Notes under the pieces: model-generated
What the model saw: only the letters and a program-made list of their open reading frames with translations
Told to the model about the DNA's origin: nothing
Database searches by the model: none
Source: Bradyrhizobium japonicum USDA 6
GTDB lineage: Bacteria > Pseudomonadota > Alphaproteobacteria > Rhizobiales > Xanthobacteraceae
Assembly (NCBI RefSeq): GCF_000284375.1
Contig: NC_017249.1
Span: forward strand, 1,054,001-1,118,000
Reading direction: 5' to 3'
DNA length: 64,000 bases
Part shown: piece by piece, positions 1-64,000 of the stretch
Layout: every line of letters begins with the position of its first letter
How positions within the stretch are numbered: the first letter of the stretch is position 1
Program-made: the position numbers and the translations under genes

Positions 1-2751
1 GTGCTCGACAACGGCCTCGGCATCCAGGCCATTGATCACAACGTCATCACCAATGCCGGAATGATCACGACGGGCGACAGCGGCGCCGCGATCTCGGTTG
101 GCGACAACAACACCGTCACCAATAGCGGCGCTCTGTCGGTCGGTGCGTCGGGCGCGGGCATCTTCGCCGGCCAGAACAACACGATCACCAACGCCGCGAC
201 CGGCACGATCGCGGGCGGCGACGGTGCAAGCGGCATTTTTGCGTTCGGCAGTGCAACCATCACCAATGCCGGCGCGATCACCGTCGGCGATTCCGGCGGG
301 TTCTCCGGCGGCATTCTGGCGATCAGCAACAACAACACGGTCACCAACACCGCCACCGGCACGATCACGGTCGGGCAGAATGCCGCCGGCGTCTTCCTGC
401 AAGGCGACTTCCAGACCGTCAGCAATTTCGGCACGATCACGGCAGGCGATTTTGGCGTCGGCATCGCCGTGCTCGGTGACGATGCCAAGATCACCAATGC
501 TGGCACGATCACGGCGGGCGATAGTGGAACGGCGGGTATTTCGCTGCAGGGCGACCGGGCCACGATTAGCCAAAGTGGCACGATCAATGTCGGCGTGGGC
601 GGTGCGGGTATCGCCTATACCGGCTCGTTGACCACGATCACCAACAGCGGGCGGATTACGGGCGGCGATTTTGCCGAGGGCATCCTGGCGTTCGGTGATT
701 CCAACACCGTCACCAACAGCGGCACGATCACGGTGGGTGCGGCCGGCCTCGGCATCGACGTGAGCTCGTTCAGTACGACGAACCAGGTCGTCAATACCGG
801 CACCATCACCGTCGGCGCAGGCGGCATCGGCATCAGCGTGAGTGGCGGCGGCAACGTCTTCAACTCGGGAACCATCAACGCCGCGACCGGCAACGCCGCG
901 ATCGAGTTCTGCAGCTGCGGCCCGAACATGCTCACGCTCGGGCCCGGCAGCGTCATCAACGGCTTCGTGGTTGGTGCCGGCACCGACACCTTACAGCTCG
1001 GCGGCGCCGGCAAGGATACGTTCAATCTCGACCTGATCGGCACCGGTCTCCAGTACGACGGCTTCTCGACTTTCAACAAGGTCGACAGCTCGACCTGGAC
1101 GGTCACCGGCACCGGCAATCAGGACTGGAACGTGCTCGGCGGCACGCTTCTCCTCGCCGGCACCATCAACGGTACTGTATCCGTCTCCGCGGGCGGCACG
1201 TTCGGCGGCGTCGGCACGGTCGGCAACACCGTCGTCAATGGCGGCACGCTGGCACCGGGCAATCCGACCGGGACGCTCACCGTGTCCGGCGACCTCTCGT
1301 TTACATCGGCGTCGAGCTACATGGTGCAGGTCTCGGGCGCCAGCAATGGCTTTACGGTCGTGACCGGCACGGCGACGCTTGGCGGCGCCACCGTCGTCGT
1401 CGTTCCGACCGGCTCGATTGCGAAGCACTACACGATCCTCAATGCGGCAACGCTGCCGGATGCGTTCAATCCCGTTGTCGCGGGTCTGTCGTCGAACCTG
1501 CACGCGACGCTCAACTACGATCCCAATAACGTGTTCCTGGATCTCGCCTTGGGCTATGGCAGCGGCCTCAATATCAACCAGCAGAACGTCGCCAACGTGC
1601 TGACGAATCACTTCAACAGCACCGGCAGCTTGCCTGTGGCGCTCGCCAACCTTTCGCCGGCCGGCCTGACGCAGGCTTCCGGCGAGTCGGCGACGGGTGC
1701 TCAACAGACGACCTTTGACGCGATGAACCTGTTCATCAACCTGTTGACCGACGTGTTCGGCTCGGGGCGCGGCAGCACGCCGGGTGCGACGCCCTATGCC
1801 GACGAGCCGGGCGTGAATGCCTATGCCGCGACCGGCAAGGGCGCGCGTGACAAGACCACGCGCGATGCCTTCCCCTGGATCTACCGCAAGGCACCGGCCG
1901 CAACCTTCGCGCAGCGCTGGGATGTGTGGGCGGCCGGCTATGGTGGCTCGCAAACCACCGACGGCAATGTCGCGCTCGGTTCGAACAACACCACCAGCAG
2001 CGTCTATGGCACCGCCGTCGGCCTCGACTATCGCTTCTCGCCGTCGACGATCGCCGGCTTTGCGCTTGCCGGCGGTGGGACCGGCTTCAACGTCAACGGG
2101 CTCGGCTGGGGCCGCTCCGACCTGTTCCAGGCCGGCGCCTTCGTTCGTCACACGGCAGGGCCTGCCTATATCACGGCCGCGCTGGCCTATGGCTGGCAGG
2201 ACGTCACGACCAACCGCGTCGTCACGGCCGCGGGCGTCGATCAGCTGCGGGCGCAGTTCAACGCCAACGCGCTCTCGGGCCGTGTCGAGGGCGGTTACCG
2301 TTACGCTACGCAGTGGATCGGCCTCACGCCCTATGCGGCGCTCCAGGCCACCATGTTCAGCCTTCCGAACTATTCGGAGTTCGCGATGGTCGGCAACAGC
2401 ACCTTCGCGCTCAACTATGCCGCCAAGGACGTGACCAGCACCCGCACCGAGCTCGGCCTGCGCGCCGACAAATCATTCGCCGCCGCCGGTGGCCTGATGA
2501 CCCTGCGCGGCCGCGTCGCCTGGGCGCATGATTACAATCCGGACCGCAACGTCGGCGCGGTGTTCCAGACCCTGCCGGGATCGGCCTTCGTCGTGAACGG
2601 CGCAGCGCAGGCGCGCGATTCCGCGCTGACCACCGCGGCGGTGCAGATGAACTGGATGAACGGCTGGTCTGCGTCGGCGACCTTCGAGGGCGAGTTCTCG
2701 AACGTCACCCGCTCCTACGCCGGCAAGGGCGTCGTGCGCTACGCGTGGTAG
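1..2751 (+). CDS. Autotransporter (type V secretion), 5' end outside window
   Basis: Surface or secreted protein that exports its own passenger domain through a C-terminal outer-membrane beta-barrel. The first ~310 residues are a long series of imperfect repeats of about 13-20 residues built on the pattern ITNAGTITAGDSG, as in a right-handed beta-helix passenger. Around residues 375-440 there is a glycine/threonine-rich segment with GGTLLLAGTINGTV and GGTLAPGNPTGTLTV, typical of autotransporter-associated repeats. From about residue 640 to 916 alternating strands form an autotransporter beta-domain, and the protein ends in the aromatic residue W, as barrels inserted by BAM do. The reading frame is open from base 1 and no signal peptide is present, so the GTG at base 1 is not the true start and the gene continues upstream. 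Ligand or host role cannot be read from the sequence. Confidence 0.9.
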   Translation: MLDNGLGIQAIDHNVITNAGMITTGDSGAAISVGDNNTVTNSGALSVGASGAGIFAGQNNTITNAATGTIAGGDGASGIFAFGSATITNAGAITVGDSGGFSGGILAISNNNTVTNTATGTITVGQNAAGVFLQGDFQTVSNFGTITAGDFGVGIAVLGDDAKITNAGTITAGDSGTAGISLQGDRATISQSGTINVGVGGAGIAYTGSLTTITNSGRITGGDFAEGILAFGDSNTVTNSGTITVGAAGLGIDVSSFSTTNQVVNTGTITVGAGGIGISVSGGGNVFNSGTINAATGNAAIEFCSCGPNMLTLGPGSVINGFVVGAGTDTLQLGGAGKDTFNLDLIGTGLQYDGFSTFNKVDSSTWTVTGTGNQDWNVLGGTLLLAGTINGTVSVSAGGTFGGVGTVGNTVVNGGTLAPGNPTGTLTVSGDLSFTSASSYMVQVSGASNGFTVVTGTATLGGATVVVVPTGSIAKHYTILNAATLPDAFNPVVAGLSSNLHATLNYDPNNVFLDLALGYGSGLNINQQNVANVLTNHFNSTGSLPVALANLSPAGLTQASGESATGAQQTTFDAMNLFINLLTDVFGSGRGSTPGATPYADEPGVNAYAATGKGARDKTTRDAFPWIYRKAPAATFAQRWDVWAAGYGGSQTTDGNVALGSNNTTSSVYGTAVGLDYRFSPSTIAGFALAGGGTGFNVNGLGWGRSDLFQAGAFVRHTAGPAYITAALAYGWQDVTTNRVVTAAGVDQLRAQFNANALSGRVEGGYRYATQWIGLTPYAALQATMFSLPNYSEFAMVGNSTFALNYAAKDVTSTRTELGLRADKSFAAAGGLMTLRGRVAWAHDYNPDRNVGAVFQTLPGSAFVVNGAAQARDSALTTAAVQMNWMNGWSASATFEGEFSNVTRSYAGKGVVRYAW

Positions 2752-2782
2752 GGGCGACCTGCAAGCCACGGCGAGACTGCCA

Positions 2783-2942
2783 TCCTCCCCTGGAGGGGGA
2801 GGATCGGTTCGCATGGAGCAAAGCGCAATGCGAACCGAGGTGGGGTGACAGCCTATCCGCATTGCGCGCTGCCCGTGGGGAGAGATCACCCCGCCCCGCT
2901 CGCGCTGCGCGCGATCGACCCTTCCCCTCCAGGGGAGGGTAA
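2783..2942. repeat. Intergenic palindromic repeat, family A
   Basis: GC-rich inverted arms (cctcccctggagggggagg at one end, cccttcccctccaggggaggg at the other) fill the convergent gap between the autotransporter and the MCE gene. Related copies lie at 28905-29048, 31879-32030 and 57692-57837, with short arms at 34851-34880 and 47159-47187. The outer arms could fold and act as a terminator for both genes. Confidence 0.7.
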
Positions 2943-2948
2943 GAGTCT

Positions 2949-3779
2949 CTACTGCTTCTTCTGCGCAGGCTTGCGCGGCGGGCGCGGGGCGGCGGCAGGC
3001 GTCGGCGTGCCAGCCATCTTGTTGGCGGCTTCGCTGACGTCGAGCAGCGAGCGGCGGATGTCCTCGACGTAAGCAGCCGACTTCTTCTTCATGGCATCGG
3101 CGAGCTCGTGCAGTCCCCTGATCTTCTCGAACAGCTCGTCGGCCTTGCCGTCGGAAAAGCCGGGGACCACGCCTTCGATCTTGGTGACGGCCTTGTCGAA
3201 GCCCGCGAAGGCGCTGTCGACCTTCGCCATGACGGAGTCGATTTCGCCGCCCTTGCTTCTGAGATCGGCGGTGTAGTTCTCGAACGTGCGCAGGCCGTCC
3301 TTGATCGCGGGGGCATTGCTGACGATCGTGCGATCGACGCTGTGCAGGGTGTCGACGATGGATTCGGCGTCGCTGAGATCGGCGGTCAGCACGGGGATGC
3401 CGTCCGTATCCAGCGGCACCGGCGGCGCGGAGGGCGCGCCGCCGATCAACGAGATCGCGGCAACGCCGGTGAGACCCTGGAACTCGATGCCCGCAACCGT
3501 GTCCTTGCGGATCGGCGCGGTGTTGTCGAGCATCACCAGCGCCACGATCTTGCGCGGATTATCCAGCTTGATCGACAGGATCTGGCCCGCGGGAACACCG
3601 TCGAAATTGACCGGCCCGCCGCGGCGCAGGCCGCTGGCGGAGCCGCCCTCGAACACCACGCGCAACTGGCTCCGGTTCTGGGCGGTGCGCCATTTCTGCA
3701 CGCCGAGCACGCCGCCGAACGCCACGGCGATGACCGCCAGCGTCGCCGTTCCGATTACGAGGTTGCTCGCGCGTGCCAT
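2949..3779 (-). CDS. MCE/MlaD-domain protein (lipid transport binding subunit)
   Basis: 276-residue protein with one N-terminal membrane anchor (about residues 6-27, LVIGTATLAVIAVAFGGVLG) followed by an MCE/MlaD domain at about 35-115, recognisable from the FEGGSASGLRRGGPVNFDGV segment and the GLTGVAAISLIGG segment. The rest is alpha-helical, and the C-terminus is rich in Pro/Ala/Lys. MlaD-like proteins sit in the inner membrane facing the periplasm and bind phospholipid or other lipid for an Mla/Mce ABC transporter. No MlaE permease or MlaF ATPase lies beside it, so the partner must be elsewhere. I chose the ATG at 3779 because the membrane anchor follows at once; the frame is also open for 19 residues upstream (to 3836), but that stretch has no signal character. 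Confidence 0.85.
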   Translation of the reverse strand: MARASNLVIGTATLAVIAVAFGGVLGVQKWRTAQNRSQLRVVFEGGSASGLRRGGPVNFDGVPAGQILSIKLDNPRKIVALVMLDNTAPIRKDTVAGIEFQGLTGVAAISLIGGAPSAPPVPLDTDGIPVLTADLSDAESIVDTLHSVDRTIVSNAPAIKDGLRTFENYTADLRSKGGEIDSVMAKVDSAFAGFDKAVTKIEGVVPGFSDGKADELFEKIRGLHELADAMKKKSAAYVEDIRRSLLDVSEAANKMAGTPTPAAAPRPPRKPAQKKQ

Positions 3780-3923
3780 GCAGGGCGATTTTACGGCCAA
3801 AGCGGGATGGTTGGAAGGACGATGCTGCGGCCGCAATACTAGAGCGGGCGGGTTAACGACTTGTCCGCCGTAGCTCGAAGCGCGAAGGCGGAAGCGTAAC
3901 CCGCCAATCCGCCTTACGCGACA

Positions 3924-6143
3924 TCAATGCCCTGCCGCGCGTTTTGCCGCAGCATTGTTCAATACGATCAGCGCGTCGACGGCGACGCCCGTTTTGGTGT
4001 TGATCAGGAACGGATTGACGTCGATCGAGGCGATCCGGTCGCCGGCATCTGCGATCAAATTCGACAGGCCGACCAGCGCCTTCACCGCGGACGCCTCGTG
4101 CAAGGCCGGCTTGCCGCGATAGCCGCGCATCTTGATGCCGGCCTTGGTGCGGCCGATCAGGAGCCGGGCCTCGGCCTCGTCCAGCGGTGCGCCGGCGAGC
4201 GCGACGTCCTTCATCAGCTCGATGTCGATGCCGCCGGTGCCGAACAGCACGACCGGACCCATCTCGGCATCGAGCGAGGCGCCGACCACGAGCTCGAGAT
4301 CGGCCTTGACCTGCTGCGCGATCAGGATGCCGTCGAGCTTCGGCTTGCCCTTCAGCTTCGCTACCCGCGCGGTGATGTCGGCGAAGGCCTTCTTTACCTC
4401 TGCCGCGCTGGCGAGGTTCAGCACCACGCCGCCGATGTCGGATTTGTGCAGGATCTCGGCGCTGACGACTTTTGCCACGACCGGGAAACCGATCTGCTTC
4501 GCGATCTTCGCGGCGTCCGCCGCCGTCTGCGCAATCGCTTCCTTCGAGATCGGGATGCCATAGGCCTTCAGCAGCTTCTTCGAGGCGACCTCGTCGAGCG
4601 CGGCACCGCTCGCCGATTTCAGCGCCTTCTCCAGAACGGCGCGGGCGGCAGGCTTCGAGCTCGAGACGATGTCGGGTACTTCCTTGCGCAGCTTCGCATA
4701 AGCGAGCAGCGAGTTGATCGCGGTCACTGCGCGGTCCATGCCCTGCATGACCGCGAGATGCGGCAGCGATTTGCGCAAGCCCTTGGTGAACTCGGTGAAG
4801 CCGATCGACATCGCGCTGATGTAGATCACCGGCTTCGACGCCCGGCTCGCCATCTCGTCGACGATATGCAAATTGCGTTCACGCAGTTCGTGCGGCGCCT
4901 TGGGCAGCTCGGCATCGATGATGACGATGTCGATATCGGGATCGTCGATCATCAGCTTGATCGACTTCATGTAGACGGAGGGATCGACCACCGCGGCGAA
5001 GCCGGCATCGAGCGGATTGCCGACGATCGAGCCGGGCCCGAGCATCTTCTCCAATTCGGAGCCGACGTGCGGGCTCAGCGGTGCAAAGTTCAGGCCTTCC
5101 GCATAGAAGGCGTCAAGCAGCATGCCGCGCTTGCCGCCTGATAGCGTGACCGCGGCGAGCCGGTCACCCCTGGGGACGGCCGAGTGAACGAAGCATTCGG
5201 TGGTCTCGATCAGCTCGTCGAGCCCGCCGACCCGGATGACTCCTTCGCGCGTTGCGATGGCGTCGAAGGTCTCGATCGATCCTGCGAGCGCACCCGTATG
5301 CGCCATCGCCGCCGCGCGGCCGCCCTCGGAAGAACCGAGCTTGAGTGCGATCACCGGCTTGCTTGAGGCGCGCGCGGCCTTGCAGGCGTCGCGAAACGCC
5401 TTGGTGTTGCGCACACCTTCGAGGTAGACCACGATGACCTTGATGCTCGGATCCTCGGCGAAATAGCGCATCAGGTCCGGTGTCTCGAGCCCGGCCTCGT
5501 TGCCGGTCGTCACCATGTAACCGACCCCGACGCCGCGATCCTCCAGCGCCTGCCGGATCGCCATCACGATGGCGCCGGATTGCCCGGCAATCGCCACCGC
5601 ACCCTGTTCCATGGTGACGACACGGTCGTCGATATTGGTGAAGAGCTTTTCGCCCGCGCTCAAATTGCCGAGGCAGTTCGGGCCGGTGACGGCGAGCCCC
5701 GTTTCGCGTATCGCGGCTTGCAATTCGGCAGCGAGCTTCTGGCTCTCCTCATCCTGCAGCTCGCTGAAGCCCGAGGTGACGATGGTGGCCGAGCGCGCGC
5801 CGGCCGCGGCGGCGTCGCGGATCACCTGCACGGCAAAGCGCGCGGGCACCAGCACCAGCACGTGATCGGGCTTTTCCGGGAGGCTCGCAAAATCCTTGTA
5901 GCAGGGCACACCCCAGATCGTCTCGCGCTTGGCGTTGACCGGATAGAGCCCGCCCTCGTAGCCGTACTTGACGAGGTTGTTCCAGATGCGCTCGGCATAA
6001 TTGCCGGGCTTGTCGGTCGCGCCCACCAGCACGATGTTGTGCGGGTGCAGCATGGCGTGGATGCCCTTGACGACGTCGCTGGCATCGGGCGCTGGAGTCC
6101 ATGGACGCGGAGAAACGGACGCAGCAGGTACCTGGGCTTCCAT
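3924..6143 (-). CDS. Acyl-CoA synthetase, ADP-forming (acetate--CoA ligase family)
   Basis: 739-residue fused enzyme of the NDP-forming acyl-CoA synthetase superfamily, which makes acyl-CoA from acid, CoA and ATP, giving ADP and phosphate. In order: a CoA-binding Rossmann domain (about 25-160; NIVLVGATDKPGNYAERIWNN), succinyl-CoA-ligase-like domains (about 170-480) with the phospho-histidine region AAAMAHTGALAGS, and an ATP-grasp domain (about 505-735; GFPVVAKVVSAEILHKSDIGG). Length and domain order match the fused alpha-beta forms. The substrate is unknown; relatives act on acetate, pimelate or hydroxycinnamates such as ferulate. It follows the glycosyltransferase on the same strand after 215 bases, so co-transcription is possible but not evident. 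The ATG at 6143 precedes the first domain closely. Confidence 0.88.
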   Translation of the reverse strand: MEAQVPAASVSPRPWTPAPDASDVVKGIHAMLHPHNIVLVGATDKPGNYAERIWNNLVKYGYEGGLYPVNAKRETIWGVPCYKDFASLPEKPDHVLVLVPARFAVQVIRDAAAAGARSATIVTSGFSELQDEESQKLAAELQAAIRETGLAVTGPNCLGNLSAGEKLFTNIDDRVVTMEQGAVAIAGQSGAIVMAIRQALEDRGVGVGYMVTTGNEAGLETPDLMRYFAEDPSIKVIVVYLEGVRNTKAFRDACKAARASSKPVIALKLGSSEGGRAAAMAHTGALAGSIETFDAIATREGVIRVGGLDELIETTECFVHSAVPRGDRLAAVTLSGGKRGMLLDAFYAEGLNFAPLSPHVGSELEKMLGPGSIVGNPLDAGFAAVVDPSVYMKSIKLMIDDPDIDIVIIDAELPKAPHELRERNLHIVDEMASRASKPVIYISAMSIGFTEFTKGLRKSLPHLAVMQGMDRAVTAINSLLAYAKLRKEVPDIVSSSKPAARAVLEKALKSASGAALDEVASKKLLKAYGIPISKEAIAQTAADAAKIAKQIGFPVVAKVVSAEILHKSDIGGVVLNLASAAEVKKAFADITARVAKLKGKPKLDGILIAQQVKADLELVVGASLDAEMGPVVLFGTGGIDIELMKDVALAGAPLDEAEARLLIGRTKAGIKMRGYRGKPALHEASAVKALVGLSNLIADAGDRIASIDVNPFLINTKTGVAVDALIVLNNAAAKRAAGH

Positions 6144-6358
6144 GGCGCTTTACCTCTTGTTCTTGTTGCAGCGCCCTGACTTGCACCGGCGTCTGGCGGG
6201 ACTGATCGTGAAGGCTCCATGCCGCGCGGCGGAATGGTGCGTGCTTCACGACAAGGCTAGCATCACCAGACTTTTGGCGAAAGTGCGAACGATCGGACGA
6301 CGTGCCACGACTCCGTGACGCTCATTCATTCAAATCGTGATCATGCCTCTGCCGTCGT

Positions 6359-7351
6359 TCAGTAACGCAGCAGGCGCAGCTTGTAGGCGTAGTGATAGGC
6401 CAACTGCCTCGCGAGATAGGGAGCGATGGCGCGCCGGATCTGCATCTGCGTCGGATCGAAGCCGAGAACACGGCGCCGCAGGATGCCCATCTCCCTGACG
6501 CCGAGCGCGTAGGTCGAAGCCGTCTTCTGTGCATCGTGGATGCGGAAGCAGGCGAGAAATCGCGGCAGGCGCACGAACTTGCATTCCGCGGCTTGCGCCC
6601 GCAGGATGAAATCCCAGTCCATCGCGTAGTGGAAGCTCTCGTCGATCGGCCCGATCCTGTCCCACACGCGCTTGCGCCAGAACATCGTCTCCTGGGGGAT
6701 GTAGTCGGCATACTGCAAAGCCTTGCCGTCATGGGGCGGCAGCACGGCGCGTCCGACCTCGAGCCCCTCGCGGTCGACGAAGACGCGATGGCCGTAGACG
6801 ACGTCGACATTGGGATGCGACATGAAGTAGTCGGCGACATAGGCGAGCGCTCCAGGAAGCAGCATGTCATCACTGTTGAGATAGGCCATGATCTCGCAAT
6901 CGGCACCGGCGAAGCCGAGATTGATGGCGTTCGACTGCCCCTTGTCCGGCTCGCTCGTCCAGCTGATGCCCTCGCCTCGGCTCTTCAAGAGATCGAGCGT
7001 GCCGTCGATCGAGGCGCCGTCCTGCACGTGATAGGTCAGCTTCGGATAGTTCTGGCTGACGATGCTCTCGATCGTGGCGTCGAGATATTGCGCATGATTG
7101 TAGCTCGGCGTGACCATCGTGATCCGCGGCGCATTCGCCGGGATCGCAGGCGCGGGCGGGAAGGCAGTCAGGTTGAGCAGGCGCGGCGGATATTGCTCGA
7201 AGGTCCACATCGGCGGGCGTCGCCAGAGGCTCCGCAGCGAGGATCGTCTCTGTCCGGCAGCAATGAGGTCCTGATTCCGTTCCAGGAGCGCCACACGATT
7301 TTCGAGTTGCTCCAGCCGCTGTTCGAGGCGCTGCCTGAACTCGTCGTCCAT
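6359..7351 (-). CDS. Family 2 glycosyltransferase
   Basis: 330-residue cytoplasmic glycosyltransferase that moves a sugar from a nucleotide-sugar donor to a glycan or protein acceptor. Residues 1-40 are a charged heptad-like helix (RQRLEQRLEQLENRVALLE), probably a short coiled coil. The GT-A fold begins near residue 92 (ITMVTPSYNHAQYLDATIES), with the donor/metal motif NSDD (about residue 160) and the later acidic motif MDWDFILR (about 243). No membrane segment is visible. It lies 152 bases downstream of the sortase gene on the same strand, and a second glycosyltransferase lies at 11553, so it may belong to a surface-modification region; donor and acceptor are not predictable. Confidence 0.87.
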   Translation of the reverse strand: MDDEFRQRLEQRLEQLENRVALLERNQDLIAAGQRRSSLRSLWRRPPMWTFEQYPPRLLNLTAFPPAPAIPANAPRITMVTPSYNHAQYLDATIESIVSQNYPKLTYHVQDGASIDGTLDLLKSRGEGISWTSEPDKGQSNAINLGFAGADCEIMAYLNSDDMLLPGALAYVADYFMSHPNVDVVYGHRVFVDREGLEVGRAVLPPHDGKALQYADYIPQETMFWRKRVWDRIGPIDESFHYAMDWDFILRAQAAECKFVRLPRFLACFRIHDAQKTASTYALGVREMGILRRRVLGFDPTQMQIRRAIAPYLARQLAYHYAYKLRLLRY

Positions 7352-7503
7352 TACAGGTTGTCCTGAAGATTACGGCGTCAAAAGATCAATCCGCTGTTCT
7401 TACAGGTCTATGGGCGACGACGCCAGTTCAGCGGTTCCATCAAGCGCGGTGCCCGGCTGTTCGGCGCGGTCTCTACCGATCCTGGATGGCCGTTTGCGAA
7501 CCG

Positions 7504-8073
7504 CTATTCACCTGTCTCGATCAAGGTGGCATGCAGGACGTAGCGCTCGGGTCCGGGTGTGACGGCGTCAAAGGGCCAGCAGGTTGTGAGCACCAGTTCG
7601 ACATCTTGCGCCGCGGGATCGATGCCGGACTCATCGAAGCGAACCACAGCGGAGGAATCCGCTCGATAGCGAAAGTGCTTTCCGTCACGGCGTGTGACAT
7701 CGATTACGTCGCCAATGGCGACATTCCGCAGGAAGCGGAAATGTGTATCGCGGTGCGCAGCATATACCGCAATGCCGCGCTCGCCGGCATCAGCCGTTCG
7801 GTGGATATGGCCGGGTCCGAAAGCGAGGGCCTGGCCGCTGGTACCTTCCAGCACAATCGCGCTGGCGCCGATCCGCTTCACCTCGATCCGTGCGACCGGC
7901 CAGGTGTCGGCCCATGACCATGGCTTGACCACACCGCCGGTCGTAACGCTCCTGTCGAACGCGCGCTCCAGCAGCACCTGGGCGAGCCATGCCTTGGCAT
8001 GAATGTAGGCGCCGTCGCCGAACAGGACAGTACCGATCAAAGCCAAAACCAGAGGCGAGATGAGGCGGGGCAT
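7504..8073 (-). CDS. Gram-negative class sortase (marine proteobacterial sortase type)
   Basis: 189-residue transpeptidase that should cleave a sorting signal on a membrane-anchored substrate and join it to an acceptor at the envelope. An N-terminal hydrophobic helix (residues 3-20) anchors it. The sortase catalytic set is visible: His107 in YAAHRDTHF, Cys165 in LVLTTCWPF and Arg177 in PGPERYVL, in the order and spacing of sortases. I chose the ATG at 8073, preceded by GGAGACC, because the longer frame (to 8286) runs back into a palindromic repeat. The next gene upstream encodes a VIT/VWA protein with a C-terminal sorting signal, the arrangement known for this family (TIGR03784 with TIGR03788). 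A strong terminator between the two suggests the sortase has its own promoter. Confidence 0.9.
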   Translation of the reverse strand: MPRLISPLVLALIGTVLFGDGAYIHAKAWLAQVLLERAFDRSVTTGGVVKPWSWADTWPVARIEVKRIGASAIVLEGTSGQALAFGPGHIHRTADAGERGIAVYAAHRDTHFRFLRNVAIGDVIDVTRRDGKHFRYRADSSAVVRFDESGIDPAAQDVELVLTTCWPFDAVTPGPERYVLHATLIETGE

Positions 8074-8085
8074 GGTCTCCACATT

Positions 8086-8202
8086 CGTCGTTGCGAGCCA
8101 CCGGGTCCGCGCAAAGCGCGGCCCGATGACAGGCTCCGCGAAGCAATCCAGAGTCTTTCCGCGGAGGCAGTCTGGATTGCTTCGCTGCGCTCGCAATGAC
8201 GG
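8086..8202. repeat. Intergenic palindromic repeat, family B
   Basis: Begins tcgttgcgagcca and ends gctcgcaatgac, with internal arms gcgaagcaatccag and tctggattgcttcgc. Two further copies lie at 21291-21375 and 62855-62940. It fills nearly all the space between the sortase start and the terminator of the VIT/VWA gene. This copy has an extra inner segment (about positions 8098-8135) compared with the other two. Confidence 0.8.
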
Positions 8203-8206
8203 CTGA

Positions 8207-8254
8207 TAAAAAGGCGCGCGCGGCCGTTGGTATGGGACGGGCAGCCGCGCGCGC
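8207..8254 (-). terminator. Rho-independent terminator after the VIT/VWA gene
   Basis: Perfect 11-base-pair stem: gcgcgcgcggc at 8214-8224 pairs with gccgcgcgcgc at 8244-8254, with a loop of 19 bases. Read on the minus strand the stem is followed directly by C and then TTTTT (8212-8208). It lies 29 bases past the stop codon of the VIT/VWA gene and 134 bases before the sortase start codon. Confidence 0.8.
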
Positions 8255-8282
8255 TGACAGAGGAGTTCGGGGGGCTCCTCTC

Positions 8283-10547
8283 TCAAGCGGCGTCGGTGAG
8301 CAAGGGCCGACGCCGGTTGAACACGAACAGGATCAAGGCGAGGACGATCAGGATGAAGCCTGCGATCATCTTGAGCTCGGCCGAGGTCGCGGTCTTTGGC
8401 AGGCGGATCGCATCCGGCGCTGCGGGCGTCGGCCGCTTCGTCGCCGGCTGGTTGCGCGCATCTGCATGACGTTCGCGCAACTGTGTGGGCGTCAGATGCA
8501 GCCGCTCGCCAAAAACCTTCTCGAAATCCCAGCCGGCCGGCAGGTTGAGCGGCAGCTCGCTGAGCTTGAGCGGCGCGCCCTCGGGGCGGCTCGGCGTCTT
8601 GTCGACCGCGACGAGGCTGGTCAACCGCGTGACGATCTGGTGGTCGAGCGCCAGCGTCAGGATCGCCTTGTCGGAGTCTTCGGGCGTCATCTCACGCATG
8701 GTACGCGCCACCTCGGCGTCGCCGATCTTGCGCTTGGCCCAGAGTTTTGACAGGCCCTTGCCTTCGGCGGCGTTTTGCAGCGGCAGCGTCACCGACCACG
8801 GGCGGTCGCCGACGCGTCCCTTGATCTCGAGCGAGCCGGCGAGCTTGTCGAGCTTTGCCGCCAGCACCAGCGGCTCGTCGCGATAGACGTCGGGAATGAT
8901 CGCCGGCGTGACGTCGGCTTTGGCTTCGGAGAATTTTGCACTGAGGCCGGTCACTGCCGGGTTCTCGAGCTTGGCGAACAGGCCGCGCATGCGCTCCTCG
9001 ACCTGTTCGACGGAGCCGATATGGGTGAAGGCGCCGCGGCCGAGCTCGGCGGCGCGCGTCATCAGATAGGTGTTGGGCGCGGATCCGATGCCGACCATGA
9101 ACACGCGCGAGCGGCCCCGCATCGCTGTGATCGTTTCGAACAATTGCTGCTCGTTGCCGACCGCACCATCGGTCAGGAACACCACCTGGCGCACCATGCT
9201 GGTGTCGCCAGCCTTGTCGGTCAGCGCCGCGCGCATCGCCGGCACCATCTCGGTGCCGCCGCGGGCCTGCAAGGCACTGACGAACGAAGTGGCTTCACCG
9301 ACATGCGTGGCGTCGGCCGGCACGGAGGCCGGGAAGAGCACGTCCATGGTGTCGTCGAAGCGGATGACGTTGAAGCGGTCGTTGGGTTGAAGGCGGGATA
9401 GGGCGTAAGTCAGGCTGGCCTTGGCCTGAACGATCGACGTACCGCCCATCGAGCCCGAATTGTCGATGACGAACACCACCTCGCGCGGCAGCGGCTTTTG
9501 CGTCGTCTGCTCGGCACTGGGCGGGGTGACGAAGGCGAGCAAATAATCGGCATCGCCGACACGCTCGCGGAACAGGCCAACCGACGGTGCCTTGTCCGCG
9601 GCCGGTTTCCAGGTCAACTCGAAATCGCGGTCGGCGGCCACCGCGCCGTCAGCGAGCGTGACGATTCGCGTCGCATTGTCCGGGCTCTCGACCTTGACAT
9701 TATGGTGGTGACTCCTGACCTCGCCGAGCGCGAAGCCTGCCTTCAGGCGCATCGTGATGCTGGTCGGATTGACTGGCGCGTTCCTTGCGGGATCCAGCAC
9801 CGGCGGCGAGATACGGTCGCGATCCGGCACCGGCTCTGAATTGCTTGCGCCCCAGCCCGAGCCGTCCTTGCGGAAGTCGACGCTCTGCACGATCGGCGCC
9901 GGATTGTAGCGCGGCCCGACCACCAGCGGCAGCCGCAGCGAATATTCATTGCCGGATTGATGCACCGGCTCCTGGTATTCGATCTGCACCAGCACGGTTT
10001 CGCCGGGGCCGATATTGGCGACCGAATTGGTGAAGATGTTCGGCCGCTCCTGCTCGGTGAGCGCGGCCTTCTGGCCGGCGCGGCGTGCCTGCTCGTAGAT
10101 CACGCGTGCCTGCTGCCGCTCCTTGATGTCGCCGATGATGACGCGGTCGCCGACCACCATCTTCAGCGTGTCGACGGCGCCGCCGGCGGGAAGCGGATAA
10201 ACGTAGGTCGCCTCGACCCAGTCCTTGGTCGGATTGCGGAAGGCCTGGGTGACGCGGGCGCGCAGCGTCGGGCCTGACACCGTGATGTCGACGTCGATGC
10301 CGAGGCGGATCGCCTCCGTGTAGGCGCCGTCCTCCTTCAGGAGAAGGGTGCCGGATTTGGCATCGCCGGGCTGGAGCAGGCTGGCCTGCTCCGTCGTCGC
10401 CGACCATCCGGGCTCAAAACTCACGAGCAGGGCCACGAAGGCGACCAGCATCACCGCGATGCCCTGCACCAGAAGAAACAATCCGAGCTTGATCAGCCGG
10501 CCCAGCATGGGGTGCTCGTCGCCGTCGGCTGTGTCGTAGCTATCCAT
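8283..10547 (-). CDS. VIT and VWA domain protein, sortase substrate
   Basis: 754-residue envelope protein. An N-terminal membrane helix (about 19-43) is followed by a VIT domain (about 75-200, with ATYVYPLPAGGAVD), a VWA domain (about 355-530) with an intact MIDAS motif DNSGS at 362-366, and a Ser/Pro/Ala-rich tail. The C-terminus is a sorting signal: LPKTA at 716-720 (bases 8388-8402), a hydrophobic stretch (MIAGFILIVLALILFVF) and a basic NRRR end. This is the architecture of the marine proteobacterial sortase target family, usually the only sortase substrate in its genome. The fifth motif residue is Ala, not the classical Gly. I chose the ATG at 10547, preceded by GGGAGCAGG; the frame is open much further (to 11456), but that part overlaps the divergent regulator gene and is antisense to it. 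Confidence 0.9.
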   Translation of the reverse strand: MDSYDTADGDEHPMLGRLIKLGLFLLVQGIAVMLVAFVALLVSFEPGWSATTEQASLLQPGDAKSGTLLLKEDGAYTEAIRLGIDVDITVSGPTLRARVTQAFRNPTKDWVEATYVYPLPAGGAVDTLKMVVGDRVIIGDIKERQQARVIYEQARRAGQKAALTEQERPNIFTNSVANIGPGETVLVQIEYQEPVHQSGNEYSLRLPLVVGPRYNPAPIVQSVDFRKDGSGWGASNSEPVPDRDRISPPVLDPARNAPVNPTSITMRLKAGFALGEVRSHHHNVKVESPDNATRIVTLADGAVAADRDFELTWKPAADKAPSVGLFRERVGDADYLLAFVTPPSAEQTTQKPLPREVVFVIDNSGSMGGTSIVQAKASLTYALSRLQPNDRFNVIRFDDTMDVLFPASVPADATHVGEATSFVSALQARGGTEMVPAMRAALTDKAGDTSMVRQVVFLTDGAVGNEQQLFETITAMRGRSRVFMVGIGSAPNTYLMTRAAELGRGAFTHIGSVEQVEERMRGLFAKLENPAVTGLSAKFSEAKADVTPAIIPDVYRDEPLVLAAKLDKLAGSLEIKGRVGDRPWSVTLPLQNAAEGKGLSKLWAKRKIGDAEVARTMREMTPEDSDKAILTLALDHQIVTRLTSLVAVDKTPSRPEGAPLKLSELPLNLPAGWDFEKVFGERLHLTPTQLRERHADARNQPATKRPTPAAPDAIRLPKTATSAELKMIAGFILIVLALILFVFNRRRPLLTDAA

Positions 10548-10733
10548 TTCGCCTGCTCCCGAAGGGTGTTTGCTGGCTCGGAGCATCCGTCGGGAGCGCC
10601 TGAATGCGCGAGCAGAATGATCGGCAATGTTCCGCCGCGGCCGGCCCGGCGGGCCGCGGCCGGGATGGCCATGTACGGTTTTGTGCTGGTTTGTCCGCCC
10701 TGCTAGACTGGCGTCCGTGGAGCAGGGTTGACG
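10548..10733. promoter_or_regulatory. Divergent promoter region, VIT/VWA gene and XRE regulator
   Basis: 186 bases separate the two divergent start codons, so promoters for both must lie here. An inverted GC element (ccgcggccggcccggcgggccgcggcc, 10633-10659) is visible and could be an operator or a structured leader. I see no convincing -35/-10 pair. Confidence 0.45.
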
Positions 10734-11504
10734 ATGCAGACGCAGGATAAAGTCACCGACAGGCAGCTTTCGGACGAGCAGAGCCGCGAGATCGCGGAGA
10801 CCATTCGCGAGGAGCTCGCCAGGCGCCGGATTTCCCGGCAGGCGTTGGCCGAGCAGGCCAAGCTCAGCCTCTCGACGCTGGAGAAGGTGCTCGGTGGCCG
10901 CCGGCCGTTCACGCTGGCAACGACCGTGCGGCTGGAGCAGGCGCTGGGCGTCTCCTTGCGCAAAAGCGCCGCCTTGGTGACGCCTCCGGCCGCAAACGAT
11001 GTCGCGCCCGACAGCCTCGGCTCGTATGCGCATCGCGCGGTGACCTGGCTCGAGGACGTCTACATCACGCTGCGGCCGTCCTTCGGCGCCAAGGATGCGA
11101 TCTTCGCCTATCGCACCGAGATCGTCTGGGAGCCGAAGGTGTCTTCGCTGGTGTTCCGCGAGGGCGAGCGGACCGATGCCGCCTATGAGCACACCGGCGA
11201 GGTTGCGGTGCCGCATCAGTCCGGCTTCATCTATCTCGTCATCATCAAGCACGGCCAGCATCGCGTGATCACGGTGTCGCGGCCGACGGTTGCCGGCGAG
11301 ATGTACGGCATCATCTCGACGCTCCGCGCCGGACCCGGCTCGCAACTGACACCGATCGCGGCGCCGATCGCCTATGTGCCGCTCCGCAACGTCGCGAAGC
11401 CGTCGCTGGGACGGGTCGGCCCCGACGACGCCAACCACGCATTGTATGGAAAGCATCTGCGCCGCACGGTGGAAGAATCGTTCGCGTTGTTTCTGTCGGT
11501 ATAG
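10734..11504 (+). CDS. XRE-family helix-turn-helix regulator with uncharacterised C-terminal domain
   Basis: 256-residue DNA-binding protein. Residues about 18-75 form an XRE/Cro-type helix-turn-helix (ELARRRISRQALAEQAKLSL, then STLEKVLGGRRP). The remaining ~170 residues form a compact beta-rich domain (LEDVYITLRPSFGAKDAIFA; VPHQSGFIYLVIIKHGQHRV) that I do not recognise and that might sense a ligand or partner. The ATG at 10734 follows GGAGCAGG; a TTG six bases earlier is also in frame. It is divergent from the VIT/VWA gene, which makes it a candidate regulator of the sortase system, but this is positional inference only. The glycosyltransferase gene starts 48 bases after its stop codon, so the two may be co-transcribed. 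Confidence 0.8.
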   Translation: MQTQDKVTDRQLSDEQSREIAETIREELARRRISRQALAEQAKLSLSTLEKVLGGRRPFTLATTVRLEQALGVSLRKSAALVTPPAANDVAPDSLGSYAHRAVTWLEDVYITLRPSFGAKDAIFAYRTEIVWEPKVSSLVFREGERTDAAYEHTGEVAVPHQSGFIYLVIIKHGQHRVITVSRPTVAGEMYGIISTLRAGPGSQLTPIAAPIAYVPLRNVAKPSLGRVGPDDANHALYGKHLRRTVEESFALFLSV

Positions 11505-11552
11505 TCCGCGAGAAAGAGTCGGGAATGGCGTCGCGTGCGGCTATAAGGGAAC

Positions 11553-13043
11553 ATGCAGGACGTGCCCGCACCATACGGCGGTGAATCTCCGCTGTTCTCC
11601 ATCATCATCCCGCTGGAACATCACCGCGGGCAGTGGGAGCTGTCCTGGCTCGGCTGGACGTCGCAGACCGCCGACAAATCGCTCTACGAAATCATCCTGG
11701 TGGTGCCGCCTGATTTCAAGGCCCTCAACGAGCTGAAGGCGCTGGCCGGCGGCAAAGCGCGCCTCGAATTCACCAATTCGAACCATGACATCGGGCTCTG
11801 CGCCTTCGGCGCCGCCAAGGCCCGCGGCAAATATCTGTTCTTCACAGAGTCGCATTGCCGGCCCGAGCCTGACGTGATGGAGGCCTGCATCCGCGCGATC
11901 GGCGCTCGTCCCGACTGGGCCGGGTTCTCCTGCCAGTCGGTGCCGATCTGCCATAACCGGCTGTCCGTGGCCGAGGCCGCCATGTACCAGGACGACATCG
12001 AGTTCGGCATGATGCAGCATCCCTGGCGCAAGGTGCTGGACCAGTGCTTCGTGACACGGCGCGACGTCTATTGGGAATGCGGCGGCCTGCGCGAGGAGCT
12101 CGGCCATTTCGCCGAATGGGTGCTCGCCGCCGCGTATCACGCGAGGGGCCATACGATCGGCTATCTCGAGGAGGCGCGCTTCCATCATTACTATATCGGC
12201 GAAATAGGCGAGCTGAAGACATTCACACTCGATTTCGTGCGGGGCGAGATCCGCTATCTCAGCGAGGCGCGCAACGATCCCGGCAGCGAGCTGCTCGACA
12301 TTCCGATCGAATGGAGCAGCCGCGGCAATTTCAACGTCGCGCTGGCGCGCAGCGCTTTTGGTGCACGGATGCGCGCCGGCGGCGTGACCGGGGAAGGCCT
12401 GCAGGCGATCGGGCGTTGGGGCGCGATCGCACTGGCCGGCGACCGCCTTGCGCTTGGTCTTGCACGTTTGTCGGCAGGCTATGCGTGCTGCGGCCTGACC
12501 CTGCTCGCCATGAGCGGCTCTCGCGGCAGCATCGCGCGCGGGCTGAAGCGTTATATCGCCGCGCTGATCCACTATCAGCGCCTCTATTGTATCCGTGGCA
12601 TTCGGGGGAGCCTCGGCGGAGCTGCGCAGAGTCTCGGCGATCAGATGGTCGCACAGGCCGGCTTCCATGCCTGGGAGGTCTGGCAGGGCCGCAGCTTCCG
12701 CTGGAGCGAGCCGGAAGCGGCCGTGCGGATCGAGGCGCCGCCGGGGCGCGCCATCATTCGCATCGCGTCGCCGGAGATTCGTGGGCCGCTGGATCGGATC
12801 GGCGTGCAATTCTATCTCGACGGCGTGCGCGTTGCGGATGCCGCGACCGCGATCGACGCGGGTGCCTTCGTTCTTCAGCTCGATCTGCCGCCATCGGGCG
12901 GGGCGATCCTGGCATGGGCATGTCCGCGCTTTGCGGCCATCGATGACCCGCGCCGGCTCGGCCTGCCGGTCGCGGGGATCGACGTCAGTGCAGGCGAGGA
13001 CGTCAACTGCACGTCTCCGCCCGTTGCTGCGATGCGTGGCTAG
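11553..13043 (+). CDS. GT2-like glycosyltransferase with C-terminal extension
   Basis: 496-residue protein. The N-terminal ~240 residues are a GT-A glycosyltransferase domain: SIIIPLEHHRGQWELSW at the start of the fold, FFTESHCRPEPDVM at the position of the DxD region (here ESH, so metal binding may differ), and the acceptor region DVYWECGGLREELGHFAEW. Residues about 310-350 are helical and partly hydrophobic. From about 370 there is an unrecognised beta-rich domain of ~120 residues (AIIRIASPEIRGPLDRIGVQ) that may bind carbohydrate. It follows the XRE regulator by 48 bases. Its stop codon (13041-13043) overlaps the stop of the convergent binding-protein gene by four bases. Confidence 0.75.
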   Translation: MQDVPAPYGGESPLFSIIIPLEHHRGQWELSWLGWTSQTADKSLYEIILVVPPDFKALNELKALAGGKARLEFTNSNHDIGLCAFGAAKARGKYLFFTESHCRPEPDVMEACIRAIGARPDWAGFSCQSVPICHNRLSVAEAAMYQDDIEFGMMQHPWRKVLDQCFVTRRDVYWECGGLREELGHFAEWVLAAAYHARGHTIGYLEEARFHHYYIGEIGELKTFTLDFVRGEIRYLSEARNDPGSELLDIPIEWSSRGNFNVALARSAFGARMRAGGVTGEGLQAIGRWGAIALAGDRLALGLARLSAGYACCGLTLLAMSGSRGSIARGLKRYIAALIHYQRLYCIRGIRGSLGGAAQSLGDQMVAQAGFHAWEVWQGRSFRWSEPEAAVRIEAPPGRAIIRIASPEIRGPLDRIGVQFYLDGVRVADAATAIDAGAFVLQLDLPPSGGAILAWACPRFAAIDDPRRLGLPVAGIDVSAGEDVNCTSPPVAAMRG

Positions 13044-14260
13044 CCGCCCGTTTCGGCGCTGATGATGTCGCCGAACAGCTCCCACTGGCCCTTCTTGAAC
13101 CGCCACATCTTGAGCTGCTCGATCGGCGCGAAGTCGGTGGCCGAGGTGTTGATCTTGATCCCCGGGATCAGCGTATCGGGGACGAAATCCTTAAGGCTCG
13201 CGGCCTGCTTCATCACGTTCTCACGGGTCAGATTGTCGCCCGACTGCTTCAGCACCTGCACCATCGTCTGGGCTGCGGCATAGGCGTAGACCAGATTGGC
13301 GTCCGAGATGTTCGCGCCGGGCATGTACTTGTCGATGAAGGTCATGAACTTCTTCATGCCCTCGTCGTTCTTCCACTGCGGATCCGACGCATCCTTCAGA
13401 TAACCGGCCGACAGCACGCCCTCGGATGCTTCGAGTCCGGCCGGCTTCATCACCGCGCCGATCGACACCGAGACGTCCGTCATCAGGTGCATCGGCTTCC
13501 ACTCCAGCTCCGCGATCTTCTTGATGGCCTGGGCCGCGAATTTCGGGGTCGCGATGTTCACGAAGACATCGGCGCCGGTGCCCTTGAGCTTGACGATATG
13601 AGCGTCGATCGACGGCTCCGAGGTCTCGTAGCTCTCTTCGGCCACGATCAGCTTCGATGCCTTGTCGCCGAACACGTCCTTGATGCCGGCGAGGTAGTCC
13701 TTGCCGAAATCGTCGTTGGCATAGAAGATCGCGACCTTGGCGTCCGGCTTCTCCTTCAGAATGTATTTTGCGAAGATCTGCGCCTCGACCCGGTAGCTGG
13801 GCTGGAAGCCCATGGTCCAGGGGAAGTTCTTCGGGTCGTTCCATTTGCTGGCGCCGGTGGCGAGGAAGAGCTGCGGCACCTTCTTGGAATTGTGATACTT
13901 CTGCACGGCGGTCTGGGTCGGCGTGCCCAGCGCGTTGAAGACCAGGAAGACCTCGTCGCTCTCGATCAACTTGCGGATCTGCTCCACGGTCTTCGGCGGC
14001 GAGTAGCCGTCATCGTAGGAGATCCAGTTGATCTTGCGGCCGTTGATGCCGCCCTGGTCGTTGATCATCTTGAAATAGGCTTCCTCGGTCTTGCCGATGA
14101 TGCCGTAGGCGGAGGCGGGACCGGAATAGGCCTCGACATTGCCGATCTTGATCTCGGTGTCGGTGACGCCGGTGTCGTACGCCTTCTGCGCATACGCGGA
14201 CGGGGTCGCAAGCAGCGTCAACGCCGTTGCTGCGGCAAGCAGGGAGAGTTTCTTGTTCAT
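13040..14260 (-). CDS. ABC-type branched-chain-amino-acid-like substrate-binding protein
   Basis: 406-residue periplasmic binding protein of the LIV type (type 1 periplasmic fold). A signal peptide is clear (MNKKLSLLAAATALTLLATP, cut after AYA), followed by the family start TDTEIKIGNVEAYSGPASAYG. The ATG at 14260 has the ribosome site AAGGAATTTT; the frame is open further to 14515, but that part overlaps the ligase gene. No LIV permease or ATPase gene is near, so it is an orphan that must use a transporter encoded elsewhere. It follows the CoA ligase on the same strand after 88 bases, which suggests that it captures the acid the ligase activates, possibly an aromatic or branched acid rather than an amino acid. 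Confidence 0.9.
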   Translation of the reverse strand: MNKKLSLLAAATALTLLATPSAYAQKAYDTGVTDTEIKIGNVEAYSGPASAYGIIGKTEEAYFKMINDQGGINGRKINWISYDDGYSPPKTVEQIRKLIESDEVFLVFNALGTPTQTAVQKYHNSKKVPQLFLATGASKWNDPKNFPWTMGFQPSYRVEAQIFAKYILKEKPDAKVAIFYANDDFGKDYLAGIKDVFGDKASKLIVAEESYETSEPSIDAHIVKLKGTGADVFVNIATPKFAAQAIKKIAELEWKPMHLMTDVSVSIGAVMKPAGLEASEGVLSAGYLKDASDPQWKNDEGMKKFMTFIDKYMPGANISDANLVYAYAAAQTMVQVLKQSGDNLTRENVMKQAASLKDFVPDTLIPGIKINTSATDFAPIEQLKMWRFKKGQWELFGDIISAETGG

Positions 14261-14324
14261 GAAAATTCCTTGGGGTTTTCTTTGCGGTTTCTTCTGGGTT
14301 GGAGCAGGCACGTCAGAAACGAAG

Positions 14325-14346
14325 AAGCGCCCGCAAGGGGCGCTTT
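14325..14346 (-). terminator. Hairpin between ligase and binding-protein genes (terminator or processing site)
   Basis: AAGCGCCC and GGGCGCTT form a perfect 8-base-pair stem around a five-base loop, directly after the ligase stop codon. On the minus strand only a short mixed CTTCGTTTC follows, so termination may be partial and the downstream binding-protein gene could still be read through. Confidence 0.5.
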
Positions 14347-14348
14347 GA

Positions 14349-15899
14349 TCAGGCGTTGGCGACTTTCTTGTCGACTTCGGAGGCCACCGAGAATTCCTTC
14401 CGCAAGGTCGGCTTGTGGATCTTGCCGGTGGCGTTGCGCGGCAGCGCATCGACGAAGCGGACCTGTCGCGGGCATTTGAAGCGCGCGAGATTGGCCGCGC
14501 AATGGGCGAAGACATCCGCCTCGGTCAACCGCTGACCGGGCTTGGCCGCGACGATGGCGAGGCCCACCTCACCCCATTGCGGATCGGGAATGCCGATCAC
14601 CGCGGCTTCCGCGATCGCGGTGAGCTGATGCAGGACGTTCTCGACCTCGGCCGGATAAACGTTCTCGCCGCCCGAGATGTACATGTCCTTCCAGCGGTCG
14701 ACGATATAGTAGAAGCCTTCCTCGTCGACGCGCGTCGCATCGCCGGTGTGCAGCCAGCCGTCGGTGAAGGACGTCTTGTTCGCCTCCGGCCTGTTCCAGT
14801 AGCCCGGCGTGATGTTCGGGCCCTTGACCCAGAGCTCGCCGAGTTCGCCGACATCGGCATCGCTGCCGTCGGGGCGCACGATGCGGACTTCCGTGTGCAA
14901 CACCGGCTTGCCGGCCGAACCTGCCTTGCGTGCCGCATCCTCACGATCCAGCACCAGCACGGCCGGCGAGGTCTCGGTCATGCCGTAGCCCTGCTGCAGC
15001 GCGACCCCGCGTGCCTCCCACACTTTGAGCAGCGGCACCGGCATCGGCGCGCCGCCGACACCGCAGACGATCAGTCGAGTAAGGTCGGTGGTCGTGAAGG
15101 CAGGATGCTGCGCCATGAACTGGTAGATCGCGGGCACGCCGAAAAAGACGTTGATGCCCTGCGCGGGATCGTTGATCAGGCCGAGCGCCGCGCCGGGATC
15201 GAAGGCGCGCATGATCATCACGGTGCCGCCGGCATGCAGCACCGGGTTGGTGTAGCAATTGAGCCCGCCGGTGTGGAACAGCGGCAGCACGGTCAGCAGC
15301 ACCGAGGCCGGCCCGATGCAGGCGGGGCCGCCGAGATTGACGCAATTCCAGAAGGTCATGCCATGGGTGATGGTCGCGCCCTTCGGATGGCCCGTGGTGC
15401 CCGACGTGTACATGATGGTCGAGACGTCATCGAGCGTGACCTCCTCGGCGCGGGCGAGCGGCTTGGCGGCCGCGATCCCGGCCTCATAGGTGCCGCCGGG
15501 GCCCAGCAGCAGGCTGGTCGCGACGTTGCAGAGTTTTGCGACGCTCAGCGCGGTCTCGGCGAGATCGCCGTCGTGGATCATCACCTTCGGCGCGCAATCG
15601 CCGGTGATGAACTGGAGCTCGGGAACGGTGAGGCGGGTGTTCAGGGGGACGAAGATCGCACCTAACCGCCCGCAGGCGAACTGCACCTCCAGCGTGTCGG
15701 TCGTGTTCAGCGCCAGCACCGCGACGCGGTCGCCGCGCGACACCTTGAGCGCGTCACGGAGAAATCCGGCCAGGCGCGAGACGCGGTCGTCGAGCTGCGA
15801 ATAGGTGAAGCGGCGCGCGCTCGCGAGGTCGATCACTGCGACCTTGTCAGGCGTGCGGCGGCCGTGATGGACGATCCAGTCGTAATAACGAACGGCCAA
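14349..15899 (-). CDS. AMP-forming acyl-CoA ligase (long-chain-fatty-acid/benzoate-CoA ligase superfamily)
   Basis: 516-residue ANL-superfamily enzyme that activates a carboxylic acid through an acyl-AMP to acyl-CoA. Motifs in order: P-loop YTSGTTGHPKGA (about 160-170), GYGMTETSPAV (about 300), HTGDATRVDEEGFYYIVDR (about 385-405) with the hinge, and the C-terminal catalytic lysine region RNATGKIHKPTLR. I place the start at the TTG at 15899 (LAVRYYDWIVHHG) because CGAGGGAGGGAT, a near-perfect ribosome site, ends a few bases before it. The ATG at 15953 would add 18 residues without family similarity and lies beyond that site. Substrate unknown. The neighbours (binding protein, and divergent acyl-CoA dehydrogenases and carboxylase) point to an acid degraded by a beta-oxidation-like route. 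Confidence 0.88.
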   Translation of the reverse strand: MAVRYYDWIVHHGRRTPDKVAVIDLASARRFTYSQLDDRVSRLAGFLRDALKVSRGDRVAVLALNTTDTLEVQFACGRLGAIFVPLNTRLTVPELQFITGDCAPKVMIHDGDLAETALSVAKLCNVATSLLLGPGGTYEAGIAAAKPLARAEEVTLDDVSTIMYTSGTTGHPKGATITHGMTFWNCVNLGGPACIGPASVLLTVLPLFHTGGLNCYTNPVLHAGGTVMIMRAFDPGAALGLINDPAQGINVFFGVPAIYQFMAQHPAFTTTDLTRLIVCGVGGAPMPVPLLKVWEARGVALQQGYGMTETSPAVLVLDREDAARKAGSAGKPVLHTEVRIVRPDGSDADVGELGELWVKGPNITPGYWNRPEANKTSFTDGWLHTGDATRVDEEGFYYIVDRWKDMYISGGENVYPAEVENVLHQLTAIAEAAVIGIPDPQWGEVGLAIVAAKPGQRLTEADVFAHCAANLARFKCPRQVRFVDALPRNATGKIHKPTLRKEFSVASEVDKKVANA

Positions 15900-16165
15900 A
15901 AATCCCTCCCTCGGCGGTCTTGTGCCGCCTGTGTCCCTATTTGCCGGCACCATGCCCGGCGTGGCCCTGGGGCCAGCCGGAGTTTGTGTGCCACGTCTTT
16001 TTTTGACCCGGAGTTGGCCTGCGGGGGGCGAAAATCGTCTTGCGTTGAGTTGCTAGGCCTTAGGCTGCGTGGAGTGGTTCCTCCGGTCAGCCACTCTGCG
16101 CAAGTGAACGGCAGACGTTCCGGCCATGGTGGTCAACACGAATCCGCCAGCAGGGCGAGAGTACG
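15900..16165. promoter_or_regulatory. Divergent promoter region, CoA ligase and acyl-CoA dehydrogenase
   Basis: 266 bases without a gene between divergent starts. The ligase ribosome site lies at 15903-15914 on the minus strand. The stretch holds promoters for both the ligase/binding-protein unit and the dehydrogenase unit. I do not see a repeat or a clear operator in it. Confidence 0.45.
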
Positions 16166-17302
16166 ATGAAGAGCCCGTTCTATACCGCCGAGCATGATGC
16201 CTTCCGCGAGGTGATGCGCCGCTTTGTCGAGAAGGAGATCACGCCCTTTGCCCATGAATGGGACGAGGCCGGCGAATTTCCCCGCATGCTCTATCGCAAG
16301 GCGGCCGAGATTGGCCTGTTGGGGCTCGGATTCCCCGAGGAATATGGTGGGATCGCCGCCGACCAGTTCATGAAGATCGTCGCGAGCCAGGAACTGGCGC
16401 GGGCGGGTGCCGGCGGCGTCAGTGCCAGCCTGATGAGCCACACCATCGGCTCGCCTCCGATTGCGCGGGCGGCGCGCCCCGAGCTGAAGGCGCGCGTGCT
16501 GCCGCAGGTGCTGTCGGGCGAGAAGATCTCCGCGTTGGCGATCACCGAGCCGGGCGGCGGCTCGGACGTCGCAAACCTCCGCACCAGGGCGCGGCGCGAT
16601 GGCGATCACTACGTCGTGACCGGCGAGAAGACCTTCATCACCTCGGGGGTGCGTGCCGATTATCTGACCGTTGCGGTGCGTACAGGCGGCGAGGGCGCCG
16701 GCGGCGTCAGCCTGCTCCTGATCGAGGGCGACACGCCCGGCTTGTCCAGGACAAAACTGAAGAAGATGGGCTGGTGGGCCTCCGACACCGCGACGCTGCA
16801 TTTCGACGAGTGCCGCGTGCCGGCCGAAAACCTGATCGGCGAGGAAGGCCAGGGCTTCAAGATCATCATGCGGAATTTCAACAGCGAGCGCATGGGCATG
16901 GCGGCCGGCTGCACCGCCTTCGCGCGGGTCTGCCTCGACGAGGCGATCGCCTATGCCAAGGAGCGCAAGACTTTTGGCAAGCCGCTCGCCCAGCACCAGG
17001 TCATCCGCCACAAGATCGTCGACATGGCGCAGAAGGTTTCGGCTTCGCAAGCGATGCTCGAAATGCTGGCCTGGCGGCTGGAGCAGGGCGAGAGCCCCGT
17101 CGCCGAAATCTGCATGATGAAGAACCAGGCGACGCAGACCATGGCGTTCTGCGCCTCGGAAGCCGTGCAGATCTTCGGCGGCGCCGGCTTCATGCGCGGC
17201 ATCAAGGCCGAGCGCGTCTACCGCGAGGTCAAGGTCAACGCCATCGGCGGCGGCACCGAGGAGATCATGAAGGATCTGGCGAGCCGGCAGATGGGCTTGT
17301 GA
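16166..17302 (+). CDS. Acyl-CoA dehydrogenase (LCAD/isovaleryl-type active site)
   Basis: 378-residue FAD enzyme that makes the alpha-beta double bond in an acyl-CoA, passing electrons to ETF. The N-terminal helical domain, the middle beta domain with ALAITEPGGGSDVANL and TGEKTFITSG (FAD and substrate contacts), and the C-terminal helical domain with RKTFGKPLAQHQ are all present at the usual length. At the position where most family members carry the catalytic Glu (pattern YEGT) this protein has IGGGTEE, without that Glu. A Glu occurs instead in helix G (FNSERMGMA), the location used by isovaleryl-CoA and long-chain acyl-CoA dehydrogenases. First gene of the plus-strand catabolic block. Confidence 0.92.
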   Translation: MKSPFYTAEHDAFREVMRRFVEKEITPFAHEWDEAGEFPRMLYRKAAEIGLLGLGFPEEYGGIAADQFMKIVASQELARAGAGGVSASLMSHTIGSPPIARAARPELKARVLPQVLSGEKISALAITEPGGGSDVANLRTRARRDGDHYVVTGEKTFITSGVRADYLTVAVRTGGEGAGGVSLLLIEGDTPGLSRTKLKKMGWWASDTATLHFDECRVPAENLIGEEGQGFKIIMRNFNSERMGMAAGCTAFARVCLDEAIAYAKERKTFGKPLAQHQVIRHKIVDMAQKVSASQAMLEMLAWRLEQGESPVAEICMMKNQATQTMAFCASEAVQIFGGAGFMRGIKAERVYREVKVNAIGGGTEEIMKDLASRQMGL

Positions 17303-17306
17303 TGAG

Positions 17307-17406
17307 AGTCGTCCTGGGGCGCGCGGAGCGCGAACCCGGGACCTGGAGATGAGTTCTAACATATCGAGATTCCGGGTTCGACGCTTCGCGCCGTCCCGGA
17401 ATGACA
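17307..17406. repeat. Intergenic palindromic repeat, family D
   Basis: From gtcgtcctggggcgcg to cgtcccggaatgac, with arms around cccgggacc and attccgggttcg. Copies or relatives lie at 39505-39552, 40891-41042, 50321-50455 and 51941-52108. It sits between the two acyl-CoA dehydrogenase genes, and its last bases supply the ATG at 17401, which is therefore unlikely to be the real start of the second gene. Confidence 0.75.
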
Positions 17407-17415
17407 GGAAGCAAA

Positions 17416-18578
<1,163 letters not shown>

Positions 18579-18579
<1 letters not shown>

Positions 18580-19235
18580 TGATCACGCTCTATCACTGCG
18601 ACGCCGCGCGCTCGTTCCGTCCGCTCTGGATGCTGGAGGAGATGGCGCTGCCGTATGAGCTGAAGATGCTGCCGTTCCCGCCGCGCGTCTTCGCCAAGGA
18701 ATATCTCGCGCTCAATCCGCTGGGCACGATTCCCTTCATGGTCGACGGCGAGACCAAGATGACGGAGTCCTCCGGCATCTGCCATTATCTCGGCATCAAG
18801 CACGGGCCGACGCCATTGATGGTCGGCCCCGAAGATCCCGCCTATGGCGCGTTCCTGAACTGGATGTATTTCAGCGATGCCACGCTGACCTTCCCGCAGA
18901 CGCTGGTGCTCCGGTACACCCAGCTTGAGCCGGAGGAGCGCCGCAATCTGCAGGTCGCCACCGACTATGCAAAATGGTTCCTGGGGCGGCTGCGCGCCGT
19001 CGAGGCAGCGACGGCGAATGCCGAAACATTGTGCGCGGGCCGCTTCACCGCCGCTGACATTGTCATCGGCTACGCGCTCCGCCTCGCCAGCAACATCGGG
19101 CTCGCCAAGGATTTCGGGCCAAATGTCGCAGCCTATTGGGCGCGGTTGCAGCGGCGCGACGGCTTCAAGCGCGCGGTTGCTGCGGAGCAGAAGGCCGGTG
19201 CCGAGCAGAATGTTGCGCCGCGCGTGAGGGCGTAA
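18579..19235 (+). CDS. Glutathione S-transferase family protein
   Basis: 218-residue cytoplasmic protein with an N-terminal thioredoxin-like GST domain (LYHCDAARSFRPLWMLEEM; the conserved cis-Pro in PLGTIPFMVD; ESSGICHYL) and a C-terminal all-helical domain with the N-capping motif FTAADIVIGYAL. A Ser/Arg pair near residues 12-13 may activate glutathione. It overlaps the second acyl-CoA dehydrogenase stop by one base, so it is part of the same unit and may conjugate or isomerise an intermediate; the substrate cannot be told. Confidence 0.85.
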
Positions 19236-19408
19236 CCTGCGAGGATTGGGACTGCAGTCTCATGACGGTTCCGGATTGGCACATCGCCGTCCTGGAATGC
19301 CAAGGCTTTGCGCGTCATGACAGCGCTATCGCGCCGTGACAGCGCCCAAATTTCCGCTAAGGTGACCTCCGTCCGCAGCGGCCAAAGAGCCGCGCGAGGA
19401 GGATCCCA

Positions 19409-20209
19409 ATGGAAGACAACGGTCGCGAATCCGACCATCTGATGCTGATCACGCCGGAGCGGGTATTCTATGCCGGCCTGCTCGGCCGTCCCCGCAAGCG
19501 CACTCCCGGTTGCTGCCACGTCTATGTCGCGGTGAAGGGCAGCCTGCATCTAACGATCGACGACGTTCTCGCCACCGGCGAGCTGTTCGTGACCCTGCCT
19601 AACCAGCGGCATTCCATCGCCAGCGACTATCGCACTGCAATCAGCGTGACGCTCGAGCCGGAAAGCATGCCGGACGGCGTGATCGAGGCCCTGGCCGAGC
19701 GGCTGACCGGACCCGACCGGGCCGTCTATGCCCGCAAGATCCTCGCCGCCTACGCCCTGCTGCGCCAGCGCCGCTATGGCGACATCACCACCGCCGAATT
19801 CGACGAGATGTGCTTTGGCGAGGCGTTGCCGCGTCGCGTGCTCGATCCGCGCGTGATGCGCGCCGTCGCCCGCATCGGCCGCTTCTCCGGCGAGCCGGTG
19901 ACGGCGGATACGTGCGCCGCCGAAGCGGGCCTCTCGGCCTCGCGCTTCCTGCATCTGTTCAAGGAGGAGACCGGCATCTCGTTCCGCTCCTTCCGCGCCT
20001 GGAAGCGTGCGCGGCATTTGCTGCACTTCGCCAACCAGGACCTCAACCTAGCCCACCTCGCGCAGGACATCGGCTATCCCGACTCGACCCATTTCAGCCA
20101 TTCGATCCGGCGCTTCTATGGATTGAAACCGCGTGCAATCTTCGTCGGTTCGCGCGACCTTGCGATCTACCGCAGCACCGAGACGGTGCGGCTGGCGGAG
20201 GCCAGCTAG
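19409..20209 (+). CDS. AraC-family transcriptional regulator
   Basis: 266-residue regulator. The N-terminal half is a cupin-like sensor region (CHVYVAVKGSLHLTI; LPNQRHSI). The C-terminal ~100 residues hold two helix-turn-helix units: TCAAEAGLSASRFLHLFKEE and LAHLAQDIGYPDSTHFSHSI, followed by the AraC signature RRFYGLKPRA. The start is supported by GAGGAGGATCCC six bases upstream. It lies inside the plus-strand catabolic block and is the natural candidate for its local regulator. Confidence 0.9.
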   Translation: MEDNGRESDHLMLITPERVFYAGLLGRPRKRTPGCCHVYVAVKGSLHLTIDDVLATGELFVTLPNQRHSIASDYRTAISVTLEPESMPDGVIEALAERLTGPDRAVYARKILAAYALLRQRRYGDITTAEFDEMCFGEALPRRVLDPRVMRAVARIGRFSGEPVTADTCAAEAGLSASRFLHLFKEETGISFRSFRAWKRARHLLHFANQDLNLAHLAQDIGYPDSTHFSHSIRRFYGLKPRAIFVGSRDLAIYRSTETVRLAEAS

Positions 20210-20218
20210 GCGCGCTCT

Positions 20219-20310
20219 CGTAGGGTGGGCAAAGCGAAGCGTGCCCACCATCTTCGCCAGGCGTTGAGACGTGTGGCGGGCACGGCGCAAAGCCCCTTTG
20301 CCCACCACAC
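20219..20310. repeat. Intergenic palindromic repeat, family C
   Basis: tcgtagggtgggcaaagcg at one end and ctttgcccaccacacg at the other, with gtgcccacc and ggcgggcac inside. A second copy is at 24998-25084. The arms can pair over a long stem. Confidence 0.75.
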
Positions 20311-20409
20311 GATAGCTCGTCTTTAGCTAGCTTCTCCGCGCAAGAAGCCGCATGCCGCTCATCACATGATCGCAAGCGTTGAATTCTCAACGTGCGAGAT
20401 ATTAGTGGC

Positions 20410-21276
20410 ATGAGCGACAAGGCCGTCATCACCTGCGCGCTGAACGGCGTGCTCACCGACCCGAAGCAGCACAACGTGCCTGTGACGCCCGAGCAGATGG
20501 CACGCGAAGCCAAGGCTGCGTTCGATGCCGGCGCCAGCATCATGCACATCCATCTGCGCCAGCAGGCGCCGGACAAGGGACATCTGCCGTCCTGGGACGT
20601 GAGCGTCAGCAAGGAGATCCAGCAGGCCATCCGCGAGGCCTGCCCCGGCGTCATCATCAATCACACCTCGGGCGTCTCGGGGCCGAACTACAGCGGCGCG
20701 CTCGACTGCATCCGCGAGACCAGGCCCGAGATTGCGGCCTGCAACGCCGGCTCGCTGAACTATCTGAAGGTCAAGGCCGACAACACCTGGGCCTGGCCGC
20801 CGATGATGTTCGACAACGCGGTCGAGAAGGTGAAGGACTATCTCGACGTCATGAACGCGGTCGGAACCATCCCCGAGTTCGAATGTTTCGACGTCGGCAT
20901 CGTCCGCTGCGTCGGCATGTACCACCAGGTCGGCATGTACCAAGGCCCGCTGGAATATAACTTCGTGATGGGCGTTGCCTCCGGCATGCCGTCCGATCCT
21001 GATCTCTTGCCGATCCTGATCAAGCTGAAGCGCCCCGAGGCGCATTTCCAGGTCACGGCGATCGGCCGCGAGGAGATATGGCCGCTGCATCAGCGCTGCG
21101 CCGAGCTCGGAGGCCATCTCCGCACCGGTCTGGAGGACGCCTTCTATCTTGCCGACGGCAAGAAGGTGACGTCGAACGGCCAGCTGATCGAGGCCATCGC
21201 CGCCTGCGCCCGCCGTGCGGGCCGCGAGATCGCAAGCCCCGCCGAGGCGCGGAAGATCTTTGGGACGAATCGGTAA
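20410..21276 (+). CDS. Beta-keto acid cleavage enzyme (BKACE/DUF849)
   Basis: 288-residue TIM-barrel enzyme of the family named for 3-keto-5-aminohexanoate cleavage enzyme (Kce). Members transfer a group from a beta-keto acid to acetyl-CoA, giving acetoacetate and a new acyl-CoA. The zinc-binding HxH motif is visible (IMHIHLRQQ), as are the conserved TCALNGVLTDP start, NHTSGV on a central strand, and YNFVMGVASGMP near the C-terminal part of the barrel. The ATG at 20410 fits the family start; a GTG at 20392 is also in frame but adds six residues with no ribosome site. The true beta-keto acid substrate is not predictable; the family is known for diverse, mostly untested substrates. It lies 113 bases upstream of the carboxylase pair. 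Confidence 0.9.
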   Translation: MSDKAVITCALNGVLTDPKQHNVPVTPEQMAREAKAAFDAGASIMHIHLRQQAPDKGHLPSWDVSVSKEIQQAIREACPGVIINHTSGVSGPNYSGALDCIRETRPEIAACNAGSLNYLKVKADNTWAWPPMMFDNAVEKVKDYLDVMNAVGTIPEFECFDVGIVRCVGMYHQVGMYQGPLEYNFVMGVASGMPSDPDLLPILIKLKRPEAHFQVTAIGREEIWPLHQRCAELGGHLRTGLEDAFYLADGKKVTSNGQLIEAIAACARRAGREIASPAEARKIFGTNR

Positions 21277-21290
21277 GGTATCGCCTCAAC

Positions 21291-21375
21291 CGTCATTGCG
21301 AGCGAAGCGAAGCAATCCAGGGTTTTCCGCGGTGACGGTCTGGATTGCTTCGTCGCTTCGCTCCTCGCAATGACG
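21291..21375. repeat. Intergenic palindromic repeat, family B
   Basis: cgtcattgcgag to ctcgcaatgacg with inner arms gcgaagcaatccag and tctggattgcttcg. It lies between the BKACE and carboxyltransferase genes, ending 14 bases before the latter's start codon, so it may shape the leader of that gene. Confidence 0.85.
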
Positions 21376-21389
21376 AGCAGGATAGAGTT

Positions 21390-23002
21390 ATGTCCATTCT
21401 CGACAACACCATTTCCCCCGGCAGCACTGCCTATCACGCCAACCGCGACGGCATGCTCGCGCTGATCGAGCGCATGCGCGCGCTGGAAGAACGCACGCGT
21501 GCGGCGTCGGCGGCGGCAAAGGATCGCTTCCACAAGCGCGGCCAGCTGCTGCCGCGCGAACGCGTCGCGCTGGTGCTCGATCCCGGCGCGCCCTTCATCG
21601 AGCTGTCGACGCTTGCCGGCTACATGTTCGACGTGCCGGATGCGAACAAGAGCGTGCCCGGCGGCGGCGTCATCGCCGGCATCGGCTTCGTCTCCGGCGT
21701 CCGCTGCATGGTCAGCGCCAATGATGCCGGCATCGATGCCGGTGCGCTCCAGCCTTACGGCCTCGACAAGACGCTGCGGGTGCAGGAGCTCGCGCTCGAA
21801 AACAAGCTGCCTTACGTTCAGCTCGTCGAAAGCGCGGGGGCCAATCTGCTGCGCTACCGCGTCGAGGACTTTGTCCGCGGCGGCAACATCTTTCGCAATC
21901 TCGCGCGGCTTTCGGCGGCCGGGCTGCCGGTCGTCACCGTCACGCACGGCTCGTCGACCGCGGGCGGCGCCTACCAGACCGGCCTGTCCGATTACATCGT
22001 CATGGTGCGCGGCCGCACCCGCGCCTTCCTTGCCGGACCGCCGCTGCTGAAGGCCGCGACAGGCGAGATCGCGACCGAGGAAGAGCTCGGCGGTGCCGAG
22101 ATGCACACGCAGGTCTCCGGCCTCGGCGATTACCTCGCGGAGGACGACCGCGATGCGCTGCGCATCGCGCGCGAGATCATGGCGGCGCTGGAATGGGAGC
22201 GGCCGGGCCGGGCGGTTTCACAGTTCAAACCGCCGCGCTACGACCAGGACGAGCTGCTCGGCATCATGCCGATGGACCACAAGCGCACCGTCGACATGAA
22301 GCAGGTGATCGCGCGCATCGTCGACGATTCCGACTTCACCGAGATGGCGCCCAATTACGGCCCCGCCACCGTCTGCGGTCACGCCCGCATCGAGGGCCAG
22401 GCGATCGGCATCATCACCAACAACGGCCCGCTCGATCCCGCCGGCGCCAACAAGGCGACGCATTTCATCCAAGCCTGCTGCCAGACCCGCACGCCGATCC
22501 TCTATCTCAACAACACCACCGGCTACATGGTCGGCAAGGCCTATGAAGAAGCCGGCATGATCAAGCATGGCTCGAAGATGATCCAGGCGGTCACGTCTGC
22601 GACGGTGCCGCAGATCACCATCTATTGCGGCGCCTCGTTCGGCGCCGGCAATTACGGCATGTGCGGGCGCGGCTTCCATCCGCGCTTCTGCTTCTCCTGG
22701 CCCAACGCCAAGACCGCCGTGATGGGCGGCGAGCAGGCTGCCGAAACCATGGCGATCGTGACCGAGGCCGCCGCCGCGCGTCGCGGCAAGCCGGTCGAGA
22801 AAGAGAAGCTGGACGCGATGAAGGCGCAGATCATCGGCGTGTTCGACGGCCAGATGGACGTGTTCTCGACCAGCGCGCGCGTGCTCGACGACGGCGTGAT
22901 CGACCCGCGCGACACCCGCGCGGTGCTGTCCGAGGTGCTCGCGATCTGCCGCGAGGGCGATGCGCGCACGCCCCAGCGCATGCAATTCTCGGTGGCCCGC
23001 CC

Positions 23003-23006
<4 letters not shown>
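21390..23006 (+). CDS. Biotin-dependent acyl-CoA carboxylase, carboxyltransferase (beta) subunit
   Basis: 538-residue carboxyltransferase with two crotonase-like halves. Features include THGSSTAGGAYQTGLSDY (oxyanion/CoA region of the N half), AGPPLLKAATGEIATEEELG, and in the C half NNGPLDPAGANKATHFIQ and GASFGAGNYGMCGRGFHP, which resemble methylcrotonyl-CoA and geranyl-CoA carboxylase beta subunits more than acetyl- or propionyl-CoA types. It transfers CO2 from carboxybiotin to the gamma carbon of an enoyl-CoA or the alpha carbon of an acyl-CoA. The ATG at 21390 begins the family-like N-terminus; upstream codons belong to the repeat. Its stop overlaps the alpha-subunit start (ATGA at 23003-23006), which signals a stoichiometric complex. 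Confidence 0.9.
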
Positions 23007-24976
<1,970 letters not shown>

Positions 24977-24997
24977 TCGGCGCGGCGAGCGCCGCAC

Positions 24998-25084
24998 TCG
25001 TAGGGTGGGCAAGGGCGCGTAGCGCCGTGCCCGCCAACGTCCGGCGATTGCGAGGGCGGGCACGCTTCGCTTTGCCCACCCTGC
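24998..25084. repeat. Intergenic palindromic repeat, family C
   Basis: tcgtagggtgggcaaggg at one end, gctttgcccaccctgcg at the other, with inner arms gccgtgcccgcc and ggcgggcacgc. Follows the carboxylase alpha gene by 21 bases and may serve as its terminator. Confidence 0.75.
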
Positions 25085-25164
25085 GCCACTGCACTCGGGC
25101 GCCCCAATAAATCCAAATAATTCCAATATGATGCGACCTGCTTGATCTCGCTCATAATTATTAT

Positions 25165-25177
25165 TGAACATTGTTCA
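25165..25177. promoter_or_regulatory. Perfect palindrome TGAACA-T-TGTTCA, possible operator
   Basis: A 13-base perfect inverted repeat in a locally AT-rich stretch (25150-25200), 24 bases before the start codon of the CREST/ceramidase-like gene. Position and symmetry suit the binding site of a dimeric repressor, for example of the TetR type, but no regulator gene is adjacent. Confidence 0.4.
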
Positions 25178-25201
25178 GTTTTGGGCTACTAATATTGAGC
25201 G

Positions 25202-26038
25202 ATGTCAAATCATGTGGAGGCCTGCGTGTTGCGCGCAAATCACCACGCCCGAGAGACCGATGCCTTGCTGCCGTCAGGGTCCCGCCGGCTCTCGTTCGCC
25301 GCGCCGCAAGTCCGCGAAAAATATCTGATTGGCGCGCTCTCCATCCTCACGCTGGTGGCGCTCCTCGCGCCCGCGCTGCCTGCCTCCGCGTGGCACACAC
25401 CGCATTTCGTCGACACCCGCACGTGGCTGGGTCTGCACAACGCCGGCGATGTGCTGAGCAATCTCGCCTTCCTGGCAATGGGCGTCTGGGGCCTGGTGCG
25501 GCTGCGAGCCCGCAATGATGCGCTCGTGGGTGCACGCTTTCTCTTTGTGGGACTGATCCTCACCTGCATAGGATCGAGCATCTATCATCTCGACCCCGAC
25601 ACGCCGCAGCGGCTCGTCGCCGATCGTCTCGGCATGGCGGTGGCGTTCGCCGGCTTTCTGGGCATCGCGGCCGGCGAGCGCGTCAGCGTGCGTGCCGGTC
25701 AGGCGGTGGTGGCGCTGGTGACGGTTGCGGGCCTGCTCGCGGCCTGGGTGGCACGTGAAAACCTCACGCCATGGGTGGTCGTGCAGTTCGGTGGGATGGC
25801 ACTCGCTGTGGGACTGGCGTTGACCCCGCCTCGGCCCGGCGCCCTTGGCGTGCCGTTCGGCGGCGTGATCTTCTTTTACGCGCTGGCCAAGCTTTTCGAA
25901 CTGGGTGACGTGACCATATTTGAAGCGACAGGCCACATTGTCTCGGGCCACACGCTCAAGCATCTGGCCGCCGCGCTGGCGGCCTGGCCGGTGATCCGGG
26001 CGTTGGGCTCTACTGACCCTGCCCCGTCCCCTCGTTGA
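25202..26038 (+). CDS. CREST/alkaline-ceramidase-like membrane protein
   Basis: 278-residue integral membrane protein with about seven hydrophobic segments beginning near residue 40. The metal-hydrolase residues of the CREST superfamily (ceramidases, PAQR receptors, Per1) appear in the right order: Ser and His in [10 protein letters not shown], Asp in DRLGMAVAF, and two His in [10 protein letters not shown] (HxxxH pattern near the last helix). Members hydrolyse amide bonds in lipids using zinc. The natural substrate in a bacterium without known ceramides is open. An AT-rich leader with a perfect palindrome precedes it. Its last 29 bases overlap the 3' end of the convergent ABC ATPase gene. 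Confidence 0.78.
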
Positions 26039-26996
26039 GCAGACACGCCACCTGATGCCTATCACCAGCGTCCACCAGCGCCGGCCGCTCCGTCTTGCAC
26101 CGCTCCATCGCAAACCGGCAGCGGGTGTGAAACGCGCAGCCAGATGGCGGATTGACCGGGCTCGGCACGTCGCCGTCGACCAGCGGCGCGAGCTTCTTGG
26201 CAAACGGGTTTGCAACCGGCACTGACGCAAGCAGGGCCTGCGTGTAGGGATGGCGCGGATTGCGGAACAGCTCGTCCTTGTCGGCGATCTCGACGATGCG
26301 GCCGAGATACATCACGGCGACGCGGTGGCTGATATGGGCGACCACGGCGAGGTCGTGGGCGATGAAGAGATAGGAGAAGCCGTGCTGCTTTTGCAGGTCG
26401 ATCAGGAGATTGATCACCTGCGCCTGGATCGAGACGTCGAGCGCGGAGACCGGCTCGTCGCAGACGATCAGGCGCGGCCCCAGCGCAAGCGCCCGCGCGA
26501 TGCAGATGCGCTGGCGCTGGCCGCCGGAAAATTGGTGCGGGAAGTTGCGCATCTGATCGGGCCGCAGGCCGACCTGCTCGAACAGTTTTGCGGTACGCGC
26601 TTCCAGCTCCTTGCCGCTTGCGAGCCCATGCACGGCGAGCGGTTCACCGACGATGTCGCCGGCGGTCATGCGCGGATTGAGCGAAGCGAACGGGTCCTGG
26701 AACACGATCTGCATTGAGCGGCGATGCGGCCGCAGCGCGGTCTTGGAGAGACGGGTGATGTCCTCTCCATCAAGGCGGATCTGGCCTGAAGTCGGCTCGA
26801 CCAGCCGCAGCACGCTGCGCGCCACCGTCGACTTGCCGCAGCCGGATTCGCCGACAAGGCCGAGCGTTTCGCCGGTATGAACCGAGAACGAGACGCCGTC
26901 GACCGCATGCACGGTGCCGACCTGCCGCCGCAACACGCCGGCGCGCACCGCATAGTGCTTCTTGAGATCGGTGACTTCGAGCAGCGCCTCGGTCAT
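26010..26996 (-). CDS. Oligopeptide/dipeptide ABC importer ATPase, second (DppF-like)
   Basis: 328-residue ATP-binding subunit of a peptide/nickel-type importer. Walker [11 protein letters not shown]-loop [12 protein letters not shown], signature FSGGQRQRI, Walker [13 protein letters not shown], and the C-terminal oligopeptide-transporter extension with a Cys-rich motif ([15 protein letters not shown]) that may bind an Fe-S cluster, as in DppD/F. The ATG at 26996 overlaps the stop of the first ATPase gene (ATGA), so the pair is translationally coupled. Last gene of the minus-strand importer unit; its end overlaps the convergent CREST gene. Confidence 0.92.
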
Positions 26997-28000
26997 GCCA
27001 CCTCCGCCACTTCGGCTGCGCGCCAGCACGCGGCGAGATGGCCGCCGCCCCAGTCCGCCAGCGGCGGATATTCGGCCTCGCAGCGCTTGATCGCGAGCTT
27101 GCAGCGTGGCGCGAAGGCGCAGCCTTTCGGCAACCGCACCAGCGACGGCACCGTGCCGGGAATCTCGTTCAGCCGAGCCTGCGCCGGCATGCCGGACGCC
27201 GGCACCGCCGGGATCGAGGCCATCAGCCCGCGCGTATAGGGATGCTTTGGCGCCGCGAACAGCGCCTCCACCGTTGCCTCCTCCACCTTCTTCCCCGCAT
27301 ACATCACGATCACCCGCTGCGCGGTCTGCGCGACGACGCCGAGATCATGCGTGATCAGCACGAGGCCGGTGCCGAGCTCCTTCTGAAGGTCGAGGATCAG
27401 CGCCAGGATCTGTGCCTGGATGGTGACGTCGAGCGCGGTGGTCGGCTCGTCCGCGATCAGCAGCGCCGGCCTGCAGGCCAGCGCCATCGCGATCATCGCG
27501 CGCTGGCGCATGCCGCCGGAGAGCTGATGCGGATATTCCCGCGCGCGCCGCGCCGGTTCGGGAATGCGTACCAGCCGCAGCATCTCGACCGCGATGTCGC
27601 GCGCTTCTCTGGCCGGCATCGCCCGGTGCAGCCGCACCGCCTCGACGATCTGGTCGCCGATCCGCATCACCGGATTGAGCGAGGTCATCGGCTCCTGGAA
27701 GATCATGGAGATGCGATTGCCCCTGACGGCGCGCATCTCGGCTTCATCCAGCGCCAGCAGCTCGGTGCCTTCGAGCGAGACCGACCCGCCGACGATGCGG
27801 CCGGGCGGATCGGGCACCAGCCGCATCAGGGACAGCGCGGTGACGCTCTTGCCGCAGCCGGATTCGCCGACGATCGCCAGCGTCTCGCCGCGCCTCACGG
27901 TGAAGGAGACATCGTCGACGGCTTTGAACAGGCCGGAATTGGTGAAGAACACCGTCTTCAGGTTCTTCACATCGAGCACGAGATCGGATTTGTCTGCCAT
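26993..28000 (-). CDS. Oligopeptide/dipeptide ABC importer ATPase, first (DppD-like)
   Basis: 335-residue ATP-binding subunit: Walker [11 protein letters not shown]-loop [12 protein letters not shown], signature [11 protein letters not shown], Walker [13 protein letters not shown], and a C-terminal Cys motif [15 protein letters not shown]. It works as a heterodimer with the second ATPase. The ATG at 28000 overlaps by one base the stop of the DppC-like gene (TGATG). The longer frame to 28156 is an artefact inside that permease gene. Confidence 0.92.
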
Positions 28001-28893
28001 CAGCCGCGCTGCCGGGGATCGAGGATGTCGCGCAGGGCGTCGCCGAACAGATTGGCGCCGAACACGGCGAGGCTGATCGCGATGCCCGGGAAGATCACCA
28101 GCCACGGCGCGGTGCGGACATATTCGGCCGCGGATTCCGAGAGCATGCGGCCCCACGACGGATAGGGCTCGGGAATGCCGAGGCCGAGGAAGGACAGGGA
28201 AGCCTCGGTGAGGATGGTCGAGCCGAGTTGCGCGGTCGCGAGCACGATCAGCGGCGCCAGCGTGTTCGGCAGCACGTGGCGCAGCGCGATCCTCACCTCG
28301 CTCATGCCGATCGACTTGGCGGCTTCGACAAAGGGCAGTTCGCGCAGCGCCAGCGTGTTGGCGCGAATGACGCGCGATACCGTCGGGATCAGCGGAATGG
28401 CGATGGCGATGATGACGTTCGGCAGGGACGGGCCGAGCGCGGCGGTCATGATCAACGCCAGGACCAGCAGTGGAAGCGCCTGAAGAATGTCGGAGATGCG
28501 CTGGAATACGAGATCGACCCAGCCGGAGAGATAGCCGGAGGTCAGCCCGACAATGACCCCGATGGTGCCGCCAAGTGCCGTCGAGCCGATACCGACGGCC
28601 AGCGAAATGCGCGCGCCGTGGATGATGCGGCTGAACACGTCGCGGCCGAAGGAATCCGTGCCCATCCAGTGCGTCGCGCTCGGCCGCGCCAGCGCACGGG
28701 CGGCGTCGATGGTCAGCGGATCGTAACGCGCGATGAAGTCGGCGAAGATCGCCGTTAGCACAAACAGCGTCATGATGATCAGCCCGGCCGCGCCCAGCAC
28801 GTGGCGCTGCGCCAGGAATAGCACGCGCCGCCAGCCGCCGGTCGCATGCGCGCCGGCCCGCCTCAGTTCAACGTCATAGTCGATTGCGGCCAT
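28000..28893 (-). CDS. Peptide-type ABC importer permease (DppC-like)
   Basis: 297-residue inner-membrane permease with a charged N-terminus, a first membrane helix at about 32-53, a DppC-like loop (DPLTIDAARALARPSATHWM, then GTDSFGRDVFSRI), and five more helices with the EAA motif (FVEAAKSIGMSEVRIALRHV). Pairs with the DppB-like permease, from which it is separated by a 189-base gap filled with a repeat. Confidence 0.93.
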   Translation of the reverse strand: MAAIDYDVELRRAGAHATGGWRRVLFLAQRHVLGAAGLIIMTLFVLTAIFADFIARYDPLTIDAARALARPSATHWMGTDSFGRDVFSRIIHGARISLAVGIGSTALGGTIGVIVGLTSGYLSGWVDLVFQRISDILQALPLLVLALIMTAALGPSLPNVIIAIAIPLIPTVSRVIRANTLALRELPFVEAAKSIGMSEVRIALRHVLPNTLAPLIVLATAQLGSTILTEASLSFLGLGIPEPYPSWGRMLSESAAEYVRTAPWLVIFPGIAISLAVFGANLFGDALRDILDPRQRG

Positions 28894-28904
28894 GGGGCTC
28901 TATC

Positions 28905-29048
28905 TTCCCCCTCTCCCCGCGCGCGGGGAGAGGGTTGGGGTGAGGGGGCTCTCCGCGGAGGAGGTGAGAGTTGGACGCGCGGAGACTCCCCCTCACCCGG
29001 ATTGCTGCGCAATCCGACCTCTCCCCGCAAGCGGGGAGAGGTGAAGGA
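28905..29048. repeat. Intergenic palindromic repeat, family A, inside the importer operon
   Basis: Arms cccctctccccgcgcgcgggg and cctctccccgcaagcggggag with a central mirror segment (gtgagggggctctccgcgg / cgcggagactccccctcac). It separates the DppB-like and DppC-like genes, where it could attenuate or stabilise the message and change subunit ratios. Confidence 0.8.
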
Positions 29049-29082
29049 GAGTGCGCTCGCGGCGTGAACAAAAATCATGCGG

Positions 29083-30030
29083 CTAATCCGTGTACCGGAT
29101 ACGTGGGTCGAACACCGCGTAGAGCATGTCGACGATGAAGTTCGCGCTCACCACCACGACCGCAATCAGCATCACGAGGTTCTGCACGATCGGGTAGTCG
29201 CGCCAGCGGATCGCCTCGACCAGGAAGCGCGCGACGCCGGGGATGTTGAACACGGTCTCGGTGACGATCAGGCCGCCGATCAGGAACGCCGCCTCGATGC
29301 CGATCACGGTGATGACGGGCAGGATCGCGTTCTTGAGCGCGTGATGATAGTTCACCGCGGCATCGGACGCGCCCTTGGCGCGGGCGGTGCGGATATAGTC
29401 CTGCCGCAGCACCTCGAGCATCGAGGATCGCGTAATGCGCATGGTCAGCGCCGCGCTGCGGAAGCCGACGGCGGCCGCCGGCACGGCGTAGGTCGCGAAC
29501 GCCTCGAGCCAGGTCTTCGGATTCGGATTGAAGATCGGCATCTGGTTGAACATCGCCACCGACGCGGTGAGGATCAGCAGGCCGAGCCAGAACGAAGGCA
29601 GCGACAAGCCGCTGAGGCTGACGACGCGCAACGCGTAATCGAGCCGCGTGCCCTGCTTCACCGCGCTGATGACACCGAGCGGGATGCCGATCGACGCCGA
29701 GAACAACAGCGCCAGGCCCGCGAGCCGCGCGGTGATCGGGATCCGCGGCAAAATCTCCTGAAGCGCGGGCTTCTCCGAAACATAGGAGTAGCCGAAATCG
29801 CCGCGCAGAAAGCCGCTGATCCAGTGCCAGTACTGCACGACCAGCGGCTGGTCGATGCCGAGCTCCTTCTCCAGATTGGCCTTGTCGGCGGGATCGACAT
29901 AGCCGGCCGCGGCAAACAGGATGTCGACGATGTTGCCGGGCACGATGCGCAGCAGGAAGAAGATGACGACCGAGATCCCGAACAGGGTCACGAGCATCAG
30001 GAACAGGCGCCGCACCAGATAGGCAAACAT
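29083..30030 (-). CDS. Peptide-type ABC importer permease (DppB-like)
   Basis: 315-residue permease beginning with the family hallmark YLVRRLFLMLVTLFGISVVI, then a periplasmic loop (PGNIVDILFAAAGYVDPADK), and helices with the EAA motif (YIRTARAKGASDAAVNYHHA). It starts 35 bases after the binding-protein gene. The C-terminus ends FDPRIRYTD, typical of DppB/OppB proteins. Confidence 0.93.
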   Translation of the reverse strand: MFAYLVRRLFLMLVTLFGISVVIFFLLRIVPGNIVDILFAAAGYVDPADKANLEKELGIDQPLVVQYWHWISGFLRGDFGYSYVSEKPALQEILPRIPITARLAGLALLFSASIGIPLGVISAVKQGTRLDYALRVVSLSGLSLPSFWLGLLILTASVAMFNQMPIFNPNPKTWLEAFATYAVPAAAVGFRSAALTMRITRSSMLEVLRQDYIRTARAKGASDAAVNYHHALKNAILPVITVIGIEAAFLIGGLIVTETVFNIPGVARFLVEAIRWRDYPIVQNLVMLIAVVVVSANFIVDMLYAVFDPRIRYTD

Positions 30031-30065
30031 GCATCGCCTCCTGTCGAAACCGTCAGCCGCCTGCG

Positions 30066-31664
30066 CTACTTGTCCATCCAGACGTCCTCGTAGCGATACC
30101 CATTATAGGAGCTGTTCGACATCACCGTTACGCCCTTGACATAGGGCTGCCAGCAGGAGCCGGTGCGCGCGTGGAAGATGATCGGGCGGGCGACGTCCTC
30201 CTGCAGCTTCTTGTCGATGTCCCACACCAGCTTCTTGCGCTTGTTGACGTCGGTCTCCTGCGACTGCACGTCGAACAGCTTCTCGATCTCCTTGTTGCAG
30301 TAATTGGTGTAGTTGCGCTCGGAGCCGCAGGAATAGTTCTCGTAGAACGACTGGTCGGGATCGTCGACGGCGTTTCCGGTCAGGTTGAGCCCGAGCATGT
30401 AGTCCTTGCGTGCGATCTTCGGGAACCAGTTCGCGGTCTCGACCACGTCGAGCTCGCCGTCGATATAGATGCTCTTGAGCTGGTCGATCAGGATCACCGC
30501 AGGATCACGGTAGACCGGGATGTTGCGGGTCGAGACCTTGACGGCGAGATGCTTGTCCGGCCCGTAGCCGGCCTTCTGCATCAGCTTCCTGGCTTCCTCG
30601 CGGTTGGCGTTCACGTCGGGGCCATAGCCGGGAATGCTCTCGAGCATCTCCTTAGGCATGCCCCACAGCCCGTTCGGCGGCGGCAGCAAGGTGCCGCCGA
30701 CATCGCCCTGGCCCTCGAACATGATCGAGATGAACGCCTTGCGGTCGAGCGCCAGCGCCATGGCGCGGCGGATGTCGATGTTGTCGAACGGCGGTGCGGA
30801 GGAATTGACGATGATGTTGGTGGCGACATTGTTGGGCTCGACCACGCAGACTGCGTTCGGCGCCTGCGATTTGACGTCTTTCAGCAGCGGAATGCTCACT
30901 TCGGTCGGGAACGCCATGTCGAACTTGCCGGCGACGAAGGCGAGGATCGCGGTCGAACGGTTCGGGATGATGGTGAACTCGATGCCGTCGAGATAGGGCC
31001 GCCCCTCGCGCCAATAGTCGGGATTGCGGGTCAGCTTGATCGATTCATTGGCCTTGAACTCGACGAATTTGAACGGGCCGGTGCCGATCGGGTGCGTGCG
31101 CATGTCGCCGGGCGAGACGTGACAAGGATAGACCGGCGTGTAACCCGAGGCGAGCAGGGCCAGCAGCGACGGCTGCGGCCGCTTCAAGTTGAAGGAAACC
31201 TCGAGGTCGCCCTTGGTGGAGACGTCGTTGACCTGTTCGTACCAGGTCTTGCGTGGATTCTGCCGGAACTTCTGCTGCGACTTGCCCATCAGCATGTCGA
31301 AGGTGCATTTGACGTCTGCGGAGGTGAAGGGCTTGCCGTCATGCCATTTCACGCCCGGGCGCAGCTTGAAGGTCAGCGTCTTGTTGTCGTTGACCCAGGC
31401 CCAGCTCTCGGCGAGTTCCGGAATGATGTTGTCCATCCTGTTCTGCGCCTCGTCCTGCTTGTAGATGACGAGGTTGTTGAACACAGGCATGAAGGGAACA
31501 TTGAGCGAATAGGTCGCGCCTTCATGGATCGAGGCATTGCCGGGGCTGTCGCGGTGGTACATCCGCAGGATTCCGCCCTGCTTGGGCCCGCCGGCGAGCA
31601 CGGTCGTCGAGGCCGTCAGCACAGATAGCGCCGCCACTGCGGCGAGCGCCCACACGCTCCGCAT
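30066..31664 (-). CDS. Family 5 extracellular solute-binding protein (peptide-type ABC importer)
   Basis: 532-residue periplasmic binding protein with a signal peptide (MRSVWALAAVAALSVLTAST, cut near VLAGG) and the family-5 pattern KFVEFKANESIKLTRNPDYW. The solute could be a peptide, an opine, a glycoside or another amphipathic compound. Two ATGs compete: one at 31670 directly abuts AGGGAGG, and one at 31664 stands six bases further, the better ribosome spacing, so I chose 31664. It heads the importer unit and lies 371 bases downstream of the broken CoA ligase; a family A repeat occupies most of that gap. Confidence 0.93.
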   Translation of the reverse strand: MRSVWALAAVAALSVLTASTTVLAGGPKQGGILRMYHRDSPGNASIHEGATYSLNVPFMPVFNNLVIYKQDEAQNRMDNIIPELAESWAWVNDNKTLTFKLRPGVKWHDGKPFTSADVKCTFDMLMGKSQQKFRQNPRKTWYEQVNDVSTKGDLEVSFNLKRPQPSLLALLASGYTPVYPCHVSPGDMRTHPIGTGPFKFVEFKANESIKLTRNPDYWREGRPYLDGIEFTIIPNRSTAILAFVAGKFDMAFPTEVSIPLLKDVKSQAPNAVCVVEPNNVATNIIVNSSAPPFDNIDIRRAMALALDRKAFISIMFEGQGDVGGTLLPPPNGLWGMPKEMLESIPGYGPDVNANREEARKLMQKAGYGPDKHLAVKVSTRNIPVYRDPAVILIDQLKSIYIDGELDVVETANWFPKIARKDYMLGLNLTGNAVDDPDQSFYENYSCGSERNYTNYCNKEIEKLFDVQSQETDVNKRKKLVWDIDKKLQEDVARPIIFHARTGSCWQPYVKGVTVMSNSSYNGYRYEDVWMDK

Positions 31665-32035
31665 GCTCATCCTCCCTGGACATTCGTCTTTTGGGCCTTT
31701 GCGGCCTGTTTGTCAGACGATAGCGACGCGCGTGCAGCGAGGCAACCGGCAAGGCCGCTCGCCGCCTCGACAATTCGGATGACGGAAGGCCGCAGGCGTT
31801 CACACTCTCTTCATGTGAGAGTGCAGGTGCGAACAAGGACCAGATGTAACGGCGTTGCCTCTAGCCGCGATGAAGGTGCGCTCCCTCGCCCCGCTTGCGG
31901 GGAGAGGGTTTGGGGTGAGGGGGAGTCTCCGCGAGGGGGTGACAGTTGGATTCGCGGAGAGTCCCCCTCACCCGGAATCCGCGCAGCGCGCGCATTCCGG
32001 CCTCTCCCTGCGCGCGGGGAGAGGCGAAGAGCATC
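31665..32035. other. 371-base gap between CoA ligase remnant and importer operon
   Basis: No gene is visible. About 150 bases (31879-32030) are a family A repeat. The remainder (31671-31878), immediately upstream of the binding-protein gene, should contain the importer promoter; ttcacactctcttcatgtgagag at 31798-31820 contains a small inverted element ctctcttcatgtgagag. Confidence 0.5.
31879..32030. repeat. Intergenic palindromic repeat, family A
   Basis: ctccctcgccccgcttgcgg and cctctccctgcgcgcggggag at the ends, with an inner mirror (gtgagggggagtctccgcg / cgcggagagtccccctcac). It abuts the 3' end of the frameshifted ligase gene. Confidence 0.8.
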
Positions 32036-33584
32036 TCACACGATCCGCGACGTCTTGTTCCCCCAATAGCGGTCCCGCAGCAGCCGCTTGTACAGCTTGC
32101 CCGTCGGCAGCCGCGGCAGTTCCTTCTCGAAATCGACCGAGCGCGGCACCTTCTGCCGCGACAGCGATTGACCGCAGAAGGCCATCAGTTCCTCGGCGAG
32201 CGCCTCGCCCGGCACCACGCCGGGCATCGGCTGCACCACCGCCTTCACCTCTTCGCCGAGATCGGGGTTGGGCACGCCGAACACCGCGGCATCGGCGACC
32301 TTCGGATGGGTGATGAGCAGGTTCTCGCATTCCTGCGGATAGATGTTCACCCCGCCGGAGATGATCATGAAGGTGGCGCGGTCGGTCAAATAGAGGAAAC
32401 GATCTTCGTCGACATAGCCGACATCGCCGACCGTGCTCATGCTGCCGTCGGCCGAGCGCGCTTCCCTGGTCTTCTCGGGGTCGTTGAAATATTCGAACGG
32501 CGATGCCGTCTTGAACCAGACCTGGCCCGGCGTGCCGGTCGGGCACGCCTTCATGTTGTCGTCGAGGATGTGGAGGTCGCCGAGCAGCACCTTGCCGACG
32601 GTGCCGCGGTGGCTAAGCCATTCCGCGCTGTTGCAGGCGGTGAAGCCGAGGCCCTCGGTCGCGCCGTAATATTCGTGGATGATCGGCCCCCACCATTTGA
32701 TGATGTCATCCTTGACCAGTGCCGGGCAGGGCGCTGCGGCGTGGATCGCGATCTCCAGCGATGACAGGTCGTAGCGGCCGCGCACCTCCTCCGGCAGCTT
32801 CAGCATGCGCGAGAACATCGTCGGCACCAGCTGGGTGTGGGTGATGCCCCATTGCTGGACGAGCTGGAGATAACGCTCGGGATCGAACGTGTCCATGATG
32901 ATCACGGTGCCGCCCATGCGGATCGTGAGGTTCACCGCGGCCTGCGGCGCCGAGTGATAGAGCGGGGCAGGCGACAGATAGACCATGCCCTCGCGGTAGT
33001 GCCAAAGCTTTGTCAGGAAATCGAACAGCGGCAGATTGTGTTTGGGCGGCTCCTCCGGCAGCGGGCGCAGGATGCCTTTCGGCCGCCCGGTCGTGCCGGA
33101 TGAATAGAGCATGGCGGTGCCGAGCCATTCATCGGCGATCGGAGCCCTGGGCAGGTCGGCCGTCACCTCGGCAAGGCCGACGATGCGGTCGCTCTCGCCG
33201 GGGCCGTCGGCGACGATGCAGAGCTTGATGTCCGGACAGGCCTTGATCGCCTCGCGGGCGATCGAGTTTCGCGACGGAGGTGATCAGGATTTTCGACTGG
33301 CTGTTGACGAGGAGATAGGCGAGCTCGCCCGGCGTCAGGAATGAGTTGATGCAGGTGTAGTACAGCCCGGAGCGCTCGCCCGCGCCGCAGGCTTCGAGGT
33401 AGCGCGAATTGTTCTCCATGAAGATCGAATAATGGTCGAGCCGCTTCAAGCCGTGCCTGCGGAACAGATGCGCCAGGCGGTTGCTGCGCGCATCGAGCTC
33501 GCGATAGGTGACGGCCTCGCCGGTCGCAGCCATGATGAAGGCGGGCTGGAGCGGACGTAGACGGGCATGCTGACCTGGATACAT
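32036..33584 (-). pseudogene. AMP-forming acyl-CoA ligase broken by a frameshift
   Basis: Two reading frames together encode one ANL-superfamily ligase of about 516 residues. The first part (33584 down to about 33265) starts with family-like MYPGQHARLRPLQPAFIMAA and runs to ILITSVAK. The second (from about 33265 to 32036) continues with SIAREAIKACPDIKLCIVAD and carries the P-loop YSSGTTGRPKGI, EYYGATEG and the C-terminal LPTGKLYKRLLRD. The frames join only if one extra base is skipped (or two are missing) near gagttt at 33264-33269. Downstream of this point the first frame is nonsense, and the second frame has a stop just upstream. No normal full-length product can be made unless this is a sequencing error or a programmed shift. 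It follows the iron alcohol dehydrogenase by 18 bases. Confidence 0.85.
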
Positions 33585-33602
33585 CAGTCCTCCGGCTTGA
33601 AA

Positions 33603-34757
33603 TTATGCGGCGAGAAGCAGTATTTCGCGAATGTCGGCGGGGCCCTCGATCTTGCGCGGGTTGCGCGGGATCCAGTTGGTGCGCATCGCCTGTTCGGCGA
33701 TGGCGTCGAAATGCTCAGGCGAGACGCGCACGTCCGATAGGCTGCGCGGCATGCCGAGCGAGCGGATGAAGGCATCGAGCACGTCGCCGGCGTTGTGGCC
33801 GGGAAAACCCATCGCGGCGGCGACGATCGTCTGGCGCTCGGCGTTGTCGCGCGCATTCCAGCGCATCACCGCCGGCAGCATGATGCAGGAGGTGTAGCCG
33901 TGCGGCACGTCGAAGGCCGCACCGAGCACATAGCCGATGCCGTGGCTCGCGCCCATCGGCACGCCGGCGGCGAGCGCGCCCATCGACAGCCAGGTGCCGA
34001 TCTGCGCATCCATGCGGGCGTCGAGGTCGGCGGGGTCGGCCTTCACCCGCGGCAGCGCGTCGGCGAGCATGGCCAGCCCCTTCACCGACTGCGCATCGGC
34101 ATAAGGGTGCGTCTCGCGCGAGCAGATCGCCTCGACGCAATGGTCGACGGCGCGGATGCCGGTGGAGAGAAACAGCCATTCCGGCGTGTGCACGGTGATG
34201 GCGGGATCGAGGATGGTTGCACGCGGCACCGTGAGCGGATGCCGCAGCATCTGCTTCACATGCGTGGCGCGGTCGGTGACGCCGGCGATCGCGCTGAACT
34301 CGCCGCCGGCGATCGTGGTCGGCACGCTGACCTGGCGCACGTCAGGGGCGGTCATCTCGGGCGCGACGCCCTTGTGGACGCGGATGCGTTCGATGCCCTC
34401 GACGTCGTCGATGCCGTTGGCAAGGCAGAGCTGCACCGCCTTGGCGCCGTCGGTGATCGAGCCGCCGCCCACGGTGACGATCAGGTCGGCGTTCACTTCG
34501 CGTGCGGCATTGGTGGCGGCGATCACCGCCTCGCGCGGCGTATGCGCCGGCATCGCGTCGAACAGGCCGGCGCAGCGCGCGCCGAGCGCGTCTTTGATCT
34601 TCGCGATTTCATCGGTCTGCCGGTTCAGCGTGCTGGAGACCATCAGGAAGGCGCGGCGCGTCCCCAGCCGGTCCATCTGCGCAACGACGGCCTCGGCCGC
34701 GGGATGGCCGAACACGACCTCCTCGATCGCGCCGTAAACGACACGTCCCTGGTGCAC
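33603..34757 (-). CDS. Iron-containing alcohol dehydrogenase (maleylacetate-reductase-like)
   Basis: 384-residue group III dehydrogenase. NAD(P) binding is shown by VTVGGGSITDGAKAVQ, and the metal ligands by GIRAVDHCVEAIC (Asp/His) and MGASHGIGYVLG with DVPHGYTSC (two His). Family members reduce aldehydes or maleylacetate. The start is a GTG at 34757 with a GGGAGGACAG ribosome site. It is the first gene of a minus-strand unit with the frameshifted ligase and the peptide-type importer, so its substrate may be linked to whatever the importer brings in. Confidence 0.87.
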   Translation of the reverse strand: MHQGRVVYGAIEEVVFGHPAAEAVVAQMDRLGTRRAFLMVSSTLNRQTDEIAKIKDALGARCAGLFDAMPAHTPREAVIAATNAAREVNADLIVTVGGGSITDGAKAVQLCLANGIDDVEGIERIRVHKGVAPEMTAPDVRQVSVPTTIAGGEFSAIAGVTDRATHVKQMLRHPLTVPRATILDPAITVHTPEWLFLSTGIRAVDHCVEAICSRETHPYADAQSVKGLAMLADALPRVKADPADLDARMDAQIGTWLSMGALAAGVPMGASHGIGYVLGAAFDVPHGYTSCIMLPAVMRWNARDNAERQTIVAAAMGFPGHNAGDVLDAFIRSLGMPRSLSDVRVSPEHFDAIAEQAMRTNWIPRNPRKIEGPADIREILLLAA

Positions 34758-35101
34758 GCCTGTCCTCCCAGGACAATTTGGCTTTGTTTTTCTGGGAGTA
34801 ATCTAGCCGAGCGGACGGCGTCCGTCATGTGTGAAGGCGCTGGCGGCTTTCTCACCCTCCCCCTCCAGGGGAGGGTGGCGAGCGCAGCGTCTTGATTGCT
34901 GACCTTACGCCGACGCGCATGCGCATCAACCGCCGCTTGCCATCATCTCGCTCGCTGTCAACCCGCCATCCGGCCAGGGCATTCTTCGAAGCATTGCGCG
35001 TGGATTGGTCTTGAAGAGTTCATCATTGCCAACCATCTTGTGGCGCCCGCGGGTAGAGGCGTACCCTGCGTTTTTCGGCGGCTCTTATGCGAGGACCTGG
35101 G
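34758..35101. promoter_or_regulatory. 344-base divergent region, alcohol dehydrogenase and RND pump
   Basis: No gene is visible. It must hold promoters for both directions. A 30-base GC hairpin related to repeat family A lies at 34851-34880 (caccctccccctccaggggag). A 10-base palindrome gcgcatgcgc is at 34915-34924. No regulator gene for the pump is adjacent. Confidence 0.45.
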
Positions 35102-36307
35102 ATGACTGAACCGGACGGAAGCGAGCAGTTTGACAAAAAGCACGATTTCGTTCAGTCGCGGCCTTATGCAATTGCCGGCATTCTCGCAGCGGCGTTCGCG
35201 CTCGCCGGTTGTGGGCAGCCCGCCTCGCAGGCGTCGGCGCCACCGCCCGCGCCGGTGACCGTCGCCCAGCCCGTCAAGCGCACCGTCACCGATTGGGACG
35301 AGTTCACCGGCCGCTTCGAGGCGGTCGAGGAGGTGCAGGTGCGCCCCCGTGTCGGCGGCTTCGTCAACTCCGTCGAGTTCCAGGACGGCGCGATCGTGCA
35401 TCAGGGCGACCTGCTCTACGTCATCGACCCGCGCCCGTTCGAGGCGGTGGCCGAGCAGGCGGACGGCCAGTTGTCCGACGCGCGTGCCAAGGTGGAGCTT
35501 GCCAAGCGCGAGCTCGACCGTGGCCTGAACCTGGTCCAGACCAGCGCGGTCTCCGAACAGGCCGTCGACCAGCGCCGCCAGGCCCTGCAGGCGGCGCATG
35601 CCGCGGAGACGCAGGCCGCAGGCGCGCTGAAGGCCGCCCGGCTCAATATCGAGTTCACCCATGTGACCGCGCCGCTCACCGGCCGCGTCAGCCGCCATCT
35701 CGTCAGCCCCGGCAACCTCGTGCAGGGCAGCGATACCGGCACCTCGACATTGCTCACCTCGATCGTCGCGCTCGATCCGATCTACGTTTATTTCGACATG
35801 GATGAAGCAACCTTCATCAAGTACAGCAGGCTGTGGTTCGAAGGCCGCCGCCCGAGCTCGCGCGACACCGCGAACCCGGTGCAGGTGACGCTCGCCGGCG
35901 AGACGAAGCCGTCGCATGAGGGCACCATCAACTTCCTCGACAACCGCCTCGATGTCTCCACCGGCACATTGCGCAGCCGCGCCGTGATCAAGAACACCGA
36001 CCTCTCGATCCTGCCGGGCCAGTTCGGCCGTGTCCGCCTGATCGGAAGCGCGCCGTATGAGGCACTGCTGATTCCCGATGTCGCGGTCGCGACCGACCAG
36101 TCCCGCAAGATCGTGTTCGTGGTCAAGCCGGACGACACCGTCGAGGCGCGTCCCGTGGTGCTCGGTCCGCTCGATGACGGCCTGCGCGTGATCCGCGAGG
36201 GGCTGAAGGCGGAGGACCGCGTCATCGTCAACGGCATCCAGCGCGCCCGCGTCGGCGCCAAGGTCGCCCCGCAGACGGCTCCGGCCCCGGTTGGTGGCAA
36301 GTCATGA
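35102..36307 (+). CDS. RND efflux periplasmic adaptor (AcrA/MexE type), lipoprotein
   Basis: 401-residue membrane-fusion protein. A hydrophobic N-terminal stretch ends in a lipobox (FALAGC), so it is probably lipid-anchored in the inner membrane. Order: lipoyl half-motif (QVRPRVGGFVNSVEFQDG), alpha-helical hairpin (about 115-175), second lipoyl half (FTHVTAPLTGRVSRHLVSPG), then beta-barrel and membrane-proximal domains (LPGQFGRVRLIGSAPYEALL). It bridges the RND pump and an outer-membrane channel. The ATG at 35102 is the second in-frame start. Its stop overlaps the pump start (ATGA). Confidence 0.93.
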   Translation: MTEPDGSEQFDKKHDFVQSRPYAIAGILAAAFALAGCGQPASQASAPPPAPVTVAQPVKRTVTDWDEFTGRFEAVEEVQVRPRVGGFVNSVEFQDGAIVHQGDLLYVIDPRPFEAVAEQADGQLSDARAKVELAKRELDRGLNLVQTSAVSEQAVDQRRQALQAAHAAETQAAGALKAARLNIEFTHVTAPLTGRVSRHLVSPGNLVQGSDTGTSTLLTSIVALDPIYVYFDMDEATFIKYSRLWFEGRRPSSRDTANPVQVTLAGETKPSHEGTINFLDNRLDVSTGTLRSRAVIKNTDLSILPGQFGRVRLIGSAPYEALLIPDVAVATDQSRKIVFVVKPDDTVEARPVVLGPLDDGLRVIREGLKAEDRVIVNGIQRARVGAKVAPQTAPAPVGGKS

Positions 36308-39300
36308 ACCTTGGCCGTCTGTCCATCAACCAGCCCATCCTGGCGATGGTGCTGTCGATCGTGCTGCTGATCGTCGGCGCGCTCGCCTACACCACGTTGC
36401 CGGTGTCCGAATATCCGCAAGTGGTGCCGCCGACCGTGGTCGTCACCACGCAGTACCCCGGCGCCTCCGCCCAGACCGTGTCCGACACGGTCGCAGCTCC
36501 CATAGAGCAGGAGATCAACGGCGTCGAGGACATGCTGTACCTCTACAGCCAGGCCACCTCGAACGGCCAGCTCACCATCACCGTCACCTTCAAGCTCGGC
36601 ACCGACCTCGACAAGGCCCAGGTGCTGGTGCAGAACCGCGTCGCGATCGCCCAGCCGCGGCTACCCGAGGAAGTCCAGCGCAACGGCGTCACCACGCGCA
36701 AGAACTCGCCCGACATCCTCATGGTCGTGTTCATGCTGTCGCCGGACGACACGTTCGACCAGCTCTACATCTCCAACTACGCGCTGCTCCAGGTCCGCGA
36801 CCAGCTGCTGCGGCTCGACGGCGTCGGCGACATCCAGATCTTCGGCGCACGCGACTATTCGATGAGGTTGTGGCTCGACCCCGACCGTATCGCCAATCTC
36901 GGCCTGACCTCCACCGAGGTGATTGCCGCGATCCGCGCGCAGAACATCCAGATCGCGGGCGGCCAGGTCGCCGAGCCGCCGATCACCGACCGCGCCTTCC
37001 AGCCGAACCTCGTCTTCACCGGACGGCTGAAGGATCAGAGACAGTTCGAGGATATCCTGATCAAGGCCGGCTCGGACGGCCGAACCGTGCGCCTGCGCGA
37101 TGTCGCCCGCATCGAGCTCGGTGCGCTCTCCTACTCCACCAACAGCTTCCTGTTGCGCAAATCGGCGGTCGGCATGCTGGTGACGCAGCGGCCCGGGTCG
37201 AACGCGCTGGCGACCGCGAAAAGCATCTCCGACACCATGGCCAAGCTGAAGGAGAGTTTTCCGAGGGGCCTCGACTACAATATCGGCTACAATCCGACCG
37301 AGTTCATCGCGCAGTCCGTCCATGAGCTGATCAAGACCATCTACGAGGCCATGCTGCTGGTGGTCGTCGTCGTGCTGGTGTTCCTGCAGGGCTGGCGGCC
37401 GGCGATCATCCCGATCATCGCCATTCCGGTCTCGCTGGTCGGCACCTTTGCGGTGATGGCGGCGCTCGGCTTCTCCATCAATAATCTCACGCTGTTCGGC
37501 CTCGTGCTCGCCGTCGGTATCGTCGTCGACGACGCCATCGTGGTGGTCGAGAATGTCGAGCGGCACCTCGAGCATGGCCTCAGCCGGCGCGATGCGGCAC
37601 TCAAAACCATGGAGGAGGTCGGCGGCGCGCTGGTCTCGATTGCGCTGGTGCTCTGCGCCGTGTTTGTGCCGACGGCATTCCTCGGCGGCATTTCCGGGCA
37701 ATTCTTCCAGCAATTCGCCGTCACCATCGCGGTTGCGACCGCGATCTCCTGTTTCTGTTCGCTGACGCTGTCGCCGGCGCTGGCCTCGCTGATCCTCACG
37801 CCGCACGAGGAGAAGCGACCGCCGGCTGCCTGGAACGTCATCGCGCGGGCGTGGGGTGCCTTTACCGGCGTCTTCAACCGCGTGTTCGACCGGCTCTCGC
37901 ATGGCTATGCGGGCCTTGCCAATTTCGTGATCCGTCATTCCGTCGCGATGCTGCTGATCTACGTCGTGCTGATCGGCAGCGCTGGCTGGCTGATCGGGAC
38001 CACGCCGCAGGGCTTCATCCCCGCGCAGGATCGCGGCTACGTCATCGTTTCCGTGCAATTGCCCGGCGCGGCGTCACTCGCGCGCACCACCGAGATAGTG
38101 CGCGAGATCGAGCGGATTGCGCTGGATACCCCGGGCATCATCCGTGTTGCCGTCTTCGCCGGATTCTCCGGGGCCACGCGCACGCAGCAGGGCAACGCAG
38201 CGGCGCTGTTTCCGGTGTTCGACGAGCCCGAGGCGCGGCTGAAGAAGGGGCTGACGGCGAACGCCATCACGGCCGAGCTGCGCAAGCGGCTCGCCGCGCT
38301 CCAGGGCGCGTTCATCATCGTCATTCCGCCGCCGGCCGTGCCCGGCATCGGCACCGGCGGCGGCTTCACCATCCGCATCCAGGACCGCCAAGGCCGCGGG
38401 CCCGAGCTGCTCGCCGCAGCCACCGACGAGCTTGTCGCCGCGGCGCGCAAATCGCCGTTGCTGCTCGGCCCCACAGTGTTCTCCCCGTTCACGGCCAACA
38501 CGCCGCAGCTCTTCGTCGACATCGACCGCACCAAGGCGCAGAAGCTCGGCGTACCCATCGCCAGCATCAACGACACGATCCAGACCTACTTCGGATCGAC
38601 CTATGTCAACGACTTCAACCTGTTCGGCCGCACCTATCACGTCACAGCGCAGGCGGACTTCCCGTTCCGGAAAGAGCCAAGCGATCTCTCGCGCCTGCGC
38701 ACGCGCAACGCCTCCGGCGACATGGTGATGCTCGGCAGCGTGGTCGAGTTCAAGGACGTCTCCGGCCCCGACCGCGTCGCGCGCTACAATCTCTATGCTG
38801 CGTCCGAGCTCCAAGGCGAGCCGGCGCCGGGCGTCAGTTCGACGACGGCGCTCAACACCATCAAGAAGCTCGCGGACGATATCTTGCCGAGCGGCTTCAC
38901 CTTCGAATGGACTGACCTCTCCTACCAGCAGATCACCGGCGGCAATGCCGGCCTGCTCGTGTTCCCGATCTGCGTGCTGTTCGTCTATCTCGTGCTCGCC
39001 GCGCAATATGGCAGCTGGACGCTTCCATTCGCGGTGATCCTGATCGTGCCGATGTGCTTGCTCGCCGCTACCATTGGCGTGCGGATCATGGGGCAGGACG
39101 TCAACATCCTCACCCAGATCGGATTCGTCGTTCTGGTGGGGTTAGCTGCAAAGAACGCGATCCTGATCGTCGAGTTCGCGCGCGACATCGAGAAAGAAGG
39201 CAAGCCCCGGCTGGAGGCCGTGATCGACGCCTGCCGCCTGCGCCTGCGGCCGATCCTGATGACCTCCTTCGCCTTCATCCTCGGCGTGCTGCCGCTGGTG

Positions 39301-39474
39301 ATATCGTCCGGCTCCGGCTCGGAGATGCGGCAGGCGGTCGGCGTCGCCGTGTTCTTTGGCATGATCGGTGTCACCCTGTTCGGCCTGCTATTCACCCCGA
39401 TCTTCTATGTGGTGGTGCGGAACCTGGCGGAAGGGCGGAACGAGGGGAAGAAGCCGGAGGTGGTGGCCTCTTAG
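36304..39474 (+). CDS. RND multidrug efflux pump (AcrB/MexF type)
   Basis: 1056-residue proton-driven trimeric pump. It has the HAE1-family N-terminus (PILAMVLSIVLLIVGALAY), two large periplasmic loops, and twelve membrane helices. Helix 4 has the proton-relay pair of Asp residues in GIVVDDAIVVVENVERHLE, and helix 10 carries GLAAKNAILIVEFARD with the conserved Lys. Length and topology are those of a full pump. It exports toxic compounds with the adaptor encoded before it. No outer-membrane TolC-like factor follows, so the channel must be supplied from another locus. Confidence 0.95.
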   Translation: MNLGRLSINQPILAMVLSIVLLIVGALAYTTLPVSEYPQVVPPTVVVTTQYPGASAQTVSDTVAAPIEQEINGVEDMLYLYSQATSNGQLTITVTFKLGTDLDKAQVLVQNRVAIAQPRLPEEVQRNGVTTRKNSPDILMVVFMLSPDDTFDQLYISNYALLQVRDQLLRLDGVGDIQIFGARDYSMRLWLDPDRIANLGLTSTEVIAAIRAQNIQIAGGQVAEPPITDRAFQPNLVFTGRLKDQRQFEDILIKAGSDGRTVRLRDVARIELGALSYSTNSFLLRKSAVGMLVTQRPGSNALATAKSISDTMAKLKESFPRGLDYNIGYNPTEFIAQSVHELIKTIYEAMLLVVVVVLVFLQGWRPAIIPIIAIPVSLVGTFAVMAALGFSINNLTLFGLVLAVGIVVDDAIVVVENVERHLEHGLSRRDAALKTMEEVGGALVSIALVLCAVFVPTAFLGGISGQFFQQFAVTIAVATAISCFCSLTLSPALASLILTPHEEKRPPAAWNVIARAWGAFTGVFNRVFDRLSHGYAGLANFVIRHSVAMLLIYVVLIGSAGWLIGTTPQGFIPAQDRGYVIVSVQLPGAASLARTTEIVREIERIALDTPGIIRVAVFAGFSGATRTQQGNAAALFPVFDEPEARLKKGLTANAITAELRKRLAALQGAFIIVIPPPAVPGIGTGGGFTIRIQDRQGRGPELLAAATDELVAAARKSPLLLGPTVFSPFTANTPQLFVDIDRTKAQKLGVPIASINDTIQTYFGSTYVNDFNLFGRTYHVTAQADFPFRKEPSDLSRLRTRNASGDMVMLGSVVEFKDVSGPDRVARYNLYAASELQGEPAPGVSSTTALNTIKKLADDILPSGFTFEWTDLSYQQITGGNAGLLVFPICVLFVYLVLAAQYGSWTLPFAVILIVPMCLLAATIGVRIMGQDVNILTQIGFVVLVGLAAKNAILIVEFARDIEKEGKPRLEAVIDACRLRLRPILMTSFAFILGVLPLVISSGSGSEMRQAVGVAVFFGMIGVTLFGLLFTPIFYVVVRNLAEGRNEGKKPEVVAS

Positions 39475-39504
39475 TGCAAGTGGTGACCGCCAGCGTACCT
39501 TCAC

Positions 39505-39552
39505 TCCCTGTGGTTATGGGTCCCGGCTGCGCGCGCCCCGGGACGACAGCGG
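39505..39552. repeat. Short intergenic repeat, family D
   Basis: gttatgggtcccggctgcgcgcgccccgggacgac: arms gtcccgg and ccgggac. Between the RND pump and the next binding-protein gene; a possible terminator for the pump. Confidence 0.6.
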
Positions 39553-39667
39553 TTGTTTGGCGCGCAGAATCCCATACTAACGACCAACATGAAATGGATG
39601 GGCAGGCGCGGGGTTCTTCACTAGTATCCGCGCGATTTCAAAACAGAAAACTGCTGGGAGCCAACAT

Positions 39668-40861
39668 ATGAAATCAGCACTTTTGGCCGCTGTCGCAACC
39701 TCTGCTCTGTTGCTCGCCGGGCCGGCCTCCGCGCAAGGCGTCAAGATCGGCATTCTCAACGATCAGTCCGGCGTCTATGCCGATTACGGCGGCAAATACT
39801 CGGTCGAAGCCGCCAAGATGGCGATCGAGGATTTCGGCGGCGAAGTGCTTGGCCAGAAGATCGAGATGGTCACCGCCGATCACCAGAACAAGCCGGATCT
39901 CGCCACGTCGATTGCGCGGCGCTGGTACGACGTCGAGAACGTGGACATGATCACGGAGTTGACGACCTCCTCGGTCGCGCTCGCGATCCACGAGCTCTCC
40001 AAGGAAAAGAAGAAGATCGACATCGTCGTCGGCGCCGCGACCTCGCGCCTCACCGGCGATGCCTGCCAGCCCTACGGCTTCCACTGGGCCTATGACACCC
40101 GTGCGCTTGGCGTCGGCACCGGCGGCGCGCTGACGAAAGCGGGCGGCGACACCTGGTTTTTCCTCACTGCCGACTATGCCTTCGGCTATGCGCTGGAGAA
40201 GGACACCAGTGAGATCGTCACCGCCAATGGCGGCAAGGTGGTCGGCTCGGTCCGCGTGCCGCTCAACTCGTCGGATTTCTCCTCCTTCCTGCTCCAGGCG
40301 CAGAGCTCGAAGGCGAAGATCGTCGGCCTCGCCAATGCCGGCCTCGACACCACCAACTCGATCAAGCAGGCGGCCGAGTTCGGCATCGTCTCTGGCGGCC
40401 AGAAGCTCGCCGGCCTCCTGATGACGCTCGCCGAGGTGAACGGTCTCGGCTTGCAGGCCGCGCAAGGCCTGGTGCTGACCGAGGGCTATTACTGGGATAT
40501 CAACGACCGCACCCGCAAATTCGGCGAACGTTTCTTCAAGCGCACCAGCCGGATGCCGAACATGATTCAGGCCGGTACCTATTCGGCGACGCTGAGCTAT
40601 CTCAAGGCGGTCAAGGCCGCCGGCACCAAGGATCCGGATGCGGTCGCCAAGAAGCTGAAGGAGCTGCCGGTCGACGACGACTTTGCGCAAGGCGGCAAGG
40701 TGCTCGAGAACGGCCGCATGGTCCACGACATGTATCTGTTCGAGGTCAAGAAGCCGTCGGAATCGAAGAAGCCGTGGGACTATTACAAGCTGCTCGCAAC
40801 CGTCCCCGGCGACAAGGCGTTCTTCGCCGCCAAGGACAGCGGCTGCCCGCTGACGAAGTAG
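39668..40861 (+). CDS. ABC-type branched-chain-amino-acid-like substrate-binding protein
   Basis: 397-residue periplasmic binding protein with a signal peptide (MKSALLAAVATSALLLAGPA, cut at ASA-Q) and a LIV-type start (VKIGILNDQSGVYADYGGKY). It is an orphan, with no permease or ATPase nearby. Regions such as VVGAATSRLTGDACQPYGFH line the expected ligand cleft. The solute is unknown; relatives bind amino acids, amides, urea or aromatic acids. Confidence 0.9.
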   Translation: MKSALLAAVATSALLLAGPASAQGVKIGILNDQSGVYADYGGKYSVEAAKMAIEDFGGEVLGQKIEMVTADHQNKPDLATSIARRWYDVENVDMITELTTSSVALAIHELSKEKKKIDIVVGAATSRLTGDACQPYGFHWAYDTRALGVGTGGALTKAGGDTWFFLTADYAFGYALEKDTSEIVTANGGKVVGSVRVPLNSSDFSSFLLQAQSSKAKIVGLANAGLDTTNSIKQAAEFGIVSGGQKLAGLLMTLAEVNGLGLQAAQGLVLTEGYYWDINDRTRKFGERFFKRTSRMPNMIQAGTYSATLSYLKAVKAAGTKDPDAVAKKLKELPVDDDFAQGGKVLENGRMVHDMYLFEVKKPSESKKPWDYYKLLATVPGDKAFFAAKDSGCPLTK

Positions 40862-40890
40862 CGGGAAGAGACGGGGTCAGCGCCACGATC

Positions 40891-41042
40891 TCCCTGTCGT
40901 CCCCGCGAACGCGGGGACCCATAACCCCAGGGAGAAGTGTGGCGCGAGACTCCCACTACGAGCCTTCGCAAGACTACTCCCTGTGGGCATGGGTCCCGGA
41001 TCAGCGCTCCGCTTCGCTGCGCTTGTCCGGGACGACGGCGGA
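40891..41042. repeat. Intergenic repeat, family D
   Basis: cctgtcgtccccgcgaacg through to ttgtccgggacgacggcg, with inner arms gggacccataacccc and catgggtcccgga. It fills most of the convergent gap between the binding-protein and MAPEG genes. Confidence 0.7.
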
Positions 41043-41065
41043 ATTTGTGGCCGCAGCTCGTCTCC

Positions 41066-41452
41066 TCACACCAGCCGCAGCACCACCGCCCCCAGCGCCC
41101 CCGCCCACAGCGCAATCGCTGCGATGCCCTGGATCGCAAAGCCCGGGCCGCGCTTTGCCGCCGCCTGCGAATAACCGATGAAGTAGACGATGCGGCCGAT
41201 GATCCAGACCGCGCCGATTCCCGCTGCAATGGCGTCGCCGATATAGATCGCGAACAGCCAGAGCGCCGGCAGGAAGACCGGCATCCATTCCAGCGTGTTT
41301 GCCTGGATGCGGAAGGCTCGCTCGAAATCCGGATGGCCCGACATCGCCGGCACCTTGACCCCGGTCTTGGTGCGCGCGCGCGAGACGTTGATGCAGGTGA
41401 ACATATAAAATGCGATCGCCAGCAACGTGACGAGGGCGGTGAGATGATACAT
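41066..41452 (-). CDS. MAPEG family membrane protein
   Basis: 128-residue protein with four membrane helices. The conserved MAPEG segment is RAFRIQANTLEWMPVFLPAL near residues 45-65, followed by AVWIIGRIVYFIGYSQAAAK. Eukaryotic MAPEG members are glutathione transferases or prostaglandin/leukotriene synthases; bacterial ones are poorly understood. The ATG at 41452 has AGGAAA upstream at good spacing; a GTG three bases earlier is also in frame. It follows the lipocalin gene by 27 bases and could be the last gene of that unit. Confidence 0.87.
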   Translation of the reverse strand: MYHLTALVTLLAIAFYMFTCINVSRARTKTGVKVPAMSGHPDFERAFRIQANTLEWMPVFLPALWLFAIYIGDAIAAGIGAVWIIGRIVYFIGYSQAAAKRGPGFAIQGIAAIALWAGALGAVVLRLV

Positions 41453-41479
41453 CACTGTTTTCCTTGAAGAGGTCGCGCC

Positions 41480-42562
41480 TCAATAGCCGGTCAGCTCGAG
41501 ATAGCCAACGCCGTCATGCGTGCCGGCAAAGCTGATCGGTCCTTCCCAATAGGAGAAGCCGGTCCCCATCCAGGCTTTTGGATTAAGCGGCCTGCAGACA
41601 ATCGAAAATGATCGTGAGGGGATCGCGATCTGCCATTCCACCGGCAGCTTGCGTCCCGCGATCTCGGCGGTCGCTTTCGGACTCATCTGGATATCGCCAC
41701 CCGCGATCATCTGCGTGTCGCCCGCGGCGCTGATCCAGTTGCCGAACGGATAGTCCTGGCCGTCCTTCTGCCGCAACCGGTACAGCATCAACTTGTCGCC
41801 GGATGCGAGATGGAGCGACAGCCAGTCCCAGCCGGTCTGGTCGGTATCGAGCGGCTGGCTGCTCCATTCGCGGTCCATCCAGGCCTGACCGGAAACATCG
41901 GCCGGCCTGTCGTCGATGGTGAGCGTGCCGCGCGCGCGGTAGAACGGCTGGCTGTAGTAGTAAGAGGCCTGCCCGCGCTCGGACTTGCGGCTGAAACCGT
42001 GATCGCCCTGCAGCACCACAGGTCGGTCGGCCTCCAACGTCAACGCGTAGCTGAAGTCGGTGCCCGAAGCCCTCAGCGTCAGCGGCGCCAAAATGCGATC
42101 GTCGGTACGCTCGGACCCTTTCATCTCCCAATCGTCGATCCACGCCGCAAATGGCTTTGCGGTGACGCCGGCCTGTCCAATGCCGCCGCGCGCAAACACC
42201 TCGCTGAAGCGGTGGGTGTCGGCGCGCGTCACTGCCGCATGCGCCATCCAGATCTGCTGATTGGCCCAGCCTTCGCCTTGCGGGCCCGGCTGCGCCGCCT
42301 GGCGGAACAGCGTCCATTGCAGGCCGCAAGCCGCGCCGCTGCCATCGACGAGATTCGCGGTGAGATACCACCATTCGATGCGGAACTCCGGATGGGGACC
42401 GTGATCGGCCGGAAAGCTGAACGTCTTTCCCGGCGTCACCTTCGCAAAGCCGTCGGCGGTCTCGCCGAGCCCGGCATAGCCCTGCGCGCCGGCGCGGCGG
42501 GCAGCCGCGAGGGCGAAGATGCCGCCGGCGAAGGCGCGCCGCGATATTCTGTCAGCGCTCAT
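41480..42562 (-). CDS. AttH/CrtC-like lipocalin protein, Tat-exported, linked to ABC transporter
   Basis: 360-residue protein. The N-terminus carries a twin-arginine signal (ADRISRRAFAGGIFALAAA), so it should be exported folded to the periplasm. The family core EFRIEWWYLTANL and GLQWTLFRQ identifies the AttH/carotenoid 1,2-hydratase-like double-lipocalin fold, which binds hydrophobic molecules. The ATG at 42562 overlaps the FtsX-like permease gene by 11 bases. The ATPase, permease and lipocalin together form a conserved type of transport cassette whose cargo is unknown; a lipid or pigment is plausible. Confidence 0.85.
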   Translation of the reverse strand: MSADRISRRAFAGGIFALAAARRAGAQGYAGLGETADGFAKVTPGKTFSFPADHGPHPEFRIEWWYLTANLVDGSGAACGLQWTLFRQAAQPGPQGEGWANQQIWMAHAAVTRADTHRFSEVFARGGIGQAGVTAKPFAAWIDDWEMKGSERTDDRILAPLTLRASGTDFSYALTLEADRPVVLQGDHGFSRKSERGQASYYYSQPFYRARGTLTIDDRPADVSGQAWMDREWSSQPLDTDQTGWDWLSLHLASGDKLMLYRLRQKDGQDYPFGNWISAAGDTQMIAGGDIQMSPKATAEIAGRKLPVEWQIAIPSRSFSIVCRPLNPKAWMGTGFSYWEGPISFAGTHDGVGYLELTGY

Positions 42563-45014
42563 TGGCAAACACCTTGACGAGGCTCGCCGGCTGCATCCGC
42601 GCCAGTCGTATCATCGGCAGCAGCGCGGCAAGCAGCGAAGCGATCAGCGCGACCGCGACCAGCTCCACCAGCTGCAGCGGAAACACGTGGAACGGCAGCC
42701 GCCAGCCGAACGCCTTCACATTGACGATGGCGATCAGGCACCACGCCACCAGCAATCCGAGCGGCACGGCCAGCAGCGCTGTGAACAGCGCAACCGACAA
42801 TGTCTTGGTCAGTTCGATCGCGGCAAGGCGCGGCCGCGTGATGCCGATCGCCCACAGCGGCGCGAGCTGGGGCAGGCGTGAATTCGCCAGTGTCAGCAGG
42901 CTGGTCAAGAGCGCGATGCCGGCCACGCCGAGCGTGAAGGCATTGAGCGCCGACGTCACCGCAAAGGTGCGGTTGAAGATCCGGATCGATTCCGCCTTCA
43001 CCGTCGCCTGGTCCGCGACGCTGCGGTCGTCGAGCGCGAATTGCTTCTGCAACGCCGCGATCAGGCCGGGGATATTTTCCTTCGCGACCATCAGGCCGAT
43101 CCGCGTCTGCGGCGTCTGCGGAAAGTGCCGGATCAGCGCCGCGACGTTGACGGCGAGCTGCCCCTTGGGGTTGCCGTAGTCGGCATAGATGCCGGCGATG
43201 TCGAGCTCCCAGGTGCCGCCCGGCGCCGGCACCTCGATGACATCGCCGACGCGCACATTCAGCCGTCGGCTCAGCTGCTCGCTGATGAAGGCGGCATTGC
43301 CCGGCACGAGCTGGGTCCAGGCGCGCGGCGCGGCCTCCAGCAGTGGCCAGCGCTCGCGATAGAGTGCGTGATCGGGCAGGCCGAGCAACTCGACCGGCTG
43401 CCCCTGAACCTGCGTATCGGCGCGTCCGCCCGACAGGATCGCCTGTACGTCGGCGCGCTCCTTCAGCCAATTCCGGATCGCCACGCCTTGCGCATTGTCG
43501 GAGGCGCTGATGTAGACGTCGGCGGCAAGCCGGCCGTTGAGCCAGCCGACGAAGGTGCGGCTGAAGGTTTCCACCATGGTGGACACCCCGACATTGACGG
43601 CCAGCGCGAGCAGCAGCGCCATCAGGGCCAGCGACAAGCCGGAGAGCTGTTGCCGGCTGTCCGCCCAGAACCACAGCGCCAGCGGCCCCTTCGCCCAGCG
43701 CTGGCCCGCGAGCAGGATGATCTCGAGGAAGGTAGGCAGGATCAGCGCCGCGCCCAGCATCAGCGCCCCGAGCACGCCGAATCCCGCAATCAGCGATTGC
43801 CCGTAGTGCAGGAGCAACAGCGCGACCGCAAACACGGCGCAGGCCGCACCGCTCTGCAGGACCAGCCAGCGGCGCTGCCGCTGCTGCCAGGCGTACGGCT
43901 GTGCGGTCGCCAGCACCGGCATCCTGACCGCCTTGATCAGGCTGGTCGCGGCGGCCACGATCGCGCCGGCGATGCTGATGCCGATGCCGGCGAGCCACCA
44001 TTCGGAGCGCAATGTGAGCTGTCCCGGGATCTGCGCGCCATAGAGCCCGCGCAGCGACGCCGCGACGTCGGGCAACAGCGCAGCCGCGATGAAATAGCCG
44101 CAGACGAGCCCGATCAATCCCGCGACCAGCGCCAGCGCCACCAGCTCCACCACCAGCACCGTGTTGACCAGCCGCGCCGAGGCACCGCAGGCCCGCAACG
44201 TGCGCAGCATCGGCAGCCGCTGCTCGAAGGCGAGGCCGACGGCGGAGTTGACGATGAAGAGACCGACGAAGAACGACAGCAGGCCGAAGGCGGTGAGGTT
44301 GAGATGGAAGCTGTCGGTGAGGCGCTCCAGCTCCGTCTCCGCATTCGGCTCGACCCGTTGCAACTGCTCGCCGACGATACTGGCCAGCGGCGCCGGCTTG
44401 CCCTTCGGCTTGCCGATCAAAAGCCGCGACACCTGGTCCGGCTTGTTCAGCAGGTGCTGCGCGACGCCGATGTCGACGACCAGCACGCCGGGCACGAGCT
44501 GCGGCAGCACGCGCAGCGGCGGCAGTTTTGCGCCGTTGCTGATCGGCGGTGCCGCGCCTTCCTGTTCCTGCAGATCGGTCAAGGTCTCCCGCGCCGCCAA
44601 TGTCTGGCCGGGCGGCGCAACGAAACTGCTCAAATCCGAGGCGCCAAGGCGTGGCGCGTTGCCGACGTCGGCCGGCATCGTCACCGGCTCGATGCCGAGC
44701 AGCCGCACCGAACGTCCGTTGACCTGGACGCGGCCTTCCAGCACCGGCGAGACCGGCCAGCCCGCGCGGCGGAGTTTTATGAACAGCTCCTGCGAAAAGG
44801 TCGCGGCATCAGGCGCCACCAGCATCGCCGTGCGCACGCCGCCGAACGTCGCCGCCGCGCGGTCATAGGCATTGCGGGCCTGCTGGTTGATCGCCTGCAC
44901 GCCGCTCCACAATGCGGTCGCCGCGATCAGTCCGATCAGGAGCGTCGCGAACTGCATCTTGTGCCGTCGCCAGTGGCTCAGCAGCACCGCGAGGACCCAG
45001 AGCGCGCGCCTCAT
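42552..45014 (-). CDS. FtsX-like ABC transporter permease
   Basis: 820-residue inner-membrane protein with two FtsX-like halves: an N-terminal helix (about 20-40, MQFATLLIGLIAATALWSG), a large periplasmic domain, helices near 270-400 (SFFVGLFIVNSAVGLAFEQR), further central helices, a second periplasmic domain, and three closing helices (LVELVAVALIASLLAALLPM). This layout is like LolC/MacB-type or AttF/G-type exporters that move lipids or lipoproteins by mechanotransmission. The ATG at 45014 overlaps the ATPase stop (ATGA). The longer frame to 45314 is a shadow inside the ATPase gene. Confidence 0.88.
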   Translation of the reverse strand: MRRALWVLAVLLSHWRRHKMQFATLLIGLIAATALWSGVQAINQQARNAYDRAAATFGGVRTAMLVAPDAATFSQELFIKLRRAGWPVSPVLEGRVQVNGRSVRLLGIEPVTMPADVGNAPRLGASDLSSFVAPPGQTLAARETLTDLQEQEGAAPPISNGAKLPPLRVLPQLVPGVLVVDIGVAQHLLNKPDQVSRLLIGKPKGKPAPLASIVGEQLQRVEPNAETELERLTDSFHLNLTAFGLLSFFVGLFIVNSAVGLAFEQRLPMLRTLRACGASARLVNTVLVVELVALALVAGLIGLVCGYFIAAALLPDVAASLRGLYGAQIPGQLTLRSEWWLAGIGISIAGAIVAAATSLIKAVRMPVLATAQPYAWQQRQRRWLVLQSGAACAVFAVALLLLHYGQSLIAGFGVLGALMLGAALILPTFLEIILLAGQRWAKGPLALWFWADSRQQLSGLSLALMALLLALAVNVGVSTMVETFSRTFVGWLNGRLAADVYISASDNAQGVAIRNWLKERADVQAILSGGRADTQVQGQPVELLGLPDHALYRERWPLLEAAPRAWTQLVPGNAAFISEQLSRRLNVRVGDVIEVPAPGGTWELDIAGIYADYGNPKGQLAVNVAALIRHFPQTPQTRIGLMVAKENIPGLIAALQKQFALDDRSVADQATVKAESIRIFNRTFAVTSALNAFTLGVAGIALLTSLLTLANSRLPQLAPLWAIGITRPRLAAIELTKTLSVALFTALLAVPLGLLVAWCLIAIVNVKAFGWRLPFHVFPLQLVELVAVALIASLLAALLPMIRLARMQPASLVKVFANER

Positions 45015-45706
45015 GCGATCCGCCCCGCATGCAAGGTCACGTGGCGGTCGAGCGTGCCGGCGAGATGCAGGCTGTGCGTCACCATCAGGAAGCCGCAGCC
45101 GGTGCGCGTGACGAGGTCGCGTGTCAGCGCCAGCACGTCGTCGGCGGTATCCTCGTCGAGATTGCCGGTCGGCTCGTCCGCGAGCAGCAGTGAGGGCTTT
45201 GTCGCCAGCGCCCGGCCGATCGCGACCCGCTGCTGCTGGCCGCCCGATAATTGCTCTGGATAACGCTTGAGCAGATTGCCGAGCCCGAGCCGCTCGACCA
45301 GCTCCTTTGACCATGCCGCATCATGCCGGCCGGCGATCCGCGCCTGGAAGGCGAGATTGTCCGCCACCGACAGGCTCGGGATCAGGTTGAACTGCTGAAA
45401 AACCAGGCCGATCCGGTCGCGCCGCAGCTCGGCCCGGCCCGCGTCCGAGAGCTTGGTGACCTCGGTGTCCTCCAGGCGAATTGTGCCGCTGTCGGCCGCA
45501 TCGAGACCCGCGATCAGGTGCAACAGCGTGCTCTTGCCGCTGCCGGACTCGCCGGTCAGCGCGACACGCTCGCCGGCCTTGAGGTCGAGGTCGACACCGC
45601 GCAGCACATGGACCGGCTCGCCGGCCGAGGAGAAGGTCTTTGAGAGGTTTCGGATGCTCAGCAAGGTCAATGCGCCGGACGGAATTAACTCAATGCTGCG
45701 TAGCAC
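45011..45706 (-). CDS. ABC transporter ATPase (LolD/MacB type)
   Basis: 231-residue nucleotide-binding subunit: Walker A GESGSGKST, Q-loop FQQFNLIPSLSV, signature LSGGQQQRV, Walker B LLLADEPTGNLD, H-loop VTHSLHL. These are the marks of the LolD/MacB/FtsE group, which work with FtsX-like permeases such as the one encoded next. The start is uncertain: a GTG at 45706 and a TTG at 45670 are both in frame and neither has a strong ribosome site. Confidence 0.9.
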   Translation of the reverse strand: MLRSIELIPSGALTLLSIRNLSKTFSSAGEPVHVLRGVDLDLKAGERVALTGESGSGKSTLLHLIAGLDAADSGTIRLEDTEVTKLSDAGRAELRRDRIGLVFQQFNLIPSLSVADNLAFQARIAGRHDAAWSKELVERLGLGNLLKRYPEQLSGGQQQRVAIGRALATKPSLLLADEPTGNLDEDTADDVLALTRDLVTRTGCGFLMVTHSLHLAGTLDRHVTLHAGRIA

Positions 45707-45810
45707 ACTTGCCGTGGAAATGCCGGGGTTGCGTTGGCCTTGAAGCCGTTGTTAGCTCCCAAGACGGCCAAATCAAAAACGTGCCGACAAAAAGACATAC
45801 GGGGAGATTG

Positions 45811-47148
45811 ATGAGCGCTCAGGGAACGCCCGACGTTGCGGGCAGGACGGCAGGGGAAGGCAAGGCAACGCCGAAGGGCGCCTGGACCGTCACATTTCTC
45901 CTCTTTCTCTTCATGGTCGTGAACTTCGCGGACAAGATCGTCGTCGGTCTCGCCGGCGTGCCGATCATGACAGACCTGAAGCTCGACGCCGAGCAATTCG
46001 GCCTGCTCGGCTCCTCGTTCTTCTTCCTGTTCTCGATCTCGGCCATCGTGGTCGGCTTCATCGTCAACAAGGTGCCGACGCGCTGGGTGCTGCTGACGCT
46101 GGCGGTGATCTGGGCGCTGGCGCAGTTCCCGATGGTCGGCACCGTCTCGTTCACCACGCTCCTGATCTGCCGCATCGTGCTGGGCGCGGGCGAGGGCCCG
46201 GCCTTCTCGGTCGCGGCGCACGCCATCTACAAATGGTTCCCCGACGAGAAGCGCACGCTGCCGACCGCGATCCTGTCGCAAGGCTCGGCCTTCGGCGTCA
46301 TCCTGGCCGTGCCGGCGTTGAACTGGGTCATCGTCAATCATTCCTGGCACTACGCCTTCGGCGCGCTTGGCGTCGTCGGCCTGCTCTGGGTCTGTGCCTG
46401 GCTGACGTTCGGCAAGGAAGGCCCGCTCGAGGACACCCAGGTTCTCGCCGTCACCGAGCCGAAAATCCCTTATGTGCAGCTTCTGACCTCGCGCACCTTC
46501 CTCGGCTGCGTGATCGCGACCTTCGGGGCCTATTGGGCGCTGTCGCTCGGCCTCACCTGGTTCACGCCGTTCATCGTCAAGGGCCTCGGCTTCTCGCAGA
46601 GTCAGGCCGGCTTCGTCTCGATCCTGCCCTGGGTGTTCGGCGCCACAATCGTCATCCTCACGGGCTGGATCTCGCAGGTGATGATGGCGCGCGGCTACAC
46701 CACGCGCATCTCGCGCGGCGTGCTCGGCTCGGTGCCGCTGATCCTCGGCGGCCTGATCCTGGCGATGATGCCGCATGTCTCGGGCGCTGGCTGGCAGATC
46801 GCGTCGCTCGTCATCGGCTCGGGCCTCTGCGGCGCCATCTACGTCGTCTGCCCGCCGATGCTCGGCGAGTTTACGCCGGCCTCGCAGCGCGGCGCTGTCA
46901 TCGCCATCTATGGCGCGCTCTACACGCTCTCCGGCATCATCGCGCCGAGCGTGATGGGCGCCGTGATCCAGCGCGCCGGCAGCATGCTCGACGGCTACCT
47001 GACCGGCTTCACCATCAACGCGGTGGTGATGGTTGGCTCCGGTGTCATTGGCCTGCTGCTGCTGTGGCCGAACACGGAAAAGGCCAGGCTGACCCGCGGT
47101 GCGGCCCCGCAAGGCGCAGCACTGAAGGGTGCGGTCTCGCCGACGTAA
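45811..47148 (+). CDS. MFS transporter (anion:cation symporter-like)
   Basis: 445-residue, 12-helix major facilitator. It begins with a short polar tail, then helix 1 (TVTFLLFLFMVVNFADKIVV), where the Asp/Lys pair NFADK is common in the organic-anion (ACS) family. The loop after helix 2 carries VNKVPTRWVL, and CRIVLGAGEGPAF marks helix 4. It likely imports an organic acid or a derivatised amino acid. The ATG at 45811 has GGGGAG upstream. It faces the amidohydrolase gene convergently, so the two may act on the same compound. Confidence 0.88.
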   Translation: MSAQGTPDVAGRTAGEGKATPKGAWTVTFLLFLFMVVNFADKIVVGLAGVPIMTDLKLDAEQFGLLGSSFFFLFSISAIVVGFIVNKVPTRWVLLTLAVIWALAQFPMVGTVSFTTLLICRIVLGAGEGPAFSVAAHAIYKWFPDEKRTLPTAILSQGSAFGVILAVPALNWVIVNHSWHYAFGALGVVGLLWVCAWLTFGKEGPLEDTQVLAVTEPKIPYVQLLTSRTFLGCVIATFGAYWALSLGLTWFTPFIVKGLGFSQSQAGFVSILPWVFGATIVILTGWISQVMMARGYTTRISRGVLGSVPLILGGLILAMMPHVSGAGWQIASLVIGSGLCGAIYVVCPPMLGEFTPASQRGAVIAIYGALYTLSGIIAPSVMGAVIQRAGSMLDGYLTGFTINAVVMVGSGVIGLLLLWPNTEKARLTRGAAPQGAALKGAVSPT

Positions 47149-47158
47149 GGGCGGTCTT

Positions 47159-47187
47159 CTTACCCTCCCCCTCCAGGGGAGGGTAAG
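47159..47187. terminator. Bidirectional hairpin between MFS and amidohydrolase genes
   Basis: cttaccctccccctccaggggagggtaag: perfect arms cttaccctcccc and ggggagggtaag, loop of five bases, 10 bases past the MFS stop and 14 past the amidohydrolase stop. It resembles an arm of repeat family A and can serve both convergent genes. Confidence 0.65.
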
Positions 47188-47200
47188 CGGCCACGCTGCG

Positions 47201-48919
47201 CTAGCTCGCCACCCCCTGCGCACCCCGGATCAACTTCCCCGGCCGGCGTCCCGTCGCCTCACCGTGCCGCCGCGTCACCACGCCCGACACGATCGTCGCC
47301 TCATAGCCGTCGACATCCTGCAACAGCCGCCGCCCGCCGACCGGCAGATCGTAATGCACCTTCGGCGGATGCAGATGCAGCCGGTCGTAGTCGATCACGT
47401 TGACGTCGGCCTTGTAGCCGGGCGCAACGAGCCCGCGATCGGTGAGGCCGACCGAGAGCGCGGTCTTGCGCGACTGCGCGGCGACCACGAAGGGAATCGT
47501 GAGCTTCTCGCCGCGCGTGCGGTCGCGGGTCCAGTGCGTCAGCAGATAGGTCGGGAAGCTCGCGTCGCAGATGATGCCGCAATGCGCGCCGCCGTCGGAG
47601 AGGCCGGGCACCGATTGCGGATCGATCAGCATCTCCCGCGTCGCGTCGAGATTGCCGTCGGCATAGTTGAGGAAGGGCACGTAGAGCATGCCCTTGCCCC
47701 CATCCGACAGCATCGCATCGTAAGCGAGCTCTTCCGGCTGGCGGCCCTGCTTGCGCGCCTGCGGGCCCAGCGCGTTCTCCGGCGGCTGCTCGTAATCGGG
47801 GGGATCGCCGAGCAGGAACATCTTGTCGTAGTTGGGCCGGAAGAACAGCGGATCGTCGGTCGCGGTCGCCGTCTCGCTCAGGATCGCCTTGCGCACCTCC
47901 GGCTGGTGCAGCCGCGCCAGCCGCTCCTTCAGCGGCAGATGCGCGATCGCCTTGTAGCTCGGATGGGTCTGGAACGGATTGCGCGACAGCTCGAGCCCGA
48001 GCAGCAGGCCGACCGGGCGCGCCGCGATCTGCGCGGTGATGGAAAGGCCGCGCCTGGCGGCCGCGTTGATCTCGTCCAGCGTCTGGCGCCAGCGCTGCGG
48101 CGCCTTGTCGTTCTGCGTGATCGAGAACGAGATCGGGCATTTGGTGGCGTCGGCCACCCGCAGCATCATCGGCAGATCTTCGTGGAGGGTGGAGAGGTCG
48201 AGCACGAATTGCAGCACGCTGCGGCCCTCGCGATGCATCGCGCCGGCAATGGCGGTGAGCTCGTCCTCGCCGGCCTTCAGCGTCGGCGTGAAATCGCCGG
48301 TCGAAGTGCGGTGGTTGAGCGTGCGCGAGGTCGAGAAGCCCAGCGCGCCCGAGCGCACCGCTTCGCCCGCGAGCTTCGCCATCGCCGCGTTGTCTTCCGC
48401 CGTCGAGGGATCGCGGCGTGCGCCGCGCTCGCCCATGACATAGACGCGTAGCGCGGCATGCGGCAGCTGCGCACCGACATCGATGTCGAAATCGCGCTTC
48501 GACAGCCAATTCATGTAGTCCGGAAAGCTCTCCCAGGCCCAGGGAATGCCGGCGCTCAGCACCGGCTCCGGAATGTCCTCGACGCCCTCCATGAGCTGGA
48601 TCAGGCGGGTGTGGTCGGCGGGCTTGCACGGCGCGAAGCCGACGCCGCAATTGCCCATGATGGCCGTGGTGACGCCGTTCTGCGACGACGGCGTGATGTC
48701 CTGGCTCCAGGTGACCTGGCCGTCATAATGGGTGTGGACGTCGACGAAGCCGGGCGTGACGAGCTTGCCGCGCGCGTCGATCTCTTCCCGTCCCTTCGCG
48801 GAGATCTTCCCGACCTCGGTGATCTTGCCGGCAGTGATGGCGACATCAGCCTCGAACAATTCGCCGCCGCTTCCATCCGCGACGGTGCCGCCGCGGATCA
48901 CGAGGTCAGGGGTGCTCAT
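47201..48919 (-). CDS. N-acyl-D-amino-acid deacylase-like amidohydrolase
   Basis: 572-residue cytoplasmic amidohydrolase of the D-aminoacylase/dihydroorotase-like group. The metal site starts with VDVHTHYDGQ (HxH on strand 1). GNCGVGFAP follows, and DGGAHCGIICDASFP supplies the late Asp of the metal centre. The C-terminal small beta domain holds GYKADVNVIDYDRL. It should remove an acyl or carbamoyl group from an amino-acid-like substrate. MFS genes lie on both sides, either of which could import the substrate. Confidence 0.87.
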   Translation of the reverse strand: MSTPDLVIRGGTVADGSGGELFEADVAITAGKITEVGKISAKGREEIDARGKLVTPGFVDVHTHYDGQVTWSQDITPSSQNGVTTAIMGNCGVGFAPCKPADHTRLIQLMEGVEDIPEPVLSAGIPWAWESFPDYMNWLSKRDFDIDVGAQLPHAALRVYVMGERGARRDPSTAEDNAAMAKLAGEAVRSGALGFSTSRTLNHRTSTGDFTPTLKAGEDELTAIAGAMHREGRSVLQFVLDLSTLHEDLPMMLRVADATKCPISFSITQNDKAPQRWRQTLDEINAAARRGLSITAQIAARPVGLLLGLELSRNPFQTHPSYKAIAHLPLKERLARLHQPEVRKAILSETATATDDPLFFRPNYDKMFLLGDPPDYEQPPENALGPQARKQGRQPEELAYDAMLSDGGKGMLYVPFLNYADGNLDATREMLIDPQSVPGLSDGGAHCGIICDASFPTYLLTHWTRDRTRGEKLTIPFVVAAQSRKTALSVGLTDRGLVAPGYKADVNVIDYDRLHLHPPKVHYDLPVGGRRLLQDVDGYEATIVSGVVTRRHGEATGRRPGKLIRGAQGVAS

Positions 48920-48999
48920 GGTGTTTCTTCCCAGTTTGTCGTTTTGCTTGAGCGCATTTTCGGGCGCGCAAGCGAAGTGTCAACCGCGGGGAAGTGCGC

Positions 49000-50217
49000 T
49001 CAGGGTTGCGTCGCAGCCTTGGCAGGCTTCCGTTCCGTGAACGGCGACAGCACCACGGTTGCCACCATGAAGATCACGGACGCCCCGAACACCCAGTGCG
49101 GCGCGCTCTGGTCCATGATCCAGCCGAACAGCAGCGGGCTGACGATGCCGCCGAGATTGAAGCCGGTGGAGACGATGCCGAAGGCGCGGCCCGCGGCGCC
49201 GGCAGGCGCGGCATTGCGCACCAGCATGTCCCGCGAGGGCGCGATCACGCCGGAGAGGAAGCCCGCCATCATCATCGCGGCCGTCAGCATCCAGCCGGGC
49301 AGCGTGACCAGCGCGATCAGCAGCACGATCGCTGCGTTCGCGGCAAAGCAAGCGGCTGCGACATAGCCGTGGCGCGCGGTGTGGTCGGCGAGGAAGCCGC
49401 CGGCGAGCACGCCTGCGGCGCTGGCGGCGAGGAACGCGGTGAGTGCGACGTTGGCGGCGGAGTAGGACGCGCCGTAGCCACTCATCAGCGCCACCACGCC
49501 GAAATTGTTGATGCCGGCGACCGACAGGCTGAGCAGCATGAACAGCGCGGTGAGCGTGATCAGCGCCGGCGTGATCACGGCCTGCTTCGGCGCGTTCTCG
49601 TTGCCCGGCTTGGTCTTGTGCGCGCCGGCATCGGGAATGTTCATGACGACCAGCAGCAGGGCCACCAGCACGGCGATCCCGCCTGACGCGATCAGCGCAC
49701 CCGTGCCGCCGGAGATGGTGACGAGCGCCGCGACGATCGCCGGCGCCACGGCGCCGCCGAGATAGCCGGCAAAGGTGTGGACCGAGAAGGCGCGGCCCAT
49801 CCGCGCCTCATCCATGTGTTCGGCCAGGATGGCGTAGTCGGCGGGGTGGTAGACGCTGTTGGCGAGACCCAGCAGCACCGCGCAGGCAATCAGCGAGGCA
49901 TAGCTGAGATGCAGGCCGAGCAGGATCAGCGCGAAGCCGCCGAGCGCGAGCCCGCCCAGCAGGATCTTGCGTGCGCCAAAATGGTCGACGAGATAGCCGG
50001 TCGGCGCCTGCGTCAGGCCGGATACGACCGCCGAGACGGTGAGCGCGAAGCCGAGCTCGATATAGCCGACGCCGAGCTGGCTCTTCAGGAACGGAAACAG
50101 CATCGGCAGGACCAGCAGATGGAAATGGCTGACCCAATGCGCGATCGAAATCCCGGTCAGCGTGCGCAGCGCGCTGTCCGCCTTGCCTTGTTGCGGTGCA
50201 GCGAGAACGTCGACCAT
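49000..50217 (-). CDS. MFS transporter
   Basis: 405-residue major facilitator with about 12 membrane helices. The N-terminal half has LSISIAHW-like opening (TGISIAHWVSHFHLLVLPML) and GYLVDHFGARKILLGGLALG after helix 2, the usual charged loop. Substrate unknown; this type is often an exporter or an uptake carrier for small organic molecules. It lies 80 bases upstream of the amidohydrolase on the same strand and may be co-transcribed with it. Confidence 0.87.
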   Translation of the reverse strand: MVDVLAAPQQGKADSALRTLTGISIAHWVSHFHLLVLPMLFPFLKSQLGVGYIELGFALTVSAVVSGLTQAPTGYLVDHFGARKILLGGLALGGFALILLGLHLSYASLIACAVLLGLANSVYHPADYAILAEHMDEARMGRAFSVHTFAGYLGGAVAPAIVAALVTISGGTGALIASGGIAVLVALLLVVMNIPDAGAHKTKPGNENAPKQAVITPALITLTALFMLLSLSVAGINNFGVVALMSGYGASYSAANVALTAFLAASAAGVLAGGFLADHTARHGYVAAACFAANAAIVLLIALVTLPGWMLTAAMMMAGFLSGVIAPSRDMLVRNAAPAGAAGRAFGIVSTGFNLGGIVSPLLFGWIMDQSAPHWVFGASVIFMVATVVLSPFTERKPAKAATQP

Positions 50218-50320
50218 TGCAGTTCCGTTTCACGTCCTAAAGGGGGACGCGCAAACTATCGGGCAGAGCCGTTATTTGTCCATGAACGCGGGCGCATGGC
50301 AGGTAGCGCGGACGCATCCC

Positions 50321-50455
50321 GCTGTCGTCCCTGCGAACGCAGGGACCCATACCGCGGAATCTATCGATCGTGGTTGGTCGCAGTACCGAACGACGCCCCC
50401 CCGCCAAACTACTGCCTGGGATTATGGGTCCCTGCTTTCGCAGGGACGACAGCGG
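50321..50455. repeat. Intergenic repeat, family D
   Basis: gctgtcgtccctgcgaacg to ctttcgcagggacgacagc: a long mirror of about 19 bases at each end plus inner cagggaccca/tgggtccctg. It occupies the gap between the small acidic protein gene and the MFS gene. Confidence 0.85.
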
Positions 50456-50497
50456 AGAGTGTGGCGCCAGGGTCGGGTCAAAACCAGCAGCGATCCC

Positions 50498-50665
50498 TCA
50501 CAACGGCTCGTCATCATTGCCGTAGCGGTCGCGTTTCGGCGTCGCGATGTCGCCGTCGTCGCAATCGTCGTCGTCGAGCGGAGGCGGGGGCTTCTTCGCC
50601 CTGTCGTCCGCTTGCTTGTCATCAGCGACTTTGGGCGGCCTGCTGGGCTTGCCGGTCTTGGCCAT
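50498..50665 (-). CDS. Small acidic hypothetical protein (55 aa)
   Basis: Short open frame encoding a strongly charged 55-residue protein: basic, proline-rich start (MAKTGKPSRPPKVADDKQAD), a PPPP block, a run of Asp with one Cys (LDDDDCDDGDI), and an ending KRDRYGNDDEPL. The composition is unlike random translation of GC-rich DNA, and the frame uses this organism's normal codons. It has no membrane segment and is probably disordered; the Asp/Cys run could bind a metal. It lies between repeats and just downstream of the MBL/rhodanese gene (83 bases) on the same strand. No clear ribosome site is visible. Confidence 0.6.
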   Translation of the reverse strand: MAKTGKPSRPPKVADDKQADDRAKKPPPPLDDDDCDDGDIATPKRDRYGNDDEPL

Positions 50666-50747
50666 GGATGAATCCCGGATGGTGATGCGTCATCCGCTTC
50701 TACCCCGAAAATATGTGCGGTTCCTGACTTACCGCAAGAAGGGGGCG

Positions 50748-51785
50748 TCAGTGCATCACCGGCCCGCCGGCCTTCTTCCAGGCATCGATGCCGCCGGCAA
50801 TGTGGGCGGTGTTGGAAAGACCGGCTTCCTTGGCGGCGGCCACCGCCATCGCCGAGCGTTCGCCGAAGGCGCAGAAGAACACGACGCGGCGGCCGGTGGC
50901 GGCCGCGACTTCGCGCAGCATGCCGCCGGGCTTCAGGCTGTCTTCGACGGACGGATAGGGCGTATGCAGCGCGCCTTCGAGCATGCCGTGCTTCAACCGC
51001 TCATTGGTCTCGCGCAGATCGACCAGCAGGATGTCGGGACGGCCGAGGATGCGGATCGCCTCGACGGCGCTGACCGCGCGGCCCTCTTTCTCCAACTCCT
51101 CCTGATGCAGGCCGACATGCATGTTGGCGGGCACCGCGACGTCCATCATCTTCGGATTGGGCAGCTTCAGGTTCGCCATCAGCTCGATATATTCGTCGAC
51201 CGAACGCACCTGGAGCCGCGGATTGTAGCGCCTCTCCTCGCCGATGGTGGAGACGGTGTCGCCCTTGTAGTCATGCGCCGGGAACACCATCGTCTCGTCC
51301 GGCAGCTTGAGCAGGCGATTGAAGATCGAATCGTATTGCGCGCGCGACGAGCCGTTCTGGAAATCGGTGCGGCCGGTGCCGCGGATCAGAAGCGTGTCGC
51401 CGGTGAAGACGCGGTCGCCCATCAGGTAGGAGTAGGAATCGTCGGTGTGGCCGGGCGTGTACATCACGTCGAGCGACAGGCCCTCGATCGTCACCTTGTC
51501 GCCGTCGGCGACCCGCATCGCCACCACGTCGGCCTTGGTCTGGTCGCCCATCACGGTCATGCAATGGGTGCGGTCGCGCAGCTCGCCGAGACCGGTGACG
51601 TGGTCAGCATGGAGATGGGTGTCGACGGCTTTCACCAGCTTGAGGTCGAGCTCGCGCAGCAGCTGGCAGTAGCGGTCGACCTTCTCCAGCACGGGATCGA
51701 GGATCAACGCCTCGCCGCCGGGGCGGCTGGCGAGGACATAGCTGTAGGTGCCCGAAACGCTGTCGAAGAGCTGGCGAAAGATCAT
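50748..51785 (-). CDS. MBL-fold hydrolase fused to rhodanese (persulfide dioxygenase-like)
   Basis: 345-residue two-domain protein. The N-terminal metallo-beta-lactamase fold has HLHADH at residues 57-62, YTPGHTDDS, and GDTLLIRGTGRTDFQ, which are the marks of ETHE1-type persulfide dioxygenases (these keep the mononuclear iron site). The C-terminal rhodanese domain (about 235-345) has an active-site Cys305 in VVFFCAFGERS and the motif GGIDAWKKAGGP. It should oxidise glutathione persulfide to sulfite and transfer sulfane sulfur. It lies downstream of the sox genes on the same strand, and its role fits disposal of sulfane sulfur from thiosulfate or sulfide oxidation. Confidence 0.9.
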   Translation of the reverse strand: MIFRQLFDSVSGTYSYVLASRPGGEALILDPVLEKVDRYCQLLRELDLKLVKAVDTHLHADHVTGLGELRDRTHCMTVMGDQTKADVVAMRVADGDKVTIEGLSLDVMYTPGHTDDSYSYLMGDRVFTGDTLLIRGTGRTDFQNGSSRAQYDSIFNRLLKLPDETMVFPAHDYKGDTVSTIGEERRYNPRLQVRSVDEYIELMANLKLPNPKMMDVAVPANMHVGLHQEELEKEGRAVSAVEAIRILGRPDILLVDLRETNERLKHGMLEGALHTPYPSVEDSLKPGGMLREVAAATGRRVVFFCAFGERSAMAVAAAKEAGLSNTAHIAGGIDAWKKAGGPVMH

Positions 51786-52144
51786 GGCAAGACCCGGCGT
51801 GGAACTGGTTTCGAGGATTCTACTACGCCAGAGGCTGGAAAGAGAAGCAATTCACTGTGTAGAGAGTGAAATTTAGAAAATTCTTACTCTGCGTGATGGG
51901 GCGGGGGGCGGTTTTGCCGCAGATCCTCGCCCCACCACCGCTGTCATCGCCCGCGAAGGCGGGCGATCCAGTATTCCAGAGGCCGTGGTGGGATACGGAG
52001 GGGCCGCGGCGTACTGGATTCCCCGCTTGCCGCCTACGCTAAAGCTTCGGCGCCCCTAGACCTCAGCCCCGGCGAAGCCTTGGCGTAGCCGGGTCGCGGG
52101 GAATGACACCGAGGCTGTCGCGGCGTCGTGCCACGGCCGAAGGC
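51786..52144. other. 359-base gap between DsrE-like and MBL/rhodanese genes
   Basis: No gene is seen. 51941-52108 is a family D repeat. The AT-rich stretch 51845-51890 (gtgtagagagtgaaatttagaaaattcttactctg) lies upstream of the MBL/rhodanese gene and probably contains its promoter; inside it agagtgaaattt/aaattcttactct is an interrupted inverted repeat. Confidence 0.5.
51941..52108. repeat. Intergenic repeat, family D
   Basis: ctgtcatcgcccgcgaaggc and gcgggcgatccagtattcc at one end, gtactggattccccgc and gtcgcggggaatgac at the other, with a middle gccgcctacgctaaagc / ggcgtagcc. It follows the end of the sox operon and could terminate it. Confidence 0.65.
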
Positions 52145-52600
52145 TCAGGGCCGCACCACCGTGTACCCATTCTCAGCCAGGAACAGGATCTGCCCGACCC
52201 CGACCTGCACCGGCGTCGCAGCGGGGATGAACTCCGGCCGTTTTCCGCTCTCCCGCTCGATCGTGTCGAGCGTGTTGAGGCAGATATCGAAGCGCACGCC
52301 CTGTGCGATCAGGCTTTCGACCTGCTTGCGGCGTTCGCTGCCGGTGAACAGGAGATCAATGCCGGGGCCGAACGCCACCACCTCGATCGCGACCTTGTCG
52401 GGATCGTAGGCCTTCAGGAGATTGTTGGCGACGCTCAGCACCAGCGCGTGCTTCTTCACATCGCCGTCGGAGAGCTGAAGCACGATCCTGTGCTCGGCGA
52501 ACGGCTTGTCCTGGAGCGGCACCTGCTGTGCCGAGGCCCATGGCGTGGCGAAGGTGAGCGCCGCCAGCAGCATCGCGCGACAGATCCGCCACCGCATCAT
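52145..52600 (-). CDS. DsrE-like periplasmic protein, last gene of the sox unit
   Basis: 151-residue protein with a signal peptide (RAMLLAALTFATPWASAQ) and a DsrE/DsrF-like fold (HRIVLQLSDGDVKKHALVLS; VAFGPGIDLLFTG). Cytoplasmic DsrE carries persulfide; exported members such as this are often encoded in sox clusters, with unclear function. It keeps one Cys (FDICLNTLD) that may carry sulfur. The ATG at 52600 overlaps the SoxB stop (ATGA), so translation is coupled. Confidence 0.8.
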   Translation of the reverse strand: MMRWRICRAMLLAALTFATPWASAQQVPLQDKPFAEHRIVLQLSDGDVKKHALVLSVANNLLKAYDPDKVAIEVVAFGPGIDLLFTGSERRKQVESLIAQGVRFDICLNTLDTIERESGKRPEFIPAATPVQVGVGQILFLAENGYTVVRP

Positions 52601-54348
52601 CCCTGTCCTGCAATGCCTGGATTGCCCTCGACGCCCTTCAGCGTCACGCCGGAGCCGAGTCGCTCCTGAAACATCCGGCCCGAGCGCAGATATTTGGCGA
52701 CGACATCCCACACGGGTGCGCCCTGCTGGCCGTTGACCGAGGCCCAGCCCGCGACCTTGTAGCGGTGGCTCGCGCTGAGCGCCTTGCCGCCATTGAGCTT
52801 CAGCTCGGAGATGCGGCTGCCGACCGTACCCGTTGGCGTGCAGGTGTAGCTGAGCCCGCCGGCGCGCACCATGTCGCCGCCCTGCTGGTAATAGGGGTCG
52901 GGGTTGAAGAGGTTGTCGCAGATGTCCTCCAGCACATCCTTGATCTGGGCGCCGGTCATCTCCTGCACATAGGTCTCGGGATAGGTGATCGCGGTTTCCG
53001 CGAGCACATCCTCCATGGTCAGCGGCTGGCCGGATAGTGCGGTGACGCCCCAGCGGAAGCCCGGCGATAGCGCGATCTCGGCGTCGAGTTCGCTGCGCAG
53101 CGCGGTGCAGATCAGCTCGTCGACGGGGCCGGCGAAATTGTCGCGGCGATAGAGCAGGCGGTCGGGCGTTGCGATCTTCTCCGACCAGTCGGTCACATGC
53201 GGCGCGCGCACCCGGCCGATCAGCTCGGCCATGCCAGGGTCGGGCTTCAGCAACTCGGAATAGACCGGCAGCAGATGATACCTGACATCGCCGACCTTGC
53301 CCTTGTCGAGCGCGAGATCGAGGACGCCCAGGAATTTTCCGTTGGAGCCGGCATTGGTCACGAGCGTGGTGCCGCTGGCGTTCTTCACCGCGATGGGCTG
53401 CGGGATCGCATCATGGGTATGGCCGCCGAGGATGACGTCGATGCCGGTGACGCGGCTCGCGAGCTTGAGATCGACGTCCATGCCGTTGTGCGACAGCAGG
53501 ACGACCGCATCGACCTTCTCGGTGGCGCGCAAGGCATCGACATGCTTCTGCAACTCCTCCTCGCGGATGCCAAAAGTCCAGTCCGGCGTGAACCGCTTCG
53601 GATGCGCGATCGGCACATAGGGGAAGGCCTGGCCTATGATCGCAACGCGATGGCCGCCGAGCTCCTTGATCATCGAAGGCTTGAACACGCGTCCGCTCGC
53701 CTTGTCGAAGGCGGGAGCGTCGTTGAATGCGGCTTCCTCGGTCAGGAAGACGTTCTGCGCCAGAAATTCGCCCTTGAAGCGCTCGAGATTGTCGCGCAGC
53801 GCCTGCTCGCCATAGGTGAATTCCCAATGCCCGGTCATCGCCTCGATGCCCAGCAGATTGGCGACCTCGACCATGTCGCGGCCCTGCATGATGTTGGCAA
53901 GACCCGTGCCCTGCCAGAGGTCGCCGCCGTCGACGAGCACGGAGTGCTTTTCGCCGGCATCGCCGCGCAAGCGATCGATCAGTGTCTTCAGATGGGCGAA
54001 GCCGCCGAGCTTGCCGAAGCGGCCCGCGGACTTCTCGAATTCGAAACAGCTGAAGGCATAGGCATCGGCGCTGTCCGAGCGGATCCCGAACCGTTCGAGG
54101 AAGGCGCGGCCAACCAGATGCGGCGGCCGTCCTGCCATCTCGCCGATGCCGATATTGACGCTGGGCTCGCGGACATAGACCGGGTTGAGCTGCGCATGCG
54201 TGTCGGTAGTGTGCAGGATGCGCGCATTGCCGAACCGTTCGAGGTCGTAAATGCTCGCGGCCTCGGCGCCGCGCGCGAGCCGCGGCAGGCTGAGCGATGT
54301 GGCGACAGCAGCGGTGCTCTTCAGGAAATCGCGGCGGCGGATGGCCAT
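52597..54348 (-). CDS. soxB: SoxB, thiosulfohydrolase
   Basis: 583-residue periplasmic dimanganese enzyme of the Sox cycle that releases sulfate from the terminal sulfone of SoxY-bound thiosulfate. A Tat signal starts the protein (MAIRRRDFLKSTAAV). The metallophosphatase-like domain carries LHTTDTHAQLNPVYVREP, VDGGDLWQGTG, TGHWEFTYG and LGGHTHDAIP, and the 5'-nucleotidase-type C-terminal domain follows. The ATG at 54348 begins the Tat signal; the frame runs ten residues further. It lies 56 bases after soxK on the same strand. Confidence 0.97.
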   Translation of the reverse strand: MAIRRRDFLKSTAAVATSLSLPRLARGAEAASIYDLERFGNARILHTTDTHAQLNPVYVREPSVNIGIGEMAGRPPHLVGRAFLERFGIRSDSADAYAFSCFEFEKSAGRFGKLGGFAHLKTLIDRLRGDAGEKHSVLVDGGDLWQGTGLANIMQGRDMVEVANLLGIEAMTGHWEFTYGEQALRDNLERFKGEFLAQNVFLTEEAAFNDAPAFDKASGRVFKPSMIKELGGHRVAIIGQAFPYVPIAHPKRFTPDWTFGIREEELQKHVDALRATEKVDAVVLLSHNGMDVDLKLASRVTGIDVILGGHTHDAIPQPIAVKNASGTTLVTNAGSNGKFLGVLDLALDKGKVGDVRYHLLPVYSELLKPDPGMAELIGRVRAPHVTDWSEKIATPDRLLYRRDNFAGPVDELICTALRSELDAEIALSPGFRWGVTALSGQPLTMEDVLAETAITYPETYVQEMTGAQIKDVLEDICDNLFNPDPYYQQGGDMVRAGGLSYTCTPTGTVGSRISELKLNGGKALSASHRYKVAGWASVNGQQGAPVWDVVAKYLRSGRMFQERLGSGVTLKGVEGNPGIAGQG

Positions 54349-54404
54349 CCAGAAATTCTCCGCGCCTCTCAACGGCAATTCGACGGTTCCACGAGATTTT
54401 TAGT

Positions 54405-54710
54405 CTAGCGGATTTCCATCGCCTTCCACGCCTCTTTTTCAGACGTCGCCTGGAAGATCGAGGCCTTCGCCAGCGCCTCGGCCTCCTTGGCAGCGGCAAC
54501 CGCGCGGTCGAAATCGCCGCCGTCGGCCGCCTTCTTGGCTGCCGCCAGCGCAGATACGGTCACGGTCCACTGGTTGCGCATGCCGGCTGCCTCCTTGGAG
54601 GCGGCCTCCGCGGTGGCATAGGCCGCCTTGTAGTCCGCCTCGTTTGCCGCGCGCGCCGCTGGCGCGAGGCTCAATGCGAGCAGCATGGCGAGAGGAAGTG
54701 ACAGCTTCAT
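54405..54710 (-). CDS. soxK: SoxXA-binding protein (SoxK-like)
   Basis: 101-residue periplasmic protein: signal peptide (MKLSLPLAMLLALSLAPAAR) and an Ala/Lys/Glu-rich helical body (YATAEAASKEAAGMRNQW; AAKKAADGGDFDRAVAAAKE). Size, composition and position between soxA and soxB match SoxK/SAXB, which joins SoxX and SoxA into a more active SoxXAK complex. The ATG overlaps the soxA stop by four bases. Confidence 0.72.
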   Translation of the reverse strand: MKLSLPLAMLLALSLAPAARAANEADYKAAYATAEAASKEAAGMRNQWTVTVSALAAAKKAADGGDFDRAVAAAKEAEALAKASIFQATSEKEAWKAMEIR

Positions 54711-55570
54711 GGCCGCGCTCCCGGCCCTGAAATCGGCAGGCCGTTGGCGACGTAGGACAGGAAATATTCGACGTCGCGATATTCATCGGCCTGTGGCTCC
54801 AGCGGAACCGCGCGGGTCTGGCTGTTGCAGGTGACGAAGCGGCGGCTGGTCGTGCCCATGCCGCTCCATTCGGAGCGGTAGATCGGCATCGCGTTCAGAA
54901 TGCCGAGTGCCGGCGCCAGGATCTCGGCGCGGATGCGCTCGCCCGGGCTCTGCACATGGCAGCTCGCGCAGGAGAAATTCATCTGGCCGCGGCGCGTGTA
55001 GAAGTAGCGCTTGCCGTTCTCGTACGCGGCGAGCGCGCGCGGGTCGTCGGGGATCTTGATGTCCATCGGCTTGCCGCGCGAGGTGAACGCCATGTAGGCG
55101 GTCAGCGAGGCCATCTCGTCCTTGACGTAGGAGTAGGGCGCCTCGCCATTGGCCTCGCGGCAGCGGTTGAGCGCGAGCTCCAGCGTGACGACCTTGCCTT
55201 CCGCAGTGTCGAAGTAAGGATAGTTCTGGCGGATGCCGATGCCGCCGTTCGGGAAGCAGTCGGCATAGGTCTTGCCGTTCCTGAACGGGGTCGCAAACAT
55301 CTCCTTGCCGGCGTCGAGCGCGAACTCGTAGGGCGGGAATTCCTCCTTCTCCTGCCACTGCCGCTTCATGTCCTCGTTCATCGAATAAGGACCGTTGACG
55401 AAATCCTCGTGCTTCACGGTCGGAAACTTCTGGAAGAAGAAGTTCTGGAACGCTTTCGCATCGGCAACGGGATCGACCTTGTCGGCCGCGATCACGCGCG
55501 GAGAGGTGAGGGCGAACGCGACCAGCGCGGCGCTCACCGAACCAAGCAGGAGACAGAAGCGGACATTCAT
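54707..55570 (-). CDS. soxA: SoxA, c-type cytochrome of SoxXA (single heme motif)
   Basis: 287-residue periplasmic subunit that, with SoxX, joins thiosulfate to the SoxY cysteine. A signal peptide ends near residue 29 (AFALTSPRVIAAD). Only one CxxCH occurs (CASCH, residues 201-205), and a catalytic Cys is at 248 (VTCNSQTR), the expected ligand that becomes a persulfide. At the place of the second heme seen in di-heme SoxA there are Cys105 and Cys137 without the His, which suggests a disulfide instead. The ATG at 55570 overlaps the soxZ stop by one base. Confidence 0.95.
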   Translation of the reverse strand: MNVRFCLLLGSVSAALVAFALTSPRVIAADKVDPVADAKAFQNFFFQKFPTVKHEDFVNGPYSMNEDMKRQWQEKEEFPPYEFALDAGKEMFATPFRNGKTYADCFPNGGIGIRQNYPYFDTAEGKVVTLELALNRCREANGEAPYSYVKDEMASLTAYMAFTSRGKPMDIKIPDDPRALAAYENGKRYFYTRRGQMNFSCASCHVQSPGERIRAEILAPALGILNAMPIYRSEWSGMGTTSRRFVTCNSQTRAVPLEPQADEYRDVEYFLSYVANGLPISGPGARP

Positions 55571-55881
55571 CACGAAATCTTCGCGGTGGTCGTGTCCGAT
55601 CCGCCCTTGTTGTCGGTCCAGGAGACCTTGAGGTCGTCGCCCTTCCTGGCGCCCTTGAAGCTGAACTTGACGTAGGGGTCCTTGGAGACCGCGGTGCCCC
55701 AATCCGCGACGAAGACGTCCTTGCCGTTACATTCGAACTTCAGCCGCTGGACGAAGTGCGCCGGAATCACCTCGCCCTTGGCGTCCTTCACCAGGCCGGT
55801 GTCCATGGGGTGCTGGATCAGCGCCTGCACCTCGGTGATGTCGCCGTTGGCCGTGGCGCGGACGCGAATGCTGGATGCCAT
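55570..55881 (-). CDS. soxZ: SoxZ, sulfur carrier partner
   Basis: 103-residue protein, immunoglobulin-like, without a signal peptide; it crosses the membrane bound to SoxY. It has the family segments RVRATANGDITEVQALIQHP and FVQRLKFECNGKDVFVADWG. It forms the SoxYZ carrier that holds sulfur intermediates. It follows soxY by 10 bases. Confidence 0.96.
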   Translation of the reverse strand: MASSIRVRATANGDITEVQALIQHPMDTGLVKDAKGEVIPAHFVQRLKFECNGKDVFVADWGTAVSKDPYVKFSFKGARKGDDLKVSWTDNKGGSDTTTAKIS

Positions 55882-55891
55882 CTGGATTCTC

Positions 55892-56377
55892 CTAACCGCC
55901 GCAGCCGCCGACTGTGACTTTGACTTCCTTGGTCGCGCTGTAGAGCTTGCCGTCGGCTTCCACGATCGCGGTCACGTTGGTGGTCTTGGCCATCTTCAGG
56001 CGGTTGGCGACAGCGGGGACCGTGCCATCGGGAATCTTGTAGCTTGCCGCGAGCGCGTTCGGATTCTCGGCCACGAAGAACGAGATCGAGGTGACCTTGT
56101 CGAGCGTCGTCGTCACCGAGATCGGCACCACGCCGCCGTTCTCGGCGATCTCGGGTGCGTCGAGCTTGACCTTGTCGGAGGGCTCGGCGGTCTTGCCGTA
56201 GAGCGCCTTGATCGCGTCCGCCTCGCTCTTCTGCTTGAATGCTTCTTCCGGATATTTGTCGTTGGCCGCTGCACGCGCGGGCGCGAACGGCAGGTGGCCG
56301 AGGCCGAGCAGCGCGACGCCGGCTGCGCCCTGAAGGATCAGGCGCCGCGTCGGATGAGGGCCGGTGGTCGTGGTCAT
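55892..56377 (-). CDS. soxY: SoxY, sulfur-carrier protein
   Basis: 161-residue protein with a Tat signal (TRRLILQGAAGVALLGLG) and the diagnostic C-terminal swinging arm ending GGCGG, whose Cys carries the thiosulfate-derived sulfur through the whole cycle. It is exported by Tat together with SoxZ. The ATG at 56377 follows AGGAGACC. Confidence 0.96.
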   Translation of the reverse strand: MTTTTGPHPTRRLILQGAAGVALLGLGHLPFAPARAAANDKYPEEAFKQKSEADAIKALYGKTAEPSDKVKLDAPEIAENGGVVPISVTTTLDKVTSISFFVAENPNALAASYKIPDGTVPAVANRLKMAKTTNVTAIVEADGKLYSATKEVKVTVGGCGG

Positions 56378-56402
56378 CGGAGGTCTCCTGGCGTGCCTGA
56401 AG

Positions 56403-56741
56403 TCACAGGGTCTGGAGGAAATCAACGATCGCGCTGATCTCCTGCTCGGTCAAAATCCGGTTCCGGCCGAACGGCGGCATCATGGTCTGCGGATTGCGCT
56501 TGGTCTCGTCGAAGATGATCGCGACCAGCTCGTTGCGATCAGGGTATTTTGACTTGATGTCCTTCAGCTCCGGCCCGATCGTACCTGGCAGGTCGCCGCC
56601 CTTGATGACGTGGCAGGTCAGGCAATTGCCCTTGCCGCGGTCGAAGGCGAGCTTCTGGCCGTCGGCCACGGCGGATTGCGCCCGCACGGGGCCTGCGGCA
56701 AGGCCGGCGGCGATCGCCAGCAGGACGTAAAGGACGGGCAT
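56403..56741 (-). CDS. soxX: SoxX, c-type cytochrome of SoxXA
   Basis: 112-residue monoheme cytochrome: signal peptide (LYVLLAIAAGLAAGPVRA), one heme site CLTCH, and the distal Met in MMPPFGRN. It passes electrons from the SoxXA reaction to a small cytochrome. First gene of the operon. The start is taken at the ATG at 56741 where the signal peptide begins; a TTG some 18 bases upstream and a longer frame to 56840 are possible, and no strong ribosome site decides. Confidence 0.93.
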   Translation of the reverse strand: MPVLYVLLAIAAGLAAGPVRAQSAVADGQKLAFDRGKGNCLTCHVIKGGDLPGTIGPELKDIKSKYPDRNELVAIIFDETKRNPQTMMPPFGRNRILTEQEISAIVDFLQTL

Positions 56742-57006
56742 CCGTGGAAAGGCGGTCAAGGCGTCATTCCGAGGCGTTATGTCGATGATCTCGTTCGCGG
56801 AAATATGGTGTTCCAAAGCACAAAGGGCATCGGCTGACAATCAAGACTATGCGCGCGGCAAAATGGAGTTAATATCTTCCGCATTGCAACTAAGGAGACT
56901 ACTTGTTCGGCGGATTCGGGCCAGGAGCGCTGTGGCCGGCTGTTTTCAGGGCGTTTGGGCGCCCATCGTGTTTTTTCCCGTTCTCGTTTTTTCAAGGGGA
57001 CCTCAA
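56742..57006. promoter_or_regulatory. Divergent region, sox operon and methyltransferase
   Basis: 265 bases between divergent starts. It contains an AT-rich piece (ggaaatatggtgttccaaag, about 56800) and gcaaaatggagttaatatcttcc (about 56858), which may carry the promoters. There is no SoxR-type regulator gene beside it. Confidence 0.45.
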
Positions 57007-57678
57007 TTGGCTGAATATGTCGTCGAATTTGGCAGGGACGGCGGACGGGTCGAGCCGGATGGGCGGCTCGATGCACCGGCATTTCATCGCAATCACGAGC
57101 CGCTCTGGGCGGCGCTGGAAAAGCATCTCGTAGGCCTGACCGGCAACGTGGTCGAGCTCGGCAGCGGAACCGGCCAGCACGTGGTCCATTTCGCCCAGCA
57201 CACGCCCGGCCTGATCTGGTGGCCGAGCGACCTCAACCAGCGCCACCTCAAGAGCATCGAGGCCTGGCGCGTTCATTCGGGCCTGCAAAACATCCGCTCG
57301 CCGCTGCGGATCGATCTCACCGACCCCGACTGGTGTCCGGAGATGCGAAGCGGGCAGGGCCCGACGAGTCTGGCCGCATTGTTCTGCGCCAACGTGATCC
57401 ACATCGCACCGTGGAGCGTGGCCGAGGGCCTGTTCGCCGGTGCCGGCCGTTACTTGCGCGCCGACGGCAAGCTGTTCCTCTACGGCCCGTTCAAGCGCGA
57501 CGGCAAGCACACCGCGCTCAGCAATGCCGTGTTCGACACCTCGTTACGCGAAGGCAATCCCGAATGGGGCGTGCGTGATATCAGCGACGTCGAGACGCTC
57601 GCGCGCGGAGCCGGCCTTCGCCTCGTCGACACGATCGAGATGCCGGCAAACAATCTGACGCTGGTGTTTGCGCGTTAG
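57007..57678 (+). CDS. DUF938 SAM-dependent methyltransferase-like protein
   Basis: 223-residue class I methyltransferase fold of the DUF938 family: FHRNHEPLWAALEKHL, the SAM-binding VVELGSGTGQHVVHFAQH, WWPSDLN at the end of strand 2, and ALFCANVIHIAPWSVAEGLF. No substrate is known for the family. I place the start at the TTG at 57007, eight bases after AAGGGG, because similarity begins here; the upstream frame (to 56779) lies in the divergent promoter region and looks non-coding. Confidence 0.85.
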   Translation: MAEYVVEFGRDGGRVEPDGRLDAPAFHRNHEPLWAALEKHLVGLTGNVVELGSGTGQHVVHFAQHTPGLIWWPSDLNQRHLKSIEAWRVHSGLQNIRSPLRIDLTDPDWCPEMRSGQGPTSLAALFCANVIHIAPWSVAEGLFAGAGRYLRADGKLFLYGPFKRDGKHTALSNAVFDTSLREGNPEWGVRDISDVETLARGAGLRLVDTIEMPANNLTLVFAR

Positions 57679-57691
57679 CCGCGACGGCGGT

Positions 57692-57837
57692 GCGCTCCCT
57701 CACCCCTTGCAGGGGAGGGCGGGGGAGAGGGGTAGCCCAGGAAACGGACTATCCATCGACGACCTGCCGCACGCGCAAATCGAGCGAGTCCCCGTCTGAC
57801 CCTCTCTCCCCGCCCCCGCATGGGGGGAGGGAATGAG
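57692..57837. repeat. Intergenic repeat, family A (degenerate)
   Basis: ctccctcaccccttgcagggg at the left and ccctctctccccgcccccgc at the right with a less symmetric middle. It sits in the convergent gap between the methyltransferase and peptidase genes. Confidence 0.55.
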
Positions 57838-57891
57838 AGAGCGGTGGCCGCCTCAGGTCGTAAAACTACACACGCGCAGACGACGCATCGA

Positions 57892-59961
57892 CTACGCCTC
57901 CCCGTCCCGCCACCCGATCCTGTCCTTCAAGAACCGGAAGCCGATCACCTCGAACCCCGCGCGCTCCTTGTTGTCCTTGCCGTAGCCGTGGCCGCCCGCT
58001 TCCGGCTCGTAGAACCAGGCCTCGTAGCCCATCGCCTGCAGCTTTGCGGCCATCTTGCGCGCGTGGCCGGGATGAACGCGGTCGTCGCGGCGCGTGGTGG
58101 CGATCAGGATCGGCGGATAGGACTGGCCGGCCTTCACGTTGTGATAGGCCGAGTAGGTCTGCAGCCACGCCCACTCTTCGGGCTTATCTGGGTCGCCATA
58201 TTCCGCGATCCAGCTCGCGCCCGCGAGCAGTTTTGTGTAGCGGCGCATGTCGATTAGCGGGATGGTGCAGAACAGCGCGCCGAAGCGCTCGGGGTAGCGC
58301 ACCAGCATGTTGGTGATGAGGATGCCGCCGTTCGACCCGCCTTGCGCCGCGATCCGCTTTGGCTTCGTCACGCCGCGTCGCACGAGATCGGCGGCAACGG
58401 CCGCGAAATCGTCGTGCGAGAGTTTCTTGCCGGCGAGGCGCCCGGCGTCGTGCCAGCGGGTGCCGAACTCGCCGCCGCCGCGCAAATTCGCCTGCACGAT
58501 GGTGCCGCCGCGTTCGAGCCACAGCTTGCCGAGCGAGGGGTTGTAGTACGGCTTCACCGCATGGGCGAAGCCGCCATAGGCGCTCATATAGACCGGCGCA
58601 TCGCCGGTCTCGCCGGTGGGACCGGTCTGCACATAGGGAATGCGCTCGCCGTCGATCGAGATCGCCTCGTGCTGTGTGACCACGAGGCCGTCGGCGGTGA
58701 ACGTCTTCGGCGCCTGCTTCAGCACGGTCGGGCTTGCGACGCCGCGCTCCAGCAACAGCAGCGACGGCGGCGTGAGCGGATCCTGCACATTGGCGAGCAG
58801 GTCGCCATTGCTCTCGGACGGATGGCGATCGAGCGGCCAGATGTCGACGACGCCGATCTCGGGGAGGCCGGGAAGCGTCTCGCGGCTCCAGCCCGTGGCT
58901 GATGGCGTGCAGATCTCGAAGCGCGGCCTGAGTTCGTCGAGGATCGACAGCACCAGCTTGCCGTCCGCCCAGAACAGGCCTTGCAACGCGCGTCGCGGCG
59001 CCGGCTCGAACAGGACCGCGAAATCGCGGTGGCCGGCGAGGAACGCGGAGAGCGAGATGCCGAGCACGGTGTCGGTGGCATAGGTCCGCGCCTCGACCTG
59101 CCAGTCCTTGCGCAGCTTCATCGCGAACCAGTCGCCATGGGCCTGCATCCAGATGCCGGTCGGCAGATCGAGCTTCGTCGTCGCGCCGGCCGCATCGCGC
59201 AGCCAGATCGCATGATTGAAGAAGTCGATCTGGTCGACGATCCACACCCGCGGCGCCGGCCCCGTGTCGTCGGCCATGCCTGACATCGCCATGTGATCGG
59301 CCGTGGTCTCGAGGATCGCTTGCGCCTGATCGACAGGCTGGCCGCGCCGCCACACGCGAACGGTCCGCGAGTATCCGGAAGCAGTCGCCATGCCCTCGCC
59401 ATGGGCGCTCGACAGCAGCAGCGTATCGGCATCGATCCAGTCCACGCCGCCCTTGGCCTCCGGCAGCGTAAACCCGTCCGCGACGAAGCTTTTCGTGTCG
59501 AGGTCGAATTCCCGCAAGGTGACGGCGTCGCTGCCGCCGCGCGACAGGCTCAGAATCGCCCGCGAGCGTCCCGGCATCGTGGCGATCCCGCTCAGCAGCC
59601 AGTCCTCGCCTTCGCTCGTCGCGAGCTGGTCGATGTCCAGCATGATCTCCCACGCCGGATGCGGTTTGCGAAATTCCGCCAGCGTGGTTCGCCGCCACAG
59701 GCCGCGCGGGTTGGCGGCATCCTTCCAGAGATTGTGCAGGTCGCTGCCGCGCCGGCTGACATAGGGGATGTTGTCGGGACGATCGTAGATCGCCGCGAGG
59801 ACATCGCGGTCGCGCTCGAAGGCCGCGCCCCCGAACGCGGCGAGCGTCAGTTGATTCTGCCGCGCGACGAAATCGAGCGCCTGCTTGCCTTCGATCTCCT
59901 CCAGCCAGAGCCAGGGATCGTCGTCGGGAGCGCTGAGCGTGGGCCGGTCGTCGACGGACAT
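57892..59961 (-). CDS. Prolyl-oligopeptidase-family serine peptidase (S9)
   Basis: 689-residue cytoplasmic peptidase with an N-terminal seven-bladed propeller (about 60-420) and a C-terminal alpha/beta-hydrolase domain. The catalytic Ser is in AAQGGSNGGILITN, the Asp in RRDDRVHPGHA, and the His in EAGGHGYGKDNK. The start PDDDPWLWLEEIEGKQALDF is family-typical. The propeller restricts access to short peptides. The ATG at 59961 has GGGAG upstream; the frame runs 25 residues longer without similarity. Confidence 0.92.
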   Translation of the reverse strand: MSVDDRPTLSAPDDDPWLWLEEIEGKQALDFVARQNQLTLAAFGGAAFERDRDVLAAIYDRPDNIPYVSRRGSDLHNLWKDAANPRGLWRRTTLAEFRKPHPAWEIMLDIDQLATSEGEDWLLSGIATMPGRSRAILSLSRGGSDAVTLREFDLDTKSFVADGFTLPEAKGGVDWIDADTLLLSSAHGEGMATASGYSRTVRVWRRGQPVDQAQAILETTADHMAMSGMADDTGPAPRVWIVDQIDFFNHAIWLRDAAGATTKLDLPTGIWMQAHGDWFAMKLRKDWQVEARTYATDTVLGISLSAFLAGHRDFAVLFEPAPRRALQGLFWADGKLVLSILDELRPRFEICTPSATGWSRETLPGLPEIGVVDIWPLDRHPSESNGDLLANVQDPLTPPSLLLLERGVASPTVLKQAPKTFTADGLVVTQHEAISIDGERIPYVQTGPTGETGDAPVYMSAYGGFAHAVKPYYNPSLGKLWLERGGTIVQANLRGGGEFGTRWHDAGRLAGKKLSHDDFAAVAADLVRRGVTKPKRIAAQGGSNGGILITNMLVRYPERFGALFCTIPLIDMRRYTKLLAGASWIAEYGDPDKPEEWAWLQTYSAYHNVKAGQSYPPILIATTRRDDRVHPGHARKMAAKLQAMGYEAWFYEPEAGGHGYGKDNKERAGFEVIGFRFLKDRIGWRDGEA

Positions 59962-60152
59962 AAACGATACTCCCAGAGGTCGCGGCGGATAGGATTTGAT
60001 CGAACGCAAGCCGTCAATAGCGCGGGCGGGTATCATCCGCCCGATTGCGTCAGCGGCATGGCCTGCGCCCGTTTGCGCCGGTTGCCCGCCCTCCCGCGCC
60101 CCTCCATAGTGCCGGGAATCAACAAGGCCCTTGCGAGCCCCTTCGGGCGGAA

Positions 60153-61406
60153 ATGCCGATGCTAGACGTGACTTCAGCCCACGAAATCGCCGCCGACGCC
60201 CGCGTGCGTGCCAATGTGGTGCGCCTTGCCGCGGCGCAGGCGCTGACCGGCGCCAACTCGGCGGTGATCTTCGCCACCGGCTCGATCGTCGGCGCGACGC
60301 TCGCGCCCGACATGTCGTTCGCGACCGTGCCGATCTCGATGTACGTGCTGGGGCTCGCCGCCGGCACGCTGCCGACCGGTGCGATCTCGCGCCGCTTCGG
60401 CCGCCGCGCAGCCTTCATCGTCGGCACGGGTCTGGGCACGCTCACCGGCCTGTGCGGCTCGTTCGCGATCCTGCATGCATCGTTCGCGCTGTTCTGCGTC
60501 GCGACCTTCCTTGGCGGCCTCTACGGCGCGGTGGCGCAATCCTATCGCTTCGCCGCCGCCGACGGCGCCAGCGCGGCCTACCGACCCAAGGCGGTGTCCT
60601 GGGTGATGGCGGGCGGCGTGTTCGCCGGCGTGCTCGGTCCGCAGCTCGTGCAATGGACCATGGACGTCTGGTCGCCCTATCTGTTCGCCTTCAGCTTCCT
60701 GGTGCAGGCTGCCGTCGCGCTGGTCGCGATGGGCATCGTCGCCGGCGTCGATATGCCCAAGCCCGCACCGGCAGATCTGCACGGCGGCCGGCCGCTGCTC
60801 GACATCGTGACCCAGCCGCGCTTCATCGCGGCCGCGCTGTGCGGCGTCATCTCCTATCCCATGATGAACCTGGTGATGACCTCGGCGCCGCTGGCCATGA
60901 AGATGTGCGGCCTCAGTGTCAGCGATTCCAATTTCGGCATTCAATGGCACATCGTCGCCATGTACGGCCCGAGCTTCTTCACGGGCGCACTGATCTCCCG
61001 CTTCGGCGCGCCTGTCATCGTGGCTGCCGGCCTGCTGCTGGAGGCCGTGGCGGCCGGCATCGGTCTCTCCGGCCTCACCGCGATGCATTTCTGGGCCACG
61101 CTGATCGTGCTCGGCGTCGGCTGGAATTTCTCCTTCATCGGCGCCTCCGCGCTGGTGCTCGAGACGCACCGTCCGCAGGAACGCAACAAGGTGCAGGCCT
61201 TCAACGATTTCCTGGTGTTCGGCATGATGGCGATCGGCTCGTTCTCCTCCGGTCAGCTGCTGGCGAATTACGGCTGGTCCGCGGTGAACATGGTGGTATT
61301 CCCGCCGGTGGTGCTCGGCCTCGCCGTGCTCTCGCTGGCGTCCTGGGCCCGCCGCCGCAAGGCGCGGCTGGATGCGGCGATGGGCGAGTTCCCGGATGCG
61401 ATCTGA
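60153..61406 (+). CDS. MFS transporter
   Basis: 417-residue 12-helix transporter. Helix 1-2 region VVRLAAAQALTGANSAVIFA, then AISRRFGRRAAFIVGTGLG (the charged loop after helix 2), and STYLFAF-like segments. It looks like a small-molecule exporter or uptake carrier, and the substrate cannot be told. The ATG at 60153 has a modest GGCGGA upstream. Confidence 0.88.
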   Translation: MPMLDVTSAHEIAADARVRANVVRLAAAQALTGANSAVIFATGSIVGATLAPDMSFATVPISMYVLGLAAGTLPTGAISRRFGRRAAFIVGTGLGTLTGLCGSFAILHASFALFCVATFLGGLYGAVAQSYRFAAADGASAAYRPKAVSWVMAGGVFAGVLGPQLVQWTMDVWSPYLFAFSFLVQAAVALVAMGIVAGVDMPKPAPADLHGGRPLLDIVTQPRFIAAALCGVISYPMMNLVMTSAPLAMKMCGLSVSDSNFGIQWHIVAMYGPSFFTGALISRFGAPVIVAAGLLLEAVAAGIGLSGLTAMHFWATLIVLGVGWNFSFIGASALVLETHRPQERNKVQAFNDFLVFGMMAIGSFSSGQLLANYGWSAVNMVVFPPVVLGLAVLSLASWARRRKARLDAAMGEFPDAI

Positions 61407-61407
61407 C

Positions 61408-61452
61408 GCATGATCCGGAAAAGTGGGCAGCGGTTTTCCGATAAGATCATGC
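61408..61452. repeat. 45-base palindromic element
   Basis: gcatgatccggaaaag...gttttccgataagatcatgc: arms gcatgatc and gatcatgc, inner cggaaaa/ttttccg. This form recurs between genes in Bradyrhizobium and other Rhizobiales (from memory; not checked). It begins two bases after the stop of the first MFS gene and can act as its terminator. Confidence 0.8.
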
Positions 61453-61589
61453 TCAATAGATTGGCGGGAGGCTGTCAGCAGCGTTGATACTTCGATCGCG
61501 GTCGAAGTGATTTTCTGGTCCTGCATCGTTACATGATGCTCGTCATGGAGACGTTGTCCCGACGCGGGGACGTCGAAGGAAAAGCGCCA

Positions 61590-62828
61590 ATGCTCGACAA
61601 TCCTCGGCACGACGCGCCCATCGACGAATCCTCCCTCCGCTACGAAGGCTGGCGCATCGTCGCGGTCTGCTGCCTGCTCGCGACCTTCGGCTGGGGGCTC
61701 GGCTTCTACGGCCAGAGCGTCTATGTCGCCGAGCTCCAGCGCGCGCGGGGCTGGCCGGCCTCGCTGATCTCCTCGGGCACGACGTTCTTCTATCTGTTCG
61801 GTGCGCTGCTCGTCGTCTTCGTCGGCGAGGCCGTCAGAAAATATGGCCCGCGGCTCTGCCTGATCGCCGGCACGCTGGCGATGGCGGCGGCCGCGGTCGC
61901 GATCGGCGCGGTGCGCGAGCCCTGGCAGCTCTATCTCGCCGACGCTGTGCTCGCCTTCGGCTGGGCCGGCACCAGTCTCGCCATGATCACCAACACGATC
62001 AGCCTGTGGTTCGACCAGAAGCGCGGCATGGCGATCAGCCTGGCGCTCAACGGTGCCAGTTTCGGCGGCATCGTCGGCGTGCCGCTGCTGGTGACCCTGA
62101 TCGGCCACATCGGCTTCGCCAGCGCGATGTACGCGGCCGCCGGCGCGATGCTGGTGTTGCTGCTGCCGGTGATCCTCCTTCTCGTCGGCCGGCCGCCCGA
62201 TCTTCACGGCTGGCACGCGACGGCGAAGGCGAAGCCGCAATCGTCGGCGGAAATCCGCGCATGGGCGTTGCGCGACGTCGGGTTCCTCACGGTGACGATT
62301 GCGTTCGCGCTGGTGCTGTTCGCGCAGGTCGGCTTCATCGTGCACATGATCTCGTTCCTCGATCCCGTGATCGGCCGCGAGCGCGCGGCGGTGGCGGTCG
62401 CGGTGCTGACCGCGATGGCCGTGATCGGCCGCGTGCTGTTCTCGATGGTGATCGATCGCCTCAACCAGCGGCTTGCCTCGGCGCTGTCGTTCCTCAGCCA
62501 GGCGGCAGCGCTTTGCGTCGTCATCAATTTGCACAACGACTATGTGCTGATCGCGGCCTGCGCGGTGTTCGGCTTCTCGGTCGGCAATCTCATCACGCTG
62601 CCGTCGCTGATCGTGCAGCAGGAATTCGACTCCGCCTCGTTCGGCGTGCTGATCAGCCTCAATACCGCGATCAACCAGGTGACCTACGCGTTCGGCCCCG
62701 GCGTCGTCGGCTTCCTCCGCGATTGGTCCGGTGGGTACGCGCTGCCGTTCTATCTGTGTATTGCGCTGGAGGTGGCGGCTGCGGCGCTGATCATGGTGCG
62801 GGGGAGGCCGCGAGCGAAAGCGGCGTAA
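61590..62828 (+). CDS. MFS transporter (monocarboxylate/oxalate-like)
   Basis: 412-residue 12-helix facilitator opening with RYEGWRIVAVCCLLATFGWG and GFYGQSVYVAELQRARGWPA, a pattern of the monocarboxylate/oxalate-formate (MCT) group, in which a conserved Trp follows the first loop. It may carry organic acids. The ATG at 61590 has AAGGA upstream; two earlier in-frame ATGs (61533, 61545) lack it. Confidence 0.87.
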   Translation: MLDNPRHDAPIDESSLRYEGWRIVAVCCLLATFGWGLGFYGQSVYVAELQRARGWPASLISSGTTFFYLFGALLVVFVGEAVRKYGPRLCLIAGTLAMAAAAVAIGAVREPWQLYLADAVLAFGWAGTSLAMITNTISLWFDQKRGMAISLALNGASFGGIVGVPLLVTLIGHIGFASAMYAAAGAMLVLLLPVILLLVGRPPDLHGWHATAKAKPQSSAEIRAWALRDVGFLTVTIAFALVLFAQVGFIVHMISFLDPVIGRERAAVAVAVLTAMAVIGRVLFSMVIDRLNQRLASALSFLSQAAALCVVINLHNDYVLIAACAVFGFSVGNLITLPSLIVQQEFDSASFGVLISLNTAINQVTYAFGPGVVGFLRDWSGGYALPFYLCIALEVAAAALIMVRGRPRAKAA

Positions 62829-62854
62829 AGGCGCGACGGCGCCTCAACGCACTC

Positions 62855-62940
62855 CGTCATTGCGAGCGCAGCGAAGCAATCCAGACTGCCGCGGCGGAAA
62901 GATTCTGGACTGCTTCGTCGCTTCGCTTCTCGCAATGACG
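62855..62940. repeat. Intergenic palindromic repeat, family B
   Basis: cgtcattgcgagcgcagcgaagc... to ...cttcgcttctcgcaatgacg: arms of about 24 bases with gcaatccag/ctgga inside. Between the convergent MFS and VOC genes. Confidence 0.85.
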
Positions 62941-62955
62941 AGGAGAGAGCGGAGT

Positions 62956-63450
62956 TTACGCCTCGCGCTGCTTCAGCAACGCCTCGACATCCAGCCGCTT
63001 CGTGAACATCGCAAGCTTGCCATCCGGCCCGAGCGGCCACTGCTCTTTCGGCTTGTCCCAGTACAGCTCCACGCCGTTCTGATCCGGATCGCGCAGATAC
63101 AACGCCTCGCTGACGCCGTGATCGCTGGCGCCGTCGAGCGCAATGCCGGCCGTGAGCACGCGGTGCAGCGCATCCGCCAGCGCGGGCCGCGTCGGATAGA
63201 GGATCGCGGTGTGGAAGAGGCCTGTCGTGCCCGGCGGCGGCGGCGAGCCGCCCTTGCTCTCCCAGGTGTTGAGCCCGATATGGTGATGATAGCCGCCGGC
63301 CGAGATGAACGCCGCGCCCGAGCCCATGCGCTGCATCAGCTCGAAACCGAGCACGCCGCAATAGAAGCCGAGCGCACGATCGAGATCGGCGACCTTGAGA
63401 TGAACGTGGCCGATCCTTGTGCCGGCGGCGACGGCTGGGCTTTGCGACAT
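62956..63450 (-). CDS. VOC-family metalloenzyme (glyoxalase/ring-cleaving dioxygenase-like)
   Basis: 164-residue protein with the paired beta-alpha-beta modules of the vicinal-oxygen-chelate fold. Candidate metal ligands: His near residue 15-17 in GHVHLKVADLD, His in FHTAILYP, and Glu in NGVELYWDKP, the usual two-His-one-Glu set. Such enzymes act on methylglyoxal adducts, catechols or antibiotics. It lies 90 bases downstream of the carboxymuconolactone-decarboxylase-family gene on the same strand, which suggests aromatic-compound metabolism. Confidence 0.85.
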   Translation of the reverse strand: MSQSPAVAAGTRIGHVHLKVADLDRALGFYCGVLGFELMQRMGSGAAFISAGGYHHHIGLNTWESKGGSPPPPGTTGLFHTAILYPTRPALADALHRVLTAGIALDGASDHGVSEALYLRDPDQNGVELYWDKPKEQWPLGPDGKLAMFTKRLDVEALLKQREA

Positions 63451-63540
63451 GGTGCTGCTCCGTTGACCAACTCCAGATAAGGCCGGCTCCGGGACAGTGC
63501 TACCTGCCTGTCCCGAAACCCATCGTTTCCGGATATGAAA

Positions 63541-64000
63541 CTATGAGAGCTCCGGCACCTCGCCCTCCGGCAGCTCGAACTCGAACGTGTTCAGCGTCAT
63601 GGATACCATTGTGTAATAGCCGCACAGCCCGATCACCTCGACCACGCCGCGCTCGCTGAGGACCTTCACCGCCGCATCATAGAGGCCCTTCTCGACGCCA
63701 TGGCCTTCATGCAGCGACTTCGCGACGTCGTAGATCATCTGGCCCTTGGGATCGTCGAAGACAGGCGTGCGGCGGTCGCGGATCGCGTCGATGATCTCCG
63801 GATCCATGCCGCCCTGGAGCGCCAGGCGCTTATGCGCATACCATTCGTAATGCGCAGTCCAGTGCCGCGCCGTCACCAGGATCGCGATCTCCGAAAGCTT
63901 GGCGGGGAATATTGTGTCGTAGCGCAGCACTTCGCCAAGCCGCGTGGCGTGACGGGCCATGTCGGGGCTGTTGAGCCAGGCCATCATCGGCGCCGGCGGC
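63541..64000 (-). CDS. Carboxymuconolactone-decarboxylase family protein, 5' end outside window
   Basis: At least 152 residues of a CMD/AhpD-like protein. The core helix region AILVTARHWTAHYEWYAHKR has the conserved His positions, but the CxxC of AhpD-type redox members is absent, as in decarboxylase-type or orphan members. The reading frame is open to the window edge (PPAPMMAWLNSPDMARHATR), and the ATG at 63987 may not be the real start. Family members cleave carboxymuconolactone or act as peroxidase partners. Confidence 0.85.
   Translation of the reverse strand, partial: PPAPMMAWLNSPDMARHATRLGEVLRYDTIFPAKLSEIAILVTARHWTAHYEWYAHKRLALQGGMDPEIIDAIRDRRTPVFDDPKGQMIYDVAKSLHEGHGVEKGLYDAAVKVLSERGVVEVIGLCGYYTMVSMTLNTFEFELPEGEVPELS

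Follow-up and report, generated by a model that had tools for sequence, protein, structure and literature searches.

A class GN sortase and its adjoining VIT/VWA protein in Bradyrhizobium japonicum USDA 6

The locus and its products

The 64,000-nucleotide stretch of the Bradyrhizobium japonicum USDA 6 genome analysed here (the window) carries a sortase gene downstream of the gene for its candidate substrate, both on the minus strand and at the positions given by the original prediction, together with a divergent regulator gene (Table 1). The sortase scores 206.8 bits against TIGR03784 (curated cut-off 158.25), which places it in class GN, and a Pfam sortase domain is found in the protein; enzymes of this type are chiefly associated with Gram-positive bacteria. 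The His/Cys/Arg set claimed for it is present, with H107, C165 and R177 invariant in all 38 aligned class GN sortases. An AlphaFold2 model with a mean pLDDT of 91.8, and Foldseek matches that are all sortases among the 50 listed, indicate a confident sortase fold. This is the single class GN model match at E <= 0.001 in the window's 9.2-Mb genome. The likely ATG was taken as its start; a TTG start (ORF 7504-8286) was dropped because of its overlap with the stop of the substrate gene.

Table 1. Positions of the genes and features of the sortase locus within the window.
Feature	Position	Strand	Details or basis
Class GN sortase	7504..8073	minus	189 aa, single N-terminal membrane helix; TIGR03784 match
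Sortase catalytic codons	His107 7753-7755; Cys165 7579-7581; Arg177 7543-7545	minus	
Terminator-like hairpin, between substrate and sortase genes	8208..8254	minus	13-pair outer stem, then T5
VIT/VWA sortase substrate	8283..10547	minus	754 aa; TIGR03788 match
Substrate sorting signal	8286..8402	minus	LPKTA (codons 8388-8402), hydrophobic helix, NRRR
MIDAS metal-site motif D362-N-S364-G-S366, VWA domain	9450..9464	minus	Alignment
Substrate N-terminal membrane helix / predicted export signal, residues 13-43	10419..10511	minus	AlphaFold2 model helix
Conserved 23-bp element, divergent intergenic region	10608..10630		Alignment, 81 intergenic regions
Second conserved element, beside regulator start	10676..10706		Alignment, 81 intergenic regions
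Divergent XRE-type helix-turn-helix regulator gene	10728..11504	plus	Weak HTH matches

The substrate belongs to the target family TIGR03788 (809.1 bits, curated cut-off 551.65) and contains Pfam VIT (residues 84-191) and VWA (356-506) domains. Within the latter, D362, S364, S366, T432 and D460 are invariant in 36 of 36 aligned sequences. Its top Foldseek match is inter-alpha-inhibitor heavy chain 1 (ITIH1, 6fpy; E 2.9e-38, TM 0.47/0.57), and its profile matches are, in order, PARP4, ITIH4 and ITIH1. An alternative start giving a 1057-aa product was rejected, since the frame would run antisense across the conserved regulator gene and the intergenic region and would exceed the 741 to 766 aa of homologues among the 120 public matches listed.

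Between the two genes, the fold of positions 8196-8282 has a z of -5.1. With a hairpin counted at -20 kcal/mol or lower and an end no more than 3 bases from a run of at least four T, one is found at 66 of 78 Bradyrhizobium loci (from the best 80 of 218) as against 36 of 780 dinucleotide shuffles; the window's hairpin is absent from the output of a simple scan allowing loops of up to 8. These 80 named loci are the best 80 of 218; two of them share a contig, some come from metagenome bins, two bins are not placed in the genus, and one record is titled Frankia. The divergent regulator gene lies beside the target in all 80 (best 80 of 218); it is also linked to it in L157, L160 and L172, and lies 8 kb off in G335. 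Its HTH matches are weak, none being above a cut-off, and a Pfam/NCBIfam search past the N-terminal HTH part gave no match at E <= 0.01. The 23-bp intergenic element may be a promoter or operator, and a similar role is conceivable for the element beside the regulator start. A CoA ligase gene and an ABC solute-binding gene neighbour 77 and 55 of the 80 named loci (best 80 of 218), with no functional tie. The flanking glycosyltransferases (6359-7351 and 11553-13043) were rejected as parts of the system, as they occur in only 30 and 26 of these 80 (best 80 of 218), contig ends truncating some loci.

The sorting signal, its variants and its distribution

The substrate tail reads RLPKTATSAELKMIAGFILIVLALILFVFNRRRPLLTDAA, with the LPKTA, hydrophobic stretch and NRRR described from the outset. 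The adjoining sortase and the succession of signal, helix and basic tail agree with TIGR03788, while LPKTA departs from the LPXTG given for that family in PMC3237569. Such a signal can be read in 79 of the 80 named Bradyrhizobium loci (best 80 of 218), which answers the call of the original prediction for an alignment of homologous tails; the lone exception, L063, seems frame-shifted before it. Ala occupies the fifth position (P1') in 78 of these 79 readable signals (from the best 80 of 218 loci) and in 51 of 62 from relatives outside Bradyrhizobium, and Gly just once among the 79 and twice among the 62, so that the LPXTG wording does not define the family. Ala had been presented as a departure from the Gly of classical signals; comparison of the sequences makes it the family norm. 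Three of the 65 non-Bradyrhizobium rows were left out (L234, cut by a contig end; L245, seemingly out of frame; L247, whose tail LATAT falls outside the pattern), and the L173 motif was set by eye as FAQTAT (machine pick APAGSV). Ala at this position has a precedent, as the accessible text of PMC3297441 reports that a Bacillus anthracis class D sortase cleaves LPNTA between Thr and Ala; the Clostridium perfringens class D sortase prefers LPQTGS (PMC4498605).

The LPxTATN model NF058670 matches substrate residues 716-747 at 22.9 bits, under its cut-off of 32. In a six-frame search of the 9.2-Mb genome, the substrate tail was recovered at E 1.1e-4 (26.6 bits, cut-off 32) and the second-best match at E 0.78. 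Given also the one class GN sortase match, the claim of a lone substrate holds at the sensitivity of this model.

Gly replaces Thr at P1 (LPQGAT and the like) in 19 of the 62 non-Bradyrhizobium signals. On a sortase tree with unsettled bootstrap and several long branches flagged, P1 changed at least 9 times by parsimony, 3 changes being forced by well-supported branches. At sortase residue 83, the third-ranked column in a scan over all columns, 47 of 50 rows with P1 Thr have Leu and 14 of 19 with P1 Gly have Met, kinship being ignored. Tree and counts cover 70 rows, each with a sortase match, a readable motif and a domain no shorter than 140 residues; just 9 of the 80 named loci (best 80 of 218) are among them. 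A claim of a new motif was lowered, LPxGA being already an alternative Gram-positive anchor motif in the portion of PMC8286594 available.

Samples of 398 genomes from the phylum, 385 from the class and 195 from Bradyrhizobium were searched. In the phylum, TIGR03788 exceeds its cut-off in 37 genomes; TIGR03784 matches at E <= 1e-10 come from those same 37 and pass the cut-off in 33. The proposed search across Bradyrhizobium returned both genes in 169 of 195 genomes (target E < 1e-100, sortase E <= 1e-10), making the pair nearly core in this genus of legume symbionts; two genomes keep remnants only, which indicates that the system is dispensable and weighs against the tethering explanation given below. 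The sortase is present in 78 of the 80 named loci (best 80 of 218), and in the other two (L057 and L068) the sequence stops no more than 172 bases from the target match. Bradyrhizobium proteins are already named as class GN sortase and target in public records, so the pair is of a known kind, and Rhizobium, Sinorhizobium and Ensifer proteins are likewise named class GN sortase in public sources. Assignment to the TIGR03784/TIGR03788 pair thus stands, both members scoring over their cut-offs, whereas its description as mostly marine does not fit these rhizobial genera or a target over the cut-off in 165 of 195 Bradyrhizobium species genomes. Carriage in Bradyrhizobium is also at odds with a published claim confining class GN sortases to halotolerant proteobacteria.

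Homologues lacking a C-terminal signal had been named as the finding that would count against the original prediction; instead, of the nine full-length relatives whose locus has no sortase, eight have a PEP-CTERM-like tail and an adjoining exosortase gene. Tail and enzyme therefore change together, which suggests that C-terminal processing may be needed on the VIT/VWA scaffold. The exosortases are XrtQ in L149-L152, XrtT in L148 and L249, and XrtT relatives in L248 and L250, and the linked VIT/VWA proteins score 406.9 to 461.8 bits against TIGR03788, under its cut-off. The L148-L152 genomes gave no class GN sortase match at E <= 1e-10, nor did the loci L248-L250. The tails are called PEP-CTERM-like because only four of the eight exceed the TIGR02595 cut-off of 16 (L149 17.6, L151 16.9, L248 16.3, L249 24.3); L152 scores 14.2, under the cut-off, L148, L150 and L250 are unmatched, and L249 alone exceeds the Pfam PEP-CTERM cut-off.

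Proposed mechanism and competing readings

Sequence comparison makes it very probable that sortase and substrate form a functional pair, and gives good grounds to predict cleavage between Thr and Ala of LPKTA. The VIT/VWA protein would be exported through the inner membrane and held there by its C-terminal helix, with the sortase anchored by its N-terminal helix and its active site presumably in the periplasm. After cutting LPKT|A, Cys165 would hand the acyl group of Thr on to an amine of the envelope, as family and motif suggest. The likeliest acceptor may be the free amine of the meso-diaminopimelate side chain, in lipid II or peptidoglycan, an assignment by analogy held at even odds. Bradyrhizobium peptidoglycan contains diaminopimelate. 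The envelope would thereby gain a covalently attached, ITIH-like domain with a metal-binding MIDAS, perhaps serving adhesion or envelope integrity. Control of the Bradyrhizobium pair probably lies with the linked XRE-type regulator, and the hairpin probably keeps the sortase well below the substrate level, although it could also mean poor sortase expression. As a whole explanation, a one-enzyme, one-substrate protein-tethering system stands evenly balanced between true and false. Pilus-like self-polymerisation is not supported, there being a single substrate.

The case for diaminopimelate comes by analogy from the solved structure nearest in sequence, 2ln7 (B. anthracis SrtD, class D; E 5.3e-23, the next match being 6.8e-14). 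For this enzyme, named SrtC in a review, the accessible text of PMC3297441 reports wall m-Dpm as the nucleophile after LPNTA cleavage. Structural ranking differs, Foldseek placing class A chains first, C. perfringens class D fifth and 2ln7 tenth; this and the LPQTGS preference of the C. perfringens enzyme count against the analogy. No acceptor of a class GN sortase was found in the literature searched, in agreement with the original prediction, and the role of these enzymes in Gram-negatives remains unknown according to the available part of one paper (PMC10581121).

Following the same cleavage, the acceptor might instead be the amine of a membrane lipid such as phosphatidylethanolamine, giving a C-terminally lipidated envelope or surface protein; this is possible, if rather doubtful. 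The accessible portion of PMC3237569 describes GlyGly-CTERM, PEP-CTERM or LPXTG tails on homologous VIT/VWA proteins, and rhombosortase reportedly leaves its GlyGly-CTERM protein joined to a glycerophosphoethanolamine moiety, Vibrio cholerae VesB having been found with an ethanolamine or glycerophosphoethanolamine adduct (PMC6219818). A GlyGly-CTERM tail on the same scaffold, taken with that product, favours a lipid acceptor, as do the swaps to PEP-CTERM-like tails with an adjoining exosortase. The enzyme here, however, is a cysteine sortase and not an intramembrane enzyme, and the sortases known to date use peptidoglycan or pilin amines. The reported use of m-Dpm by its nearest solved relative in sequence, described in part of PMC3297441, also speaks against a lipid.

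It is improbable that the sortase acts as a processing protease, with water resolving the acyl-enzyme after the LPKT|A cut to yield a soluble periplasmic or secreted VIT/VWA protein. The locus lends this some support: beyond the regulator and CoA ligase genes, no tested neighbour occurs at nearly every named Bradyrhizobium locus (best 80 of 218), and PdsO (TIGR03789), an OmpA-like accessory protein, exceeds its cut-off in 10 of 43 genomes, none of which belongs to the window's class or is G000. Sortases as a family, however, are transpeptidases with slow hydrolysis, and the linked enzyme is kept at 36 of 42 loci in the class sample, the others being cut by a contig end (3) or having an exosortase instead (3). 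A plain membrane anchor on which the sortase no longer acts is very improbable, for although the pair is absent or a remnant in some Bradyrhizobium genomes, the catalytic residues are invariant and motif and sortase are kept at nearly all named loci (best 80 of 218), as detailed above.

In Sinorhizobium meliloti, the homologue SMc01580 is, in print, a ChvI-bound, acid-induced gene, and SMc01580 and smc01581 have been followed as ChvI targets. SMc01581 would be the sortase, judging by its neighbouring gene number; S. meliloti by name is absent among the 120 class GN sortase matches listed. The ChvI consensus in this organism, as quoted in the available text of PMC9731502, consists of GCC direct repeats. 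A joint reading, offered tentatively, is that rhizobia use a class D-like sortase to fix an ITIH-like MIDAS protein covalently to their diaminopimelate peptidoglycan, within an envelope response to acid and host entry under the possible control of ChvI in Sinorhizobium and XRE in Bradyrhizobium. If true, a Gram-negative en route into a legume would be anchoring protein to peptidoglycan in the manner of a sortase system. Joining the class GN sortase and ChvI literatures would open a mechanism to study in symbiosis. The wider question is the function of sortases in Gram-negative envelopes; since one enzyme and one substrate occur in a Bradyrhizobium that can be grown and mutated and has diaminopimelate peptidoglycan, the acceptor should be readable by mass spectrometry. 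New here are the lack of matches to the marine accessory proteins in the carriers tested, the conserved divergent HTH regulator, the hairpin between the genes and the exosortase-linked relatives, which offer a single type of substrate for comparing unrelated anchoring enzymes.

Comparison with known systems

As in the marine TIGR03784/TIGR03788 pair, both members exceed their cut-offs and are adjacent, with a lone substrate of VIT and VWA domains and a C-terminal signal; in contrast, the present host genus is of the soil, the signal is LPKTA rather than LPXTG, and an XRE-type regulator and a hairpin between the genes are linked to the pair. None of the 19 alphaproteobacterial carriers tested yielded the accessory proteins of the marine systems. 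The dedicated histidine kinase (TIGR03785, E <= 1e-60) occurs in 18 of 43 genomes and in none of the 20 from the window's class, 20 of 59 first-look candidates having been scored in G000; TIGR03787 is the dedicated response regulator of the marine dedicated sortase system. Class D sortases provide the best non-GN NCBIfam match, under the cut-offs (NF033746 81.4 bits against 165, NF058671 82.8 bits against 140), and the nearest solved sequence, 2ln7, together with a weak LPxTATN tail match and Ala after the scissile Thr. They differ in that the window's host is Gram-negative, its signal falls under the cut-off of 32 and they are not nearest by structure. Exosortases Q and T are likewise dedicated enzymes encoded next to a homologous VIT/VWA scaffold with a tripartite tail; enzyme and motif are unrelated to those of the window. 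The rhombosortase/GlyGly-CTERM system has a tripartite tail on vault-type homologues in the portion of PMC3237569 available, with a rhomboid-type enzyme and a reported lipid-type modification (PMC6219818). ITIH1, ITIH4 and PARP4 likewise combine VIT and VWA domains with a MIDAS, the substrate having 16% identity to ITIH1. The inter-alpha-trypsin inhibitor heavy chains undergo a C-terminal processing different from that of the substrate.

The sortase and substrate pair

The class GN sortase and the VIT/VWA protein encoded beside it are a real, conserved pair, belonging to a named family and laid out in a way particular to Bradyrhizobium. Behind the N-terminal membrane helix of the substrate come the VIT domain and a VWA domain whose MIDAS motif is intact, then a linker modelled with low confidence and, at the C terminus, a tail of LPKTA, a helix and NRRR. 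A confident structure model was obtained for the sortase (mean pLDDT 91.8), and all 50 structural matches listed for it were sortases. For the substrate (mean pLDDT 77.9), the best structural match was inter-alpha-inhibitor heavy chain 1 (E 2.9e-38, TM 0.47/0.57, 658 alignment columns). The pair probably works; its cleavage, acceptor and function are inferred.

Features of the pair and of the gap between its genes (window positions)
Feature	Position	Strand	Length	Remarks
Class GN sortase	7504-8073	minus	189 aa	Over NCBIfam TIGR03784 cut-off; downstream of the substrate gene
REP-like palindromic repeat	8080-8199			Between substrate and sortase genes
VIT/VWA substrate	8283-10547	minus	754 aa	Over NCBIfam TIGR03788 cut-off

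The gap between the two genes holds a terminator-like hairpin in 66 of 78 Bradyrhizobium loci, as against 36 of 780 shuffles, and the region containing it folds with a z of -5.1. Outside the genus, in the phylum sample, 60 bases or fewer lead to the sortase domain in 22 of 27 carriers. A 29-base half of the REP-like repeat has 175 copies in its own genome at up to three mismatches (reversed-pattern control, 0), and repeat-like words occur in the gap of 30 of the 78 loci.

The two genes co-occur closely. In the phylum sample (398 genomes), a target over the TIGR03788 cut-off is present in 37 genomes, and in all of these TIGR03784 matches as well at E <= 1e-10 (over cut-off in 33); six further genomes have an under-cut-off target match (E <= 1e-60) and no sortase match. 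The class sample (385 genomes) has 41 with a target over cut-off; with the carriers of four under-cut-off targets, and minus three carriers already in the set, it gave 42 loci, where a sortase is present in 36, a contig end cuts three, and an exosortase stands instead in three. Among 195 Bradyrhizobium genomes, target and sortase are over cut-off in 165 and 170, respectively, and 169 of the 171 with a strong target match (E < 1e-100) also have the sortase; it is missing in G042, where the target match starts at base 75 of a contig, and in G136, which is 83% complete. A sortase match without target occurs in three genomes, G097 (75% complete), G093 and G140 (partial matches in the latter two). 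The system can be lost, since G140 and G083 (loci L180 and L181) retain an intact-looking regulator gene beside mere remnants of the pair, with target pieces in both and sortase pieces in G140 only.

In one Bradyrhizobium genome, a single contig holds two target loci (L038 and L039) about 330 kb apart and oppositely oriented, and G011 has two equal-scoring pairs at similar spacing; these doubled loci could be genuine or an assembly effect. A record titled Frankia sp. RB7 (L058) carries a Bradyrhizobium-type locus with 89% protein identity and is probably a mislabelled or mixed assembly.

Sorting signals and exchange of the sorting enzyme

Among the best 80 of 218 Bradyrhizobium-type loci, the signal is LPKTAT in 73, LPRTAT in four, and LPKTAS and LPKTGT in one each, with one unreadable. 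In other genera, 62 of 65 targets were readable (one corrected by eye), with Ala (51), Ser (9) or Gly (2) at P1' and Thr (42), Gly (19) or Ser (1) at P1. Given these counts at P1 and P1', xPx(T/G)(A/S)(T) fits the family signal better than LPXTG. The 19 targets with Gly for Thr at P1, just ahead of the presumed scissile bond (LPQGAT, LPQGST and the like), are alphaproteobacterial (L162, L210, L214, L215, L217-L225, L227, L228, L232, L236, L243 and L244); this Gly has several separate origins on the sortase tree, and sortase residue 83 tends to Met where it occurs.

Nine full-length substrate relatives have no sortase at their locus (L148-L153 and L248-L250). All but L153 bear a PEP-CTERM-like tail, four of the eight over the PEP-CTERM model cut-off and the remainder called by eye, and each of the eight has a gene of the exosortase family directly beside its substrate gene. 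Two exosortase types are involved: exosortase Q in L149-L152 (334.8 to 369.5 bits, cut-off 270), from elsewhere in the phylum, and exosortase T (cut-off 250) in L148 at 687.3 bits and L249 at 611.7 bits, with enzymes related to that of L148 in L248 (E 2.7e-100) and L250 (E 1.4e-122), these four cases being alphaproteobacterial by kinship. Since vault-type homologues with GlyGly-CTERM, PEP-CTERM or LPXTG tails and dedicated enzymes were described in 2011 (PMC3237569), the principle of swapping tail and enzyme is already known, and the present cases add alphaproteobacterial and other phylum examples to it. The L153 tail (VDPVTL, a hydrophobic stretch and basic residues) matched none of the sorting-signal models, its VIT region weakly matches the XrtN-system VIT protein model, and its genome has an exosortase away from the substrate relative.

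The linked regulator and published regulation

A divergent XRE-type regulator is found at all 80 named Bradyrhizobium loci (the best 80 of 218). A homologue is linked in other arrangements in one other family of the order (G222, G460, G335) and another family of the class (G445); it is absent from all 42 class-sample loci, up to 5 kb on each side being covered, and was not found at the remaining phylum loci, including the Rhizobium-like L154-L156. Among 21 pair-poor Bradyrhizobium genomes, only G083 and G140 have a regulator match better than 1e-100; G100 has a partial one at a contig start (2.2e-42), and weaker matches occur in G020, G075, G143 and G093.

In Sinorhizobium meliloti, SMc01580 has been paired with an 80% identical Ensifer adhaerens "marine proteobacterial sortase target"; it was down in the S. 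meliloti study cited there, the E. adhaerens counterpart being up on days 5-7 (PMC6637203). Its upstream region is bound by ChvI; an earlier study that tested 19 found three to be bound, this one among them (PMC3687685). Acid pH raises its expression (PMC2651895; PMC10659215). A table comparing wild type with a phosphatidylcholine-deficient mutant gives it a value of 1.25 (PMC8343143), and a Clr table places it above its "repressed" section (PMC5498481). The neighbouring number, smc01581, is called a direct ChvI target and goes up with the host peptide NCR247 (PMC12486126). The word "sortase" is absent from the main text of PMC10659215 and PMC12486126. The linked regulator suggests that control in Bradyrhizobium may differ from ChvI control in S. 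meliloti.

Relation to known sortase systems

Class GN sortases have been described as confined to halotolerant proteobacteria (PMC10581121), a statement that disagrees with the Bradyrhizobium counts and with the naming of Rhizobium, Sinorhizobium and Ensifer proteins as class GN sortase. In text searches of open PMC papers, Bradyrhizobium, von Willebrand and sortase occur together only in a Solibacter genome paper. Beyond these open PMC papers, experimental work on a sortase from a Gram-negative may be in print. The worth of the Bradyrhizobium pair is that the acceptor question becomes directly testable in rhizobia.

By sequence, the closest solved structure to the window's sortase is a class D enzyme of Bacillus anthracis; by structure, class D is not the closest to the model. 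The B. anthracis enzyme is reported to cut LPNTA between Thr and Ala, joining the product to m-Dpm (PMC3297441), and its LPNTA preference is given elsewhere too (PMC3208642; PMC4498605). Not every class D sortase is marked by Ala, since the Clostridium perfringens enzyme of this class prefers LPQTGS (PMC4498605).

As for the accessory proteins, 43 genomes were compared, 20 of them from the window's class, and the pair is present in 19 of these 20. PdsO exceeds its cut-off in 10 of the 43, none of them in that class; the dedicated histidine kinase, for which the top 20 candidates alone were scored in most genomes, is matched in 18 of the 43 and in none of the same 20. In place of these accessory proteins, the Bradyrhizobium locus has the divergent XRE-type regulator.
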